From contig NZ_JAIQXX010000004.1 in NCBI RefSeq assembly GCF_021887715.1, forward strand, positions 62,001 to 126,000: DNA of 64,000 nt. Direction: 5' to 3'. This DNA comes from Winogradskyella immobilis (lineage in GTDB: Bacteria; Bacteroidota; Bacteroidia; Flavobacteriales; Flavobacteriaceae). Below, one piece after another: positions 1 through 64,000 of the stretch; within the stretch, counting starts at the first letter, position 1; each line of letters starts with the position of its first letter. Below the pieces are notes generated by a model. It made no database searches and was not told the DNA's origin. It saw only the letters and a program-made list of their open reading frames with translations. The position numbers and the translations under genes are program-made.

Positions 1-1164
1 GTTGGACAAATTGCTTGGATGTTAGTGCCTTGGTTTTGGGTAGTTATTGCAGATCCTACAGTATTTCCTATAAGTGAAGAAGTATTAAGAAGTATTGGCG
101 AAATGGGGCTTACAGGTGATGAATTACAAAAAATAACAACCGAAAAACTACAAGGAACAGGAGTTCGTAAATTATCATTAATAGTAGGTTTAGTCTGTGC
201 CGTCCTTGGTATTTTACCAGCAATATTCTGTAAAGGACTTGATGCTGGAAAAATGGAAAACAGAAAAGAAATAGGTCTTAAAACATTATCGTCTAATTTT
301 AAAGAGTTAGGTCAAGGTATAAAGGAAGTGTTTAAAAACAAGCCTTTTATGAAGTTATGTGGAGCTACATTTTTAGTATTCAATGGATTTCAAATAGTGG
401 CTTCGTTTAGTTTCTTCATAATTGTATTTTATATATACAATGGGGATTATGGCTTAGCAAGTACTTGGCCAGCTTGGTTTGCTTCACTTACGGCAATAAT
501 AACAGCCTTTATGGTTATTCCTATCGTTTCTCGTATTGCTAACAAATGGGGAAAACGAAAAGCTTTTATTATCTCTACAGTGATTTCTATTATTGGTTAC
601 TGTCTTAAATGGTGGGGTTTTGATAATGATTTAAACGCACAATTTAATCAATCAAGTGCTGGTGTAGGATTAAATAATTTTGTAGCATCAATATTCGATA
701 CGATCAATCCTTTTTTAGATAGTATTGGTATGTCATGGTTTAGTATGGATTCCAGTCAAGGCGGTCCATGGTTAATGTTTGTGCCTATTCCGCTTATGGC
801 TTTTGGTTTAGGTGGCTTATTTACTTTAATGATGAGTATGACTGCTGATGTGTGTGATTTAGATGAACTTGAAAATGGAATGCCTCGTAAAGAAGGTACT
901 TTTGGTGCAATATACTGGTGGTTTGTAAAACTAGGTCAAGCTATTGCATTAGTACTTGGAGGAGCAATTTTAAGTTTAGTTGGTTTCGACGAAGGTGCGG
1001 TATCTCAAACAGCAGAAACAATGACAAAGTTGCGAATAGCAGATATTGTTATACCAGCTGTAACAGCAGCTATTGCTGTTTGGATTATGTGGAAATATAA
1101 TTTAAATGAAACCAGATCAAGAGAAATTAAAATAGAATTAGTTAAGCGCCGAGGAGAGTTATAA
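1..1164 (+). CDS. Sugar:cation symporter, GPH/MFS family (5' end cut off)
   Basis: Inner-membrane secondary transporter, probably importing oligosaccharides with Na+ or H+. The reading frame is open from base 1 (VGQIAW before the first Met), so the real start lies outside the window and about 385 residues remain. Several hydrophobic helices are visible, with a charged cytoplasmic loop after 'IANKWGKRKAFI' and a 'MTADVCDLDELENGMPRKEG' segment, the typical late loop of glycoside-pentoside-hexuronide (MFS_2) symporters. It ends about 30 bases before the GH17 gene on the same strand, which suggests co-transcription and import of beta-1,3-glucan oligosaccharides. The substrate is inferred from that neighbour only. 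Confidence 0.85.
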   Translation, partial: VGQIAWMLVPWFWVVIADPTVFPISEEVLRSIGEMGLTGDELQKITTEKLQGTGVRKLSLIVGLVCAVLGILPAIFCKGLDAGKMENRKEIGLKTLSSNFKELGQGIKEVFKNKPFMKLCGATFLVFNGFQIVASFSFFIIVFYIYNGDYGLASTWPAWFASLTAIITAFMVIPIVSRIANKWGKRKAFIISTVISIIGYCLKWWGFDNDLNAQFNQSSAGVGLNNFVASIFDTINPFLDSIGMSWFSMDSSQGGPWLMFVPIPLMAFGLGGLFTLMMSMTADVCDLDELENGMPRKEGTFGAIYWWFVKLGQAIALVLGGAILSLVGFDEGAVSQTAETMTKLRIADIVIPAVTAAIAVWIMWKYNLNETRSREIKIELVKRRGEL

Positions 1165-1193
1165 TAATCAATCATCAAAATATAAGAATAAAA

Positions 1194-2108
1194 ATGTCTT
1201 ACAGAGAAGAGTCGTATTATAAATATAAAGGCTATAGTCAAATAGCAACACAAGGGATAGATTTATCAAGACTATCGCTTGAAGAATTAAGAAACTTATG
1301 GGCTAAAACGATGGCAGATGGTTTTCATGGTATATGCTTTAGTATGTATGAAGATGGCCAAAACCCAGGAGATGATATTAGTTTTGAACAAGTAGAACGT
1401 CGTGTAAAAATCTTAAAACCTCATGTAGAAGCCATTCGTTCTTTTTCGTGTATAGAAGGAAATGAACATGTTCCTGTAGCAGCTAAAAAACATGGATTAA
1501 AAACTTTAGTTGGTGCATGGTTGAGTGACGATAAGGAAGATAATGAAAAAGAAATTGAAGGATTAATTGCGCTTGCAAAAGCAGGGCATGTAGATGTAGC
1601 AGCAGTTGGTAATGAGGTGTTATATAGAAATGATTTATCGTTAGAAGAATTGTTAGGTTACATAAAACGAGTGAAGGAAGCGTTGTCTGGTTTAAATATA
1701 CCAGTGGGTTATGTAGATGCTTATTACGAGTTTTCTCTTCATCCAGAATTGGTTGAAAATACTGATGTTATATTGGCTAATTTATATCCTTTTTGGGAAG
1801 GTTGTCCTATTGAATATGCTCTAGGTCATATGCAAGCCATGTACGGTCAAGTTGTTGATGCGGCTCAAGGAAAACCAATTATAGTTACAGAAACAGGTTG
1901 GCCTAGTGAAGGCGGAAGTTTTGAAGGGTCTGTAGCTAGTGATGTGGCAGCAATGAAATACTTTATTGATGCGGTACGTTGGACTAAAGAAAACGACATT
2001 CCTATATTTTATTTCTCATCTTTTGATGAATCTTGGAAAACAGGTGATGAAGGAGATGTCGGAGCCTATTGGGGACTTTGGGACAAGTATGAGCATCTTA
2101 AGTTTTAG
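1194..2108 (+). CDS. Glycoside hydrolase family 17, cytoplasmic beta-1,3-glucanase/glucosidase
   Basis: Likely hydrolyses beta-1,3-glucan (laminarin) oligosaccharides. The (beta/alpha)8 fold of family 17 is supported by the 'VGNEVLY' motif (general acid Glu141) and 'VTETGWPSEGG' (nucleophile Glu233), with 'ANLYPFWEG' between them. At 304 residues it is a bare catalytic domain. No signal peptide or lipobox is present, so it should act in the cytoplasm on sugars brought in by the symporter 30 bases upstream. The start is the first Met after the symporter stop. A perfect-palindrome terminator follows at 2261. Family assignment is firm; the exact cleavage mode (exo or endo, possible transglycosylation) is not readable. 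Confidence 0.88.
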   Translation: MSYREESYYKYKGYSQIATQGIDLSRLSLEELRNLWAKTMADGFHGICFSMYEDGQNPGDDISFEQVERRVKILKPHVEAIRSFSCIEGNEHVPVAAKKHGLKTLVGAWLSDDKEDNEKEIEGLIALAKAGHVDVAAVGNEVLYRNDLSLEELLGYIKRVKEALSGLNIPVGYVDAYYEFSLHPELVENTDVILANLYPFWEGCPIEYALGHMQAMYGQVVDAAQGKPIIVTETGWPSEGGSFEGSVASDVAAMKYFIDAVRWTKENDIPIFYFSSFDESWKTGDEGDVGAYWGLWDKYEHLKF

Positions 2109-2260
2109 TTAAGCATTCTTAAATTGTTATTTAGTACCTATACAATGGATGATTGTAACCCTTTCTGTAATTAAACTTTTTCACTATCTATTTTGCTTGT
2201 TTTTCATTAATATAGAATCATATTTTACTTAATATTAGATGAGAAGAGCCTAAACTAAAG

Positions 2261-2296
2261 AGCCTAACATTTAAATGTTAGGCTTTATTTTTATTT
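2261..2296 (+). terminator. Rho-independent terminator after the GH17 gene
   Basis: Perfect 24-base palindrome (half AGCCTAACATTT) at 2261-2284 followed by a T-rich run. It closes the symporter-GH17 unit. Confidence 0.75.
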
Positions 2297-2368
2297 GTAG
2301 AAAAGCGTTTATATGACATTTTCTACTCTTATAAGCTATACCATACCCAAATATACTATTACGTAATC

Positions 2369-2401
2369 ACAACCTTAACACAACATTACTACAACATCAA
2401 T
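2369..2401. promoter_or_regulatory. Three 11-bp direct repeats, candidate regulator site
   Basis: ACAACCTTAAC, ACAACATTACT and ACAACATCAAT lie head to tail with ACAAC at 2369, 2380 and 2391, an exact 11-bp period. A small palindrome ATTACGTAAT sits just before them. They lie about 220 bases upstream of the secreted binding-protein gene at 2618. Helical phasing suggests binding of a tandem or dimeric regulator; which one is unknown. Confidence 0.4.
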
Positions 2402-2426
2402 AATTTATCACAGTAAAGAGATGTTG

Positions 2427-2617
2427 ATAGTATCGATGAACTGTTATTAAAAATCGTTCAAATTCCATTTAAAGTACATTTTGTCAAAATCGTAATAAAA
2501 TAACACTTTTTTTATGTTGTATGTTTTTTGTAGTGGCTAATAATGCGAGATTGTTAATGATGTAGATGTATTTTTATAAGATATACAAATTTAAATTAAC
2601 TACTTAAATAAAATTTT
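2427..2617. other. AT-rich leader of the secreted protein gene
   Basis: The 509-base gap 2109-2617 holds the GH17 terminator, the 11-bp repeats and, in this last part, only AT-rich sequence. No open frame, RNA gene or convincing TAnnTTTG promoter could be picked out, although a promoter for the next gene should be here. Confidence 0.5.
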
Positions 2618-3979
2618 ATGAAAAAAATTACTCTTTTAACTTTTTTACTCATCGGGTCATTAGTTTTCTCTCAAGAACTAGTTACTAATGGTGATTTTGA
2701 AACAGGTATGGCTGATCCATGGTTTGGTAATGCAGCTAATGTTGTAGATCAAGGAGGGAACTTCCTTAATCAAGCTAATGTTATGTCAGCTAATCCAGGA
2801 CAACCTTTTCTGGTTAACTTAAGCCAAAATGTAGATTTAACAAATGGTGTAACATATGAAATGTCTTTTGATGCATTTACTGATAGTGCAACAGGTAGCA
2901 GAACTATAGTAGCTGGATTAGGTCAAAATGCAGCACCATTTGCAGCTTTAGTAGAAACTCTAACAATAACTTCTACTTTACAGACATTTACTTTTCAGTT
3001 TACGATAAACTATGGTGATGGTGTTGGTGATAGAGTTATATTTGATATGGCTGAGGAAACTGGCTTTATATTTATAGACAATGTATCTGTTACAGAGGTA
3101 ATGACTACATGTAATAATGGAGTTCAAGATGGAGATGAAACCGGTGTAGATTGTGGAGGATCTGTATGTGAACCATGCATAACTTTACCAGGAGTGCCAG
3201 CTCCTACACCACCAGCAAGAGATGCGGCTAGTGTTTTTTCAATATTTAGTAATGCTTATACAAATCAACCAAATGTAGTCTTCGGCGCATTTAACGTTGG
3301 TACACAAGATATTACTAATATTCAAGTTGATAGTGATGATGTTACTCAAGTGACTTTAATTCAACCAGATCCTCAATTTCTATTAGTTGATTGGGGTACT
3401 ATTGTTGATAATACTAGCATGACTCATTTTCATATGGATTATTGGATTGATACAAACCTTACAACAGGGTTAATAGCTAATCCAGCATGGTCTAACCATG
3501 TAGGTGATGTTGGTGAAACCTCTTCGTTTGGACTGACTAACCCCGTTTCTACATTTGGAGATTGGGTATCTATAGATGTTCCTCTTTCGACTTTTGATTT
3601 TGGAAATAATAGTAATAACCAACAAAGAGATGCATTAAGACAATTTGTACTAACTCTAGCAGGGGCAGATACGGGTAGTAGAACTATCTTTTTAGATAAT
3701 ATATACTTACATAATAATACGACATTAAGTACTAATGAATTTGAGATAGCACAAATTCAAGCTTTCCCTAACCCAACAAAAGGCAGTTGGGAAATTAATA
3801 GTATTAATAGAACAATTGAAAGTATTGAGGTTTTTGACATTTTAGGGAAAAATGTATTATCATTAACCCCTAATGCAACAGAAGTATCAATAGATGCTTC
3901 AGCATTAATAACAGGTATTTATCTAGCTAGAGTAACTTCTCAAGAAGGTACACAAACACTACGATTAGTTAAAAATTAA
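2618..3979 (+). CDS. Secreted two-domain carbohydrate-binding-like protein with T9SS sorting tail
   Basis: Residues 1-18 form a signal peptide (ends LVFSQ). Residues 20-160 resemble a CBM4/9-type beta-sandwich ('LVTNGDFETGMADPWFG' ... 'IDNVSV'). A Cys linker 'CNNGVQDGDETGVDCGG' and a Pro-rich hinge follow. Residues ~200-370 form a second beta-sandwich ending 'TIFLDNIYLHN'. The last ~75 residues ('AFPNPTKGSWEI' ... 'TLRLVKN') are a type A type IX secretion sorting domain, so it should be exported and held on or released from the cell surface. No catalytic domain is visible. With the GH17 gene and symporter upstream, a surface laminarin-binding role is plausible but inferred. Confidence 0.8.
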   Translation: MKKITLLTFLLIGSLVFSQELVTNGDFETGMADPWFGNAANVVDQGGNFLNQANVMSANPGQPFLVNLSQNVDLTNGVTYEMSFDAFTDSATGSRTIVAGLGQNAAPFAALVETLTITSTLQTFTFQFTINYGDGVGDRVIFDMAEETGFIFIDNVSVTEVMTTCNNGVQDGDETGVDCGGSVCEPCITLPGVPAPTPPARDAASVFSIFSNAYTNQPNVVFGAFNVGTQDITNIQVDSDDVTQVTLIQPDPQFLLVDWGTIVDNTSMTHFHMDYWIDTNLTTGLIANPAWSNHVGDVGETSSFGLTNPVSTFGDWVSIDVPLSTFDFGNNSNNQQRDALRQFVLTLAGADTGSRTIFLDNIYLHNNTTLSTNEFEIAQIQAFPNPTKGSWEINSINRTIESIEVFDILGKNVLSLTPNATEVSIDASALITGIYLARVTSQEGTQTLRLVKN

Positions 3980-4000
3980 GATATTTTAATTTTATTAAAT

Positions 4001-4030
4001 AAAAAACCGCATTCTAAAATGCGGTTTTTT
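4001..4030. terminator. Bidirectional terminator between convergent genes
   Basis: Left arm AAAAAACCGCATT, loop CTAA, right arm AATGCGGTTTTTT; U-tracts form on both strands. Serves the secreted protein gene and the convergent small membrane protein gene. Confidence 0.85.
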
Positions 4031-4073
4031 TGTTTAATAATGTTTATAAAAGATTTATAGATTAGTTTAAAAT

Positions 4074-4349
4074 TTAATCCCACTTTTCTTTTATTTTTTC
4101 ATTCATACCTTCAAGCCATTTAAACTGTTGCTTAATTTGTTCGCGACGTTCAGCAATAGCTTTAGATTTGGCTTCAATGTCGTTTAATACCTTCTGTCTA
4201 CGTAAACGTTGTTCTTCTTCTTTTTGAAGTATAACCTTTCTTTCGCTTTTTAGCTTAGACTTTTCTAGGTATCGACTTACAGCAATAACACCGAATATTA
4301 CAAGTAAAAGCCCTATGCTGATTAATACAGTAATAACCCATTCTTTCAT
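4074..4349 (-). CDS. Small single-pass membrane protein with coiled coil
   Basis: 91 residues, not recognised as a named family. Residues 5-27 form one transmembrane helix (VITVLISIGLLLVIFGVIAV); the rest is a highly charged Lys/Glu/Arg helix with heptad character, probably a cytoplasmic coiled coil. It lies 79 bases downstream of waaA on the same strand and could be read through from it. No function can be given. Confidence 0.6.
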   Translation of the reverse strand: MKEWVITVLISIGLLLVIFGVIAVSRYLEKSKLKSERKVILQKEEEQRLRRQKVLNDIEAKSKAIAERREQIKQQFKWLEGMNEKIKEKWD

Positions 4350-4428
4350 AATGTGTTATATTTAAGAGGTTAGTTGTTCTTAAAGATACAAAAAAGTTTA
4401 TAGATCGTCTTTTAAGTATTCAGAATAA

Positions 4429-5673
4429 TTATAGAGGAGCTCTAGATAGGTATTCTATGATAGAAGTAGTTGCTCCTTTATGTAGTGTAATATAATCCGA
4501 ATTTAATTGCCCAGATTTTACTCTAAATGGTTGGTCTTCTATTAATGTATGGATAATATCATTAAATTCCTTTTGATTAGAAATTGAAAATAAACCACCA
4601 TTTTTTTGCATTTTCATGGCTTCTGGAAATTTTTTATGATTATTACCAATAACGATAGGTAAGCTAAATACAGCCGGTTCTAAAATATTGTGCAACCCTG
4701 TTTTTCCAATAGCACCTCCTACATAGGCAATATCGGCATAATGATAAGCTTTACTTAACTGACCTATGGTATCTAAAATAAAAACCTTATAATCTTGCAA
4801 AGTATTGCTAGACATATTTGTATAGCTTACAGTGTCAGATTCAATTTGTGATACTAAAGATTTGGTATATGATGGTTTTATGTTGTGTGGAGCAATAATA
4901 AATTTTATGTCTTTATTTTTACAGCTATTGATTAATGGAATAAAAATAGCATCATCTTCAGGCCAAGAGCTTCCAAAAATGATAGTCGTTTGGTTGTCTT
5001 TAAATGTTTCTATATGTGTAAGCGTATTATCAATGTTTAATTGATGACTAACGCGATCATACCGTGTATCTCCAGATACGGAAACAGAAGAATAACCAAT
5101 ACCTTCAATTAAGATTTTGGAGCTTTCGTCTTGAGTAAAAATATGTTCAAAAGCAAATAAGGCATTTCGCATAAAACCACCATAAGACTTAAAAAAAGAT
5201 TGTTCGGCTCTAAATGTGGCAGAAATTAATAAAGCTCGTAATTGTCGTTGTTGAATCTCTTCTAAAAAATTGGGCCAAATATCATACTTCACAAAAACGA
5301 TAAGATCAGGATGCACTAGATCTAAAAACTGCTTAGCATTGTTTTTTGTATCTAAAGGTAAATAAACAGCAATATCTGCAATAGGAGAATCTTTTCGTAT
5401 TTCATAACCCGAAGGAGAAAAAAAGGATAATACAATTTTATGTGTTGGATACTTTTCTTTTAATTGTTGAAAGACAGGAAGTCCTTGCTCGTACTCGCCT
5501 AAAGAAGCACAATGAAACCAGAATGTTCTATCTTTTTCTGAAATATGAGTTTTAAGTCTTGTAAAAGTTTCAGATCGGCCAACAACTCCAAGTTTTAGCT
5601 TTTTATTAAAAATAGAAGCACCTTTAATAAAGAGATTAGCAATGTGAATACCTGAAGAATATAATGTTTTCAA
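4429..5673 (-). CDS. waaA: 3-deoxy-D-manno-octulosonic acid (Kdo) transferase
   Basis: GT30 glycosyltransferase that adds Kdo from CMP-Kdo to lipid A precursor on the inner face of the inner membrane. Recognisable are 'WFHCASLGEYEQG' (the catalytic Glu region near residue 60), 'KYDIWPNFL', 'TQDESSKILIEGIGY', 'VSGDTRYDRV' and the late donor-binding segment 'YVGGAIGKTGLHNILEPAVF'. The length of 414 residues is normal. The N-terminus is hydrophobic enough for membrane association. It is divergent from the sugar aminotransferase at 5794, whose promoter shares the 120-base gap. Confidence 0.93.
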   Translation of the reverse strand: MKTLYSSGIHIANLFIKGASIFNKKLKLGVVGRSETFTRLKTHISEKDRTFWFHCASLGEYEQGLPVFQQLKEKYPTHKIVLSFFSPSGYEIRKDSPIADIAVYLPLDTKNNAKQFLDLVHPDLIVFVKYDIWPNFLEEIQQRQLRALLISATFRAEQSFFKSYGGFMRNALFAFEHIFTQDESSKILIEGIGYSSVSVSGDTRYDRVSHQLNIDNTLTHIETFKDNQTTIIFGSSWPEDDAIFIPLINSCKNKDIKFIIAPHNIKPSYTKSLVSQIESDTVSYTNMSSNTLQDYKVFILDTIGQLSKAYHYADIAYVGGAIGKTGLHNILEPAVFSLPIVIGNNHKKFPEAMKMQKNGGLFSISNQKEFNDIIHTLIEDQPFRVKSGQLNSDYITLHKGATTSIIEYLSRAPL

Positions 5674-5721
5674 AAACTCAAATTATTTTATGCTAAAATA
5701 CAGTTCTTTCAATGAAATGCA

Positions 5722-5751
5722 TTGAACTCATCTTGACTTTTTGTATTTTCG
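5722..5751 (+). promoter_or_regulatory. Bacteroidota-type promoter for the aminotransferase-galE unit
   Basis: TTG at 5722-5724, 19-base spacer, then TATTTTCG at 5744-5751 (one mismatch to TAnnTTTG), 43 bases before the start codon at 5794. Confidence 0.5.
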
Positions 5752-5793
5752 CCAGAGCTTCAAGCGTATTATTCAACAAACGATTCCTTCAGA

Positions 5794-6954
5794 ATGAGAA
5801 AAATTCAAATGGTAGATCTTCAAGGTCAATATGCCAAAATTAAAGATATAGTAGATCCATCTATAGAAGAGGTAATGAACAGTGCAACTTTTATAAACGG
5901 ACCTAAAGTACATCAGTTTCAGAAAAATTTAGAAAATTACCTTAATGTAAAACATGTTATTCCTTGTGCTAACGGAACGGATGCTTTACAGATAGCAATG
6001 ATGGGTTTAGGTTTAAAACCTGGAGACGAAGTAATAACGGCAGATTTTACGTTTGCGGCTACTGTTGAGGTTATTGCATTGTTACAATTGACACCAGTAT
6101 TAGTAGATGTTGACCCTGTAACTTTTAATATAGATGTAGATGCTATTAAAAAAGCGATTACACCAAAAACAAAAGCGATTGTCCCAGTACATTTATTTGG
6201 ATTAGCAGCAGATATGGATGCGATTATGGATTTGGCTAAAGAACATAATCTATATGTAATAGAAGATAATGCACAAGGTATTGGAGGAGATTATACGCAT
6301 AAAGATGGCTCTAAAACAAAAACAGGAGCGATAGGAGATGTCGCTTCTACTTCATTTTTTCCGTCTAAGAATTTAGGATGTTATGGAGATGGAGGCGCTA
6401 TTTTTACAAATGATGATGATCTTGCACATACGATTAGAGGTATTGTAAACCACGGAATGTATAAACGTTATCATCATGATGTTGTTGGAGTCAATTCTCG
6501 TTTAGATTCAATTCAAGCAGCTGTTTTAGATGCTAAATTACCGCATTTAGATGCATACAATACGGCACGAAGGCATGCTGCTAGAAAATATAATGAAGCT
6601 TTTAAAAACCATCCTAGAATAACAACTCCAACCGGTTTATCGAGTTGCGACGGTATTTGTGATAACTGCAACTGTCATGTATTTCATCAATATACACTTA
6701 ACTTAAATGGAGTAGATAGAGATGCACTAGTGGCGCATTTAAATGAAAACAATATTCCTTGCGGTGTGTATTACCCTATTCCTTTACATAAACAAAAAGC
6801 ATATGTAGATAGCCGCTATAACGAAGCTGATTTTGTAGTGACCAATCAATTAGTAACATCTGTAATTTCATTACCAATGCATACAGAACTTGATGATGAG
6901 CAGATTGATTTTATTACTTCAACAGTTTTAAATTTTATAAACGCTAATTCGTAG
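5794..6954 (+). CDS. DegT/DnrJ/EryC1/StrS-family sugar aminotransferase
   Basis: PLP-dependent transaminase of nucleotide-linked keto-sugars for surface polysaccharide or LPS. Motifs: 'CANGTDALQIAMMGLGLKPG', 'ITADFTFAATVEV', 'VIEDNAQGIG' (Asp158 contacts the PLP ring N) and 'FFPSKNLGCYGDGG' with the Schiff-base Lys192. The 386-residue length is normal. A Cys-rich insert near residues 285-294 (CDGICDNCNC) precedes 'HVFHQYTL', the conserved strand of the C-terminal domain. Its stop is one base from the galE start, so the two are translationally linked. It resembles WbpE-like enzymes, but the substrate cannot be fixed from sequence. Confidence 0.88.
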   Translation: MRKIQMVDLQGQYAKIKDIVDPSIEEVMNSATFINGPKVHQFQKNLENYLNVKHVIPCANGTDALQIAMMGLGLKPGDEVITADFTFAATVEVIALLQLTPVLVDVDPVTFNIDVDAIKKAITPKTKAIVPVHLFGLAADMDAIMDLAKEHNLYVIEDNAQGIGGDYTHKDGSKTKTGAIGDVASTSFFPSKNLGCYGDGGAIFTNDDDLAHTIRGIVNHGMYKRYHHDVVGVNSRLDSIQAAVLDAKLPHLDAYNTARRHAARKYNEAFKNHPRITTPTGLSSCDGICDNCNCHVFHQYTLNLNGVDRDALVAHLNENNIPCGVYYPIPLHKQKAYVDSRYNEADFVVTNQLVTSVISLPMHTELDDEQIDFITSTVLNFINANS

Positions 6955-6955
6955 C

Positions 6956-7972
6956 ATGAAAATTCTAGTTACAGGTGGGCTTGGTTATATCGGTTCTCAT
7001 ACTGTTGTAGAATTACAGAATGAAGGTTATGACGTTGTTATTATAGATAATTTACAAAATTCTTCAATTGAGGTATTAGAAGGTGTTACTAAAATAACAG
7101 GGGTAAAGCCATTGTTTGAAGAGTTAGATTTAAGAGATAAATCTAAAGTTCATACGTTTTTTAAAAAGCATCGAGATATCACTGGTGTTATTCATTTTGC
7201 AGCAAGCAAAGCTGTAGGAGAAAGTGTAGAACAACCATTACATTATTACGAAAATAATATTAATACACTAGTTTATGTGCTTCAAGAATTAAGTAAACTA
7301 GAAGAACAGAACTTTATTTTTAGTTCATCATGCACAGTATACGGACAAGCGGATGAGTTGCCAATTGACGAAAACGCTCCTATAAAATTAGCAGCATCTC
7401 CATATGGCAATACAAAACAAATTGGGGAAGAGATCATTAAAGATGCATGTAAGGTAGATGCTGATTTAAATGCAATCGCATTACGATATTTTAATCCTAT
7501 TGGAGCACACTCATCTGCTTGTATTGGAGAATTACCGCTTGGTGTACCTCAAAATTTAGTGCCTTTTATTACGCAAAGTGCTATTGGCCTTAGAGGAGAA
7601 TTACAAGTTTTTGGTAACGATTATCCAACACCAGATGGTACATGTATAAGAGATTACATTCATGTTGTAGATTTAGCTAAAGCACACGTAGTAGCTTTAC
7701 AACGATTATTGACTAAAAAGAATTTAACCAACTACGAAACTTTTAATCTAGGGACAGGCAAAGGAAGTTCTGTGTTAGAAGTCATTCAATCTTTTGAAAA
7801 GGTATCTAACCAAAAATTAAATTATAAAATTGCAGATCGACGAGCAGGAGATGTAATTTCGGCGTATGCAGATACAACCAAAGCAAATACTATTTTAGGA
7901 TGGAAGACAGAATTAACTTTAGAAGATGCCATGTCTTCTGCCTGGAAATGGGAACAAAACATTAGAAAATAA
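6956..7972 (+). CDS. galE: UDP-glucose 4-epimerase
   Basis: Interconverts UDP-glucose and UDP-galactose (possibly the N-acetyl forms) in the cytoplasm, for glycan synthesis and galactose use. Extended SDR fold: NAD motif 'TGGLGYIGSHT' (residues 6-16), Ser124 and the Tyr150-x3-Lys154 catalytic pair in 'SPYGNTK', then 'RYFNPIGAH' and 'CIRDYIHVVDLA'. 338 residues is the family length. The ATG begins one base after the aminotransferase stop, which points to coupled translation and a joint envelope-sugar role. Confidence 0.95.
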   Translation: MKILVTGGLGYIGSHTVVELQNEGYDVVIIDNLQNSSIEVLEGVTKITGVKPLFEELDLRDKSKVHTFFKKHRDITGVIHFAASKAVGESVEQPLHYYENNINTLVYVLQELSKLEEQNFIFSSSCTVYGQADELPIDENAPIKLAASPYGNTKQIGEEIIKDACKVDADLNAIALRYFNPIGAHSSACIGELPLGVPQNLVPFITQSAIGLRGELQVFGNDYPTPDGTCIRDYIHVVDLAKAHVVALQRLLTKKNLTNYETFNLGTGKGSSVLEVIQSFEKVSNQKLNYKIADRRAGDVISAYADTTKANTILGWKTELTLEDAMSSAWKWEQNIRK

Positions 7973-7992
7973 TATAAATAAATTCAATACAT

Positions 7993-9270
7993 ATGAAGAA
8001 GCTACTTTTACTACTCCTGGTAACCATATCATTTAGTGTAACGGCGCAAGACATCTATTTACATTGTGGTAAATTGATCGACACCAAATCTGGTGAAGTA
8101 CTCACTGAGAAAACCATCATTGTTTCGGGAAATAAGATTGTATCTGTTGAAAATGGATACGTGAATCCTAAAAAATCAGAAGATTCAATCGTAGATTTAA
8201 AAGATAAAACAGTAATGCCAGGGTTAATCGATTTGCATGTGCATATTGAGAGCGAAACTAATCCTAGAAGTTTTGTAGCAAAGTATACAGATAATGAAGC
8301 TGATGTTGCATTTCAATCTACAGTATATGCTAAACGCACCTTAATGGCAGGTTTTACAACAGTGAGAGATTTAGGAGGTTCTGGAGTTAATATTGCATTA
8401 CGAAAAGCCATTGACGCAGGTAAAGTTGATGGGCCACGTATTTTTACGGCTGGTAAAATAATAGCATCTACAGGAGGTCATGGAGATGCTACCAATGGTG
8501 CTAAAACAGGATTGTTAGAAGATCCAGGGCCAGATGAAGGTGTTGTAAATTCGGCAGCAGACGCTCGTAAAGCAGTGCGTCAACGCTATAAAAACGGAGC
8601 AGATGTTATTAAAATTACAGCAACAGGTGGTGTGCTAAGTGTAGCAAAAAATGGGAGTAATTCTCAGTTTACGGTTGATGAGTTAGAAGCAGTAGTAGAA
8701 ACGGCTAAAGATTACGGAATGCTAACGGCAGCACATGCGCATGGAGATGAAGGTATGCAGCGCGCAGTTAAAGCTGGGATTAAAACGATTGAACATGGCA
8801 CATTTATGAGTGAAGTTACTATGGATTTAATGAAGCAAAAACAATCGTATTTGGTGCCAACCATTAGTGCAGGAAAGTATGTTGCGGAAAAAGCAAAGAT
8901 TGATGGGTTTTATCCAGCAATTATAGTTCCTAAAGCCTTAGAAGTAGGTCCACAATTACAAGGTACTTTTACTAAAGCCTATAAACGAGGAGTGCCAATT
9001 GCTTTTGGAACAGATGCAGGTGTATTTCCTCATGGAGAAAACGGAAAAGAATTTCGTTATATGGAAGAAGCAGGAATGCCCGCTATAGAAACCATTCAGT
9101 CTGCAACTATTACTAATGCTAAATTATTAAATAGCGAGAATGAATTAGGAGAAATCGCAGCAGGATTCTTTGCTGATATTGTTGCTACAAACGATGATCC
9201 TACAAAAAAGATTTCTACAATGGAGAATATTGTTTTTGTAATGAAAAACGGGGTGATTTATAAGAAATAA
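7993..9270 (+). CDS. Exported metal-dependent amidohydrolase (imidazolonepropionase-like)
   Basis: Residues 1-19 are a signal peptide (ends SVTAQ), so the enzyme is periplasmic. The amidohydrolase TIM-barrel motifs are in order: 'VMPGLIDLHVHIE' (metal His82 and His84), 'GADVIKITATGG' (bridging Lys), 'AAHAHGDEG', 'TIEHGTFM' and 'FGTDAGVFPHG' (metal Asp). This subgroup includes Xaa-Pro and related dipeptidases, so a peptide or cyclic amide substrate is plausible. It lies 20 bases after galE on the same strand, but a functional link is not evident. It converges with the M28 peptidase gene, leaving only 39 bases between the stops. Confidence 0.85.
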   Translation: MKKLLLLLLVTISFSVTAQDIYLHCGKLIDTKSGEVLTEKTIIVSGNKIVSVENGYVNPKKSEDSIVDLKDKTVMPGLIDLHVHIESETNPRSFVAKYTDNEADVAFQSTVYAKRTLMAGFTTVRDLGGSGVNIALRKAIDAGKVDGPRIFTAGKIIASTGGHGDATNGAKTGLLEDPGPDEGVVNSAADARKAVRQRYKNGADVIKITATGGVLSVAKNGSNSQFTVDELEAVVETAKDYGMLTAAHAHGDEGMQRAVKAGIKTIEHGTFMSEVTMDLMKQKQSYLVPTISAGKYVAEKAKIDGFYPAIIVPKALEVGPQLQGTFTKAYKRGVPIAFGTDAGVFPHGENGKEFRYMEEAGMPAIETIQSATITNAKLLNSENELGEIAAGFFADIVATNDDPTKKISTMENIVFVMKNGVIYKK

Positions 9271-9309
9271 ACTTTATTATTTAGGGTGATTCATTATTCT
9301 TATTCCTAA

Positions 9310-10863
9310 TTAATTTTTACCGCCATCACGCTGTGGTGATCTAGGCGAAGGCCATGTTCTTTTTTCTCCAGTTCTTGGGTTAATAGGCATTTTTACTTGA
9401 TCCCGTGGTGTTTTTTCATCCTCACTTGCCATATATGTTAATATCGCAGTAAGTATTACATTATTTCTTACATCATCAAATACAATTTTATCATAAGTAT
9501 CTCTATTGGTGTGCCATGTATAATTCCAATATGACCAGCTTAAAGAACTTAAACTAAACGCTGGTGCTCCTGCAGCTAAAAATGAAGCATAATCAGATCC
9601 TCCACCACCTGGAAATCCTGGGAAATTAGTTTCTATTTCTCCTCTTATCTCTTGAGGAACGGATTGTAACCATCTTCCTATAAAATCATAAGCGTGTAAA
9701 AAACCTTGCCCAGAAATGTTAACTACGCGTCCTGTACCATTATCTTGATTAAATACAGCTTGTATTTCTTTAACGATTTCTGGATGATCTTCAACAAAAG
9801 CTCTAGACCCATTTAAGCCTTGCTCTTCACTTCCCCAATGTCCTACTAAAATAGTGCGCTTAGGATTTGGATACATTTTCTTTAAAACACGCATTGCTTC
9901 CATCATTACTAGAGTTCCTGTACCATTATCTGTAGCTCCTGTGCCTCCATCCCAAGAATCGAAATGTGCAGATAAGATGACATATTCATTTGGTTTTTCA
10001 GAACCTTTAATTTCAGCAATAGTATTAAAATTTGGCACACGCCCTAATTCTTTAGATTCTGCTACAATTTTAATTCTAGGTTTATCTCCATATTCTGCCA
10101 ATCTGTACAATAATGTATAGTCTTCTAATTCTAAATCTACTGTAGGAATCTTTTTTGTTCTAGCACTAAAAATCTTATTTACTCCAAAACCTCTAGACCA
10201 ACGACTAGATACAATACCAGCTGCACCTGCATTTTCTAACGCTTCTATTATTGTTCTCCCGTTATACCCTGATCGTCCAATATTTTCTCGCCATGCCTTA
10301 GTTTGTTCATCACGTTCATCTTTCATTTTTTGAAACGATACTTCTGTTGCAAATTCTTCCCAATTATAATCTGGTCTTCCTGTCGGTTCTTTCATAGAAA
10401 TCATAACTAATTTCCCTTTTACATTAGGTAACCAATTCTGGAATGCTATTGAATCTTTAATATTTGCGGGTAAAGTAATTACTTCCGCGGTTACGCCTTC
10501 ACTCGTTGTACTTGGGTTCCATGCTAATTGAGTGCCTTTTAATGTTTGTATACGTGGATATACCATGTCTATATGTGTAATACCACGTTCCCATCCGCGC
10601 CATTCTCCCCACTTTTCATTTCGGGCGTCAATACCCCAAGATTTGTATTTAGAAACTGCCCAATCATTGGCTTGTTTCATTTGTGGAGTTCCAACAAGGC
10701 GAGGTCCTATAACATCTAAAAGTTCGTGGCCAAGTTTTTCTAATTGTGAGTTTTCATTAGCTTCAGCAATAATATTTTCGATTACTGAATTTTTGTTTTG
10801 GCTAGTTACTATATTAAAGCATAACAAAACAGTTAAAACTGATAACGATAATATGCGTTTCAT
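9310..10863 (-). CDS. Secreted M28-family zinc metallopeptidase with PA domain
   Basis: Signal peptide of about 21 residues (ends IVTSQ). An insert region resembling a PA domain ('ALENAGAAGIVSSRW') precedes the catalytic domain. Zinc ligands typical of M28: 'LSAHFDSWDGGTGATDNGTG' (His and bridging Asp), 'GSEEQGLNGSRAF' (general base Glu and ligand Glu), 'FNQDNGTG' (Asp) and 'WHTNRDTYDKI' (last His). It should act as a carboxypeptidase Q-like or aminopeptidase-like exopeptidase outside the inner membrane. 517 residues is a usual length. It stands alone between convergent and downstream genes. Confidence 0.9.
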   Translation of the reverse strand: MKRILSLSVLTVLLCFNIVTSQNKNSVIENIIAEANENSQLEKLGHELLDVIGPRLVGTPQMKQANDWAVSKYKSWGIDARNEKWGEWRGWERGITHIDMVYPRIQTLKGTQLAWNPSTTSEGVTAEVITLPANIKDSIAFQNWLPNVKGKLVMISMKEPTGRPDYNWEEFATEVSFQKMKDERDEQTKAWRENIGRSGYNGRTIIEALENAGAAGIVSSRWSRGFGVNKIFSARTKKIPTVDLELEDYTLLYRLAEYGDKPRIKIVAESKELGRVPNFNTIAEIKGSEKPNEYVILSAHFDSWDGGTGATDNGTGTLVMMEAMRVLKKMYPNPKRTILVGHWGSEEQGLNGSRAFVEDHPEIVKEIQAVFNQDNGTGRVVNISGQGFLHAYDFIGRWLQSVPQEIRGEIETNFPGFPGGGGSDYASFLAAGAPAFSLSSLSWSYWNYTWHTNRDTYDKIVFDDVRNNVILTAILTYMASEDEKTPRDQVKMPINPRTGEKRTWPSPRSPQRDGGKN

Positions 10864-10951
10864 TTGGTTGTATTTATTGGTTTATATATACGAGTTAGTT
10901 TAGGTATACAAATTACAATTTTTAAACACAACAAAAATGCTTTTAAATGTT

Positions 10952-10982
10952 AAAACCCACTGAAGTAGCTTCAATGGGTTTT
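10952..10982 (-). terminator. Terminator after the GLPGLI/barrel gene cluster
   Basis: Hairpin AAAACCCA-c-TGAAG / CTTCA-a-TGGGTTTT with loop TAG and one internal mismatch, 23 bases past the stop of the barrel gene on the minus strand. Confidence 0.7.
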
Positions 10983-11004
10983 AATACAATCTAAAATATT
11001 ATGT

Positions 11005-13743
11005 CTAAAGTGTATATACAGCTCTAAAGGTTATAAACCGTGGTTGTAAAAATGTTCTAGAACTAAGTATAGCTAAATTGGTTACGTTATTATTAATATT
11101 GGCATCTATATTTAATATGTTATTAGCTCTAACTTCAAACTCCCATTTGGCGTCTCTGTCTTTTCTGTATCCTACACGTGCACTCCATGTTTGAAATGAC
11201 TCTGAACGACCATCTACATCTTGGTTATTATATGCATAATCTGTAACGAAAGTGACAGAATCCCATATGTATGCATCAAAACGTATAGATGGTGCATTAG
11301 TAACAATACGAGAATCTCTTGTTCCTTGGTCTGTATTATTTACTGTATAATTATATCGTAATCTTACATTTGGAGCCTCTCTAAAATTGGTGCGAATTTC
11401 AGGCCTATAACCTTGTACAAAACTCTCATTAACTGATTGGCGACCACCAACAAATTGATTTAATATACTATAGTTAAAATTTGCTCTCATCGATGTTATT
11501 ATTTTACCAAAAGTTTTTTGCCAACTTCCAGTAACCGTTACTGTTTCATCAGCAAACTGAGAATTGAAGAATGTCCCTGTTCTAATAACATTATCAAACG
11601 ATGTAATACTTCTTATTTGATCAGTATTTCGAGTATAGCTAGCTCTTGCAAAAACATTTGTATTATTAAACAAATTAAAACTTCTGTAAAACAAAGAAAA
11701 GTTATGCCTTAAACCATTCTGTAATTCGGCATTACCAAAGGATAAATTATCAAAGCTATTTAATACAAGACCTTCTGCTAAACTGGTTACATCAGTAAAC
11801 TGATTACTTAATCTATAATTAAATTGTAAACTCTCAGAAGTTTTAAATTGAATACGTGCTTCTAGCTCGGGCAATACTCTAAAGAAATTATCTTCAAATT
11901 TATCACCAAATTGAATATTTTGATTTCCATAAGAATGGAATGACAATCCTGGCCTAAGTGTAAATTTGCCAACTCGAACATTATATCTCGTCGCTAAATA
12001 TATATCTCTAAAATTATATTCCGTATCGTTTACAAGTCCTAAAGTTCCTCCTTCTCCATCGGACACATCGCTCGTAGGGTCTAATTGACTTCCATTATCT
12101 AAAAATTGAAAGATATTAGAGTTAAACTCTTGACGACTTAAAATAGTTCCTAGGGTGAAACTAATATTACTTTTTGGACCTAAAATGTTATAATAATCTA
12201 ACTTGGCATCTAATTGATTTGTTTTTACCAATTGATTCTGACCGATATCATAAACATCTAAAGTCTGATCAAAACCTATTGTTTCTGCTGTCTCATCATA
12301 GGCATCTGTAACATTAGGGTCAAGACTATTTTGTAATAATGCATTATAGAACGGATCTTCATTTCTTATAAGGTGCTGTGCTTCTAAAGCAAAAATGTTG
12401 TTTTCATTTAATGTATAATAATAATTTAAATTCTGATTGATACTGTATGGTGTTGCTTCATCTAATTGAGACGTTTCACCAATTACCGAAGACAACTCTG
12501 ATTGACGTTCTTCATCTTTAGATAATCTTGCTAATACATCATAATCTAATTGGTTATTAGCATTTGGTTTATATGATGCACTTAATTTAGCTAAACCTTG
12601 ATCAGAAGCTTCACGACCTGTATTAATAGTTTCTTCATCAGGTATACCCAAATCTGGGTCTGTATATTGTATAAAACTTTCTTGTCTTGTATTTAAACGT
12701 GTTGTATTATAAATAACAAAACCACTTATATCTAGTGTCGTTTTTGGAGAATAACTGAAATTAGTTGCTAATAATTTAGACTCTACACGTTGTGCATTTC
12801 TAGAATTGGTTAATCCACCTAAACCATTATTTCCTAAATTAATATTTGTTCCGCTGCTAGCGCTTGGTGCTCTAAATCCACCACCAAAGTTTCTAACATC
12901 TCTATTAGAAAGTGCTGGTTCTCCTATATTATTAATATCACCAATGACATTGACACTATATTTAGGACTGTAATAGAATAATTTGGGCTGAACCAAATAG
13001 AGTTCGTCATTTGGTGAAGGAGCTGTACCAACACCAACGGTAATATCTCCAAACCAGAAATTCTCTTTACCTTCTTTTAATCTAATATTAATTGCTACAT
13101 TATCTTGATTATTTTGCACACCACGTAATTGGCTAACTTCAGAAAAATTACGTAATACTTCAATCTTATCTACGGCATTAGAAGGAATATTTTCAGTTGC
13201 CAACTTAGAATCTCCGTCAAAGAAATCTTTACCATTTACTGTTATTTTCTGAACGGTATTACCTTCAACTTCTATTTGTCCATTATCATTGATTTCAACG
13301 CCTGGAAGTTTCCCTAAAACGTCTCCTAACTTACGTTCAGATCCATTTTTAAAAGAATCTGCATTATATATTATAGTGTCTCCTTTTATTGTAACTGGTA
13401 ATTCATAAGTTAACTCTACAGCATCTAATGAGTTGTCTGGAACTAAAGTAAAATCTCTGATAAGATCTTCTTCTTTAGTTGTTATTATAGTATCTAAGGT
13501 TTTCATGCCCACATAACTCACTTGAACTTTGTAAGCTTTATTTTTACCTAAGGATAATCTGTATTTTCCTTTTGCGTCTGTAATACCGTAGGATTCTAGT
13601 GTGCTTGTCTCTTGCTCTATAGCAATGACATTAGCTAATTCTAGAACAATGCCAGTACTGTCTTTAACTGTTCCTTCTAATTTAACTTGGGCAAAAGTAG
13701 TGCTAGCTACGCATAGTAGCAGAATAGTGATTAATTTTTTCAT
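11005..13743 (-). CDS. Outer-membrane beta-barrel protein with CarboxypepD-like N-domain (paralog 1)
   Basis: 912 residues. Signal peptide (ends TTFAQ), then an Ig-like carboxypeptidase-regulatory domain ('VKLEGTVKDSTGIVLELANV', residues ~20-110). Next comes a plug-like segment ('DTIIYNADSFKNGSERKLGD', 'LPGVEIN', 'NIPSNAVDKIEVLRNFSEV'), then a long Asn/Tyr-rich beta-barrel ending in 'FRAVYTL'. This is the outer_beta-barrel family related to TonB-dependent receptors, but no TonB box is obvious after the signal peptide. It is last in the minus-strand cluster, 38 bases after a GLPGLI gene, and is a clear paralog of the 948-residue barrel upstream. Transport, secretion or envelope roles remain open; the substrate is unknown. 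Confidence 0.82.
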   Translation of the reverse strand: MKKLITILLLCVASTTFAQVKLEGTVKDSTGIVLELANVIAIEQETSTLESYGITDAKGKYRLSLGKNKAYKVQVSYVGMKTLDTIITTKEEDLIRDFTLVPDNSLDAVELTYELPVTIKGDTIIYNADSFKNGSERKLGDVLGKLPGVEINDNGQIEVEGNTVQKITVNGKDFFDGDSKLATENIPSNAVDKIEVLRNFSEVSQLRGVQNNQDNVAINIRLKEGKENFWFGDITVGVGTAPSPNDELYLVQPKLFYYSPKYSVNVIGDINNIGEPALSNRDVRNFGGGFRAPSASSGTNINLGNNGLGGLTNSRNAQRVESKLLATNFSYSPKTTLDISGFVIYNTTRLNTRQESFIQYTDPDLGIPDEETINTGREASDQGLAKLSASYKPNANNQLDYDVLARLSKDEERQSELSSVIGETSQLDEATPYSINQNLNYYYTLNENNIFALEAQHLIRNEDPFYNALLQNSLDPNVTDAYDETAETIGFDQTLDVYDIGQNQLVKTNQLDAKLDYYNILGPKSNISFTLGTILSRQEFNSNIFQFLDNGSQLDPTSDVSDGEGGTLGLVNDTEYNFRDIYLATRYNVRVGKFTLRPGLSFHSYGNQNIQFGDKFEDNFFRVLPELEARIQFKTSESLQFNYRLSNQFTDVTSLAEGLVLNSFDNLSFGNAELQNGLRHNFSLFYRSFNLFNNTNVFARASYTRNTDQIRSITSFDNVIRTGTFFNSQFADETVTVTGSWQKTFGKIITSMRANFNYSILNQFVGGRQSVNESFVQGYRPEIRTNFREAPNVRLRYNYTVNNTDQGTRDSRIVTNAPSIRFDAYIWDSVTFVTDYAYNNQDVDGRSESFQTWSARVGYRKDRDAKWEFEVRANNILNIDANINNNVTNLAILSSRTFLQPRFITFRAVYTL

Positions 13744-13781
13744 GTTTTGGTTAGGGTAAGTTTTTTGATTAATGAATTTAA

Positions 13782-14657
13782 TTAGAAACCTCTTCGTCCG
13801 CCACCGCCGCGATTTCCACCACGTCCACGACTGTTACTAAATTCTTCCATTTTCTTTGTAACTATTTTATTGTATTCTTCCTTAGTTACTTCATCTCCTT
13901 TAGTTGGAGCTACAATTTTTATTTTCTCTTCAGGATTTATTACTATTTTATTACATATCATTGTAATATTTCCTGCACTGACTTCTAATATTAAACCCGG
14001 AAGTCCCCAATATTCTCCTGGTCCTTGACTTACGGCCACTTGAGGAGTATACCATGCTATGACTTCGACAGTTTTTTGTTGATCTTCTTCTTCTTCTTCT
14101 TCTGATTTATCTTCTGAACGACCATTTCTTCCTCTTCTAAACATACTTGTAAAATCTACATCTGTAGAAACCTTAGTTGCAGTTGCTTTAAATGCAGTAT
14201 ACTGACCTATTGTTTTAGATTCACCTGTCATTTTCCATTGCAAAGGTTCCATACTCTGTTTTATTAAAAACTTTTTTCCAAAGAATTCTTGATCTTGTAT
14301 GTATGATTTTGTTTTTAGGTTTTTATATTCTGGTCCAGAAGCAAGACTACTTGCAAAGCCTCCGCCAAATCCACGACCACCTCCAGCTGTTGGTGCGCCT
14401 AATTTTTCGTCTTCTTTAAATATTGATTCTTCTTGATTAAAGGATAGCACATACGTTTTCTCTAAGAATTGTTTCATTCTTGCTTCTGCTTGCTTCTTTT
14501 GTGCTTCACTTAATTGTCTTCCACCACCAAATTGATTAAGATCGATTGTTGTTTTTGAAATATAGTGTGCTTTACCTTGAAAGCCTTGAGCATTTACATT
14601 TAATGAAAAAAGAAGAGTAACTACTAGAATACTGAGTTTAGAAAAAAATGATTTCAT
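13782..14657 (-). CDS. GLPGLI-family exported protein (copy 1, Gly/Arg-rich tail)
   Basis: Periplasmic protein of unknown function with the family signature 'GEYWGLPGLILEVSAG' at residues 214-229. Signal peptide 1-23 (ends LNVNA). Shared segments are 'FQGKAHYISKT', 'LSFNQEESIFKEDEKL', 'GKKFLIKQ', 'TIGQYTAFKATAT' and 'AWYTPQVAVSQGP'. Two variable low-complexity parts stand out: a Glu run near 181-192 and a Gly/Arg tail (residues 277-290, RGRGGNRGGGGRRG). It lies 38 bases upstream of the barrel gene, so the pair is probably co-transcribed. It may be an accessory partner of that barrel. Confidence 0.85.
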   Translation of the reverse strand: MKSFFSKLSILVVTLLFSLNVNAQGFQGKAHYISKTTIDLNQFGGGRQLSEAQKKQAEARMKQFLEKTYVLSFNQEESIFKEDEKLGAPTAGGGRGFGGGFASSLASGPEYKNLKTKSYIQDQEFFGKKFLIKQSMEPLQWKMTGESKTIGQYTAFKATATKVSTDVDFTSMFRRGRNGRSEDKSEEEEEEDQQKTVEVIAWYTPQVAVSQGPGEYWGLPGLILEVSAGNITMICNKIVINPEEKIKIVAPTKGDEVTKEEYNKIVTKKMEEFSNSRGRGGNRGGGGRRGF

Positions 14658-14689
14658 AATTAATACGTCTAAAATTGATGTTAATCAAA

Positions 14690-14697
14690 CAAAAGTA
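14690..14697 (-). promoter_or_regulatory. -7 element (TACTTTTG) for GLPGLI copy 1
   Basis: Perfect TAnnTTTG on the minus strand about 33 bases before the start codon; no TTG at the expected -33. It suggests that the last two genes of the cluster have their own promoter. Confidence 0.45.
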
Positions 14698-14838
14698 ATT
14701 GATGCTATCTTGTTTTTATACTGTTTATCACAACATTAACATTACTTTTATTTACAAGGATTATTCCTTTAACACCTATTTAGACTCTATATTACTATAA
14801 TCGTTTAACCTGTAAACGTTAAACTCATGTTAAATATA

Positions 14839-15693
14839 TTAACCTCTTCGACGCCCACGATTATTTCTGAATTCTTGCATTTTTTCAGTAATCGTTTTTT
14901 TATAAAGTTTCTTAGTGATTTCCTTACCTCGTGTTGGTGCTTCTATTTTAGATTTTTCATCAGGATTCATAATCAATTTAGAACATAACATTGTAGTATC
15001 GCCAGCACTAACTTCTAAAATTAGACCTGGTAAACCCCAATATTCTGATGGCCCATGACGAACAGGAATCTGCATAGTATACCAAGCCTCTACTTGAGTT
15101 AATGGAATTTCTAGTGTTTTGGTTTCACTATCAGGAGTTTCAGATTCATTCTCAGTGGTAGTATTTTGAACATCAGACCAAGAGAATGTATACCAATTTA
15201 ATTCAGAAGTTGGAATTAGCGCTACTGCTTTAAAACAAGTGTAATTACCAATCTGTTTGGTCTCAGATCCTATTTTCCAGTCTATAGATTGCAATTTATC
15301 TTTAACTAAAAATTGTTTGCCATAAAATTCTTGTTTTTGTACCTGAGTATTGGTTTTTACATTTTTATATTGATCGCCTGCTGCAAAGTTTTTCCCCCAA
15401 GAATCTGTAGCTCCAGAAATAGCATCTAATTTTTCATCTTCCTTAAATATAGATTCTTCTTTATTGAATGTTAAAACAAATGTTTTTTCTAGTCTGTTTT
15501 TTAACCGTGATTGTACTTGTTTTTTTTGAGCTTCACTCATTCTAGCTCCCCAACTTCCAAGCTCTAATGAAGACTTAGATACATAATATGCTTTACCCTG
15601 AAACTCTTGTGCAACAGGTTTTTCGATTGTGTTGGTAGAAGAGAAAAAGAAGGTAAGTACTAATACACTAATTTTTAAGACGATTGGTTTCAT
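14839..15693 (-). CDS. GLPGLI-family exported protein (copy 2)
   Basis: 284 residues; N-terminal signal sequence with hydrophobic core 'VLVLTFFFSST', cleavage probably before 'QEFQGKAYYVSK'. The signature 'SEYWGLPGLILEVSAG' covers residues 216-231. The family segments 'LTFNKEESIFKEDEKL', 'GKQFLVKD' and 'GNYTCFKAVA' match copy 1 closely, which indicates gene duplication. The variable loop before 'AWYT' is Glu/Ser/Thr-rich instead of a pure Glu run, and the tail is 'RNNRGRRRG'. It follows the 948-residue barrel by 130 bases on the minus strand. Function unknown. Confidence 0.83.
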   Translation of the reverse strand: MKPIVLKISVLVLTFFFSSTNTIEKPVAQEFQGKAYYVSKSSLELGSWGARMSEAQKKQVQSRLKNRLEKTFVLTFNKEESIFKEDEKLDAISGATDSWGKNFAAGDQYKNVKTNTQVQKQEFYGKQFLVKDKLQSIDWKIGSETKQIGNYTCFKAVALIPTSELNWYTFSWSDVQNTTTENESETPDSETKTLEIPLTQVEAWYTMQIPVRHGPSEYWGLPGLILEVSAGDTTMLCSKLIMNPDEKSKIEAPTRGKEITKKLYKKTITEKMQEFRNNRGRRRG

Positions 15694-15823
15694 AATAACT
15701 TTGTTTAATTATTTAGCTAAAATATTAAACAAATATGTTTAATCATAATTATTCTTATCGTTTAAATAATATTTAACATAAAAAAACACTGGTTTAGAAT
15801 ACTTTAATAAGCACTTTCATGTA

Positions 15824-18670
15824 TTACAAATCGTATCGCAGCCTAAAGGTTATGTATCTTGGTTGTATAAATGTTTGACTAAAATTAGATGAAAAGTTAC
15901 TGACACTATTTCTATCTCTAGAACGTGTATTTAATAAATTAGTGGCTCTAATCTCGTATTCTAGTTTAGAATCGCTGTTCTTTCTATAGGATAATGTTGC
16001 GTTCCAAAAATCAAAAGAGTTTAATGTCTCATCTTCATCACTAATTCGCGTATAGCTGTAATCTGTTCTAAATGTCAAAGCTTTAAAAATATATGCATCA
16101 AATTCTACAGATGGAGTATTAGTAAAGAACTTAGTATTTCTACCTCCTTGATTATTATCTGCGGCACTATATGTATATCTAAATTGAATATTTGGTGCAT
16201 TTATAAAATTAGTACGTATTTGCGCAAAGTAATTTTGATTGTAATTCTCATTTATAGTTGGCACACCTAAAATTAATTGATTAAATCTATTATAGGTAAA
16301 ACTACCACCTACTGTACCTTTTATTCTTCTGAGACGTTTTTCAAATGACCCAGTTGCTCTAATAGATTCGTTATCTATTGGAGAATTAAATACCGTACGT
16401 GTTCTAATAACGCTATTAAAGTCAACGTTACTTTGAACCTGATCTATACTTTTTGTATATGTAATATTTCCAAAAGCTGTGGTTCTGTTAAATTGATTAA
16501 AGCTCGAATAATTAATACTGGCAACATGAGATAATGCATTTTCTAAGACTGGATTTCCTGAAAATGGTGAATTAAAATTTGTTAATACTAATCCTCTTGC
16601 AAATTGTTTAACATCATTAAACTGAGTTCTTAGATTGTATCTTAAGTTGATACTCTCGGTTTTCTTTAATTTAATTCTAGCACTAAAATCGGGTAGAATT
16701 CTAAAAAAATCATCATCAAATTGCTCTCCAAATTGCCTGTTGTTTATATTATAGGCATGTAAGTTAAAGCCTGGTACAAATGTAAAAATACCTGTTATAA
16801 ATTGATAGTGAGCTCTTAAATAAACATCTGTAAATCTGTAATTTATATCGTTAGAAATTAATCCGTCATTAATTGTAGGAGTTGGCACAAACTCATTACG
16901 ATCTGTATCTTCTGTATTGCCTAATAATTGAAAGAAATTTGAATCGAAGTCTTGTCTACTTGAAATGACTCCTAGAGTAAAGTTAATATTACTTTTATCT
17001 GTAAGCACATTCCAATAGTCTAATTTAGCATCAAATTGATTGGTTTTTACGCGACGTTCTTGAGATAAGTTATAGTTATTAAAATCTCTGTTTAGACCTA
17101 AATTATTTGCTGTAGCATCAAAAGCATCTGCATTTAAATCATCATTATTTGTAGGATCATTTTCTAATGCAGCATTATAAAAAGGGTCTTCATCTTGAAG
17201 TAGATATTGTGAGTTAAATGCAAAAATATTTTTCGCATTTAATGTGTAGTAGTAATTAAAACTTTGTTTTAAACTATATGGTGTTATATCTTGAAACTGA
17301 TCTGTATTTCCTGTAACTGTTGAAAAGAAATCTTGATTTTGAGTGGTTTTTGATATACGACCTTGCGCATTGTATTCTAACTGATTCCTAGCATTAGGCT
17401 TATATCTTCCTTTTAATTTTAGTAAGCCTACATCTGAAGCCTGCTCGGTTTGAGTCACAGTAGCTTCATCTGGCGGTGTATTTAAAGACTCATCTATTGG
17501 TGTATCTGGATTATCTTCAAACTGTACAAATTGCGAAAAACGATTCTGTCTTAAAATTGTACGATTATTAGAAAATATACCAAAGCCACTAATGTTTATA
17601 CTTTTCTTAGGAGTATACGTAAAATTAGCAGCTCCTAAATTAGTTTCTACATCTAAAGCATTATTATTTTGTGTAGCTAAAAATCCAATATCATTATTTC
17701 CTAAGTCAATATTAGTACCACTAGATGCACTTGGAGCTCTAAATCCACTAGAAAATCTAAAAAGATCACTTCTATTTAAAACCACTTCTCCAATATTATT
17801 AAGGTCTCCAATAAGATTAATGCTATACTTAGGACTGTAATAAAATAGCTTAGGCTGAAATACATGTAAATTGTCACCAGGCAATGTTGAACTACTAGGT
17901 AATCCAGCATCAATTGCAACGCTACTATTAGTCACATTAATATCGCTAGAGGTTCCAGCTCCAGCAGTAATATCTCCAAACCAAAAATTCTTTTTCCCTT
18001 CTTTAAGTTTAAGGTTTAATGCTAGGTTATCAGAATTATCCTGTACTCCTTTGAGTTGATCTACTTCTGAAAAATTCCTTAATAACTGAACCTTATCTAC
18101 AGCATTAGAAGGAATGTTTTTTGTACCTAATTTTGTATCTCCTTCAAAAAAATCTTTGCCATCTACCATAAGTTTAGGTATTGTTTTTCCTTCAAATTTT
18201 ACTTCGCCAGCATCATTAACTTCAAAGCCTGGCAAGTTTTTAAGCAAATCTCCTAATTTTCTATCTGTGGGTTTTTTAAAAGAATCTGCATTATAGGTTA
18301 TAGTATCACCATCTACTTTTACAGGAATATCATAGGTTAATTGTATCTCATCTAATAAGTTATCTTCCTTTAAAACAAAATCTTTGACACTATTTTTTTC
18401 TTTTGTTTCTAATATTTCACTTATAGCTTTATATCCAATTGAGCTAATTTGTATTTTGTATTTAGTATTTTTCTTTAAATCAAGTCTGTATTTACCTGCT
18501 TCATTAGTAATTGCAAAAGATTCTAACCCATTGGTTTCGCTATTAATAGCAACTACATTTACAATTTCTAAGGGATTTCCAATACTGTCTTTTACAATAC
18601 CTTCTACTTTAACTTGAGCAAAAGAAATGCTGGCTACTATGAAAAACATAGCAGTGAATATATATTTCAT
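15824..18670 (-). CDS. Outer-membrane beta-barrel protein with CarboxypepD-like N-domain (paralog 2)
   Basis: 948 residues, same architecture as the 912-residue barrel: signal peptide (ends ISFAQ), CarboxypepD-like domain ('VKVEGIVKDSIGNPLEIVNV'), plug-like segment ('DTITYNADSFKKPTDRKLGD', 'LPGFEVN', 'NIPSNAVDKVQLLRNFSEV') and a barrel ending 'YITFRLRYDL'. It carries a short insert after the 'FWFGDITAGAGTSS' segment that the paralog lacks. No TonB box is seen. It lies 109 bases after GLPGLI copy 3 across a 10-bp hairpin. The two barrels are diverged enough to suggest different ligands. Confidence 0.82.
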   Translation of the reverse strand: MKYIFTAMFFIVASISFAQVKVEGIVKDSIGNPLEIVNVVAINSETNGLESFAITNEAGKYRLDLKKNTKYKIQISSIGYKAISEILETKEKNSVKDFVLKEDNLLDEIQLTYDIPVKVDGDTITYNADSFKKPTDRKLGDLLKNLPGFEVNDAGEVKFEGKTIPKLMVDGKDFFEGDTKLGTKNIPSNAVDKVQLLRNFSEVDQLKGVQDNSDNLALNLKLKEGKKNFWFGDITAGAGTSSDINVTNSSVAIDAGLPSSSTLPGDNLHVFQPKLFYYSPKYSINLIGDLNNIGEVVLNRSDLFRFSSGFRAPSASSGTNIDLGNNDIGFLATQNNNALDVETNLGAANFTYTPKKSINISGFGIFSNNRTILRQNRFSQFVQFEDNPDTPIDESLNTPPDEATVTQTEQASDVGLLKLKGRYKPNARNQLEYNAQGRISKTTQNQDFFSTVTGNTDQFQDITPYSLKQSFNYYYTLNAKNIFAFNSQYLLQDEDPFYNAALENDPTNNDDLNADAFDATANNLGLNRDFNNYNLSQERRVKTNQFDAKLDYWNVLTDKSNINFTLGVISSRQDFDSNFFQLLGNTEDTDRNEFVPTPTINDGLISNDINYRFTDVYLRAHYQFITGIFTFVPGFNLHAYNINNRQFGEQFDDDFFRILPDFSARIKLKKTESINLRYNLRTQFNDVKQFARGLVLTNFNSPFSGNPVLENALSHVASINYSSFNQFNRTTAFGNITYTKSIDQVQSNVDFNSVIRTRTVFNSPIDNESIRATGSFEKRLRRIKGTVGGSFTYNRFNQLILGVPTINENYNQNYFAQIRTNFINAPNIQFRYTYSAADNNQGGRNTKFFTNTPSVEFDAYIFKALTFRTDYSYTRISDEDETLNSFDFWNATLSYRKNSDSKLEYEIRATNLLNTRSRDRNSVSNFSSNFSQTFIQPRYITFRLRYDL

Positions 18671-18704
18671 GCGATATGATTTATGGATTAAATTTTATGA
18701 AACA

Positions 18705-18739
18705 CCTGTTTTTAATTAGAACTTTAAAGTAAAAACAGG
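18705..18739 (-). other. Intercistronic hairpin between GLPGLI copy 3 and the 948-residue barrel
   Basis: Perfect 10-bp inverted repeat (CCTGTTTTTA / TAAAAACAGG) with a 15-base loop and no U-tract. It may be an RNA processing or partial termination site that sets different expression of the two genes. Confidence 0.45.
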
Positions 18740-18779
18740 CACTTCATTATTTGATTGATGATTGATAGTCATTTAAAGT

Positions 18780-19682
18780 TTAGCCTCCAATTCTTATAAA
18801 TTGAACAGCTTCACCATTTCTTCCTCTAGATTTAAACTCTTCCATTTGTTCTTCGGTTTTCTTGCGAACAATCTCATCGTATTCTTTTTGAGATATTTTT
18901 TTGCCTTTTTTAGGTTCTTTAATTTCAAAACCGTCTTCTGGATTAATTTCAATCTTGCTACAAATTGTAGTAGTTCTTCCATCATTAACTTCAAGTATTA
19001 ACCCTGGAAGACCGTGATAAATACCTGGACCTGTACTTACCGGGATTTGTGGTGTATACCAAGCTGTAACAGTAACCTCAACTTCTTTAGTTTCTGGTTC
19101 TTTCTTTTCTTTTTTATCATCATCTTTCTTTTCATTAACGCTAAAACTTGAAAATGAACTCACACGCTCTGTTCTTGTAAACGTTTTTGTGGCTTTATAG
19201 CATATGTATTCTCCTATATTTTTAGTTTCATTTTCTAACTTCCAATCGTGCTTTTCAAGTTCATCTTGTACCAAGAATAATTTACTAAAACTTTCTCTAG
19301 AACTTGTATACCTGTCTTCTTTTATGTTTTTGTATAATAAATCTCCTCCTGCACCTGAAAAGCTAACAGACATACTAAATCCACTTGAATTAGGAGCAGG
19401 TGCTGCCAATTTTTCTTCTTTTTTATAAACGGATTGCTGCTTATCGAAACTTAATTTATAGGTCTGTTGTGTGCCTTTCTTTAATTGCTCCATAAGCTGT
19501 TCTTGAATCTCAGAAGAGACTTTAAAACTGCCTGAAGATGTTTTTATTCCACCTCCATCTTCTTCATCTAATTTAAGATCTAGCTTGGTTAGGGTTTTGT
19601 AAGTTGCTACTCCTTTAAATTCTTGTGCACAGACAGAACCTGAAATTAGTATTGTAAGTAATAGTTTAATGATTGTTTTCAT
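18780..19682 (-). CDS. GLPGLI-family exported protein (copy 3)
   Basis: 300 residues; signal peptide ends SVCAQ at residue 20. Signature 'IYHGLPGLILEVNDG' with GLPGLI at 224-229. Family segments: 'YKLSFDKQQSVYKKEEKL', 'KLFLVQDE', 'NIGEYICYKATKT' and 'AWYTPQIPVSTGP'. The variable loop before 'AWYT' is Lys/Asp/Glu-rich (residues 184-200). It is more diverged than copies 1 and 2. Only 6 bases separate its start from the stop of the small exported protein upstream, so the two are surely co-transcribed from the regulated intergenic region near 20064-20185. Confidence 0.83.
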   Translation of the reverse strand: MKTIIKLLLTILISGSVCAQEFKGVATYKTLTKLDLKLDEEDGGGIKTSSGSFKVSSEIQEQLMEQLKKGTQQTYKLSFDKQQSVYKKEEKLAAPAPNSSGFSMSVSFSGAGGDLLYKNIKEDRYTSSRESFSKLFLVQDELEKHDWKLENETKNIGEYICYKATKTFTRTERVSSFSSFSVNEKKDDDKKEKKEPETKEVEVTVTAWYTPQIPVSTGPGIYHGLPGLILEVNDGRTTTICSKIEINPEDGFEIKEPKKGKKISQKEYDEIVRKKTEEQMEEFKSRGRNGEAVQFIRIGG

Positions 19683-19688
19683 GATTTA

Positions 19689-20063
19689 TTATTTTGATTT
19701 GTAACATTTAATTGCCTTTTCTCTAATGGTTTCAACACCTTTTAAAAATTCTTTTTTGTTATTTGAATTTCCTTTAATGGAATATGAAATATTCGATTTT
19801 AAACCATTCTCCGTTTTTTCTCTATTACACGTAATTTTAAAAGAAATATCTTCTCCATCTTTAACATCATCAAAAATATCTTCAATATCGTTAACTGTGA
19901 ATGTAGATTTTAGGTCTTCTTCAGAATCTACAGTGACATGAATACTCATGCGCTCAATTTCAACTTTCTTATCAGAAATTTTCATATCTCCCTTTAAATT
20001 CTTCGTTTGTGCAAAACTTATAGTTACTACTATAAGTGCTAAGGCAGTCATTAATTTCTTCAC
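19689..20063 (-). CDS. Small exported protein of unknown function, first gene of GLPGLI cluster
   Basis: 124 residues with a signal peptide (MKKLMTALALIVVTISFAQ). The mature part is mostly beta-like and charged ('MKISDKKVEIERMSIHVTVDS', 'TFKITCNR'-like strands), with no recognised domain. It is the first gene read away from the kinase gene and lies 6 bases before GLPGLI copy 3. Its position next to the phased GTTAA repeats suggests it is a main output of the adjacent two-component system. Confidence 0.65.
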   Translation of the reverse strand: MKKLMTALALIVVTISFAQTKNLKGDMKISDKKVEIERMSIHVTVDSEEDLKSTFTVNDIEDIFDDVKDGEDISFKITCNREKTENGLKSNISYSIKGNSNNKKEFLKGVETIREKAIKCYKSK

Positions 20064-20077
20064 AGCATTTATTTTAT

Positions 20078-20159
20078 GATTAGTATTCTACAAATATCTA
20101 AATCCCATTTGTTTTATAGCGTTAACCAACGTTAACGTGTGTTAAGCGATTAGTATTCT
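20078..20159. repeat. 12-bp direct repeat GATTAGTATTCT, two copies 70 bp apart
   Basis: Exact copies at 20078-20089 and 20148-20159 flank the GTTAA repeats. The left copy is near the likely transcription start of the small-protein gene and the right copy lies between the repeats and the kinase -7 element. Confidence 0.5.
20121..20145. promoter_or_regulatory. Triple 10-bp-phased GTTAA repeats, candidate response-regulator operator
   Basis: GTTAACCAAC, GTTAACGTGT and GTTAAGCGAT start at 20121, 20131 and 20141. They lie between the divergent GLPGLI cluster (probable -7 box GATATTTG, minus strand, 20091-20098) and the kinase gene (-7 box TACTTTTG, 20174-20181), at about the -33 region of each. 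Tandem repeats near -33 are typical of OmpR/PhoB-family activator sites, so autoregulation by the adjacent regulator is inferred. Confidence 0.6.
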
Positions 20160-20173
20160 TAAATTTTAACATT

Positions 20174-20181
20174 TACTTTTG
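20174..20181 (+). promoter_or_regulatory. -7 element (TACTTTTG) for the kinase-regulator operon
   Basis: Perfect TAnnTTTG ending 4 bases before the kinase start codon at 20186, which would give a leaderless or nearly leaderless message. No TTG lies 19-21 bases upstream, as expected for an activator-dependent promoter. Confidence 0.45.
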
Positions 20182-20185
20182 ACCT

Positions 20186-21742
20186 ATGAATGATAAACGT
20201 TATAGATATATACTGTATACAATTACTTTAGTAATTATAGCCACTATTGGTATACAGATTTATTGGAACTATAAAAACTATCTCGTTAATAAACAACAGC
20301 TCGTTAATGATGTTCAAGTCAGTTTAGACAAAGCTGTTGACGATTATTACGCTGATTTAGCAAAGCAAACTACTATTGCTTTTTCTTTTGATGGTATTTC
20401 TCAAAAAGATGCATTTAAAGAGGGCAGTCAGTTTAGTGAAATTCTTAAAACTATAGACAAGACTAACGAAAAATTCAAAAATCTTAATTCTATAAACACA
20501 GATAGTATAGAAGGAATTAGAATTTTTAGAGGAAGCAGCATAGATTCATTAATGCATACTACAGATAAGGCTGACGGAGATATAAACATATCACCAACAG
20601 AAGTCGTAAAAGGAAAAGCTACTTATTCTAATGTTAGAATTAATGACGTAGCCTCATTAACTCAAAAGGTATTTATATCTATACAAAACGATACATTAGA
20701 CATAAGAAAAGTTGATAGTATATTAAAAATCGATTTATTACGAAAAAATATTACTGCTGATTATGACTTAAGTTATAAAACGCACAAGCATGCTAAAGGA
20801 GATATAAGGCTTATAAATTCTAGGTATACAGATACTACTGAAAGTAAATCTGATTCTATTGGCTCTTGGAAATTATCGTATGGATTAACAGCTTACTCAA
20901 AATCATCTTTATTACCTAGAGATAAAGAATTACAAATCAATTTTACCAACGAGACTAAGGCGGTACTTCAGCGTATGTTAGGTGGTATATCTATTTCTAC
21001 TTTATTAGTATTAGCCGTGATAAGTTGTTTATTTTATCTTTTGAAGATTATAAAGCATCAAAAGCAATTAGCAGAAGTAAAAAATGATTTGATTAGTAAT
21101 ATTACACACGAGTTTAAAACCCCTATTGCCACCATAAGTGTTGCCTTAGAAAGTATTACTAATTTTAATAGTATTGAAGATAAGGAAAAGACAAAAAAGT
21201 ATATTAACATGTCTTCTAATCAGTTATCTAAACTTAATATTATGGTAGAAAAGCTATTAGAGACTGCAACCTTAGACAGTGATAGTTTAGAGCTTAATAA
21301 AGAAGAGATAGATATTGTTCATTTGCTGACCACACTGTGTAATAAGTATCAAATTCACAATACTGAGAAAACAATCCAAACATATTTTAAAATAGAAACA
21401 TTGGTGTCAAAAATTGATGTTTTTCATTTTGAAAACGCCATAAATAACATCCTAGATAATGCTATTAAATATGGGGGAAATATAATTACTATAGACCTTT
21501 CTCCTAAAAATGAAGGTTTTGAAATCACAATCTCCGATAATGGTACTGGTATTACTAAAGCAAACAAAGATCGAATCTTCGAAAAATTCTATCGTGTGCC
21601 AAAAGGCAATACACATGATGTTAAAGGCTTCGGCATAGGATTGTACTATACAAAAACCATTATCGACAAGCATAATGGAACTATTGCTTTAGATTTAAAT
21701 AATGCATTAACCACTTTTAAAATTAATATGCCTAATGGCTAA
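20186..21742 (+). CDS. Sensor histidine kinase (RprX-like)
   Basis: Inner-membrane sensor with TM1 at residues 8-27, a ~235-residue periplasmic domain and TM2 at 266-289. The cytoplasmic HisKA domain has phosphoacceptor His308 in 'ISNITHEFKTP'. The HATPase domain shows the N box 'NILDNAIKYGG', G1 box 'ISDNGTGI' and 'KGFGIGLYYTKTI'. The periplasmic start 'VQVSLDKAVDDYYADL' resembles RprX-type kinases of Bacteroidota. It overlaps the response-regulator gene by 8 bases and diverges from the GLPGLI/barrel cluster, so that cluster is its likely target. The signal is unknown. Confidence 0.9.
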   Translation: MNDKRYRYILYTITLVIIATIGIQIYWNYKNYLVNKQQLVNDVQVSLDKAVDDYYADLAKQTTIAFSFDGISQKDAFKEGSQFSEILKTIDKTNEKFKNLNSINTDSIEGIRIFRGSSIDSLMHTTDKADGDINISPTEVVKGKATYSNVRINDVASLTQKVFISIQNDTLDIRKVDSILKIDLLRKNITADYDLSYKTHKHAKGDIRLINSRYTDTTESKSDSIGSWKLSYGLTAYSKSSLLPRDKELQINFTNETKAVLQRMLGGISISTLLVLAVISCLFYLLKIIKHQKQLAEVKNDLISNITHEFKTPIATISVALESITNFNSIEDKEKTKKYINMSSNQLSKLNIMVEKLLETATLDSDSLELNKEEIDIVHLLTTLCNKYQIHNTEKTIQTYFKIETLVSKIDVFHFENAINNILDNAIKYGGNIITIDLSPKNEGFEITISDNGTGITKANKDRIFEKFYRVPKGNTHDVKGFGIGLYYTKTIIDKHNGTIALDLNNALTTFKINMPNG

Positions 21743-22418
21743 TCCTATAAAAATACTCCTTGCTGAAGACGAAGCTGCTTTAGGGCAAATTATAAAAGAA
21801 AGTCTAGAGACTAGAGATTTCGAAGTTTTGCTTTGCAATGATGGTGAAAAAGCCCTAAAAGCTTATCAATCTGAAAAACCCGAACTTTTGGTTTTAGACG
21901 TAATGATGCCCAAAAAAGATGGATTTACTTTAGCCAAAGAAATTAGAAATGTTGATGATACCATTCCTATTATATTTTTAACAGCAAAATCTCAAACTCA
22001 AGATGTTGTTGAAGGTTTTACTATTGGAGGCAATGATTACCTCAAAAAGCCTTTTAGTATGGAAGAACTCATCGTCCGTATTCATAATTTAATTAATAGA
22101 ACACAGCTACAAAAAACAGCAGATGTTCTTAACATCGGAGATTATACGTTTGATTTTCCTAAACAAAAATTGAATTATAAAAATGAAGATGCTACACAAT
22201 TAACACATAGAGAAGCACATTTATTATTTCACCTTATTAAAAACCAGAATAGCGTTTTAGATCGTTCTTTAATTTTAAATAAATTATGGGGGACTGATGA
22301 TTTTTTCTCTGCCAGAAGCATGGATGTCTTTATTACTAAACTTAGAAAAAAACTAAATAAAGACGAGCGGATTAAAATTTTGAATGTTAGAGGCTTTGGT
22401 TATAAGCTTACTATCTAA
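21735..22418 (+). CDS. OmpR/PhoB-family response regulator (RprY-like)
   Basis: 227 residues. Receiver domain: acidic pocket Glu11/Asp12, phosphoacceptor Asp55 in 'LVLDVMMPKKDG', Thr in 'IIFLTAKS' and Lys in 'DYLKKPFS'. Winged-helix effector: 'LTHREAHLLFHLIKN' through 'RSMDVFITKLRKKL' and 'ILNVRGFGYKL'. It overlaps the kinase gene by 8 bases (translational coupling). Such regulators bind tandem repeats spaced about one helical turn, which fits the GTTAA triplet 1.6 kb upstream between the kinase and the GLPGLI cluster. Confidence 0.92.
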   Translation: MANPIKILLAEDEAALGQIIKESLETRDFEVLLCNDGEKALKAYQSEKPELLVLDVMMPKKDGFTLAKEIRNVDDTIPIIFLTAKSQTQDVVEGFTIGGNDYLKKPFSMEELIVRIHNLINRTQLQKTADVLNIGDYTFDFPKQKLNYKNEDATQLTHREAHLLFHLIKNQNSVLDRSLILNKLWGTDDFFSARSMDVFITKLRKKLNKDERIKILNVRGFGYKLTI

Positions 22419-22495
22419 AAATATAGTATTTTAAATAATATTTTAGCAATTCTTAAAGTTATAAGTCTAGCAATTTTTGTAATTTTCAAGTTACT

Positions 22496-23278
22496 ATGCA
22501 ACGACTTCTATTTTTGCTTTTGTGTTTTACAACTTCAATATATGCTCAAGAGCAAATCGAAACTGCATTTATAGATTCTACTCATTTTGAAGCTGATGAA
22601 ATATTTGGTGTCGATACATTTTCAACCACATATTTCTCTGATAAAAACAACAGTTTCTTCAAAAAGACAACAGATACTACTATTAGTTATTCTAATTTTC
22701 AACTCGGTAAAATTACATCTGCCAACGCTTTTAATCCATTAAAAATAAATCTCTTTTATAGAGATTTTAACACGGTCGTTATTGTAGATAATCGCTTAGC
22801 TGAAGTTTTTAGAATAGACTTTAATACATTGTTAGAATATAGAAACGTTTCTTTTGTATCTACAGGGTTTGATAATACCATATGGATCTTTAATCAAGAT
22901 TTACAGCAGTTAGAGTTATACGATTATCTAAGCGGCAAAACACGTCTTAAAACTGTGCCATTACAAACTCGAGTTCTAGACCTTAAAAGTGATTATAACT
23001 ATTGCTATTTGCTCACGGAATCTCATTTGTATGTCTATAGTTATTTTGGAAGCCTTATTCGTAAAATTAAAAATGATGGGTATACCGAAATGGCATTTAG
23101 TAAAGCACATTTAGTATTAAAAAAGGATAATAATTTGTTTTTACTCTCTAAAAATGACACAGAAATACATCCTATTAAAAGCGATAATTTGTTAATAAAT
23201 CAGTTTTTGGTAACCAATGAAACCTTGTATATTTACAATCGCGAAAAATTAAGCCGTTACCAACTAAAATCTAAATAA
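22496..23278 (+). CDS. Exported protein of unknown function, beta-propeller-like
   Basis: 260 residues with signal peptide (ends TSIYAQ). The rest has repeated short strand motifs ('NTVVIVDNRLAEVFRIDF', 'TIWIFNQDLQQLELYDY', 'NYCYLLTESHLYVYSYFG') that look like blades of a small beta-propeller. No catalytic residues could be picked out. Its stop lies 3 bases before the deoxynucleoside kinase start, so they form an operon. The functional link to the kinase is not obvious from sequence. Confidence 0.65.
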   Translation: MQRLLFLLLCFTTSIYAQEQIETAFIDSTHFEADEIFGVDTFSTTYFSDKNNSFFKKTTDTTISYSNFQLGKITSANAFNPLKINLFYRDFNTVVIVDNRLAEVFRIDFNTLLEYRNVSFVSTGFDNTIWIFNQDLQQLELYDYLSGKTRLKTVPLQTRVLDLKSDYNYCYLLTESHLYVYSYFGSLIRKIKNDGYTEMAFSKAHLVLKKDNNLFLLSKNDTEIHPIKSDNLLINQFLVTNETLYIYNREKLSRYQLKSK

Positions 23279-23281
23279 ATT

Positions 23282-23896
23282 ATGCACGTTGCTATTGCAG
23301 GAAATATAGGAGCCGGAAAAACAACGCTTACAAAACTATTGGCTAAACATTATAAATGGGAAGCTCAGTTAGAAGATGTTGTAGACAATCCGTATTTAGA
23401 TGATTTTTATAATGAAATGGAACGTTGGAGCTTCAACCTGCAAGTGTATTTTTTAAATAGTAGATTTCGTCAAGTCAATCAAATTCAACAAAGCGGAAAA
23501 GATATTATACAAGATAGAACCATCTATGAAGATGCTTTTATTTTTGCTCCTAACCTACATGCCATGGGTTTAATGACTAATCGCGATTTTAAAAATTATT
23601 CTTCGCTCTTTGATCTTATGGAATCCTTTGTTAAAGGCCCAGATTTATTAATTTATTTACGCAGTTCTATTCCTAATTTAGTATCACAGATTCATAAACG
23701 CGGTCGTGATTATGAAAATTCTATCAGTATAGACTACCTCAGTAGACTGAACGAGCGTTACGAAGCATGGATTAGTAAATACAATAAAGGAAACTTACTT
23801 ATAATCGATGTCGATAATTTAGATTTTGTTAGTAACCCTGAAGATTTAGGTGGCATCATCAATAAAATTGATGCTGAGATTAACGGATTATTTTAA
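23282..23896 (+). CDS. Deoxynucleoside kinase (dAK/dCK type)
   Basis: Cytoplasmic salvage kinase that phosphorylates deoxynucleosides (dA, dG or dC) with ATP. P-loop 'GNIGAGKTT' at residues 7-15, substrate-binding 'EDVVDNPYLDDFY', 'DRTIYEDAFIF' (the DRS-like motif) and the LID 'KRGRDYE'. The 204-residue length matches bacterial dNKs. Its last 4 bases overlap the 3' end of the convergent AraC-type gene, leaving no room for a terminator between them. Confidence 0.9.
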   Translation: MHVAIAGNIGAGKTTLTKLLAKHYKWEAQLEDVVDNPYLDDFYNEMERWSFNLQVYFLNSRFRQVNQIQQSGKDIIQDRTIYEDAFIFAPNLHAMGLMTNRDFKNYSSLFDLMESFVKGPDLLIYLRSSIPNLVSQIHKRGRDYENSISIDYLSRLNERYEAWISKYNKGNLLIIDVDNLDFVSNPEDLGGIINKIDAEINGLF

Positions 23897-24747
23897 TTCT
23901 TAGCTTGTTTAAGCCTATGTCTTTTTCTAAATTCTGTAGGGCTAACTCCAACTTGTTTTTTAAAGAATTTAGAAAAATGTCCAGGTTCATTATAACCTAA
24001 AATATATGTTATTTGTTCTGAAGTTTTATCAGAGAACAGTAATAACCGTCTTGCTTCTGTAATTATTCTATCGTTAATAAATGCAAGTGCCGTTTTATCA
24101 CTATACATTTTAAAAAGATTCGAAAGGGTTTTAGGCGATTTGTTTAGCATTGCTGCATAATCAGACACTTGATGTTTTTCTTTAAAATGCTCTTCAACCA
24201 AAACATTAAAACGTCTTATAATATCAATTTTAACTGTTGGCAATTCAGGCTGTATTATATCTAATTTTACTAAACGAGTAGATTTTATTAATATCCTTTT
24301 TAACATCACTCGGAGCATCTCACCTTGAATAGTATCTTTAGTTTCAAATTCTTCCAAAAGTATTTGAAACATCATCATATAACTACTTTCCCCTTTCTCG
24401 TTCAAGAATATCACACGAGGAAGAGAAGATCCAAAAAATAAAACACCGTTACATGATACCTCATGGTCATGATCTCTTATACAATAAAACTCTCTATTAA
24501 ATACAAGTGCTATGGCTCCTTTCTGTTCTTTATCTATTTGCACTACATTCAAGGGAGTACAGAACAACAGATGAGATTTATCTAATCTAAAATCATAACC
24601 ATCAATGATTAAGTTTAGATTTTCTTCCCTTGCCCAAATAATCTTGTAAAACCCTTTTTGTTTAAGCAATTGCTGAGACGTTGAGCAATTAAAATCTGTA
24701 ACATTAAACATGTCTTTCTCTATATTGCTTGTGTAGTTTAAGTACAT
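23893..24747 (-). CDS. AraC-family transcriptional regulator
   Basis: 284 residues: an N-terminal cupin-like sensor region with strands around 'DKSHLLFCTPLNVVQIDKEQ' and 'GSSLPRVIFLNEKGE', and a C-terminal two-HTH AraC domain. The latter starts near 'VSDYAAMLNKSPKTLSNLFK' and ends 'ILGYNEPGHFSKFFKKQVGV' 'SPTEFRKRHR'. It is divergent from the SnoaL-like gene at 24924 across 176 bases and may regulate it. The inducer is unknown. Confidence 0.88.
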   Translation of the reverse strand: MYLNYTSNIEKDMFNVTDFNCSTSQQLLKQKGFYKIIWAREENLNLIIDGYDFRLDKSHLLFCTPLNVVQIDKEQKGAIALVFNREFYCIRDHDHEVSCNGVLFFGSSLPRVIFLNEKGESSYMMMFQILLEEFETKDTIQGEMLRVMLKRILIKSTRLVKLDIIQPELPTVKIDIIRRFNVLVEEHFKEKHQVSDYAAMLNKSPKTLSNLFKMYSDKTALAFINDRIITEARRLLLFSDKTSEQITYILGYNEPGHFSKFFKKQVGVSPTEFRKRHRLKQAKN

Positions 24748-24865
24748 AATAAAAAATTAAAGAAAATTAATGTTATTTAGATGACTAATACTTTTTATAA
24801 ACAGATTATGCGAAATATACAAGATTTAAGGAAGAATCTATATTCTATAGCATAACTTTCACTGA

Positions 24866-24873
24866 TACTTTTG
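24866..24873 (+). promoter_or_regulatory. -7 element (TACTTTTG) for the SnoaL-like gene
   Basis: Perfect TAnnTTTG 50 bases before the start codon, in the gap shared with the divergent AraC-family gene. No clear -33 TTG is seen, as expected if activation is needed. Confidence 0.4.
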
Positions 24874-24923
24874 TCTTCAATAATTTATAGAACAATTAAG
24901 TTCTCAACTAAAAAGACAAAAAA

Positions 24924-25277
24924 ATGGAAAATCAAATTAAAAATGCATTATTAGATTTAAAAGAATTATTAGGGAAAGGGCAATTCATCGAAGCTATGGA
25001 AAAATACTTAGATGATGATGTAGTTCTACAAGAGGCAAACAATGAACCTAAAGTAGGAAAAGAAGTTTGTCTTCAAGCTGAAAAAGAATTATTAGCAACA
25101 GTAACAGATTTTGGCGGCTACCAAATGAAGAATATTGCTGTTTCAGGAGATACTTCTTATTATGAAGCTGTAATGGATTTCACTACAAATGATGGTACTA
25201 AACATCACTTCGAACAAGTTAATAGAACACAATGGAGAAATGGAAAAATAATTAACGAACGTTACTTCCACGCTTAA
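24924..25277 (+). CDS. SnoaL-like (NTF2-fold) small protein
   Basis: 117 residues, cytoplasmic. The pattern of an N-terminal helix ('MEKYLDDDVVLQEANNEPKVG'), a further helix and then four strands ('YQMKNIAVSGDTSYYEAVMD', 'EQVNRTQWRNGKIINERYF') is that of SnoaL-like/NTF2-fold proteins, which range from isomerases to ligand-binding proteins. The catalytic activity cannot be predicted. A single-gene unit: its own -7 element upstream and a strong terminator at 25291. Regulation by the divergent AraC-type protein is plausible. Confidence 0.75.
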   Translation: MENQIKNALLDLKELLGKGQFIEAMEKYLDDDVVLQEANNEPKVGKEVCLQAEKELLATVTDFGGYQMKNIAVSGDTSYYEAVMDFTTNDGTKHHFEQVNRTQWRNGKIINERYFHA

Positions 25278-25290
25278 TCATATTTCTATA

Positions 25291-25321
25291 AAAAAGCATC
25301 TTTATTATAAAGATGCTTTTT
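25291..25321 (+). terminator. Terminator after the SnoaL-like gene
   Basis: Perfect 14-bp stem AAAAAGCATCTTTA, loop TTA, right arm TAAAGATGCTTTTT. Confidence 0.88.
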
Positions 25322-25433
25322 TATTCTAAATTAAATAATATTATAAATAAAGTTCCTAACTTTACAAACTTTGTAAAAATGCGCAGATAAATTCATTAAA
25401 TAATAGATTCTAAGTATTAAAATTACATATATT

Positions 25434-26318
25434 TTGCATAAGCCAATTACAATCTTATCTTTTTTAATACTTTTTATTACAACTGCAAACGCGCAATTAA
25501 GCGATTTAGCTCGACTAGATTATACCATTATTCCAGAAAACAACTCTAATATAGAATATTCTAAAACTAGAGCTCTATTTAATATACCTGTAAAATTAAA
25601 AAGAGAAGGAGAATACCTTTTGTTAGGTTTAGATTACAGCACTGTTAATCTTAATATAAATAGAGATAACCCTACTTTTGATAAAGATTTAATTGGTGAT
25701 TTTCAATCCTTAGACCTTTCATTAGGCTACACAAAACCTTTAAAAAATGACTGGAGACTTGGTATAAGAGTTAAACCTGGGTTTAGTACCAATTTAACCG
25801 CAAACAGTTTGTCTTTTGAAGATTTAGTTATATCAGCAGATGTTGTTTTTATAAGAGAACGAGAATTAGAGAACAATAAAAAAGATCGATTAATTTTAGG
25901 TGTAACTTATTCTCAAAACCGAGGTTTCCTTTTTCCATTACCATTTGTTAGCTATTACAAAAAATTTCATGAAAAATGGTCTTACAATATTGGTATTCCA
26001 AAAACTAATTTGCAATATCACCTGTCAGATAAACATCGTTTTAAATTTTCAACTGAGTTAGATGGTTTTACTGCAAATCTCCAAAATGGTATTGAAATTG
26101 ATGGCCAAAATGCTACGGCAAGAATTTTTAATGTCTCAACCATTTTAGGCGGAATTCAGTATGAATATCATATCATAGACCATCTAGAGTTTTTTGCGCA
26201 AGCCGCATATACATTCTCAAACAATATAAGGTTAAGAACAAACAATAGAGATAACCTTATTACTATAAATAATGAGTCTAGTCTATTTTTAAAAACAGGA
26301 CTTCGTTTAAAAATATAA
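25434..26318 (+). CDS. Outer-membrane beta-barrel protein, DUF6268-like
   Basis: 294 residues starting at a TTG codon. The start is decided by the signal peptide (residues 1-20, 'ITILSFLILFITTANAQ') and by the absence of any Met codon downstream. The mature part is an alternation of amphipathic strands ending in 'FLKTGLRLKI', as in a small outer-membrane barrel. It resembles Bacteroidota DUF6268-type proteins, but that family call is from memory. It is followed 3 bases later by a second barrel-like gene, so they likely form a pair. Confidence 0.65.
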   Translation: MHKPITILSFLILFITTANAQLSDLARLDYTIIPENNSNIEYSKTRALFNIPVKLKREGEYLLLGLDYSTVNLNINRDNPTFDKDLIGDFQSLDLSLGYTKPLKNDWRLGIRVKPGFSTNLTANSLSFEDLVISADVVFIRERELENNKKDRLILGVTYSQNRGFLFPLPFVSYYKKFHEKWSYNIGIPKTNLQYHLSDKHRFKFSTELDGFTANLQNGIEIDGQNATARIFNVSTILGGIQYEYHIIDHLEFFAQAAYTFSNNIRLRTNNRDNLITINNESSLFLKTGLRLKI

Positions 26319-26321
26319 ATT

Positions 26322-26855
26322 ATGCAGGTATTAAAAAAATCATCCCTTAAAGTCATATTGTTCTTATTCTTTTCCACGACTATAGGAGCACAAGAATTTT
26401 ACTTTGCAGGCGCAGGCGCAGCTTTAGAACTTGATAATAATTTGATAGGAGCAAATGCTAGACTTTTTTATGGAATTAATGAAACGTTTTGCTTTGGTCC
26501 CGAAATATCTTTCTTTCCGTATCAAGACACTGAAGATGGTTATGAAGAGAACATAATAGATCTTAATATAAATGCTCACTATATTTATGAAGTTAGCCAT
26601 AAACTAGGAATTTATCCTTTATCTGGGATTAATTATACTATTGAAAAAATGCGTTTAATAGAAGATAACAATGAATCCGAAACAGAAAATGAATTTGGTA
26701 TAAACTATGGATTTGGCTTACACTATATCGTAAATAATTTTTATGTATTTGCAGAATTCAAAGGAGTTGTTGGGCAATTAAGTGGTGAATTTATAACTGC
26801 TGGCGCAGTATTTTATTTAGATAAGCCCAATAAAAAATCAAAAGAAGAACACTAA
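26322..26855 (+). CDS. Small outer-membrane beta-barrel protein
   Basis: 177 residues; signal peptide (ends TTIGAQ) and then about eight short amphipathic strands ('FYFAGAGAALELDNNLIGAN', 'INETFCFGPEISFFPY', 'FGINYGFGLHYIVNNFYVFA'), typical of OmpA/OmpW-sized barrels. The C-terminus is a short Lys/Glu tail rather than a terminal aromatic. It begins 3 bases after the preceding barrel gene. No ligand can be inferred. Confidence 0.65.
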   Translation: MQVLKKSSLKVILFLFFSTTIGAQEFYFAGAGAALELDNNLIGANARLFYGINETFCFGPEISFFPYQDTEDGYEENIIDLNINAHYIYEVSHKLGIYPLSGINYTIEKMRLIEDNNESETENEFGINYGFGLHYIVNNFYVFAEFKGVVGQLSGEFITAGAVFYLDKPNKKSKEEH

Positions 26856-27024
26856 AAAAATAAAATTTGTTTTATCAAACACCTACCGCATACATTGATT
26901 AATTGATGATAATCATATTGGTAATGCCCTATCTACACCAAACAAGATGATTAATGATTTTTATTTATATTAGAGATTATAAGTTTATATAGCGCAATTA
27001 AAATTATTTAAAACCATAATTATA

Positions 27025-28254
27025 ATGTTTGATGTATTTATAGGTATTACAGCCCTTGCCGGATTACTGAGTTATCTTAATTATAAATTTTTAAGATTAC
27101 CCGAAACGATTGGTATTATGATTTTATCTATTGCCGTATCTCTATTATTTGCATCTGTTTATTTTATTGATAAAATTCATTTTGTAGAGTTTACTCTAGC
27201 AGTTAGAGGAATAGATTTTAAAACTATTTTATTCGATTTTTTATTAGGCATTCTTCTTTTTGCAGGATCAATTCATGTAAATCTGCATGGACTACTTAAA
27301 GAAAAAGGTTCTGTAATTATTTACGCTACTTTCGGTGTTTTAATTTCTACATTTTTAATTGGCACGGTATTCTTTTATACAACAAATGCTATGGGTTTAC
27401 CTATAGACTATATGTACTGTTTAGTCTTTGGGTCTTTAATTTCACCTACAGATCCTGTAGCTGTATTAGCTTTATTAAAAAAAGCTGGTGCTCCAAAACA
27501 TATGGAAATTAAAATTGTAGGAGAATCATTATTTAATGATGGAGTAGGCATTGTTGTTTTTCTATCTTTATTCTCTTTAGCAACAATGGCTCAAGAATTT
27601 GAGATTTTACATATTGCTGAAGAATTTGCATTAGAAGCTGGCGGCGGATTACTCATGGGGTTTGTTTTAGGTTTCATAGGAAAAAGATGCATAAAAAGTA
27701 TAATAGATCAACCTATAATTGCAGTTCATATATCATTAGCTATCGTTTTAGGTGGTTATTGGCTATCGGGGTTTCTTCATGTATCCGGTGCAATTGCGAT
27801 GGTAGTTGCTGGTCTTATTATTGGACACAGTCTTCACTCTAAAGAAGTGTCAGAAGATCTTAAAACTCATATGAATATCTTTTGGAAAGTATTAGATGAA
27901 ATTTTTAATGCTGTACTTTTTGTACTCATAGGAATAGAAATTATTGCTCTTGATTTTAACTTTACTCATTTATTATTAGGAATAATTTCCATATTCATTG
28001 TTCTTTTTTCGAGATATATTGCAATATTTCTATCTAATTTTTTACTTAAAAAATCTCACAAGGCAGATAATAAGGAACGAATTATATTAACTTGGGCAGG
28101 TTTACGTGGTGGTATATCTATCGCATTAGCACTAACATTACCCGAAGGAGATATAAAAGATATTATTCTGTATGCAACTTATGTTATTGTAGTGTTTTCA
28201 ATTATTGTTCAAGGCTTAAGTGTAGAAAAACTCATTAAAAAACTATTGAGTTAA
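27025..28254 (+). CDS. Na+/H+ antiporter, CPA1/NhaP type
   Basis: Inner-membrane cation/proton antiporter of 409 residues with 11-12 predicted helices. Family motifs are 'SPTDPVAVLALLKKAGAP' with 'GESLFNDGVGIVVFLSL' (the ND pair used in ion binding) and the later 'TWAGLRGGISIALALTLP'. No long cytoplasmic C-terminal regulatory domain is present, unlike eukaryotic NHEs. It fits a marine organism's sodium cycle. It is alone on its transcript as far as can be seen. Confidence 0.9.
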   Translation: MFDVFIGITALAGLLSYLNYKFLRLPETIGIMILSIAVSLLFASVYFIDKIHFVEFTLAVRGIDFKTILFDFLLGILLFAGSIHVNLHGLLKEKGSVIIYATFGVLISTFLIGTVFFYTTNAMGLPIDYMYCLVFGSLISPTDPVAVLALLKKAGAPKHMEIKIVGESLFNDGVGIVVFLSLFSLATMAQEFEILHIAEEFALEAGGGLLMGFVLGFIGKRCIKSIIDQPIIAVHISLAIVLGGYWLSGFLHVSGAIAMVVAGLIIGHSLHSKEVSEDLKTHMNIFWKVLDEIFNAVLFVLIGIEIIALDFNFTHLLLGIISIFIVLFSRYIAIFLSNFLLKKSHKADNKERIILTWAGLRGGISIALALTLPEGDIKDIILYATYVIVVFSIIVQGLSVEKLIKKLLS

Positions 28255-28422
28255 GCTCTTAAAATTTTCTTGCCAAAAGACATTAATCAGCATTTAAATT
28301 ATAAAAAATGTTAAATCTTTCTATATAATTAACCCTATCATATAATTACAGAGTTTACACGATAAAGATTTATTACTTTAGTGCAATTATCTAATTAAAT
28401 CAAGGATTAAACCAACGTAATA

Positions 28423-30936
28423 ATGAAAAAACTATCGCTTTTATTTACACTAGTGTTAGCTTTTAATTTTCTTTTAGCTCAAGAAAATAGCACTGATGTA
28501 CCTACCCCAAATTATCGAGCTGCAGCCAAATATTCTCCAACTAATATTGCTAAACTAGTTCACTCAACATCTGTAAGGCCTAATTGGTTAAAAAAAGGAA
28601 ATCGTTTCTGGTACAGCTATAAAACCACAGAAGGCTCTAAATACTATATAGTAGATGCTGACAAACGCACTAAATCTGAATTATTTGATAACGAGAAAAT
28701 GGCGCAATGGTTAACAGAGATAACAAAAGATCCTTATGATGCGCAACACTTGCCTCGTTTTAATTTTGAATTTGTGAAAGGTGAAACTGCAATTCGTTTT
28801 AGAATAACTTCAACTGAAAAAGTAGAGGTTGTTAATGAAGATGCTGAAACCAAAAATGATTCTACAGCGACAAAAAAGAAAAAAAGAAAACCAAAAATGG
28901 AAAATAAAACGTTCCATTTTGAATACCGTTTAGGCAGTAACTCGCTAACACTTTTAGACAACAAAAAGAAAGGTAAAGAAGATTGGAAACGTTGGGCAAA
29001 TATAGCCCCAGATAGTTCTATTGTTTTGTTTTCTAAACATTACAATTTGTATTGGATGGATAAAGAAAACTTTCTTAAAGCTGTTAAAAATGAAAAAGAT
29101 TCTACTATAGTAGAAAACCAATGGACTAAAGACGGTGAGTTATATAACTCGTACGGTGGAGGAAGTGGACGTGGAGAAACTAATGAATCCATGAAAAAAG
29201 ATAAAGATAAACGTAAAAGAATCTTTGGAACTTGGTCTCACGATTCTAAAAAGTTTGTTTTTCAAAGAAGAGATGAGAGACACATTAATGATTTATGGGT
29301 TATCAATTCAACAGCTAGCAAACGTCCTACACTAGAAACCTATAAATATCATATGCCTGGTGAGGATGAGTTTTATAAAACAGAACTCCATATTTTTGAT
29401 ATGCCTTCTAAGACTAATATTCAAGTACAATTAGATACTGTAAAACAACAAAATATTCAGGTCTATCGTGAGCCTATAAAAAAAGCTAATTTTTCTGATG
29501 ACTTTATTCCTTCTTTACTACTCTCTAAAAAAGGAAAGATCTATTACAATGTTATTAGTAGAGATCGTAAAAAAATGGACATCTGTGTTGCAGATATTAA
29601 TACAGGTGAAACTAAAGTTTTAATAGAAGAGCGTTTTAATACTTATATAGAATCTCGACCATTGGTATTATTAAATAACGAGACAGAAATGTTACATTGG
29701 GCAGAGCGTTCAGGCTGGGCTCACTATTATTTATATAATATTAATGGTAATTTAAAGAATCAAATTACCAAAGGAGCTTACCATGTTGAAAGTGCTATTG
29801 GTGTTGACGAAAAAACACGCACGCTATATTTTAGTGCACATGGTATTCCTAAAGACCAAGATCCGTACTATGAGCATATGTATAAAATTAACTTAAATGG
29901 TTCTGGATTAAAGCCACTGAATCCTGGCAATTATAATACACAAAATAGTATGGCTGATTCTAATAGTTTCTTTGTAAGCAACTATTCTAGAGTTAATACG
30001 GTTCCTAAATCTGAATTAAGAAATAGTGCTGGAAAGGTAGTGATGCAGTTAGAAGAAGCAGATTTATCAAGATTAATGGAAACAGGTTATCAATTCCCTG
30101 AGCCATTTAAAACGAAAGCTGATGATGGAGTTACTGATATATATGGAGTGATGTATAGACCTTTTGATTTAGATTCTACAAAAAAATATCCATTATTAGA
30201 ATATGTTTATCCTGGACCTCAAACTGAAGCTGTAAACAAGTCGTTTTCTGTACGTATGGATCGTTTAGATCGTATGGCTCAAGTTGGTTTTGTGGTTATT
30301 ACTTTAGGTAATAGAGGTGGCCATCCAGATCGTTCTAAATGGTATCATAACTATGGTTACGGTAATCTTAGAGATTATGGTTTAGCAGATAAAAAACATG
30401 TTGCAGAACAACTTGCAGATAAATATGATTATATAGACATTAATAAAGTTGGCATCTATGGACATTCAGGTGGTGGTTTTATGTCTACTGCAGCCATATT
30501 AGTATATCCTGATTTCTTTAAAGCTGCAGTATCTTCTGCTGGGAACCACGATAATAGTATATATAACAGTTGGTGGAGTGAAACACATCATGGAGTACTA
30601 GAGGAAAAAGATGCTAAAGGAAATACAAAATATAAATACATGATTGATACTAACCAATCTTTAGCTAAAAACCTAAAAGGAAAGCTAATGTTAATCCATG
30701 GTGACGTTGATAATAATGTACATCCAGGTGGTACAATTAGAATGGCAAATGCGTTGATTAATGCTAATAAACGTTTCGATTTTATGATTATGCCAGGGCA
30801 ACGTCATGGATTTGGAAGAATGACTGAGTATTCATTCTGGTTAAGAGCAGATCATTTTAGCAAACATTTCTTAGGAGTTGAAGCGACAAGTGTAGATATT
30901 ACAGAAATGAATAGAGATCGGCCTAAGAGTAAGTAG
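28423..30936 (+). CDS. Exported prolyl oligopeptidase-family peptidase (S9B, DPP IV-like)
   Basis: 837 residues with signal peptide (ends FLLAQ). An N-terminal beta-propeller (about residues 60-580, with a Lys-rich insert 'TATKKKKRKPKME') is followed by the S9 alpha/beta hydrolase domain. Catalytic triad: Ser682 in 'GIYGHSGGGF', Asp763 in 'HGDVDNNVHPGG' and His795 in 'PGQRHGFG'. Periplasmic cleavage of dipeptides after Pro or Ala from peptide N-termini is expected. The gene is followed by a long hairpin terminator and converges with lspA. Confidence 0.92.
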   Translation: MKKLSLLFTLVLAFNFLLAQENSTDVPTPNYRAAAKYSPTNIAKLVHSTSVRPNWLKKGNRFWYSYKTTEGSKYYIVDADKRTKSELFDNEKMAQWLTEITKDPYDAQHLPRFNFEFVKGETAIRFRITSTEKVEVVNEDAETKNDSTATKKKKRKPKMENKTFHFEYRLGSNSLTLLDNKKKGKEDWKRWANIAPDSSIVLFSKHYNLYWMDKENFLKAVKNEKDSTIVENQWTKDGELYNSYGGGSGRGETNESMKKDKDKRKRIFGTWSHDSKKFVFQRRDERHINDLWVINSTASKRPTLETYKYHMPGEDEFYKTELHIFDMPSKTNIQVQLDTVKQQNIQVYREPIKKANFSDDFIPSLLLSKKGKIYYNVISRDRKKMDICVADINTGETKVLIEERFNTYIESRPLVLLNNETEMLHWAERSGWAHYYLYNINGNLKNQITKGAYHVESAIGVDEKTRTLYFSAHGIPKDQDPYYEHMYKINLNGSGLKPLNPGNYNTQNSMADSNSFFVSNYSRVNTVPKSELRNSAGKVVMQLEEADLSRLMETGYQFPEPFKTKADDGVTDIYGVMYRPFDLDSTKKYPLLEYVYPGPQTEAVNKSFSVRMDRLDRMAQVGFVVITLGNRGGHPDRSKWYHNYGYGNLRDYGLADKKHVAEQLADKYDYIDINKVGIYGHSGGGFMSTAAILVYPDFFKAAVSSAGNHDNSIYNSWWSETHHGVLEEKDAKGNTKYKYMIDTNQSLAKNLKGKLMLIHGDVDNNVHPGGTIRMANALINANKRFDFMIMPGQRHGFGRMTEYSFWLRADHFSKHFLGVEATSVDITEMNRDRPKSK

Positions 30937-30944
30937 TTAAAATT

Positions 30945-30998
30945 AAAAAAGAAAAACTCTTAACAGACTCATGGTTTAGTTGAGAGTTTTTCTTTTTT
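30945..30998. terminator. Bidirectional terminator between S9 peptidase gene and lspA
   Basis: 16-bp arms (AAAAAAGAAAAACTCT and AGAGTTTTTCTTTTTT) around a 22-base loop, giving U-tracts on both strands. Confidence 0.8.
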
Positions 30999-31059
30999 TA
31001 TCTTAATGAAATCTGTAACTGTTATTTATGACGAGTCAATATAAAGTATAAAAAAGCTA

Positions 31060-31569
31060 CTAAGACTTAATAGTAGATTTTTTCTTTTTACTTAAAAAGT
31101 TACTAAAGATTAAAATAATCATTCCTGTGGTTACCGATAAATCAGCAACATTAAAAATTCCTGTTTTTAATTTCCAGCCTAGATCTATAAAGAAAAAATC
31201 AGTAACAGATCCTAAAACAATTCTGTCAAAAACATTAGCAATTCCACCACCAACAATACAACAAAAAGCAATTAGGCTTAGACGATCTAATGTTTTGGTT
31301 TTAACGATATAATAAATAACATATCCTAATACTATTGTTGGTAAGATTAGGAGGAAGATGAGTTTTAAAGTCGGATTCATGTCGCTGCCCATACCTAAAA
31401 ATGCTCCTTCATTTTCAACCCATATTAATTGAAAATAATCTCCAATAACATCTATTTTTCCTCTAGCACCTTCAGTCATCGTTGACCTAACGTATACTTT
31501 GCTAATTTGGTCTATAGCAATGTTAGCTATAATGATTAATGCAATACTGAGATTACGAGATAATTTCAT
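31060..31569 (-). CDS. lspA: Lipoprotein signal peptidase (signal peptidase II)
   Basis: Inner-membrane aspartyl peptidase that cleaves diacylglyceryl-modified prolipoproteins. Four TM helices; conserved 'VENEGAFLGMG', catalytic Asp115 in 'GGGIANVFDRI' and Asp143 in 'FNVADLSVTTG'. 169 residues is the standard size. It lies 9 bases after fabD on the minus strand and is probably co-transcribed. Confidence 0.95.
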   Translation of the reverse strand: MKLSRNLSIALIIIANIAIDQISKVYVRSTMTEGARGKIDVIGDYFQLIWVENEGAFLGMGSDMNPTLKLIFLLILPTIVLGYVIYYIVKTKTLDRLSLIAFCCIVGGGIANVFDRIVLGSVTDFFFIDLGWKLKTGIFNVADLSVTTGMIILIFSNFLSKKKKSTIKS

Positions 31570-31578
31570 AAGGTGTTT

Positions 31579-32472
31579 TTAAGCGTTAGTTTCAAAAGTT
31601 GCTGAAGCAGTTTCAGACTCTCTATTTATTTTCCTTACTAAACCTTGTAAAACTTTACCAGGTCCAACTTCAGTGAAGTGTTTTGCACCATCTTCAATCA
31701 TTTGTTGTACAGATTGTGTCCAACGTACAGGAGCTGTTAATTGCGAAATTAAATTCGCTTTTATTTCATTTTCATCAGTAATCGCTGACGCTGTTACATT
31801 CTGATATATTGGGCAATTGGGTTTGCTAAATGTTGTGTTTTCTATAGCAGCAGCTAATTCTTCTCGAGCTGGTTCCATCATTGGAGAATGAAATGCTCCA
31901 CCAACAGGTAATACTAAAGCACGTCTTGCGCCTGCTTCTTTCAAAGCTTCACAAGCTTTATTAATTGCTTCAACCTCACCAGAAATTACTAATTGACCAG
32001 GACAGTTATAATTTGCGGCTACAACAACACCTTCTGTCGTTTCACATATTTTTTCAACCACAACATCATCCAAACCTAAAACTGCAGCCATTGTGCTAGG
32101 TTGAGCTTCACAAGCTTTTTGCATGGCTTGCGCACGTTGAGAGACTAACTTTAATCCGTCTTCAAAAGTTAAAGCACCAGCTGCAACTAAAGCAGAAAAT
32201 TCCCCAAGTGAGTGACCAGCAACCATATCTGGTTTAAAACTCTCACCTAAGGTTTTTGCTAAGATTACAGAATGTAAGAAAATTGAAGGTTGTGTTACTT
32301 TAGTTTCTTTTAAATCTTCAGCAGAACCTTCAAACATAACGTCAGTAATATGAAAACCTAAAATATCATTAGCCTTTTCAAATAACTCTTGCGCTAAAGG
32401 TGAATTCTCGTAAAGATCCAATCCCATTCCTGAGAATTGTGCTCCTTGTCCTGGAAAAATATATGCGTTCAT
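31579..32472 (-). CDS. fabD: Malonyl-CoA:ACP transacylase
   Basis: Loads malonyl groups from CoA onto acyl carrier protein for fatty acid synthesis in the cytoplasm. 'FPGQGAQFSGMG' at the N-terminus, nucleophile Ser88 in 'AGHSLGEFSAL' and the catalytic His in 'GGAFHSPMM'. The length of 297 residues is normal. It heads a two-gene unit with lspA. A minus-strand TATTTTTG at 32493-32500 is a possible -7 element. Confidence 0.95.
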   Translation of the reverse strand: MNAYIFPGQGAQFSGMGLDLYENSPLAQELFEKANDILGFHITDVMFEGSAEDLKETKVTQPSIFLHSVILAKTLGESFKPDMVAGHSLGEFSALVAAGALTFEDGLKLVSQRAQAMQKACEAQPSTMAAVLGLDDVVVEKICETTEGVVVAANYNCPGQLVISGEVEAINKACEALKEAGARRALVLPVGGAFHSPMMEPAREELAAAIENTTFSKPNCPIYQNVTASAITDENEIKANLISQLTAPVRWTQSVQQMIEDGAKHFTEVGPGKVLQGLVRKINRESETASATFETNA

Positions 32473-32637
32473 TTGTAATTCAAATTAAGGTGCAAAAATA
32501 GGAATATTTTTTTTAGATATTAGCTCACTAAGCTGTTAGATATTAGAGCAAAGATTGTATAGAATTTCATATTATGTTGTATGCCTATATTCTAGTTTCT
32601 AACAGTTCCGAAACTTCGGAATGTTCTATTTCTATAT

Positions 32638-34197
32638 TTATAAACTAGCTACAGCAGCCTCTGCACAACGCTCTCCATCCATAGCAGCAGAAATTATTCC
32701 GCCAGCATAACCACCACCTTCACCACAAGGAAATAAATTAGATATTTCAGGATGCTCTAAAGTTTCTGTTCTTGGAATATTTACAGGAGATGAGGTACGC
32801 GATTCTACACCAATAATATTTGCTTCTTCAGTGTAATAGCCTCTCATTTTTTCGCCAAAAGCTTTAAAACCTTTTCGTAATGAACTACCAATTATCTTAG
32901 GTAATAAGGAATGCATTGGAGCAGATTTTAAGCCAGGTTGATAAGATGTTTCGTTTAAACTAGAAGACAATTTGCCTTCAACAAAATCGGTAAGACGTTG
33001 TCCAGGAGCAGATTGTGTTCTTCCTCCAGAAGTAAAGGCTAAACGTTCTAAGTCTTTTTGATATTCTAGAGCTTTCAAAGCACCAAAATGTTCGTATTTA
33101 TAAAGATCTTTATCAGCATTAATTTCAGTCACAATTCCTGAGTTAGCAAATTTGTTGTTTCGTTTAGAAGGAGACATGCCATTAACTACAACTTCTCCAT
33201 TAGTAGTTGCAGCAGGAACAATGAAACCGCCAGGACACATACAAAAAGAATATACACCTCTATTATTAACTTGTTGCACCAAACTGTAAGCTGCTGCAGG
33301 TAATAGTTCACTACGCGGCTCTCCTTTACAGTGGTATTGAATACCATCTATGATTTCTTGTGGATGCTCAACCCGAACTCCCATTGCAAATGACTTCGCT
33401 TTTAAAGCTACATTTTTATCATTCAATAAATAAAAAATATCTCTAGCAGAATGACCTGTTGCTAAAATGACTTTTTCAACATCAAATTCATTTCCATTTT
33501 GAAGTTGAATAGCAACAATTTTATTGTCTTTTAAAGTAAAGTCCGAAACTCTAGATTCAAAATGCACTTCTCCTCCAAAATTTAAAATGGTTTCTCTAAT
33601 ATTTTGAACCACTTTTGGTAATTTATTTGTGCCAATATGCGGATGCGCATCTACTAAAATTTGATCTGTGGCTCCATGAAATACTAAGTTTTCGAAAATA
33701 CGACGAACATCACCACGTTTTAAACTTCGTGTATATAGTTTACCATCACTATAAGTACCAGCTCCACCTTCCCCAAAACAATAGTTAGAATCTTCGTTTA
33801 CAAAATGATCTTGATTTATAGCTTTTAAATCACGACGACGTTCTTGTACATTTTTACCACGCTCTAAAACAACAGGCTTAAAGCCTAGTTCTATACAGCG
33901 TAATGCTGCCCACATTCCTGCTGGTCCAAAACCTATAATGTGGATTGGTTTAGCATTAGAAACATCTTTATAGTCAAAGGTATAATCTGATGTCTCAGGA
34001 ACAGGTTCATTGATATAAACTTCAACCTTATAGTTGAACATGATATTACGTTTACGTGCATCAATTGATTTTCTAAGAATTTTAATTCCAGAAATTTCAG
34101 AAGGTTGCATCCCTAAATCATATGCAGCTTTATTAAGCAAACCATCTGGTTGTCCTTCTCGGTGCATATTGATACGTAATTGCAAAGCTTTTATCAT
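32638..34197 (-). CDS. FAD-dependent dehydrogenase (COG2509-type oxidoreductase)
   Basis: 519-residue cytoplasmic flavoprotein. An N-terminal ~85-residue alpha/beta domain precedes the FAD Rossmann motif 'IHIIGFGPAGMWAALRCIEL' with 'PVVLERGKNV'. Further motifs are 'GEGGAGTYSDGKLYTR', 'VILATGHSARDIFYLL' (the ATG motif) and the C-terminal FAD site 'LFPCGEGGGYAGGIISAAMD'. This is the widespread uncharacterised dehydrogenase family, often called NAD(P)/FAD-dependent oxidoreductase; its substrate is not known. It is transcribed alone, between fabD and the divergent SRPBCC gene. Confidence 0.85.
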   Translation of the reverse strand: MIKALQLRINMHREGQPDGLLNKAAYDLGMQPSEISGIKILRKSIDARKRNIMFNYKVEVYINEPVPETSDYTFDYKDVSNAKPIHIIGFGPAGMWAALRCIELGFKPVVLERGKNVQERRRDLKAINQDHFVNEDSNYCFGEGGAGTYSDGKLYTRSLKRGDVRRIFENLVFHGATDQILVDAHPHIGTNKLPKVVQNIRETILNFGGEVHFESRVSDFTLKDNKIVAIQLQNGNEFDVEKVILATGHSARDIFYLLNDKNVALKAKSFAMGVRVEHPQEIIDGIQYHCKGEPRSELLPAAAYSLVQQVNNRGVYSFCMCPGGFIVPAATTNGEVVVNGMSPSKRNNKFANSGIVTEINADKDLYKYEHFGALKALEYQKDLERLAFTSGGRTQSAPGQRLTDFVEGKLSSSLNETSYQPGLKSAPMHSLLPKIIGSSLRKGFKAFGEKMRGYYTEEANIIGVESRTSSPVNIPRTETLEHPEISNLFPCGEGGGYAGGIISAAMDGERCAEAAVASL

Positions 34198-34262
34198 ATT
34201 GCGAAATTAGTTATATTTATTAGGTATAAAAACCTAGCTAATTAAATATAAAACTTTGACTT

Positions 34263-34658
34263 ATGAATTTCACATTAACAACACAAATAAAGGCAACACC
34301 AAAACAGATTTATAAGTCGTGGTTAAGTACACAAAGGCATAGTAAAATGACAGGAAGTCCTGCTTATGTTTCAGATAAAATAGGGGATACTTTTAAAACA
34401 AGAAAGGGGTATATTACAGGAAGTAATATTGAATTAGAACCTTATACTAGAATAGTACAATCGTGGAGAAGTTCTAATTTTGAAGACAATGAAAGCGATT
34501 CTCAAATTGAAATTTTGCTTTCTGAAGATGGTGAAGAAACGACTTTAACTCTCAATCATACTAACGTACCTGAGTTTGGGGAAGATTATAAAGAAGATTG
34601 GAATAAGCATTACTTTGAACCTATGAAACGTTATTTTGAAGCTTTAAATAAAGCTTAA
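34263..34658 (+). CDS. SRPBCC/AHSA1-domain protein
   Basis: 131 residues with the START-like fold seen in Activator of Hsp90 ATPase homologs: 'TTQIKATPKQIYKSWLSTQR' opening helix, 'YTRIVQSWRSSNFED', 'TTLTLNHTNVPEFGEDY' and a long C-terminal helix 'NKHYFEPMKRYFEALN'. A small hydrophobic-ligand-binding role is usual in the family, but the ligand is unknown. Its stop is one base from the stop of the convergent thioredoxin-like gene. Confidence 0.82.
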   Translation: MNFTLTTQIKATPKQIYKSWLSTQRHSKMTGSPAYVSDKIGDTFKTRKGYITGSNIELEPYTRIVQSWRSSNFEDNESDSQIEILLSEDGEETTLTLNHTNVPEFGEDYKEDWNKHYFEPMKRYFEALNKA

Positions 34659-34659
34659 T

Positions 34660-35232
34660 TTACTTTGAAATAATTTGATCGATGATTTCAAAATATTTAG
34701 ATAAATCCACAGTGAAATCTGTAATTTCCTTCTTTCCAGAATACAAGTGTTTAACACCTTTTTTAGCACTACCTTCATAAAGTACTGAAGCTCCTGTAGA
34801 TTTGTGAACTAGATTAAAATCTTTATCATAAATCAATGTTAGTGGAACAACTTTACTGCCATTATTTAGTTTTGAAATGAGTTCACTGTCCAAATCAAAA
34901 TACATTTCGTAAGGCCATTCAAATGCTTCTACAAATTTCTTAGCAGATTCAACTCTTGAAGCAGGATCTATAGAAATTGAAATTATTTTTACGCCAGTAC
35001 GTTTTTGCCATTCTGCGTATTTATCTTTTAGAGTATTGTATTTTATAATACAAGGCTTACAATATGTAGCCCAAAAATCGATGATAATAGGGCCATCGTG
35101 TTTAAACGTATTACTATTTATCGTTTCACCATCTATTGTAGTCAATGTAGATGCAATTGGGAATGTTTTAGATTGACTAGAAGCAAAGTAAGTTATACTA
35201 ACAGTCATTAAAATAGCGAATATCTTTTTCAT
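34660..35232 (-). CDS. Exported thioredoxin-like protein (TlpA family)
   Basis: 190 residues; signal peptide (ends YFASSQ) and a thioredoxin fold with the redox motif Cys-Lys-Pro-Cys in 'IDFWATYCKPCIIKYN'. It should act as a periplasmic disulfide reductase or oxidoreductase. It lies downstream of the ABC/M1-peptidase operon, with a terminator and 130 bases between. Its upstream region carries a 17-base element (35252-35268) identical to one upstream of the ABC ATPase gene, which suggests shared regulation. Confidence 0.85.
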   Translation of the reverse strand: MKKIFAILMTVSITYFASSQSKTFPIASTLTTIDGETINSNTFKHDGPIIIDFWATYCKPCIIKYNTLKDKYAEWQKRTGVKIISISIDPASRVESAKKFVEAFEWPYEMYFDLDSELISKLNNGSKVVPLTLIYDKDFNLVHKSTGASVLYEGSAKKGVKHLYSGKKEITDFTVDLSKYFEIIDQIISK

Positions 35233-35251
35233 CTTTTAAATAGTTATGGTT

Positions 35252-35268
35252 TATATATAAAGACGCAA
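35252..35268 (-). promoter_or_regulatory. 17-bp shared element, copy A (upstream of thioredoxin gene)
   Basis: TATATATAAAGACGCAA on the plus strand (TTGCGTC read toward the gene), identical to 39941-39957. It lies 20 bases from the thioredoxin start codon, next to a near-consensus -7 box, so it may be part of the promoter or the early transcript. Confidence 0.45.
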
Positions 35269-35296
35269 AATTTAAACTAAAGGTTGTCTAAGGTAC

Positions 35297-35334
35297 AAAA
35301 AAAATACAGGTCTTCTAGTTATCTAGAAAACCTG
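35297..35334 (-). terminator. Terminator after the ABC-M1 fusion gene
   Basis: On the minus strand, stem CAGGTTTTCTAG / CTAGAAGACCTG (one G-T pair) with loop ATAA, followed by a T-rich run with eight consecutive T residues. Confidence 0.85.
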
Positions 35335-35362
35335 CAAGATCTATATTTGGTATAAATTAAAG

Positions 35363-38300
35363 TTACTCTTGTAAGCTAATCCGCTTAATATTATCATCAT
35401 AAACACGATCTATTAAAAGGTGTCTAGGATCAATAGCTGCTTTTACAGGTAGTTTGTCTAATTGTACCGTGATTGATGATTTTTCTTTATTAAACTTCAT
35501 TCGTTTTTGTTGATATAACTCTTTTTCGTCATCATCCATAAAGAAACCAACATCGATCCAATCGTTAATAGCAGTTTTAGTCTCGTTTCCTAAACTGTCT
35601 GATTTTATTTTTGAACTTTCAATTTCTAGTGTAACTTCATATTTTCCATTATCTAACATTTTATAGTTAGCTTCTTTTAAGCGGTTATCATACAAGGTGA
35701 TTTCTTTAAACCAATCGTTAACTAAGTATTTTAATGAATCTGGAACTCGAGGTTCTAAATGCCTTAAAAAGTCTAATGAACTTGGGTATGGTGTGTTTCT
35801 ATAACGATATTCTTCTAAGAAGCTTTTCATGGCAACATTTAAGCTGTCTTCACCTATGTAATCTTGTAGCGCATATAAAATAACACTCCCTTTTCCGTAG
35901 TGGATATAACCTTGATTTTCTACTTTATAAAGAGGTAATTCTTTTTCGCGTTCTCCACTACGTCCACGTAAATAACGATCGTGATCGTACTTTAAAAACT
36001 CGCGCATTTTCATTGGATTATCTGAGATACTTTTTAAAGTCATTAAAGATGAATATTCAGAAAAACTTTCACTCGTCATTGTACCACCTTGCATATTAGC
36101 ACCTATAACTTGGTGTGCCCACCATTGATGTCCCATCTCATGTGCAATTACAGCATCTATAACGTTGTTGTCTGTTTCATCTTCAAGATTAATTACAAAG
36201 CCAAAAGCTTCAGAATATGGCATAGTTCCTGGAAACGCTTGCGCAAATGTTGCATATCTTGGAAACTCAATAATACGTGCTTGTTTATGATAATACGGAC
36301 CAAAATTTTCGGTATAATATTCTAACGAGCGTTGTACAGCATCTAGCATCATATCAATATTAACATCATGCTTTTCATCATAATAAATTTCCATATCAAT
36401 ACCATTCCATTTACGCTTTGCAATTTCAAAATCTGCTGACATAAACGAGTAGAAGTTAAGAGATGGTGTATCTGTTTTATAATGATAGTAGTTTCTATTA
36501 TTCTCTTCCCATTGTTTTGTTAATGTGCCTGGAGCAATAGCGGTTTGATCTTTTGATGTAGAAATAATAGTTTCTACATTTATAAAATCTGACTGCCCAT
36601 CGCTTAGGTAATTTGCCATATGTAATTCTCCAACTTCTTCAGTTAATTTAGGCATGCGTTCTTTAGGCGGAAGATCATGTTTTCTACGTGTATTTTTATC
36701 ACTAATTTCATAACCATCATTATAACCCATAGTTGGCAAAAGTTGTCCGTTATTAAAGAAGGTACCGTTATTTATAATATTAGTATTTCCTCTACCATTA
36801 CTAAAGCCCTTAGTAATATATTTATTGTCAATTTTCATTACCATTTTTTCTCCAGGTTGCAATGGAGGACTTAGTTTATATATTTTGTATAAATAAGTTT
36901 CATCGGTATAAACGACTTTAGAGTTAGGAATGTCAAAACTAGAATCCCAATCATCAATGGTATAAAAATGTAAAGAATCAATAGGTTTATCTGATGCATT
37001 AGTGAGTTCGATATCTGCTTTTACATTCATATTACGTTCAGCAGGAAAAATATCAATATAGTACTTTGCATCTGTAACTTTAGGAGAAATAACATCTCTA
37101 TACTTTCCATATTTATTTTCGTAATCTACAGCCAATTGTTCATTGGTATCACCAGATCGATAAGGGTTTAATATTTGAGTATTATAGTAGACATATCCTG
37201 AAACACCTAACCAAGCTATTGTAGCTACAGCTATTACACCTCTGTAACTCTTAGGGATTTCTTTTCTTGCCGCTTTTACTCTTGCTATTAAAGAGCTTTT
37301 AGAACCACGATTCCATAATGCACCAGCAACTAATAATCCTAAAAGAGTAAATAATATCCAATAGAGATTAAACCAGAGCGCAGCTTTAAGACCTGGGCCA
37401 AAACGATCCATATCTGAGTACTGTAAGAAAGGACCATTGGCTAGATTCAACATATTAGAACTTATATCTAAAATGCTCAATACAATTTCAAGAACAAACA
37501 AAATTAGTATAGCAATAAAGTAACCAATGTATTTATTGCTAGACAATACTTGGATTAAGATGGTAACTCCAGAGAATGTAATAAATAGCGGAAGATTAAC
37601 ATATAGGAAATCTAATAAATAAACATCAAGCTCTATGCGTGTATACCCATTTAATAATTGATAAATTACACCTATAACAATGAAGAATAAATTTAGAATA
37701 ACAACTGTACTAATTAATGATAGTGTTTTAGCAGCCATTGAAATAAATGAGGTGTGCGCAGAAGCATCAATGACTTCATTAATTTTAGAATCGCGATCTC
37801 GCCATATAAGTTCGCCACTAAAAAATACAGCAATAATGACTAGGAATATTTTTGTACTCCCTTCAATAGAATCTATGAGTCTATAGGTTAATGGATAAGA
37901 TTGTAACCCAAAATACTCAAAACCACCACTAAGATCAGCAACTAAGATAATAACACAAAATAAGAACAGTATTTTAAATGTAACACTCTTAATAATACTC
38001 AGAAAATTGGTGTAAAAAAAGCTTTTAAATTGAACCCAAGATGTATTTCCCGTAAAAGAAGGATTGAGTTTAGGTAAGTCAAAAATGGTTTCATTTTTAG
38101 AATGACTTTCTTTTTGCTTTTTTACTTTTTTATTCTTTTGTTTAAAAGAAAAACTAAAATAAGATAACAATAATATTATAACACCTAGTACCGACCATAT
38201 TAAACGGTTTTGAAGTAGTAACCCTGAAAAACTTGGACTAATAGTGTTTTTTTCAACAGGTGTAAAGTATTTGGTTTCAATGTTATAAGTATTCATTCCA

Positions 38301-38944
38301 AAGATGTCCGATAATCCAGCGATAGTTTCATTATCAATATCAGACACCAAAGTTGTAGAAACAATATAAGCTACAATAATTACCAAACCGCCAACAAAAG
38401 AGATAATAGTACTTTTCCATTTATTAGCCATAGCATAAATAACAGCACCAGCCAAAAACATGTTTGGTAAAATAAAAAGTAAATAATTGTTTATATAAGC
38501 TTCTATATAGAAAGGTCCAAAACGATTAGGGTCTAGCCATCCAAATATTGAATTCATGGATGTACCTAAAAGCATACCTATAAATACACCTAATAATGGT
38601 AAAGTAGAAACTAATAATGCTCCAAAGAAACGCCCGAAAAAGAACCCAGGCTTACTTAAAGGTGTGGTGAATAATATTTCGTTAAATTCATTATTATGAT
38701 CTCGTAAGGCTGCGTTATTAAAGAAAGTAACAGCCATTATAAGTGAAAAGATACAAAAGATTGTTATGTGTTGAGTAAGCGTGTAAGGAGAGTTTCGGTA
38801 TACATTACCAATGGCGCCACCAACTTGTACATTATCACTAACCGTTGCAAAGAATTCAAGTAATGCGAAAATGAATATGAAAATATACACTACGGGTTGT
38901 TTTAATGTATATATTAATTCCGATAAAAAGAATGTTTTAAACAT
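35363..38944 (-). CDS. ABC-2-type permease fused to M1-family aminopeptidase
   Basis: 1193 residues. About residues 1-600 form an ABC permease with two hydrophobic blocks ('TLKQPVVYIFIFIFALLEFF' onward and a second set after ~320), ending with a TM near 575-595. The C-terminal half is a gluzincin peptidase with 'VIAHEMGHQWWAHQVIG': zinc ligands His935 and His939, base Glu936 and third ligand Glu959. The spacing to the third ligand is 19 residues, not the classical 18. The peptidase should face the periplasm. It follows the ATPase gene by 21 bases, so the two form a transporter-peptidase complex. The transported substrate is unknown. Confidence 0.87.
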   Translation of the reverse strand: MFKTFFLSELIYTLKQPVVYIFIFIFALLEFFATVSDNVQVGGAIGNVYRNSPYTLTQHITIFCIFSLIMAVTFFNNAALRDHNNEFNEILFTTPLSKPGFFFGRFFGALLVSTLPLLGVFIGMLLGTSMNSIFGWLDPNRFGPFYIEAYINNYLLFILPNMFLAGAVIYAMANKWKSTIISFVGGLVIIVAYIVSTTLVSDIDNETIAGLSDIFGMNTYNIETKYFTPVEKNTISPSFSGLLLQNRLIWSVLGVIILLLSYFSFSFKQKNKKVKKQKESHSKNETIFDLPKLNPSFTGNTSWVQFKSFFYTNFLSIIKSVTFKILFLFCVIILVADLSGGFEYFGLQSYPLTYRLIDSIEGSTKIFLVIIAVFFSGELIWRDRDSKINEVIDASAHTSFISMAAKTLSLISTVVILNLFFIVIGVIYQLLNGYTRIELDVYLLDFLYVNLPLFITFSGVTILIQVLSSNKYIGYFIAILILFVLEIVLSILDISSNMLNLANGPFLQYSDMDRFGPGLKAALWFNLYWILFTLLGLLVAGALWNRGSKSSLIARVKAARKEIPKSYRGVIAVATIAWLGVSGYVYYNTQILNPYRSGDTNEQLAVDYENKYGKYRDVISPKVTDAKYYIDIFPAERNMNVKADIELTNASDKPIDSLHFYTIDDWDSSFDIPNSKVVYTDETYLYKIYKLSPPLQPGEKMVMKIDNKYITKGFSNGRGNTNIINNGTFFNNGQLLPTMGYNDGYEISDKNTRRKHDLPPKERMPKLTEEVGELHMANYLSDGQSDFINVETIISTSKDQTAIAPGTLTKQWEENNRNYYHYKTDTPSLNFYSFMSADFEIAKRKWNGIDMEIYYDEKHDVNIDMMLDAVQRSLEYYTENFGPYYHKQARIIEFPRYATFAQAFPGTMPYSEAFGFVINLEDETDNNVIDAVIAHEMGHQWWAHQVIGANMQGGTMTSESFSEYSSLMTLKSISDNPMKMREFLKYDHDRYLRGRSGEREKELPLYKVENQGYIHYGKGSVILYALQDYIGEDSLNVAMKSFLEEYRYRNTPYPSSLDFLRHLEPRVPDSLKYLVNDWFKEITLYDNRLKEANYKMLDNGKYEVTLEIESSKIKSDSLGNETKTAINDWIDVGFFMDDDEKELYQQKRMKFNKEKSSITVQLDKLPVKAAIDPRHLLIDRVYDDNIKRISLQE

Positions 38945-38965
38945 AATTATAAAGATTAGTGAAGG

Positions 38966-39850
38966 TTAGACAAGTACATTAGAAGTATTGATTTTTGAAA
39001 AGAACACATCTTCTAGATTAGGTGTTACTTGTTCAAAACCATTTTGCGGGTGACCTTCACTAAAGACATGGATTAGCGGTTGTCCACCTACCATTTTGTT
39101 TGAAATAATCTTATATTCTGAAGCATAATTATCGAGTTGATCACGATCAACAATTTTTTGATAAACTTTACTGTTAAGGTCATCAATTGCGGCTTGAGGA
39201 GAACCGTGGTATACAATTTCACCAAAATTCATAATTGCCATTTTTGTACAAAGCTCGCGGACATCATCAACAATATGTGTCGATAGAATAACAATTACTT
39301 CTTTGCCAACATCTGCCAATAAATTATAAAAACGATTACGTTCTCCTGGATCTAAACCAGCAGTTGGCTCATCTACGATGATAAGTTTTGGATTTCCAAT
39401 AAGAGCTTGAGCAATACCAACACGCTGTTTCATTCCTCCAGAAAAACCCTTTACAGATTTGTTACGCTTATCATACAAATTAACTTTGTCAAGTAAGTAT
39501 CTTACTAATGCTTTGCGTTCAGAAGGATTAGTAATTCCTTTTAAAATTGCTAAATGTGTTAATAGCTGTTCGGCAGTAATACGAGGATATACGCCAAACT
39601 CTTGAGGTAGATATCCTAAAACTTTACGAACTTCCGCGGGTTGTTTTAAGATGTCAATATCATCTAAAGTAGCAGTGCCAGAATCAGCTTCTTGTAATGT
39701 TGCAAGGGTACGCATTAAAGATGATTTCCCGGCTCCATTAGGTCCTAAAAGCCCAAACATGCCATTTTCTAATGTTAAAGAAACATCGTCTAAAGCTTTA
39801 ACTCCATTAGAATAAGTTTTAGATAGATTAGTAATTGTTAGTGTATTCAT
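38966..39850 (-). CDS. ABC transporter ATP-binding protein
   Basis: 294 residues: Walker A 'GPNGAGKSS' (36-44), Q-loop 'GYLPQEFGVYP', signature 'GFSGGMKQRVGIAQAL', Walker B with 'LIIVDEPTAGLD' and H-loop 'ILSTHIVDD'. A ~75-residue C-terminal extension follows. It is the first gene of a two-gene minus-strand operon with the permease-M1 fusion 21 bases downstream and should energise it on the cytoplasmic face. A 17-bp element shared with the thioredoxin gene lies 91 bases upstream. Confidence 0.92.
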   Translation of the reverse strand: MNTLTITNLSKTYSNGVKALDDVSLTLENGMFGLLGPNGAGKSSLMRTLATLQEADSGTATLDDIDILKQPAEVRKVLGYLPQEFGVYPRITAEQLLTHLAILKGITNPSERKALVRYLLDKVNLYDKRNKSVKGFSGGMKQRVGIAQALIGNPKLIIVDEPTAGLDPGERNRFYNLLADVGKEVIVILSTHIVDDVRELCTKMAIMNFGEIVYHGSPQAAIDDLNSKVYQKIVDRDQLDNYASEYKIISNKMVGGQPLIHVFSEGHPQNGFEQVTPNLEDVFFSKINTSNVLV

Positions 39851-39940
39851 AATTGGTGTTTTTTTGATTGAAAGTTTTTAATAAGACGACACAAATAGAA
39901 AAGCGTTACATCCTATATAAGGATTTATAAGCTAATACCC

Positions 39941-39957
39941 TATATATAAAGACGCAA
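39941..39957 (-). promoter_or_regulatory. 17-bp shared element, copy B (upstream of ABC ATPase)
   Basis: TATATATAAAGACGCAA, exact copy of 35252-35268 in the same orientation relative to the downstream gene. A looser relative (GTCGTCTTAT, minus strand) lies nearer the gene at about 39883-39892. Confidence 0.45.
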
Positions 39958-40024
39958 TAAATTATAGAATAGTTGCCTAAGCATAATTTATTAATTATAA
40001 AATTTGGTTTTTGGTAATTAGTAG

Positions 40025-40828
40025 TTAATTGTCGGAATTCAAGATAAAATTAACTGCAACTTTAGAATGAATGAGAGTTGTATTAAATAGTGGTACAGAG
40101 AGATCGTCTTTTAAAATCATTAAAGGAAACTCGGTACATCCTAAAACTATACCTTTAGCACCTTCATTTATCATCTCTTGCAAAACAGTTATCACATATG
40201 CTTTAGATTCTGGTTTAATAATGCCATAAGTTAATTCTTCAGCTATAATACGTTGTAATTCATTTATTGTAGTAATATCTTTAGGTACTATAACTTCTAT
40301 ATTATTGTTTTTAATTCGTTTAGTTATAAAATCATCTTCCATAGAATACTTAGTGCCAATAAACCCAACTTTATCAACGCTATCATTTTTAATAACCTTA
40401 GCGGTTGCATCACCAATATGAATTATGGGTGTTTCATTTAAATCTTTTTGAACTTGATTATAGACTTTATGAGGTGTGTTAGCACAAAATATAACAGCAT
40501 CTGCACCTGCTTTCTTTAATTTTAATCCAGCTTGTGATAACAGATATGCTATAGAATCCCATTTATCTTCTTTTTGAAATCGATGAATTTCGGCTTGGTT
40601 TATATTGTAAATTAACAAAGGAGGATTAGTGTTGTTTCCAAAATGTGAATTTACAGATTCATTAATAGCCGTATAGTAATCTAAAGTAGAGTGCCAAGAT
40701 AAACCGCCTATTAGTCCTAAAGAATTCATAGCACTTTTGTTTGGCTTTTTTTCATCCGACTTAGTTGTGCAATTAAATACAAACAAAAGGCTAGTAACAA
40801 ATAAAATAATAACTGATGATTTCTTCAT
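40025..40828 (-). CDS. Aspartate/glutamate racemase-family protein, probable lipoprotein
   Basis: The start is taken at the ATG 10 bases after the DHFR stop, giving 267 residues; a longer open frame reaches 40897 but overlaps DHFR and breaks the signal sequence. N-terminus 'MKKSSVIILFVTSLLFVFNC' looks like a lipoprotein signal with Cys20, followed by a charged tether. Racemase fold with both catalytic cysteines: 'AVIFCANTPHKV' and 'GIVLGCTEFPLMI', and 'LGLIGGLSWHSTLDYY' near the start. An Asp/Glu or broad amino acid racemase on the periplasmic side is inferred. It is the third gene of the thyA-DHFR unit. Confidence 0.75.
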   Translation of the reverse strand: MKKSSVIILFVTSLLFVFNCTTKSDEKKPNKSAMNSLGLIGGLSWHSTLDYYTAINESVNSHFGNNTNPPLLIYNINQAEIHRFQKEDKWDSIAYLLSQAGLKLKKAGADAVIFCANTPHKVYNQVQKDLNETPIIHIGDATAKVIKNDSVDKVGFIGTKYSMEDDFITKRIKNNNIEVIVPKDITTINELQRIIAEELTYGIIKPESKAYVITVLQEMINEGAKGIVLGCTEFPLMILKDDLSVPLFNTTLIHSKVAVNFILNSDN

Positions 40829-40838
40829 TACTAAAGAT

Positions 40839-41774
40839 TTAGATTTTTGTGTAAGTGATGAAAGAAAAAGCATGATTATGTTTTTCATCTTTATCATGAA
40901 ATTTACGTTCTGTTTCTCTCCATTGCGTTAAATTAATCTCAGGGAAGAAAGTATCAGCATCATTAAATGATGTATGCACGCGAGTCATCTCAATTTTATC
41001 AGCTAAAGACATGGCTTGTATGTAAATTTCTCCACCACCAATAATAAATGGATTTAGATCTGATTGAGCAGCATCGATAGCGTCTTCTAAAGTATTAACG
41101 ATAATAACTCCATCTGAAGCTGAATAATTTTTTTGCCTTGTTATAACTATGTGTGTACGATTTGGTAAAGGTTTTGGGAAACTTTCAAATGTTTTACGAC
41201 CCATGATAATATGGTGTCCATTAGTTAAAGCTTTAAAACGTTTAAGATCATCGCTGAGATGCCAAATAAGATCATTGTCTTTGCCAATAGCATTGTTTTC
41301 GCCAGCAGCTACAATAATGGTTAACTCAGAACGTTTTTTTTTTTCAGAAGTTTGAGATTGAGTCGTGGCCTCATTATACGCTTTAGATTGCGCTATTTTT
41401 TCTTCTTCTTTTAAGAAGCCTTGTTTTAGTTTTTCAATTCGGTTTTGTTGCTGTGCAACCAATTTATCAAGTTGTTGTTTCTCCCAATCTTTGCCCATAA
41501 ATTTATGCGTAATAAATACATTGACAAAGTGATATAAAAATAAAAACAACCATCCTAAAATGGCAAAAACAAACCAATTGGTAATGCCGAAAAGTTCAAA
41601 ATCTTCACCGATACCTAAAGCTGTATTAGCAATAATTAAAAAAACAGCGCCAATTAAAAAAATTACAAAATGAATATACAAACGCTTTTTTTGTCGAATA
41701 CGCTTTTGTGCATTTTCAATTAGCTCTAGCTGCTCTTTGTCTATATTTGGAATCTGCTTTTTTTTGTTAAACAT
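40839..41774 (-). CDS. folA: 2TM-domain/dihydrofolate reductase fusion
   Basis: 311 residues. Residues 33-50 and 67-88 are two TM helices in a 2TM-domain context ('FVIFLIGAVFLIIANTALGI', 'WFVFAILGWLFLFLYHFVNV'); 95-148 is a charged coiled linker. From 151 a complete DHFR follows: 'LTIIVAAGENNAIGKDNDLI', 'WHLSDDLKRFK' with catalytic Asp176, 'HIIMGRKTFESFPKPLPNR' and 'FIIGGGEIYIQA'. DHFR reduces dihydrofolate made by ThyA, encoded 8 bases upstream. No ATG, GTG or TTG exists at the junction, so the DHFR has no start of its own. An 11-A run encodes part of the linker (E144-K147). Confidence 0.88.
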   Translation of the reverse strand: MFNKKKQIPNIDKEQLELIENAQKRIRQKKRLYIHFVIFLIGAVFLIIANTALGIGEDFELFGITNWFVFAILGWLFLFLYHFVNVFITHKFMGKDWEKQQLDKLVAQQQNRIEKLKQGFLKEEEKIAQSKAYNEATTQSQTSEKKKRSELTIIVAAGENNAIGKDNDLIWHLSDDLKRFKALTNGHHIIMGRKTFESFPKPLPNRTHIVITRQKNYSASDGVIIVNTLEDAIDAAQSDLNPFIIGGGEIYIQAMSLADKIEMTRVHTSFNDADTFFPEINLTQWRETERKFHDKDEKHNHAFSFITYTKI

Positions 41775-41782
41775 AATATAAG

Positions 41783-42607
41783 TTATATTGCTACAACTCC
41801 TTTAATATGAGGATGTGGATTATAATCTACTAATGTAAAGTCTTCGAATTTAAAATCAAAAATATCTGTAATTTCAGGATTAAGAATCATTTTAGGTAAA
41901 GGTCTAATATCTCTAGATAGTTGCAGTTCTAATTGTTCTATATGGTTATTGTAAATATGAGCATCTCCAAATGTATGAATAAAATCTCCAGCTTGGTAAC
42001 CACAAACTTGCGCCATCATCATTGTAAATAGGGCATAAGAAGCAATATTAAAAGGTACACCTAAAAAGATATCCGCACTACGCTGATACAATTGGCAAGA
42101 TAGTTTGCCATCAGCAACATAAAACTGAAAAAAAGCATGACATGGAGGTAAAGCTGCTTTGCCATTGGCTACATTTTCCGAAAAAGATTTAGAAGTATCT
42201 GGCATAACTGATGGATTCCATGCAGAAACCATCATCCGTCTACTGTTAGGGTTGTTTTTTAAAGCATTAATAACCTCTTTAATTTGATCAATATCTTCAC
42301 TATTCCAATTGCGCCATTGATGTCCATAAACGGGTCCTAAATCTCCATTTTCGTCAGCCCATTCATTCCAGATTCTAACACCATTTTCAGTTAGATAATT
42401 GGTATTAGTGTCTCCTTTTAAAAACCACAATAATTCATAGATTATAGATTTAAGGTGTAACTTTTTTGTGGTTACCATTGGAAAACCTTCACTTAAATCG
42501 AAACGCATTTGGTGCCCAAAAACACTAATTGTGCCTGTGCCTGTTCTATCTCCTTTCTGATTGCCTTCTGCTAAGACATGTTTTACTAAATCGTGATATT
42601 GTTTCAT
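41783..42607 (-). CDS. thyA: Thymidylate synthase
   Basis: Converts dUMP to dTMP with methylene-tetrahydrofolate in the cytoplasm. 274 residues with '[13 protein letters not shown]', '[10 protein letters not shown]', catalytic Cys156 in '[12 protein letters not shown]', '[19 protein letters not shown]' and the C-terminal '[10 protein letters not shown]'. It heads a three-gene unit with the DHFR fusion and the racemase; ThyA and DHFR form the folate cycle for dTMP. Confidence 0.97.
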
Positions 42608-42672
42608 ATTTATTTCCCACGAAAGTGGGAATCTCTATTTGATTAAACGCTAAAATTCTAATAATGAAAAAT

Positions 42673-42707
42673 AAAAAAAAGCTTCAAACTATTTGGCTTG
42701 AAGCTTT
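42673..42707 (-). terminator. Terminator after the nucleoside transporter gene
   Basis: On the minus strand, stem AAAGCTTCAA / TTGAAGCTTT with a 10-base loop, followed by eight T residues. Confidence 0.85.
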
Positions 42708-42736
42708 GTATAATATTAAAAGTTATTAACTTATGT

Positions 42737-44492
42737 CTAACCTATAATCATGCCAGCTATAGTTGCAGAAATCAGAGATGCTATAGTACCACCGATTAAG
42801 GCTTTTATGCCAAACTTTGAGAGTTGTTTTCGTTGACCTGGTGCTAAAGATCCTATGCCGCCAATTTGTATGCCAATAGAGGCGAAATTTGCAAAACCAC
42901 ATAGCATATAGGTTGCCATGATGATTGATTTTTCGTAAGTAAGATGTGTAGCATTAGCTACATTCTTTAAATCTGCTAATTGTATATAACCAACAAATTC
43001 ACTTGCAGCAAGTTTAATGCCTAGGAGTTGCCCCATTAGCATTACATCTTCTTTTGCAACACCAATAAGCCACATCAATGGTGCAAAAATCGTACCTAAA
43101 ACAGCTTCTAATGATAGTACATCATATGGAGAGTTTGTACTAACCCATTCGTTAATATTCCCAATAGTACCTATTTTCAAAAGACCATAATTAATTAATG
43201 CAATAAATGCTACAAAAACCAAAAGCATAGCAGCAACATTAGCAGCCAATTTAAAACCTTCTGTAGTTCCTATAGCAATTGCATCTAAAGACATTAGATC
43301 CAATCTTTTGTTTAGAGACACTAACATCAGTGTTTACTTTTTCAGTTTGTGGAAAGAGAATCTTTGAAATTACAATAGCACCAGGAGCCGCCATAACAGA
43401 AGCTGCTAGTAAATGCTTAGCAAAATATTCTCTTAAAACTATATCATCTCCACCTAAAAATTGAATGTAAGCAGCTAATACTCCTCCAGCAACGGTAGAC
43501 ATTCCTCCAATCATCACTAGAAGAATTTCAGATTTATTCATTTTTTCTAGGTAAGCTTTTATCATAAGAGGAGCTTCAGTTTGCCCTAAAAAGATATTAC
43601 CAGCGACACTTAAACTTTCAGCTCCAGAAATCCCTAAAACTTTGGTTAATAACCAACCCATAGCTTTAACTACTTTTTGAATAATACCTAAATAAAATAA
43701 CAGGGAAGTAAGAGCAGAAAAGAATATTATAGTTGGCAATATGGTAACTGCGAAGTTAATTAATGGGCTCTCTATTTCATTAGAAATGAATGAACTAAAA
43801 AGAAATTCTGTTCCTGCTTCAGTAAAAGTCAATATCTTATTGAACACTTTTCCTAAATATTTAAAAATGGCTTGAATAAAAGGGACTCGTAATATCCCAA
43901 TAGCTATAACTAGCTGAAATGCTAATCCAAGACCAACAGTTCTCCAATTGATTGCTTTACGATTGCTACTACACAAAAAAGCAATAAATATGAGCGATAC
44001 CATTCCTAAAATACCTCTCCATAAACTGTTTAAAGAAAAATCTTCACTAGGAATTATTGAAATGTTGTCAGGTGTTTCTATTTCTTCTTTTTGTACTGAT
44101 ATATCTTCAATTAATTCAAAACTAGCACTTTCAAAAAATGCAGAATTGCCTTTGTTGAGTAGTATTAAAGTAGAGTCTGACGATTGACGAACTCTAAATT
44201 TCTGAACAATATCTCCAGGTTTATCATAATAAAATACTAATACATTATTTTGAAAAATATAATTACCTGAAGGACCTCCTGAGGTATTCTTATCCTTGTC
44301 TAGAAAAAATTCGCCTTTTTTTAACGACAGGAATTTAAAATCATCTATATATATAGAATCATTAATTTCAATTGCTGATTGACCAAACCCATTCCCACTC
44401 CATTTAAATTCCCATGTTTTTTCTAACTCTTGCGCAGTAATTGATGATAGTCCAATAAAAATAGCAATAAAGACTTTGAAAAACTGATTCAT
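42737..44492 (-). pseudogene. Concentrative nucleoside transporter (NupC/CNT), split by a one-base frameshift
   Basis: Two overlapping frames together spell one CNT transporter of ~580 residues. The upstream part (43251-44492, 413 aa) has a signal peptide, a ~130-residue exported beta-rich domain and TM segments with 'GNIFLGQTEAPLMIKAYLEK'. The downstream part (42737-43327) continues 'DAIAIGTTEGFKLAANVAAM' to 'GFANFASIGIQIGGIGSLAP'. Removing one base from GTCTTTAGATGC (43281-43292) restores 'SNV-(L/F)-DAIAIG'. It is 15 bases after the bifunctional nuclease gene. It is either a real +1 mutation or a sequencing error; it lacks the stop codon used in classical programmed +1 sites. Confidence 0.75.
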
Positions 44493-44507
44493 AAAAATAT
44501 GTATTAG

Positions 44508-45122
44508 TTAGCGTTTAGATATCTCATCTCTAATTTTAGCAGCAGCTTCGTAATCTTCATTATTTACAGCCTCGTCTAAAAGATTGTGAAGATCTTCTAA
44601 AGATTTGTCTTTATAAAGGTCTTCACCAAATGCGGCGGTTTCAATTTCTTCTGCAATGAGATCATCTACTAAAATACTATCTTCATCTTTACCTTCTTTT
44701 TTAGGATTGACTTTAAGATAGATGCCAGCTTTATCTAAAATGTTTTTATAAGTAAAAATTGGTGCTTTAAAACGTAAAGCCAATGCAATAGCATCGCTTG
44801 TTCTAGCATCAATAATTTCTTCAATATTATCGCGTTCGCAAATTAAACTTGAGTAAAATACTCCATCTACAAGTTTATGGATAATCACTTGTTTTATAAC
44901 GATATCGAAACGGTCAGAGAAGTTTTTAAATAAATCGTGAGTTAAAGGCCGTGGAGGACGAATCTCTTTTTCTAAAGCAATAGCAATAGATTGTGCTTCA
45001 AAAGCACCAATAACAATAGGTAGTTTTCGATCTCCATCAACTTCATTTAAAATTAATGCATAAGCACCATTTTGAGTCTGGCTATAAGAAATCCCTTTTA
45101 TGTTTAAACGTACTAAACTCAT
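44508..45122 (-). CDS. Bifunctional nuclease (BFN/DUF151) domain protein with UVR motif
   Basis: 204 residues. The N-terminal BFN domain spans about 1-130 ('LPIVIGAFEAQSIAIALEKE', 'RPLTHDLFKN', 'IDARTSDAIALALRFKAPIF'). After an acidic linker, a UVR-like helix hairpin ends the protein ('LHNLLDEAVNNEDYEAAAKI'). Plant and bacterial BFN proteins have been reported to have nuclease activity; the role here is uncertain. It precedes the nucleoside transporter by 15 bases on the minus strand. Confidence 0.88.
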   Translation of the reverse strand: MSLVRLNIKGISYSQTQNGAYALILNEVDGDRKLPIVIGAFEAQSIAIALEKEIRPPRPLTHDLFKNFSDRFDIVIKQVIIHKLVDGVFYSSLICERDNIEEIIDARTSDAIALALRFKAPIFTYKNILDKAGIYLKVNPKKEGKDEDSILVDDLIAEEIETAAFGEDLYKDKSLEDLHNLLDEAVNNEDYEAAAKIRDEISKR

Positions 45123-45232
45123 GATTTATAAAACACAAAGAACTGTTTAAATTAGGACTTTACCAAACTGCTTTTACAGATTTCGATGTTGTACTAATTA
45201 AACAGCCCTTTGACTATTACAAGGTAATAAAA

Positions 45233-46195
45233 TTATGCGTTTTGAGCTTTAAAAGCTTTTAATTTTTCTGTAAGTTGAGGTATAACCTCAAATGCATCAC
45301 CAACAATACCGTAATCTGCAGCCTTAAAGAAAGGAGCTTCAGGATCAGTATTAATAACTACTTTTACTTTAGATGAATTAATACCTGCTAAATGCTGAAT
45401 TGCTCCCGAAATCCCAATTGCTATATATAAATTTGAAGCTACGGGTTTACCTGTTTGCCCAACGTGTTCGCTATGAGGTCTCCAACCCAAGTCAGAAACA
45501 GGTTTAGAACATGCGGTAGCTGCTCCTAAAACATCTGCTAAATCTTCTACTAATCCCCAATTTTCAGGACCTTTTAATCCTCGACCACCAGAAACAACTA
45601 CTTCGGCATCAGCAATAGTCACTTTATCCGTTGCTTTGTCTACGGATTCTACAACAACACCAGATTCTGGTAGTGAAGGCGAAAAATCTTCAGTAGTCGC
45701 AGAACCACTTGCTTCAACTAAACCAAAAGAATTATTAGATAACCCAACAATTTTTGTTGCTGTTGTAATTTCTGTATTAGTAAATGCTTTGTTTGTAAAT
45801 GCTGTACGTTTTACTGTAAAAGGAGTTATATTAGATGGAGCTTCAACAACATTAGACGCATAGCCTGCATCTAAACCTACTGCTAAAAGCGGAGCTAAAT
45901 ATTTGCTGTCTGCCGATGAGCTTAAAACGACAACGTCAGAACCTTCTTTTTCAGCAGCTTGCTGAATAATACCTGCGTATGCTTTAGCATTAAATGTATT
46001 TAAACTCTCATTAGAAACGTTAAGTACTTTAGACGCTCCGTAGTTTCCAAGTTCTGATGTGTCATTGACATTAATTGCTATTGCAGTTACAGTAGTTCCT
46101 ATTTTATCTGCTATAGCCTTACCGTATGAAACAACTTCTAAAGCTGTTTTTTTAAATTGCCCATTATCGGACTCTGTATATACTAGAATTGACAT
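45233..46195 (-). CDS. etfA: Electron transfer flavoprotein, alpha subunit
   Basis: Large ETF subunit that binds FAD and passes electrons from acyl-CoA dehydrogenases to the quinone pool. The C-terminal FAD domain is clear: 'VVSGGRGLKGPENWGLVEDL', 'GWRPHSEHVGQTGKPVASNL', 'YIAIGISGAIQHLAGI' and 'INTDPEAPFFKAADYGIVGD'. 320 residues is normal. It lies 13 bases after etfB on the minus strand. A 110-base gap with no convincing terminator separates it from the nuclease gene. Confidence 0.95.
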   Translation of the reverse strand: MSILVYTESDNGQFKKTALEVVSYGKAIADKIGTTVTAIAINVNDTSELGNYGASKVLNVSNESLNTFNAKAYAGIIQQAAEKEGSDVVVLSSSADSKYLAPLLAVGLDAGYASNVVEAPSNITPFTVKRTAFTNKAFTNTEITTATKIVGLSNNSFGLVEASGSATTEDFSPSLPESGVVVESVDKATDKVTIADAEVVVSGGRGLKGPENWGLVEDLADVLGAATACSKPVSDLGWRPHSEHVGQTGKPVASNLYIAIGISGAIQHLAGINSSKVKVVINTDPEAPFFKAADYGIVGDAFEVIPQLTEKLKAFKAQNA

Positions 46196-46208
46196 AATCT
46201 TTAATTTT

Positions 46209-46955
46209 TTAAATCACTTTAGCTTCGTTGTGAAGTAAGTTTATTAATTGATCTATATTATCAGCGTCTACTAAAGTTACAGCACCTTTTGGAACTGGCT
46301 TTTCAAAACTTACACTATTAGTTTCAGTTGTAGATGTTGTAGGTTCTAAAACGGTTAAAGGTTTTTTACGAGCCATCATAATACCACGCATATTAGGAAT
46401 ACGTAAATCGCTTTCTTCAACTAACCCTTTTTGTCCACCTATAACTAATGGCAATGTTGTAGAAACAGATTCTTTTCCTCCGTCAATTTCTCTAACAGCT
46501 TTTGCATTATTACCTTCAACTTCTAAATGAATACAGTTAGTTACAAAATTTGCATCTATCATGGAAGCTAACATACCTGGTACCATACCACCATTATAGT
46601 CAATAGATTCTCTACCGGCTATTACCAAATCGTAATTACCATCTGTAACTACTTTTGCTAATTCTTTTGCTACAGCAAATCCGTCTTTTGCTTCAGTATT
46701 AACTCTAATGGCTGCATCTGCACCTATAGCTAAAGCTTTACGTAATGTCGGTTCAGTCTCAGTTCCACCAACATTAATAACATCAACACTAGCACCTTGT
46801 TTTTCTTTAAACCACATTGCTCGTGTTAAACCAAACTCATCATTAGGATTAATAACAAACTGTACACCATTAGTATCAAACTTAGTATTTCCTTCAGTAA
46901 AATTGATTTTTGATGTTGTATCAGGAACATGACTAATACACACTAAAATTTTCAT
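46209..46955 (-). CDS. etfB: Electron transfer flavoprotein, beta subunit
   Basis: 248 residues from the Met of 'MKILVCISHVPDTTSKINF', which is the conserved start; the open frame extends 34 residues upstream but that part is not ETF-like and runs into the promoter. Family segments: 'FVINPNDEFGLTRAMWFKEK', 'ALAIGADAAIRV', 'AGRESIDYNGGMVPGMLA' (AMP site) and 'LRIPNMRGIMMARKKPL'. It forms the heterodimer with EtfA and is first in the etfBA unit. A perfect 28-bp palindrome overlaps its probable -33 region. Confidence 0.94.
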   Translation of the reverse strand: MKILVCISHVPDTTSKINFTEGNTKFDTNGVQFVINPNDEFGLTRAMWFKEKQGASVDVINVGGTETEPTLRKALAIGADAAIRVNTEAKDGFAVAKELAKVVTDGNYDLVIAGRESIDYNGGMVPGMLASMIDANFVTNCIHLEVEGNNAKAVREIDGGKESVSTTLPLVIGGQKGLVEESDLRIPNMRGIMMARKKPLTVLEPTTSTTETNSVSFEKPVPKGAVTLVDADNIDQLINLLHNEAKVI

Positions 46956-46992
46956 ATTTTCTTGTTTTTTTGAGTATAATTTTAAGAGAAAA

Positions 46993-47000
46993 CAAAGGTA
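46993..47000 (-). promoter_or_regulatory. -7 element (TACCTTTG) of the etfBA promoter
   Basis: Perfect TAnnTTTG on the minus strand, 38 bases before the etfB start codon. The expected -33 position (about 47020-47024) falls inside the 28-bp palindrome. Confidence 0.55.
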
Positions 47001-47015
47001 GTTATAAAAATCAAA

Positions 47016-47043
47016 ATATTTACTATGCGCGCATAGTAAATAT
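47016..47043. promoter_or_regulatory. Perfect 28-bp palindrome, probable operator of etfBA
   Basis: Self-complementary around its centre; half-site ATATTTACTATGCG. Such long perfect dyads with no U-tract are typical of dimeric regulators such as the TetR family. It covers the -33 region of etfBA and also lies 67 bases upstream of pdhB. The binding protein is not encoded nearby. Confidence 0.65.
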
Positions 47044-47080
47044 AAAAGAAATTTCATATAATTAATTTTCGTTTTATTGT

Positions 47081-47088
47081 TATTTTTG
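47081..47088 (+). promoter_or_regulatory. -7 element (TATTTTTG) for pdhB
   Basis: Perfect TAnnTTTG 22 bases before the pdhB start codon; the -33 TTG is not evident. Confidence 0.4.
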
Positions 47089-47110
47089 TTTTCTATTTAA
47101 TATGATATAA

Positions 47111-48088
47111 ATGAAGACAATTCAATTTAGAGAAGCTATTGCAGAGGCAATGAGTGAAGAAATGCGAAGAGATGAAAGCATTTATTTAATGGGTGAAGAA
47201 GTCGCAGAGTATAATGGTGCATATAAAGCATCAAAAGGTATGCTTGATGAGTTTGGTGCCAAGCGCGTTATCGATACACCTATTGCCGAACTTGGATTTG
47301 CTGGTATAGCTATTGGTTCTACAATGACAGGCAATCGCCCAATTGTAGAATATATGACATTTAACTTTTCTTTAGTTGGTATAGATCAAATTATAAATAA
47401 TGCAGCTAAGATTAGACAAATGTCTGGCGGACAATTTAAATGTCCGATCGTTTTTAGAGGTCCAACAGCTTCTGCAGGTCAATTAGCAGCAACACACTCA
47501 CAAGCTTTTGAGAGTTGGTTTGCTAATACGCCAGGATTAAAAGTTATAGTACCATCTAACCCTTATGACGCTAAAGGTTTGCTAAAGTCTGCAATAAGAG
47601 ATGACGACCCTGTTATTTTTATGGAGAGTGAGCAGATGTATGGAGATAAAGGCGAAGTGCCAGAAGGTGAATATACTATTCCTATAGGAGTTGCAGAAAT
47701 AAAGCGTGAAGGTACAGATGTAACTATAGTATCTTTCGGAAAAATTATTAAAGAAGCTTATAAAGCAGCTGACACGTTAGCTAAAGATGGTATTTCTTGT
47801 GAGATTATTGATCTGCGTACTGTTAGACCTTTAGATAAAAATGCCATTTTAGAATCTGTAAAGAAAACAAACCGTTTAGTCATTTTAGAAGAAGCTTGGC
47901 CATTTGGCAATGTATCTACTGAAATTACATATATAGTACAATCTGAAGCATTTGATTATTTAGATGCTCCAGTAATAAAGATTAATACGGCAGATACACC
48001 AGCACCATATTCTCCAGTTTTATTAGCAGAATGGTTGCCAAATCACGAATCAGTAATTACTGCTGTAAAAAAAGTAATGTATAAATAA
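47111..48088 (+). CDS. pdhB: Pyruvate dehydrogenase E1 component, beta subunit
   Basis: 325-residue thiamine-diphosphate enzyme subunit: 'FREAIAEAMSEEMRRDESIY', 'MGEEVAEYNGAYKASKGMLD', 'RVIDTPIAELGFAGIAIGST', 'VFRGPTASAGQLAATHSQAF' and 'RTVRPLDKNAILESVKKT'. The match is to the pyruvate-type E1 beta. It forms the alpha2beta2 E1 of the pyruvate dehydrogenase complex; E1 alpha and E2 are not in the window. It is divergent from etfBA, so acetyl-CoA formation and acyl-CoA oxidation genes share one control region. A hairpin terminator follows. Confidence 0.92.
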   Translation: MKTIQFREAIAEAMSEEMRRDESIYLMGEEVAEYNGAYKASKGMLDEFGAKRVIDTPIAELGFAGIAIGSTMTGNRPIVEYMTFNFSLVGIDQIINNAAKIRQMSGGQFKCPIVFRGPTASAGQLAATHSQAFESWFANTPGLKVIVPSNPYDAKGLLKSAIRDDDPVIFMESEQMYGDKGEVPEGEYTIPIGVAEIKREGTDVTIVSFGKIIKEAYKAADTLAKDGISCEIIDLRTVRPLDKNAILESVKKTNRLVILEEAWPFGNVSTEITYIVQSEAFDYLDAPVIKINTADTPAPYSPVLLAEWLPNHESVITAVKKVMYK

Positions 48089-48116
48089 ATAATTCGCAGA
48101 TCTCTGCGTTAAATAA

Positions 48117-48170
48117 ACTTCATCTTCTATCGACAAATAACTTTTAGCACGATAGTTGATGAAGTTTTTT
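48117..48170 (+). terminator. Terminator after pdhB, abutting the next start codon
   Basis: Arms ACTTCATCttCTATCG and CGATAgtTGATGAAGT (14 of 16 pairs) with a T6 run at 48165-48170. A second small hairpin (CGCAGA-TC-TCTGCG, 48095-48108) precedes it. The terminator ends 3 bases before the ATG at 48174. Confidence 0.7.
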
Positions 48171-48173
48171 ATC

Positions 48174-50672
48174 ATGAAACATAGATTATTATTTTTATTA
48201 CTAGCATTTAACATTGCTTTTGTCTTTGCGCAAACTAAGGTAAGCGGCTACGTATTTGATGAAAACAATGAGCCTATTGCCTATGCTAATATATTGTTTA
48301 AAGGGTCAACAGAAGGAACAACCTCAGATGAGAATGGACGCTTTTATTTAGAGTCTGATGAAAATTGGGATGTTCTTCAAGTCTCTTTCTTAGGGTTTGA
48401 ACTTCAGGAATATAAACTACCTAAACGGGTTAATTACGATTTGCGTTTTGTTCTCAAAGAAGAAGCTGCAGCTTTAGATGCTGTGGTCATTGTGTCAGGA
48501 AAGCAATCTAAAAAAGCCTCCGAGAATCCTGCGATTCGTATTCTTAAGAAAATATGGGAACGAAAACGAAAGAATGGACTCAAACAATTTAAACAATACG
48601 AGTACGATCAATACGAGAAAGTAGAGTTTGATCTTAATACCATTGATAGTGCGCTAATAAAAAGTAGGTTATTTAGAGGTATGGAATTTGTGTTTGAAGA
48701 AGTAGATACATCTCGTGTAACTGGGAAAACATATTTGCCTATTTTTATTAATGAATCTGTAAAAAAAATATCAGGAGATAATGTCATTAATAAAAGGCGT
48801 GAAGAACTTTTAGGGAATAAAAACTCTGGGTTTAATGACGATCAAATTATAATAGACTTTGTTGATGAGTTATATTCAGATTATGACGTGTATGATAATT
48901 ACCTTAAATTTTTCGATAAAAGTTTTATAAGTCCAATAGGAAAAACAGGGATTCAGACATATAATTATGTGCTCTCCGATAGTGCTTATGTTGATGATAA
49001 ATGGTGCTATAATATTATCTATTATCCGAGGCGAAAAAACGAATTGACATTTAAAGGAGATTTTTGGGTCAACGATTCTACCTATGCTATAAAAGAAATT
49101 AATCTACAAGCATCTAAAAGTGCCAATATTAACTGGGTAAAAGAGATTTATATAGAACAAGAATTTGAGGTACTAAATGATTCTCTATTCTTAATTAAAC
49201 GCGATTATTTTTTATCGGATTTTACACTTAATAAAAAAGAAGAATCGAGAGGTGTTTACGGTAAACGTACTACGCTATACGATAATTATGTGTTTGATAA
49301 ACCCAAGGATCCTAAGTATTATGATGTACAAGTTTATAATTATGATAAAGACGTCTATAATAGGGAAGATGAATTTTGGGATAAAAATAGGTTAGAAGCT
49401 TTAAACCAAGACGAAAAAGGAGTCTACACTATGTTAGACACCTTAAAAACGGTAAAGAAGTTTAAACGGCTTTATAGCTTAGGTAGCATATTGGCTTCTG
49501 GCTATATTGAATTTCCGAGTATTAATTTCGATTACGGACCCATTTTTTCCACCTTTGGATTTAATGAAGTTGAAGGCACCCGAATACGAACAGGAGGTCG
49601 TACCTATTTTGGGCCTAATGATTTGTGGAGACTAGAAGGTTTTGTAGCTTACGGATTTAGAGATAATAAATTTAAATATGGCATTTCTGGTAAATGGTTA
49701 TTAGATAAGAAGAGTCGTCTTATTATTTCTGGTGGTAACCGGCGTGATGTAGAGCAAACAGGTGCTAATTTAACCTCATCCACTGATGTTTTGGGCAGAA
49801 ACTTAGCTTCATCATCTATAGTTAATACGAGTACTAATGATAGATTGACGAGTATTAATTTAACAAATCTGGCAATAGAAATAGAACCTCTCCGTAATTT
49901 TGTAATACGAGGCAGTGGTACATATAGAACATTAGAATCGGCTTCGCCAACGTTTAGTTTAGATTATTTTGATCCAGAATCGCCAACGGGCATTTCTGGT
50001 GATATTAATCAGTTTGAAAGTGCTTTGTCGTTGTCCTATTTTCCTAAGCGTGAAATGACAGGTTTTGGTGTAGAACGCCGATCTAAAAATGATGGTTTTG
50101 CAAGTTTGTTTGCGCAAGTCACTCGTGGTGATCGCGATATCTTTAATAGCGATTTTGATTATACTAAAGTGCAATTCTCATACATTCAACCATGGCAAGT
50201 TGGTGGTTTTGGGCGTTTAACATCTACAATTGAAGTGGGTAAAACATTTGGAGAAGTTCCGTTAGGTTTGTTAAGTGCAGTTCCAGGAAACCAATCGTTT
50301 TTCTCTATTTATAACACGTTTTCTCAACTCGACTTCTATGAATTTGTGACAGATACTTATGCTTCTTTTCATTTAGAACATAATTTTAACGGACGTATAT
50401 TTTCTCGTATTCCATTTCTTAGAAAATACAATTTAAGAGCAATTGCAGGTATACGTGGAGCATTGGGCAGTGTTAGTGATGAAAACAATGCGCTTAACGC
50501 TACAGGTATTCCTTATCTAGCACCTGATGAAGATATCTATTATGAGTATAGTATAGGTGTCGGTAACATCTTTAAAATTTTGCGTATAGATTTTAATTTT
50601 AGAGGCAACTATTTAAGTTTACCAGATGCTAGGCCTTTTGGAGTTACTGGCTCTTTTGGGTTTTATTTTTAG
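48174..50672 (+). CDS. DUF5686 outer-membrane protein with CarboxypepD-like N-domain
   Basis: 832 residues from the ATG of 'MKHRLLFLLLAFNIAFVFAQ', a good signal peptide. Upstream in-frame TTG/ATG codons at 48156 and 48159 lie inside the pdhB terminator stem and are rejected. After the signal comes a carboxypeptidase-regulatory-like domain ('TKVSGYVFDENNEPIAYANI', to ~110), then the long DUF5686 region with 'WVNDSTYAIKEINLQASKSA' and a C-terminal barrel ending 'PFGVTGSFGFYF' (terminal Phe, as in outer-membrane proteins). Function unknown. It converges with the M20-type hydrolase gene, 7 bases apart. Confidence 0.82.
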   Translation: MKHRLLFLLLAFNIAFVFAQTKVSGYVFDENNEPIAYANILFKGSTEGTTSDENGRFYLESDENWDVLQVSFLGFELQEYKLPKRVNYDLRFVLKEEAAALDAVVIVSGKQSKKASENPAIRILKKIWERKRKNGLKQFKQYEYDQYEKVEFDLNTIDSALIKSRLFRGMEFVFEEVDTSRVTGKTYLPIFINESVKKISGDNVINKRREELLGNKNSGFNDDQIIIDFVDELYSDYDVYDNYLKFFDKSFISPIGKTGIQTYNYVLSDSAYVDDKWCYNIIYYPRRKNELTFKGDFWVNDSTYAIKEINLQASKSANINWVKEIYIEQEFEVLNDSLFLIKRDYFLSDFTLNKKEESRGVYGKRTTLYDNYVFDKPKDPKYYDVQVYNYDKDVYNREDEFWDKNRLEALNQDEKGVYTMLDTLKTVKKFKRLYSLGSILASGYIEFPSINFDYGPIFSTFGFNEVEGTRIRTGGRTYFGPNDLWRLEGFVAYGFRDNKFKYGISGKWLLDKKSRLIISGGNRRDVEQTGANLTSSTDVLGRNLASSSIVNTSTNDRLTSINLTNLAIEIEPLRNFVIRGSGTYRTLESASPTFSLDYFDPESPTGISGDINQFESALSLSYFPKREMTGFGVERRSKNDGFASLFAQVTRGDRDIFNSDFDYTKVQFSYIQPWQVGGFGRLTSTIEVGKTFGEVPLGLLSAVPGNQSFFSIYNTFSQLDFYEFVTDTYASFHLEHNFNGRIFSRIPFLRKYNLRAIAGIRGALGSVSDENNALNATGIPYLAPDEDIYYEYSIGVGNIFKILRIDFNFRGNYLSLPDARPFGVTGSFGFYF

Positions 50673-50679
50673 ATCAAAA

Positions 50680-51996
50680 TTACTTCAATCGTTTATCCAT
50701 AGCTAGGATTGTATGCAATAAAACATTAGCACCATTAGCCATATCTTCTGCACTTGTAAATTCTTTTGGGGAATGACTAATGCCATCTTTACTAGGTACA
50801 AAGATCATCCCTATAGGTGCAAACCTTGCTATTTCTTGTGCATCATGACCAGCGCCACTTGGCATTGACTTGTATGAGTATCCTAATTGCTTAGTAGCAT
50901 TAGCAATATCTTTCTTTATAAGCTTGTCAGCTAATGCAGGTTTTGAAGCAGCTTCAATATGTCTAAAAGAAATTCCCATACCATCTGTTTTTGCAATTTG
51001 TTTTGCTTTGTTTTCAATAGCTTTAAATACAGTCCAGATTTTCTCTGAAGAGAGATCTCGTATTTCTAAACTAAAAGTTACTTGTCCGGGAATTACATTT
51101 GGAGCTCCTGGTGAAGCATTAATACGTCCTACAGTTCCTACTTGTGCACCATCAAAACTATTAACTGTATTATTAACTTCTAAGATCACTTTGGCTGCGG
51201 TAAGCATTGCATCTTTTCTAATATCCATAGGTGTAGTCCCTGCGTGATTAGCAAACCCATTAATAGTAATATCCCACCATTCAATAGCGACAATACCTTC
51301 AACAACACCGATTTGTAAATTTTCTTGATCTAAAACACCTCCTTGTTCAATATGCAATTCTAAAAATGCTGCGACATCTCCTTTTTTTCGTTTTAGCTCA
51401 GGTATTTTATCTGGGTTGCCTCCAATGCGTTTTATGCCTTCTGCAATGGTATAACCACTAGGGCTAGATTCGTTTAAAGCTTCAGGTTTTAAGGCTCCAG
51501 CCATAGCACGGCTGCCAACAACAGCGGCTTCTTCGTTAGAAAAAATGATTAACTCTAAGGGATGTTCAGTTGTAATATTTTGATCTTGCAATGTTTGTAA
51601 AACTTCAATGGCTCCCATAGAGCCCACGCAGCCATCATAGTTACCACCATTAGGAACGCTGTCAATATGTGAGCCAAAAGCAATAGGTGGTTTTGAATTA
51701 TCACTGCCTTGTTTTTTACCGATGATATTACCGGCATAATCAATATTAACTTCTAAACCTGCTTTTTGCATTAAGCTTATGACATATTCACGGCCTTTTA
51801 AATCGCCATCGCTATAAGCAACACGGCTAAGTTCGCCAGTATTTTCAGGATCTTGTCCAAATTTCGCTAATTCTAATATAGAATTTTCTAAACGCTCTTG
51901 ATTTACTAGGATCGATTTAGATTGCGAAAACCCATATACAGATGAAAGCATTAAAGCAATTATTAAAATAGAATGTTTAAAGCAGTTGGTGTTCAT
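50680..51996 (-). CDS. Exported M20-family Zn hydrolase (N-carbamoyl amino acid / allantoate amidohydrolase type)
   Basis: 438 residues with a signal peptide (ends YGFSQ), unusual because most relatives are cytoplasmic. M20 metal motifs: 'AFGSHIDSVPNGGNYDGCVG' (His and bridging Asp), 'IIFSNEEAAVVGSRAMAG' (Glu pair), 'FLELHIEQGGVL' (His) and 'SGAGHDAQEIARFAP' (last His). The dimerisation insert 'FANHAGTTPMDIRKDAMLTA' identifies the hydantoinase/carbamoylase-allantoate amidohydrolase branch. It should cleave an N-carbamoyl or ureido compound outside the inner membrane. Last gene of a hydrolase operon, 14 bases after the alpha/beta hydrolase. Confidence 0.87.
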   Translation of the reverse strand: MNTNCFKHSILIIALMLSSVYGFSQSKSILVNQERLENSILELAKFGQDPENTGELSRVAYSDGDLKGREYVISLMQKAGLEVNIDYAGNIIGKKQGSDNSKPPIAFGSHIDSVPNGGNYDGCVGSMGAIEVLQTLQDQNITTEHPLELIIFSNEEAAVVGSRAMAGALKPEALNESSPSGYTIAEGIKRIGGNPDKIPELKRKKGDVAAFLELHIEQGGVLDQENLQIGVVEGIVAIEWWDITINGFANHAGTTPMDIRKDAMLTAAKVILEVNNTVNSFDGAQVGTVGRINASPGAPNVIPGQVTFSLEIRDLSSEKIWTVFKAIENKAKQIAKTDGMGISFRHIEAASKPALADKLIKKDIANATKQLGYSYKSMPSGAGHDAQEIARFAPIGMIFVPSKDGISHSPKEFTSAEDMANGANVLLHTILAMDKRLK

Positions 51997-52010
51997 AATT
52001 GAAAATAATT

Positions 52011-54467
52011 TTAATTAAGCTGTTCCATAAAACCAATATTATCTATGACAACTAAACCTTTATCGGTTCGGTCAAAAATAAATTGAATTTCGGTAATTTG
52101 TTGAGGATTAAAATTAGAATTCAACTTCAACATATCTTCTATAGGAAAAGAAAATAACTGCATAACGTTTTCAGATTTTGCAGAATCGTTGTAATCGCTT
52201 TTCCAAACTTTCACAGCGAGTCGACGTTGTAAAGCCGAAAAATTACTTAATGGAAAGTAAACGATCTCACCTGAAGCATCTTTTAATGCTATTGAAAAAT
52301 CAATAGGATCTTTTCCTTTTTTGGTTTTGTCATCCTTTTTACCATCACTTTCTTCAGCTTCTTTTTCATTAGCATTGTTTTCATTAGATGCTTTATTCTC
52401 TACATTTTTGTCATTTTTATTTGCATCTTCACTCTTGTTATTTTCCTCATTTTCATTTTTATCATCAACCCATTTGCCACTTGCTTTGGGGTTTGTACTG
52501 CCTTTAGATTCTGACATAGAAAAAACAAATACAGAAGACGAATCTACAGAGGTAATAGTCTTAGGAAATTTAATACTATAACTTGCAATTAGCGTGTCGT
52601 TTACTGGTGTGGTTACAGTAGAGTCTAAAGCTTTCCAAGTTTTAATATCTTCTTTTTTATAATGCCAACCCAAAAAGACACCTCTATTTGGTTTACTTCC
52701 TCGTTTTAATGGAATTTGTTTTTCACTCCATACCGTTAAATTAGTAGAAGTAATACTAGAGGAATCTTTTACTGTCGTAGTAGTAACATCAAAGTCTTCA
52801 TCGAAAGTATTAGTAAATACCGTGTTTGAATCTTCAAATTGATTGAGGTATATAGTTTCTGGCAACCAATCTTTTCCAGTTCTAACATCTGTAAAAAGTG
52901 GTAAGTAACTTTTGTTGTTTTTTAAGGTGGTTTCTAAAAAGGCACTGATATATACTTTAGCTATTTTTTGCTGATCTTCTGCGCTAATTAACTGCTCTAA
53001 ATTTAAAAGTTTTGTAAAGGGTGTACCAACATCATTATTGCCCCAACTTGTATTAAATTGTCCGTGGTTAGCGCCGTAAACATAGAGGCCAGATTTAAAA
53101 TGATAAGTGCTATCTGTATATGTTATACGATCGTATTGTCGAGACCCTGCAAAAGAAGATACGTCTCCATCTTGAGCACCGTGTATTGTAAAATAGTCGA
53201 CATTTTTAAGTTTTGTTCTAGTATTTCCTGGTGCATATTGCCCATCTACAGGTGCAATGGCAACAATTGATTTTATATTATAATTATAGTCTAAAGGAAT
53301 AGTTGCATCGTCTGAATAGTATGGTAAGGTGTTTAAAAGTGCTGCGTGAGCTATAGCTTCACCACCACGAGAATGCCCAATTAAAGCTAAATTTTCTGTG
53401 TCTATTTTATTAAAAAAAGGATGATTAGAATCTTCGTTCCATTGGTGCCAAAGTTTTAAATGCTCTAAAAGAATCCAACCTCTAGCATCATTTTCTTTAG
53501 TTAATCCATCACTAAACATATCGGTCCAAGACAAATTGATGAAATTTTCATCCACTGAAGCGGCAATAATACCTCTAGAAGCAAATAACTCACCAAGATA
53601 AGCATAGCCAGGATCTGAAAAATCTTGCATACTATGATTGCCATGAACCATTAATACTAAAGGAAAAGGGCCTTCGCCTTCAGGATACCAAACTTGTGCG
53701 TTTAATGGTAGTGCTTTAGAATCGAAACCCCAATATTTTGTGCGCCACCAACCACTAATACCTTCCCAATTATCTAAAAAAGCAACTCCGTTTACAGAAT
53801 CTGTTTTAATGTCAACATCTTTTCCAAAATGTTTTTGATGTTTATCTTTTCCACTACCATAAGTTAACGACTTTACAGTATATGTTCCTTTTTTAGCAGG
53901 AGATGCTTCAGTAATATGTGTAATAGACGTCTCCGAAGTATATGCCGCGTTTACTATAGGATCTACCTCAATGCCTGTTGCATTTAAAAAGACGATTAGT
54001 GCTATTATTCCTGATAATCCACCTGTAAACCCAATAAGACTTACTATCTTTTTTGGAAGCGTTAGATTTTTGAATTTTGTTTTAAACAAGGCATAAATTG
54101 AAGCTCCAAACAAGGTGCATAACACAATAACAACCAATGTTAGTGTTGTATCTAATAAAACCATTAAGAGTAATGGATATGAAACAATAATCAGTAATCT
54201 GAAAAATTTAGGAATTTTAAAAATAAGTTTCAGTAACCAATTAGCAAGAAGCGTCGCAAGTACAATTAAAGCAGCTATAACAATAGTAAATAAAAAGATC
54301 CATGGATCTTTCATGTTATATGATGTAAGAAAGCCGTAAGCTAAAAATAATAGAGCAGTAATACATAGAAGAACTGTAGAAGCTCCTTTTTCTGCATTTT
54401 TACCAGGTGTAATAGATTTAGCTCGTGCTTTAAACCAATTACCAATTCTTATAAAAAATCGTTTCAT
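52011..54467 (-). CDS. Membrane-anchored alpha/beta hydrolase
   Basis: 818 residues. Four to five TM helices fill residues ~28-165; the exported part holds an alpha/beta hydrolase domain. It has 'PLVLMVHGNHSMQDFSDPGY' (oxyanion region), nucleophile Ser in 'LALIGHSRGGEAIAHAALL' and later 'YGANHGQFNT' with a candidate catalytic His. A ~57-residue Asn/Lys/Glu/Asp-rich stretch of very low complexity interrupts the C-terminal region (coding bases near 52310-52475). It resembles dienelactone hydrolase/PAF-acetylhydrolase-like esterases; the substrate is unknown. It lies 24 bases after the thioredoxin-like gene. Confidence 0.78.
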   Translation of the reverse strand: MKRFFIRIGNWFKARAKSITPGKNAEKGASTVLLCITALLFLAYGFLTSYNMKDPWIFLFTIVIAALIVLATLLANWLLKLIFKIPKFFRLLIIVSYPLLLMVLLDTTLTLVVIVLCTLFGASIYALFKTKFKNLTLPKKIVSLIGFTGGLSGIIALIVFLNATGIEVDPIVNAAYTSETSITHITEASPAKKGTYTVKSLTYGSGKDKHQKHFGKDVDIKTDSVNGVAFLDNWEGISGWWRTKYWGFDSKALPLNAQVWYPEGEGPFPLVLMVHGNHSMQDFSDPGYAYLGELFASRGIIAASVDENFINLSWTDMFSDGLTKENDARGWILLEHLKLWHQWNEDSNHPFFNKIDTENLALIGHSRGGEAIAHAALLNTLPYYSDDATIPLDYNYNIKSIVAIAPVDGQYAPGNTRTKLKNVDYFTIHGAQDGDVSSFAGSRQYDRITYTDSTYHFKSGLYVYGANHGQFNTSWGNNDVGTPFTKLLNLEQLISAEDQQKIAKVYISAFLETTLKNNKSYLPLFTDVRTGKDWLPETIYLNQFEDSNTVFTNTFDEDFDVTTTTVKDSSSITSTNLTVWSEKQIPLKRGSKPNRGVFLGWHYKKEDIKTWKALDSTVTTPVNDTLIASYSIKFPKTITSVDSSSVFVFSMSESKGSTNPKASGKWVDDKNENEENNKSEDANKNDKNVENKASNENNANEKEAEESDGKKDDKTKKGKDPIDFSIALKDASGEIVYFPLSNFSALQRRLAVKVWKSDYNDSAKSENVMQLFSFPIEDMLKLNSNFNPQQITEIQFIFDRTDKGLVVIDNIGFMEQLN

Positions 54468-54491
54468 GAATATTGCGGTTGATTGAATGTT

Positions 54492-55112
54492 CTAAGATAG
54501 TGTTTTTACAAAACTCTTTAACTGAGCAATTAATTCATTACTATCAATATGCCCAAATTTATGATACAAGATTTCATAATTGTCATCGAAAAGAATAAAA
54601 CTTGGAGTTCCCTTTAATTGATTGAGAGTGAAAGTCATCGAAATAATTTCAAGCTTTTCAAAATAAGCTTTTACATGTGCTTTAAAGAGTAATTGTTCTC
54701 TATATGAAAAAGAAGTGTAATTAGGGTTGATTGAACAAATATGGAGAATGGCTTTTTCAAGGTCTTCACTATTATTCATTATTTTATCCATGGCAATAGG
54801 AAAATCGATTGTATATGGATACTCATCAAAACCCTGATTTTTTAATGCTTTTTTAGTATGGCCAATAATGGTATTGTTATTAACCAATAATTTAGTATTA
54901 GCAGCAGTATTTAAATCAAAATTTTCAAAGGCTGTAGATAATCCCAAAAATGATATGTCTTTTTGAAATTCTTTATAGAGTTTATTTACTAAAGGAATAC
55001 CATATAAAAAGCATCCAGGACAATTGACCTGAAAAACAAAAAGGAAGTTGAGTTTTTTCAACTCAAAACTTCCTTTTAGTAGATTGTTGTAATGTAATGC
55101 AAGTTTCTGCAT
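54492..55112 (-). CDS. Thioredoxin-like (TlpA-type) protein with CPGC motif, no signal peptide
   Basis: 206 residues. After ~33 residues comes a thioredoxin strand and redox motif in 'FVFQVNCPGCFLYGIPLVNK', so the pair is Cys-Pro-Gly-Cys. The partner regions 'KGTPSFILFDDNYEILYHKF' (cis-Pro) and 'GHIDSNELIAQL' complete the fold. The lack of a signal peptide suggests a cytoplasmic location, unlike the exported TlpA protein at 34660. It sits between the M1 peptidase (12 bases upstream) and the alpha/beta hydrolase in one operon. Confidence 0.78.
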   Translation of the reverse strand: MQKLALHYNNLLKGSFELKKLNFLFVFQVNCPGCFLYGIPLVNKLYKEFQKDISFLGLSTAFENFDLNTAANTKLLVNNNTIIGHTKKALKNQGFDEYPYTIDFPIAMDKIMNNSEDLEKAILHICSINPNYTSFSYREQLLFKAHVKAYFEKLEIISMTFTLNQLKGTPSFILFDDNYEILYHKFGHIDSNELIAQLKSFVKTLS

Positions 55113-55124
55113 TATGTGTAAATC

Positions 55125-57350
55125 CTAATTTTTATTTTTAAACTTGTCAAAATCTGAAGCTTCTTCCACTTTGGGAAAACTGTTGTTTTTCATATTCGTA
55201 TCTGCAAACTCAAAATTTGGATCTAAGATTACATTTTTAACTTGCTTAGATTTAATAAATGTTTTCTTAGCTTCATATTCATTATGTCTCCAAATTTCGG
55301 CAGGAATCGTATCAATTTCAGAAGTGCCATCCGTAAATTGCCATTCTACACGTACAGGCATTACTAAACCTCCAACATTTTTTACTGTTATTTCGTAGAT
55401 GTTTTTGCCTTTTAACTCTTTACGTAATTCGGGTTCGTTTAAACGTGATAAAAACTGTCCATAGGCCTGGTCTGGTGCTGAGGTCATTGTAATAACTTCT
55501 GGCCCTGAAGAAAAATCTCTAGCCATATGACCACCATTCTCAGCCTTAATATTTGCTTTTACAGCTTGACTTTTATTTTCAATACTAACTTCATCTTCTA
55601 CGGTAAACCATTTTACATCGGCGAGTTCCATGTCTACATTATCAGTAGTAAAAAACCATCCGCGGTAAAACCAATCTAAATCTACGGCAGTGGCATCTTC
55701 AAGTGTTCTAAATAAATCAGCAGGGTTCGGATGCTTATATTTCCAGCTGTTAGCATAAGCTTTAAAGGCTTGGTCAAATAATTCTTGTCCAACAATAGAG
55801 TTACGTAACATTTGTAAGCCAACCGTTGGTTTTTGATAGAAGTTAGCTCCAAACTGCGTCATAAGTTCATTGTCTGAAGACGTCATAATAGGACGCATAA
55901 TACTTTGATCTCCGCTCATAAAAGGTACAATACTTTTAGGTGTGGTATGGTTGTAGTCAGGATATCGTTCTTTCATGGTACGTTGATGAATAAATGTGTT
56001 TAAACCTTCGTCCATCCACATCCATTGACGCTCGTCAGAACTTACAATCATAGGAAACCAGTTGTGTCCAACTTCGTGAACAATAGTGCTAATCATTCCT
56101 GCTTTTGCATTTTCACTTATTTTTCCATTAACAGGGCGACCTCCATTAAAACTAATCATAGGAAACTCCATACCAATATTAGAAGTGTTTACAGAAATAG
56201 CAACAGGATAAGGATATTCAAAAACAGCTTCAGAATAGATTTCTAATGCATTTTTAACCGCAAGCGTAGACGACTCACTCCAAACTGGCAAACCTTCTTT
56301 TGGGTAGAAAGACATTGCCATAACGGTATGTGTTTCTAATGGTACAGCTTGTGCATCCCAAATAAATTTTCGAGAAGAAGCAAAAGCAAAATCACGAACA
56401 TTCTCTGCTCTAAATTTCCAAGTTTTAGTTGAAGTACTTTTGTCTTTTTCGTTATCACGCGCTTCTTGTTCGGTGACAATCATTATGGGCTTATCTACAG
56501 ATTTTCGAGCTTTAGCTAAACGATCTCGCTGTGTTTTTGTTAAAACATCACCTTCGTTTTTTAAATCTCCAGTAGCAGCAACGATATGATCTGCAGGCAC
56601 AGTGAGTTCTACATCGTAATCTCCAAATTCTAAGGCAAATTCTCCTAGACGATTAAATTGTTTGTTCTGCCAGCCTTCAGTATCATTATAAACTGCCATT
56701 CTTGGAAACCAATGCGCAATTAAATAAACGGTATTGTCATCTTCAGGGAAATATTCATAACCTTCACGAGTCAATAAAAATTTAGCTCTATCTGTTATAG
56801 GATAAGACCAACCAATAGAAAATGTCATTGATTCCCCCGATTTTAGAGGTGTTTTTAGAAGCACCTTCATCATGGTATTATTGACGATATGTTTAATATC
56901 TGCGCCTCTATTATCTTTAATATATTTTATAGTATAACCAGCAGGAAAATCAACAGCACGTGTTAATAATTGCATTTGTCGTGTATTTATAGAATCGCGA
57001 ACACTTCCTTGAACAAAACTAAAATCTTCGCTTCCTTTTTTGTTGACGTTTTGTTCTAGTTGAATCCATAGATAGCGCAAATCGTCTGGTGAATTATTAA
57101 AATATGTAATGACTTCATCTCCAAAAATCATATTGTTTTTTTCATCTAAAGAAGCTTTAATCTTATAGTTAGCACGTTGCTGCCAATAGGCCTTTCCAGG
57201 TGCGCCACTTGCAGCACGATATACATTTGGTGCTTTTATGAGGTTGTCTATAGGTTCAAACTTGCCCTGATATTGTTGGTTTTGGGCAATGATATAAGGA
57301 GACAAAAAGATAAATACTAGTAATAATAGTATTAAGTTAGTACGGATCAT
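55125..57350 (-). CDS. Exported M1-family metallopeptidase
   Basis: 741 residues, signal peptide (ends YIIAQ). N-terminal saddle domain, then the gluzincin site 'IVHEVGHNWFPMIVSSDERQ' with His425/Glu426/His429 and third ligand Glu448 in 'WMWMDEGLNTF', spacing 18 as in classical M1 enzymes. The exopeptidase motif reads 'GMEFPMISFNGG', a variant of GxMEN, so aminopeptidase specificity may be altered. Periplasmic or surface peptide trimming is expected. It is followed 12 bases later by a thioredoxin-like gene. Confidence 0.9.
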   Translation of the reverse strand: MIRTNLILLLLVFIFLSPYIIAQNQQYQGKFEPIDNLIKAPNVYRAASGAPGKAYWQQRANYKIKASLDEKNNMIFGDEVITYFNNSPDDLRYLWIQLEQNVNKKGSEDFSFVQGSVRDSINTRQMQLLTRAVDFPAGYTIKYIKDNRGADIKHIVNNTMMKVLLKTPLKSGESMTFSIGWSYPITDRAKFLLTREGYEYFPEDDNTVYLIAHWFPRMAVYNDTEGWQNKQFNRLGEFALEFGDYDVELTVPADHIVAATGDLKNEGDVLTKTQRDRLAKARKSVDKPIMIVTEQEARDNEKDKSTSTKTWKFRAENVRDFAFASSRKFIWDAQAVPLETHTVMAMSFYPKEGLPVWSESSTLAVKNALEIYSEAVFEYPYPVAISVNTSNIGMEFPMISFNGGRPVNGKISENAKAGMISTIVHEVGHNWFPMIVSSDERQWMWMDEGLNTFIHQRTMKERYPDYNHTTPKSIVPFMSGDQSIMRPIMTSSDNELMTQFGANFYQKPTVGLQMLRNSIVGQELFDQAFKAYANSWKYKHPNPADLFRTLEDATAVDLDWFYRGWFFTTDNVDMELADVKWFTVEDEVSIENKSQAVKANIKAENGGHMARDFSSGPEVITMTSAPDQAYGQFLSRLNEPELRKELKGKNIYEITVKNVGGLVMPVRVEWQFTDGTSEIDTIPAEIWRHNEYEAKKTFIKSKQVKNVILDPNFEFADTNMKNNSFPKVEEASDFDKFKNKN

Positions 57351-57411
57351 AATTTGAAATGAATTAGTATATATTGGTAAAGTTAGAAATTATTTAAATA
57401 GTATAGCACTC

Positions 57412-58671
57412 TTAAAAATTTTCTTTTAGATCTTCAATAATACGTCTGCTTAATTCGCTAACATAAGTTTCACCAGAAAGCCACCGTTGAGTATAATCAG
57501 AAAACTTCTTATCTAGATTAATACCTTTAGATTTAAGTTGTTTATAAACTGTTTTATATTCGGAATTATCAATATTAAAATCATCCCATAATTTCAAATC
57601 ATATTGTAAATAAGGGTCATTATTATATCTATTTAAATTCCAATATTGCTGTTCAGAGAAATTTAGAGTATCAAATTTTTGATTTATAATTTTTAAGTTA
57701 CAATAATGTTCCAATTGATCTATGTTATAATAACTGTTAACCATAGATAAGTAAGGTGTGTCATTAAAATAGTTAAAACGCATTGTAATTTCTGCCTTCA
57801 GTTCCATGTTTTTTAAAGCACTGAAATAATTATTAGTTTTATATTCAATAGATAATATTTGATAATTAGAATTGTATACATCTATAAATCCATTTTCACC
57901 TTTTCCTTTAAAATGGATACGCCGTACTAATCGATCATCTGACGTATAATAGGTTGAATCTTGTGAAAAATTATAAGTATTGAATTTAGCTTTAGATAGA
58001 ATACCTTGATGTTCTAACACTCTCAATGCTCTTAAATTATTTCCGGCGCTAGGCATAGATGGTTTATTAGCAAACTTGTTTTCATTTAACCACCTAGAGT
58101 CTGAGACATAAGCTCTACTGTTGTCAAAAAAGAATTTATAATTAGAATATACGGCAACGTTACCAATTTTCCCTGAAAAAACAGAATAACCGATACTTTC
58201 CATAAACATGATATGTTCATTATTCTTTTTAGCTTTTTCGTTATAATACGCTATAGCTATATGGGGATCCTTTTTCCGATTATCATTATAAGTTTTAACT
58301 AATGTTCTAATAAAAGGTTTTAGCTTAAATTTAGATTTAGAAGTAATAATTATTTCTTCAAGCTTATTTGGCTTTAATTTAAAAATTTCGATTTTTTGAG
58401 CTTTCTCAAGCGTTAAAGACATAGTTTCATATCCAATATGAGATATTAAAATAATATCGCTTTTACTTCCATTATTTATTAACAATGTAAAAGCACCATT
58501 TTGGTCAGAAAACGTGCCTGTAGATTTCTGCTGATGTAAAATATTAGCGTATATAATTGGTTCGTTAGTATCTTCATCTAAAATCTTACCAGTAAGTCTA
58601 ATGTTTTCTGTTGAATGACTTAATGATGTTAAAAAACACCAAATTAATGTAGTCATTAAAGATTTTTTCAT
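57412..58671 (-). CDS. Exported CarboxypepD-like-domain protein of unknown function
   Basis: 419 residues: signal peptide (ends SLSHS), carboxypeptidase-regulatory-like domain ('IRLTGKILDEDTNEPIIYAN' to 'HIGYETMSLTLEKAQKI', ~residues 22-105), then a ~300-residue region rich in Tyr/Asn strands ('YNEKAKKNNEHIMFMESIGY', 'LRVLEHQGILSKAKFNTYNF'). This layout is common in Bacteroidota proteins of the DUF5686-like sort but no barrel end is visible. It is first in the minus-strand hydrolase operon and divergent from ppa. No function assigned. Confidence 0.68.
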   Translation of the reverse strand: MKKSLMTTLIWCFLTSLSHSTENIRLTGKILDEDTNEPIIYANILHQQKSTGTFSDQNGAFTLLINNGSKSDIILISHIGYETMSLTLEKAQKIEIFKLKPNKLEEIIITSKSKFKLKPFIRTLVKTYNDNRKKDPHIAIAYYNEKAKKNNEHIMFMESIGYSVFSGKIGNVAVYSNYKFFFDNSRAYVSDSRWLNENKFANKPSMPSAGNNLRALRVLEHQGILSKAKFNTYNFSQDSTYYTSDDRLVRRIHFKGKGENGFIDVYNSNYQILSIEYKTNNYFSALKNMELKAEITMRFNYFNDTPYLSMVNSYYNIDQLEHYCNLKIINQKFDTLNFSEQQYWNLNRYNNDPYLQYDLKLWDDFNIDNSEYKTVYKQLKSKGINLDKKFSDYTQRWLSGETYVSELSRRIIEDLKENF

Positions 58672-58706
58672 GTCATATTTTTAATTTAATAAACCTAATA
58701 AATAGG

Positions 58707-58736
58707 TTGTTAAAGATAAACATTAGATTATCTTTG
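58707..58736 (+). promoter_or_regulatory. Bacteroidota-type promoter of ppa
   Basis: TTG at 58707-58709, 19-base spacer and a perfect TAnnTTTG (TATCTTTG, 58729-58736), about 65 bases before the start codon. It is the clearest housekeeping promoter in the window. Confidence 0.72.
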
Positions 58737-58801
58737 CAGCCCGAAATTTTCAAGAATTAATAATAAGATTTCCTTTTTTGTGGAAATAAAAATACATTTT
58801 A

Positions 58802-59329
58802 ATGAGTCCAAAAGGTAAACTAACATTCGATGTTTTAATAGAAATCCCAAAAGGGAGTCGTAATAAATACGAATACGATTTTGAGTTGCAAAAAATACGT
58901 TTTGACCGTATGTTATTCTCTTCAATGATGTATCCTGGAGATTATGGATTTATTCCAGAAACTTTAGCTTTAGATGGAGATCCATTAGATGTATTGGTAA
59001 TGGGAACAGAGCCTACGTTTCCTATGTGTGTAATGGAAGTAAAACCAATAGGTGTTTTCCATATGGCAGATGAAAAAGGACCTGATGAAAAATTAATTTG
59101 TGTACCTGTAACAGATCCTATCTGGAATAGTTATAACGATATTACAGACTTAAATCCTCATCGTAAAAAAGAAATTACACATTTCTTTCAAGTTTATAAA
59201 GATTTGGAAAAGAAAAAAGTAGATGTTGGTGGTTGGGGAGATGCTTCTGAAGCCTATGATATTCTTCATAAATGTATTGAACGTTATGAGAATAGCGAAC
59301 ATAAAGTAAATAAAGATTTTACAATTTAG
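58802..59329 (+). CDS. ppa: Inorganic pyrophosphatase (family I)
   Basis: 175-residue soluble Mg-dependent enzyme that hydrolyses pyrophosphate. Family I motifs: 'EIPKGSRNKYEYD', 'MMYPGDYGFIPETLALDGDP', 'LDVLVMG' (metal Asp residues) and 'KPIGVFHMADEKGPDEKLIC'. It is followed by the membrane pyrophosphatase gene after a terminator, so the window pairs soluble and energy-conserving pyrophosphatases. Confidence 0.96.
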   Translation: MSPKGKLTFDVLIEIPKGSRNKYEYDFELQKIRFDRMLFSSMMYPGDYGFIPETLALDGDPLDVLVMGTEPTFPMCVMEVKPIGVFHMADEKGPDEKLICVPVTDPIWNSYNDITDLNPHRKKEITHFFQVYKDLEKKKVDVGGWGDASEAYDILHKCIERYENSEHKVNKDFTI

Positions 59330-59351
59330 AAGTTCTAAAATATAATTATAG

Positions 59352-59386
59352 AAACCCTTCTGTATTAGATATAGAAGGGTTTTTTA
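59352..59386 (+). terminator. Terminator after ppa
   Basis: Arms AAACCCTTCT and AGAAGGGTTT around an 11-base loop, followed by a T run. It separates ppa from hppA. Confidence 0.82.
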
Positions 59387-59403
59387 ATTCTCATTGATTT
59401 TAC

Positions 59404-59411
59404 TACTTTTG
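59404..59411 (+). promoter_or_regulatory. -7 element (TACTTTTG) for the membrane pyrophosphatase gene
   Basis: Perfect TAnnTTTG 36 bases before the chosen ATG at 59448 and just after the ppa terminator. It supports that start and excludes the upstream TTG at 59394. Confidence 0.5.
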
Positions 59412-59447
59412 CCGAGCAAAATAATAAATCAAATTAAAAACTATAAT

Positions 59448-61940
59448 ATGGAATCACTGATGATTTACATGCCAATAGCTTTGGCGTTTTTAGGATTAAT
59501 CTATATGATTGTAAAACAATCTTGGGTAATGAAACAAGATGCTGGAGATGGTAAAATGAAAGAAATTTCAGATCATATTTACGAAGGAGCACTTGCTTTC
59601 TTAAATGCAGAATATAGGTTGCTTGCTGTTTTTGTTCTTATTGTAGCTGCAGCGTTAACTGCAGTGTCTTTTATAGTACCAACAACACATTGGTTAATTG
59701 TAATTGCTTTTGTTTTTGGTGCAGTATTCTCTGCATTTGCAGGAAATATTGGAATGAAAATCGCAACAAAGACTAATGTAAGAACAACTCAAGCTGCACG
59801 TACAAGTTTACCTAACGCACTTAAAATCTCTTTTGGAGGTGGTACTGTAATGGGACTTGGTGTTGCAGGTTTAGCCGTATTAGGTTTAACAGCATTCTTT
59901 ATATTTTTCTTTTGGTTTTTTATGGGGAGCGAATGGACAAATACAATGGATATGACTATTGTATTAGAAACATTAGCTGGTTTTTCTCTAGGAGCTGAAT
60001 CTATCGCATTATTTGCAAGAGTAGGTGGCGGTATCTATACTAAAGCTGCTGATGTAGGAGCTGATTTAGTAGGTAAAGTAGAAGCAGGTATACCAGAAGA
60101 TGATCCTCGTAACCCAGCAACTATTGCAGATAATGTAGGTGATAATGTAGGTGATGTTGCAGGTATGGGAGCCGATTTGTTTGGATCTTATGTAGCAACA
60201 GTATTAGCAGCAATGGTTTTAGGTAACTATGTGATTAAAGATATGGGAGGTAATATCGGTGAAGCCTTTGGAGGTATCGGGCCAATTTTATTGCCAATGG
60301 CAATAGCTGGCGCAGGAATCATAATTTCTATTATTGGAACCATGTTGGTGAAAATAAAAAGTAACGATGCTAAAGAAGCTCAAGTTATGGGAGCTTTAAA
60401 TATTGGTAACTGGACATCTATTGTTTTAGTTGCTATATCATGTTTTGCTTTAGTAACTTGGATGTTACCAGAAACAATGCAAATGAACTTCTTTGGTGAA
60501 GGTTTAGTTGAAATTTCTTCTATGCGTGTGTTTTATGCAACCTTAGTTGGTTTAACGGTAGGAGCAGTTATTTCTTCAGTTACTGAATATTATACAGGAT
60601 TAGGCAAAAAACCAATTTTAAATATTGTTCAACAATCGTCTACTGGAGCAGGAACAAACATTATTGCTGGTTTAGCGACTGGAATGATTTCTACTTTCCC
60701 TTCAGTATTATTATTTGCTGGAGCAATATGGGCATCTTATGCTTTTGCTGGATTCTATGGTGTTGCTTTAGCAGCTTCTGCGATGATGGCTACAACAGCT
60801 ATGCAGTTGGCAATTGATGCTTTCGGGCCAATTTCTGATAACGCTGGTGGTATTGCTGAAATGAGCGAACAAGAACCAATCGTTAGAGAACGTACAGATA
60901 TCTTAGATTCAGTTGGTAATACAACGGCAGCAACAGGAAAAGGTTTTGCGATCGCTTCTGCTGCATTAACGTCATTAGCATTATTTGCTGCTTATGTAAC
61001 GTTTACAGGAATTGATGGTATTAATATTTTTAAAGCACCAGTATTAGCAATGTTATTTGTTGGTGGTATGGTACCAGTAGTATTCTCTGCTTTAGCAATG
61101 AATGCTGTAGGTAAAGCTGCCATGGAAATGGTAGAAGAGGTTCGTCGTCAGTTTAGAGAGATTCCTGGAATTATGGAAGGTACTGGGAAACCAGAATATG
61201 ATAAATGTGTCGCAATTTCTACTAAAGCATCTTTAAAAGAAATGATGTTACCTGGTTTATTAACTATCGGATTCCCATTAATTATTGCATTTGTACCTAT
61301 GTTATTTGGAATGGATAATCAAGCTATTGCCGAAATGTTAGGAGGCTATATGGCAGGTGTTACGGTATCTGGTGTGTTATGGGCTATCTTTCAGAACAAC
61401 GCTGGTGGTGCATGGGATAATGCTAAGAAATCTTTTGAAGCAGGTGTTGAAATTAATGGTGAAATGACATTTAAAGGTTCTGATGCGCATAAAGCAGCAG
61501 TAACTGGAGATACAGTTGGAGACCCATTTAAAGATACTTCAGGACCATCAATGAACATCTTAATTAAATTAACGTGTTTAATAGGTTTAGTAGTAGCTCC
61601 AATTTTAGGAGGTCATACAGAAGAAGGTCTAGCAATGGTAAATGAGAAAGAAAATGTTTGGATTGATAATAATGGTGTTAAGCATAATATAGCTGAAGCT
61701 AAGGAGATGGAGTTTTCGGACGAAGCTAAATCTATAGAAAAGCGTGTTGAAGTAAAAATGACTAAAGAAGAAGATGGATTGGCAAAAGCTATTTTTACAA
61801 CAACGATTACAAAGAATGGAGAAGATACTGTTACTGAAAAAGTTTTTGAAGGTACAGAGGAAGAAGTGAAAGCTAAAATTGAAGCCTTTGAGAAAATGTC
61901 AAAAGAAGCTAAAGAAAAAGTAAAGAAAGCAATTAAATAA
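59448..61940 (+). CDS. hppA: Membrane-bound ion-pumping pyrophosphatase
   Basis: 830 residues from 'MESLMIYMPIALAFLGL'; an upstream TTG lies before the promoter box. About 16 TM helices; active-site loops 'GADLVGKVEAGIPEDDPRNP' and 'DNVGDNVGDVAGMGADLFGS', and late 'SDAHKAAVTGDTVGDPFKDT'. 'GNTTAATGKGFAIASA' has the Ala typical of K+-dependent enzymes. 'LGAESIALFARVGGG' keeps a Glu found in Na+ pumps, while 'DLFGSY' has Gly where many have Glu, so Na+ versus H+ pumping cannot be decided. The last ~108 residues are a soluble charged extension absent from typical ~700-residue members. Confidence 0.93.
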   Translation: MESLMIYMPIALAFLGLIYMIVKQSWVMKQDAGDGKMKEISDHIYEGALAFLNAEYRLLAVFVLIVAAALTAVSFIVPTTHWLIVIAFVFGAVFSAFAGNIGMKIATKTNVRTTQAARTSLPNALKISFGGGTVMGLGVAGLAVLGLTAFFIFFFWFFMGSEWTNTMDMTIVLETLAGFSLGAESIALFARVGGGIYTKAADVGADLVGKVEAGIPEDDPRNPATIADNVGDNVGDVAGMGADLFGSYVATVLAAMVLGNYVIKDMGGNIGEAFGGIGPILLPMAIAGAGIIISIIGTMLVKIKSNDAKEAQVMGALNIGNWTSIVLVAISCFALVTWMLPETMQMNFFGEGLVEISSMRVFYATLVGLTVGAVISSVTEYYTGLGKKPILNIVQQSSTGAGTNIIAGLATGMISTFPSVLLFAGAIWASYAFAGFYGVALAASAMMATTAMQLAIDAFGPISDNAGGIAEMSEQEPIVRERTDILDSVGNTTAATGKGFAIASAALTSLALFAAYVTFTGIDGINIFKAPVLAMLFVGGMVPVVFSALAMNAVGKAAMEMVEEVRRQFREIPGIMEGTGKPEYDKCVAISTKASLKEMMLPGLLTIGFPLIIAFVPMLFGMDNQAIAEMLGGYMAGVTVSGVLWAIFQNNAGGAWDNAKKSFEAGVEINGEMTFKGSDAHKAAVTGDTVGDPFKDTSGPSMNILIKLTCLIGLVVAPILGGHTEEGLAMVNEKENVWIDNNGVKHNIAEAKEMEFSDEAKSIEKRVEVKMTKEEDGLAKAIFTTTITKNGEDTVTEKVFEGTEEEVKAKIEAFEKMSKEAKEKVKKAIK

Positions 61941-61966
61941 AGAGATCGTATTTAATATACTTATAA

Positions 61967-61993
61967 AAAAACCACGTCTTTGACGTGGTTTTT
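61967..61993. terminator. Bidirectional terminator between hppA and metK
   Basis: Perfect stem AAAAACCACGTC / GACGTGGTTTTT with loop TTT; A/T tails on both sides serve both convergent genes. Confidence 0.88.
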
Positions 61994-62017
61994 CTTTATA
62001 TTATAATCAGTAATAAA

Positions 62018-63271
62018 TTATAATCCAAAAGCTATTTTTACCTTATCGACGTAATCTAATTTTTCCCATGTAAATAATTCAACATCTATAGTTTTAGATT
62101 CACCATGAGGTTGTACAAATATTTTAGATACGATTTCATTTTGCCTTCCCATATGTCCATAAGCAGCTGTTTCGCTATACATAGGTTGACGTAGTTTTAA
62201 ACGCGATTCAATAGAAGCTGGACGCATGTCAAAGATATCTTTTACTCTTTCAGAAATTTCACTATCTGTCATATTAAAAGGGCATGTGCCATACGTGTCT
62301 ACTAAAATAGAAGTTGGTTGTACAACTCCAATAGCATAACTTACTTGCACTAATACTTCATTGCAAATACCAGCAGCAACTAAATTCTTAGCTATATGGC
62401 GCGTTGCATAAGCAGCACTTCTATCTACTTTACTTGGGTCTTTTCCTGAAAATGCGCCACCACCATGAGCGCCTTTTCCGCCATAAGTGTCTACAATAAT
62501 TTTACGTCCTGTTAATCCTGTATCACCATGTGGACCACCGATAACAAATTTTCCTGTTGGATTTATATGATACGTAATGTCGTCATTAAATAGTATTTGA
62601 ATATTTTCAGGAAGTTGCGCTTTAACTCTCGGGATTAGAATATCAACAATATCTTTTCTGATTTTTGCAAGCATAACATCGTCAGATGCAAAATCATCAT
62701 GCTGCGTAGAAACTACAATAGCATCAATACGTTGAGGTATATTATCATCACTATATTCAATAGTCACTTGACTCTTAGAATCTGGACGTAGATAAGTAAT
62801 ATCTTTATTTTCTCTTCTTAATTCAGCAAGCTCAATTAAAATTTTATGCGATAAATCTAAAGCTAAAGGCATAAAATTTTCTGTTTCTCTAGAAGCATAA
62901 CCAAACATCATACCTTGGTCACCTGCGCCTTGTTCTTCTTTAGATTCACGGTCAACTCCACGATTTATATCTTCAGATTGTTCGTGTATTGCAGAAAACA
63001 CACCACAAGAATTACCATCAAACATATATTCGCTTTTAGTATAGCCAATTTTATTAATAGTATCTCTTGCAATTTTTTGCACATCTAAATACGTGTTAGA
63101 TTTTACTTCACCAGCTAATATAACTTGACCTGTAGTTACAAGTGTTTCACAAGCTACTTTCGATTCTGGATCGAATGCTAAAAAATTATCAATTAACGCA
63201 TCACTAATTTGATCTGCTACTTTATCTGGGTGTCCTTCAGAAACACTTTCTGAAGTAAATAAATATGCCAT
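62018..63271 (-). CDS. metK: S-adenosylmethionine synthase
   Basis: Makes S-adenosylmethionine from methionine and ATP. 417 residues with '[20 protein letters not shown]', '[12 protein letters not shown]', '[12 protein letters not shown]' (adenine/methionine loop), '[20 protein letters not shown]' and '[20 protein letters not shown]'. The start is the conserved '[10 protein letters not shown]'. Expression is very probably controlled by the SAM-II riboswitch in the 172 bases upstream, giving feedback by its own product. Confidence 0.97.
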
Positions 63272-63293
63272 ATTCTATTTCTATTATTTATTG

Positions 63294-63303
63294 CAGATTT
63301 GAC
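63294..63303 (-). promoter_or_regulatory. Candidate expression-platform switch segment of the metK leader
   Basis: In the mRNA this is GUCAAAUCUG, exactly complementary over 10 nt to CAGAUUUGAC in the SAM-II aptamer core (63421-63430). Pairing of the two would exclude the SAM-binding pseudoknot. It ends about 22 nt before the metK start codon. Confidence 0.5.
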
Positions 63304-63323
63304 GAAAATGTCTAAAGAAGTTT

Positions 63324-63438
63324 ACACTGCCTTTAGCATTTAATCCCGAACTTTGTTTCGGAATCTGTCTGTAATTAGTGACAGGTGCTGAAACAAGTTC
63401 AGCACTAGAGGTTGCAATCAGTCAAATCTGTCCTCTAT
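63324..63438 (-). ncRNA. SAM-II riboswitch upstream of metK
   Basis: Read on the minus strand: P1 AGAGG (63436-63432) with CCUCU (63411-63407); conserved core GAUUUGACUGAUUGCAA; and the downstream AAAUGCUAAAGGCAGU. The pseudoknot helix ACUG (63422-63419) pairs with CAGU (63329-63326). These elements match the SAM-II consensus known from Alphaproteobacteria and Bacteroidota. The loop between the core and the 3' strand is enlarged and holds three small hairpins (e.g. GTGCTGAA/TTCAGCAC at 63385-63405). Its place before metK supports feedback by SAM. Confidence 0.85.
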
Positions 63439-63543
63439 TTTTTAAGATTTCAAAAATACAAAAATCAAAGTACTCATAAAACGAAACCAATTAAAAATAA
63501 AAGATAAAATTTTGTAAAAGTTATAGTAACCTTAAACTAAAGA

Positions 63544-64000
63544 TTATTCTGCACTTATAACCTTATCTGTAATAGCATTTAAAGCTCCACTTACTTTGGC
63601 TAAAATATCATCCTTACCTTCTATTTGATGTCTGCTTTTAAGGTAAGATGGATCATTATATGCAATATTTACATTACCACTATCATTGACATAAACAATA
63701 ATTTTTTGAGGCAAATCAATACTTACAGTTTGGCTAGTTTGCATTAGAGGTGTTCCTAGTTTTGGATTACCAAATAATATAATACGTGTAGGATTAAGAT
63801 TTAAATCTACCGAAGCTGCATTTCTACTATGATCTAATTCTAAAATAATTTTAAGATTTGGGTTAGTATCAATGATAGATCTTAATTTGGTGTAAGTTGT
63901 ATCAAAGTCATAAGGACTTTCTTTAATAATTAAGCCGTTGTTTGTATCCATGTTTTTAGTATTACAAGAAGTTAATGTTATAATCATTAAACTGATAAAA
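63544..64000 (-). CDS. DUF302-domain lipoprotein (5' end cut off)
   Basis: At least 152 residues; the frame is open to the window edge ('FISLMIITLTSCN'), so the visible Met at 63987 is probably inside the lipoprotein signal and the true start lies beyond base 64000. Lipobox 'LTSC' is followed by a DUF302 fold: 'IIKESPYDFDTTYTKLRSII', 'TRIILFGNPKLGTPLMQ', 'SIDLPQKIIVYVNDSGNVNI' and 'YNDPSYLKSRH'. DUF302 proteins are small periplasmic or cytoplasmic proteins of unknown role. Confidence 0.8.
   Translation of the reverse strand, partial: FISLMIITLTSCNTKNMDTNNGLIIKESPYDFDTTYTKLRSIIDTNPNLKIILELDHSRNAASVDLNLNPTRIILFGNPKLGTPLMQTSQTVSIDLPQKIIVYVNDSGNVNIAYNDPSYLKSRHQIEGKDDILAKVSGALNAITDKVISAE

Follow-up and report, generated by a model that had tools for sequence, protein, structure and literature searches.

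A conserved palindrome upstream of etfBA in Winogradskyella immobilis is the predicted operator of a MarR-type regulator of fatty acid oxidation genes

Results

A perfect 28-bp palindrome lies ahead of the electron transfer flavoprotein genes etfBA of W. immobilis. We propose, with a probability of roughly 0.8, that it is the operator of an autoregulated MarR repressor encoded on another contig of the same genome (C33), which would limit etfBA and β-oxidation until an acyl-CoA or lipid thioester accumulates. More broadly, many flavobacteria and some of their relatives share the site as a conserved switch for fat-burning genes, and the protein that binds it is very probably a MarR-type regulator not characterised so far.

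We examined the palindrome in the window, the whole 64-kb stretch of DNA that was analysed. It occupies positions 47016 to 47043, belongs to neither strand and is a predicted MarR operator. The two arms, ATATTTACTATGCG and CGCATAGTAAATAT, comprise 14 + 14 bases with no spacer and no mismatch, exactly as claimed in the first-pass annotation. At the base composition of the window, 0.0012 spacerless dyads with arms of at least 14 bases are expected by chance per 64 kb, and 40 first-order Markov simulations yielded no dyad whose arms reached 13 bases, in agreement with the earlier judgement that a chance origin is very unlikely. A 20-bp part (47020-47039) is conserved and encloses the core TATGCGCGCATA (47024-47035). 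Downstream, on the minus strand, lie etfB (46209 to 46955), encoding the 248-aa beta subunit of the flavoprotein, and etfA (45233 to 46195), encoding the alpha subunit. In the -7/-33 naming and consensus of Bacteroidota promoters, the -7 element TACCTTTG of etfBA (46993 to 47000, minus strand) starts 19 bp past the 20-bp site, and thus the expected -33 sits on the etfB-proximal arm, which confirms the overlap that had been annotated. The expected -33 itself contains no TTG. Two further inverted repeats were observed in the window: a second spacerless perfect palindrome of 12 + 12 bases at 2261-2284 (AGCCTAACATTT followed by its complement), and a perfect, terminator-like inverted repeat at 25288-25324 with 18-base arms, a 1-base loop centre and flanking A/T runs. 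A half-site at 13710-13718, close to where a minus-strand frame begins, was set aside as chance-like.

The divergent neighbour on the plus strand, a pdhB-like gene (pyruvate dehydrogenase E1 beta, 47111 to 48088), had been mentioned as a possible target, but we do not consider it one. It has its own -7-like element, TATTTTTG at 47081-47088, which is separated from the dyad by about 51 bp. The distance from the pdhB start to the site is variable, at 200-268 bp in 10 of the 20 loci listed and 70-71 bp in the other 10 (own locus counted). Control of pdhB was rejected on the basis of this promoter position and variable distance.

We then investigated the conservation of the site at etfB, using as queries 46209-46976, i.e., etfB with seven additional residues at the upstream end. 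The loci analysed were the best 80 of 574 confirmed relatives, hence close relatives, and are mostly labelled Winogradskyella, Olleya, Lacinutrix, Psychroserpens, Algibacter, Gelidibacter, Formosa, Kordia and Christiangramia (Flavobacteriaceae). All 80 of these best loci carried a site with at most three mismatches to the consensus TTAYTATGCRYGCATARTAA ahead of etfB or its operon, and the conservation upstream of etfB in relatives, whose absence would have refuted the first-pass annotation, was found. Within 300 bp of etfB, the site showed 0, 1, 2 and 3 mismatches in 32, 29, 12 and 3 of the best 80 loci, respectively, and in four others (L015, L024, L025 and L055) a perfect site was located about 835 bp upstream of etfB, ahead of an extra gene. 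This gene, about 800 bp upstream of etfB, has a signal-peptide-like start, and the site has stayed before it. The family core TATGCNNGCATA occurred 78 times in the 528,292 bases of the best 80 loci, one per locus in 78 of them, and the reversed core pattern, used as a control, was absent from the same bases. Furthermore, a -7 element (TAnnTTTG or TAnnTTCG) followed the site after 17-19 bp in 79 of the best 80 loci and after 15 bp in the remaining one.

Perfection of the dyad is itself not the conserved property: identical 9-bp arms were present in 23 of the best 80 etfB sites. Among these identical-arm sites, both arms read TTCC in six cases and both read TTGC in two, and such paired changes are what a symmetric dimer would demand. 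A consistent direction of arm asymmetry was also seen at the etfB and marR sites of relatives, where TTATTATGC predominates in the distal arm and TTACTATGC or ATACTATGC in the gene-proximal one.

The search of the own genome for further copies, proposed in the first-pass annotation, indeed returned one: at up to three mismatches, the 20-mer was found twice, as the window palindrome and at C33:21451-21470 (two mismatches), the end of the latter being 32 bp from the start of a gene for a 151-aa MarR protein (PF01047, 40.5 bits against a curated cut-off of 24.6). On the same strand, 3' of marR, lie genes for a fused 3-hydroxyacyl-CoA dehydrogenase/enoyl-CoA hydratase (fadB), a thiolase and an acyl-CoA dehydrogenase, which probably form one transcript with marR, and a gene for a fadD-like AMP-binding enzyme is located upstream of marR. 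Since acyl-CoA dehydrogenases pass their electrons to ETF, etfBA and the marR cluster belong to one pathway. The annotated link to fatty acid oxidation is supported by copies of the site at this cluster and at the regulator gene, and neither of the two outcomes that would have refuted the first-pass annotation was observed. The proposed TetR-type regulator was abandoned, as the regulator gene linked to the site, both by a copy at its own promoter and by co-occurrence, encodes a MarR protein, whose Pfam hits include no TetR family.

The predicted structure of the MarR protein (mean pLDDT 92.0) gave MarR-family structures as the best Foldseek matches, with E values from 1.1e-07. Identities in the 50 matches listed range over 14-23%, and DNA complexes of MepR, SlyA and FabT are among these matches. 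By sequence, the best PDB match was weak (1.4e-08), and in the search for a named MarR subfamily no NCBIfam equivalog cut-off was reached (best 38.4 bits against 200).

We next analysed 91 MarR loci, a subset of those found that includes 33 hand-chosen regions. The marR gene carried the site in its own promoter with at most two mismatches at 74 of the 91, compared with none for the reversed control. Within 250 bp upstream, 0, 1, 2 and 3 mismatches were counted in 53, 11, 10 and 8 loci, respectively, leaving nine of the 91 without a site at up to three mismatches; the reversed pattern scored no locus at up to two mismatches and one at three. Several marR promoters have a second, upstream site. 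When the better-scoring orientation and site were taken per locus, the distance from the site end to the -7 was 7-8 bp in all 30 marR sites and 7-9 bp in all 13 sites at genes for nitronate-monooxygenase-like proteins (nmo). The nmo product belongs to PF03060 and scores under the FabK cut-off.

In total, at least 72 distinct sites were collected (near-identical flanks merged), at least three of them stemming solely from the MarR search. The genes behind them are etfB (25), marR (30), nmo (13) and others (4), and the last four were counted against the MarR-operator reading. In one locus (L260), a separate copy of the site stands before a fadD-like gene. In the own genome, a site with one mismatch to TAYTATGCNNGCATARTA (C10:26668; locus L336, site 6172-6183) precedes a minus-strand gene pair (1690-6095) for a TonB-dependent receptor and then a GDSL lipase-like protein, a candidate lipid-uptake pair. 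Among 23 such receptor loci, the own counted, 21 carried a site with at most three mismatches about 75 bp upstream; one of the remaining two has four mismatches with an intact core, and the other has no site. The core stands 28-29 bp from a TATATTTA box in 18 of the 21 loci listed.

Overall, own-genome matches with at most three mismatches fell at 11 places (4 of them with at most two) against 6 control places, and those at three mismatches are near the control level. The core alone at up to one mismatch showed no excess in the own genome, with 16 matches against 18 in the control. A match at a DUF5117 metalloprotease-like gene (own C44:202524) was rejected as probably private or due to chance, since only the own one of 22 orthologue upstream regions contained the site. 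Core matches were also noted near beta-ketoacyl-ACP synthase III-like genes, both in the own genome (L337, site 2501, beside accB/accC-like genes) and in genome G021 (L132 and L212); they may be due to chance or point to a connection with fatty acid synthesis. Core matches were likewise seen on contigs C77 and C22.

Finally, the distribution of the site was compared with that of the regulator. At up to one mismatch, the site was present in 42 of 60 relatives, with 1-4 copies per genome, and in all 37 of the same genus (own counted), whereas just one of the 60 genomes matched the reversed control. The strict pattern TACTATGCNNGCATARTA was found in 49 of 395 Bacteroidota genomes and MarR (E ≤1e-20) in 73, with no match to the reversed control among those listed for the 395. 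All 49 strict-site genomes are among the 73 with MarR, and the 322 MarR-less genomes have no strict site; this division of the genomes and the absence of control matches were scored by visual inspection of tables, and the association is inflated by relatedness. The strict pattern is lacking in 24 MarR-bearing genomes. Families carry arbitrary numbers without names here (f1, f5, f17). In f5 (n = 8), the single MarR-less genome is also the single genome without the site. In f17, genes of the acyl-CoA-metabolism type stand behind all 15 fetched sites, namely a membrane Fe-S protein (4), acyl-CoA dehydrogenase (5), thiolase (2), CoA-transferase subunit (3) and acyl-CoA carboxylase (1), one of each kind having been checked by Pfam and the others assigned by eye from likeness. 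The f17 MarR proteins are about 36-40% identical and are encoded elsewhere than the f17 sites; five of their genes, at about 38% identity, are themselves preceded by no site, which was counted against the MarR-operator reading, as were the nine of 91 MarR loci without a site at up to three mismatches. Also counted against it was genome G046, in which two queries found no MarR although the site occurs twice (L100 and L128): an esterase-like gene follows one copy after 32 bp, and a short frame resembling a secretory lipase lies at a distance of 332 bp from the other. An orthologous MarR match was likewise not found in G001 (83% complete) or G019 (89% complete).

Discussion

Read from the DNA, the data comprise a site, its conservation, its gene context, its promoter geometry and its co-occurrence with MarR. 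From these we infer binding by MarR, acyl-CoA as the ligand, and repression over activation; the ligand and the mode of action follow the precedents of Bacillus FadR and of thioester-responsive MarR proteins, as far as these are described in the cited excerpts. A MarR homodimer would sit on two half-sites TTACTATGC. At etfBA it would cover the expected -33, and at marR and nmo it would occupy the region just upstream of the -7. Given a site over the etfBA -33 and another 7-8 bp from the marR -7, MarR most likely obstructs RNA polymerase and keeps its own production low. As a product of fatty acid uptake, probably a long-chain acyl-CoA or another lipid-derived thioester, builds up, MarR would leave the DNA, and ETF would then be produced together with the β-oxidation enzymes.

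The same MarR and the same site could instead serve activation of etfBA, and perhaps of the TonB receptor, in a class-II-like manner from a dyad placed at the -33 or just upstream of it, with the regulator's own gene repressed from the closer position. The nearly fixed spacing of 17-19 bp in 79 of the best 80 etfB loci of 574, the missing TTG in the etfBA -33 of the window and the more upstream placement at the TonB receptor, at 28-29 bp from core to box in 18 of the 21 loci listed, would all suit such an activator, and MarR activators exist according to the excerpt of PMC5487221. However, most characterised MarR proteins described in that excerpt repress, and at marR and nmo the site almost touches the -7, which is a blocking position. 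We regard activation as unlikely, though it is the strongest competitor of the repressor.

It is considerably less probable that a different DNA-binding protein owns the site and that marR is just one of its targets. The sites of G046, with no MarR detected, would fit this idea, but 74 of 91 loci carry the site at the marR promoter and its co-occurrence with MarR across 395 genomes is strict. Both facts speak for MarR itself, and local autoregulation is the simplest reading. That the palindrome arose by chance, or forms a hairpin, and has no regulatory role is scarcely credible: the window does hold other long inverted repeats, but the site recurs in 80 of 80 etfB loci (the best 80 of 574) at a fixed distance from the -7 and again at related genes, against an expectation of 0.0012. 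The MarR repressor remains our preferred reading.

Bacteroidota have an important part in degrading organic matter in the sea. An open-access full-text search, with most subscription papers and regulon databases outside its scope, recognised no paper on this MarR regulator or its motif, and found none on a fatty acid oxidation regulator in Bacteroidota. The site supplies a list of target operons together with a testable regulator, and points to the TonB-dependent receptor with its GDSL lipase-like partner as a candidate for lipid uptake. A wider proposal, to which we give slightly less than even odds, is that the MarR-type regulator of several Bacteroidota families acts as an acyl-CoA-sensing master switch of lipid catabolism, including ETF, β-oxidation and the TonB-dependent receptor/GDSL pair. 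If so, lipid import and cleavage in flavobacteria would follow a TonB-dependent route that is co-regulated with β-oxidation.

Among known systems, the TetR-family FadR of Bacillus subtilis is a repressor whose target operons include lcfA-fadR-fadB-etfB-etfA and which C14-C20 acyl-CoA inhibits, according to the excerpt of PMC4525379. As far as that excerpt describes it, FadR resembles the present case in having sites at etfBA, at β-oxidation operons and at the regulator's own operon, but the regulator here is of the MarR family and the operon layout differs. Our best reading is that the MarR protein, a member of a different family, plays the part of Bacillus FadR in a regulon with FadR-like targets; if true, the target logic of Bacillus FadR has been realised with a different kind of protein. 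Within the MarR family, the excerpt of PMC5487221 describes CouR and FerC as repressors of catabolic genes that are released by CoA thioesters, a likeness in which repression and the thioester response are predicted on our side; by that account they control hydroxycinnamate catabolism, whereas the candidate targets here are fatty acid genes, and the CouR chain 6c28 has weak sequence similarity to our MarR (E 0.00073). The same excerpt describes the streptococcal MarR protein FabT as a repressor of fatty acid synthesis genes whose DNA binding is strengthened by acyl-ACP. FabT, whose DNA complex 6jbx is among the fold matches of the MarR model at 16% identity, is thus also a MarR protein of lipid metabolism with an acyl-thioester response, which is predicted for ours; its targets in that account are synthesis genes, whereas those proposed here are degradation genes.
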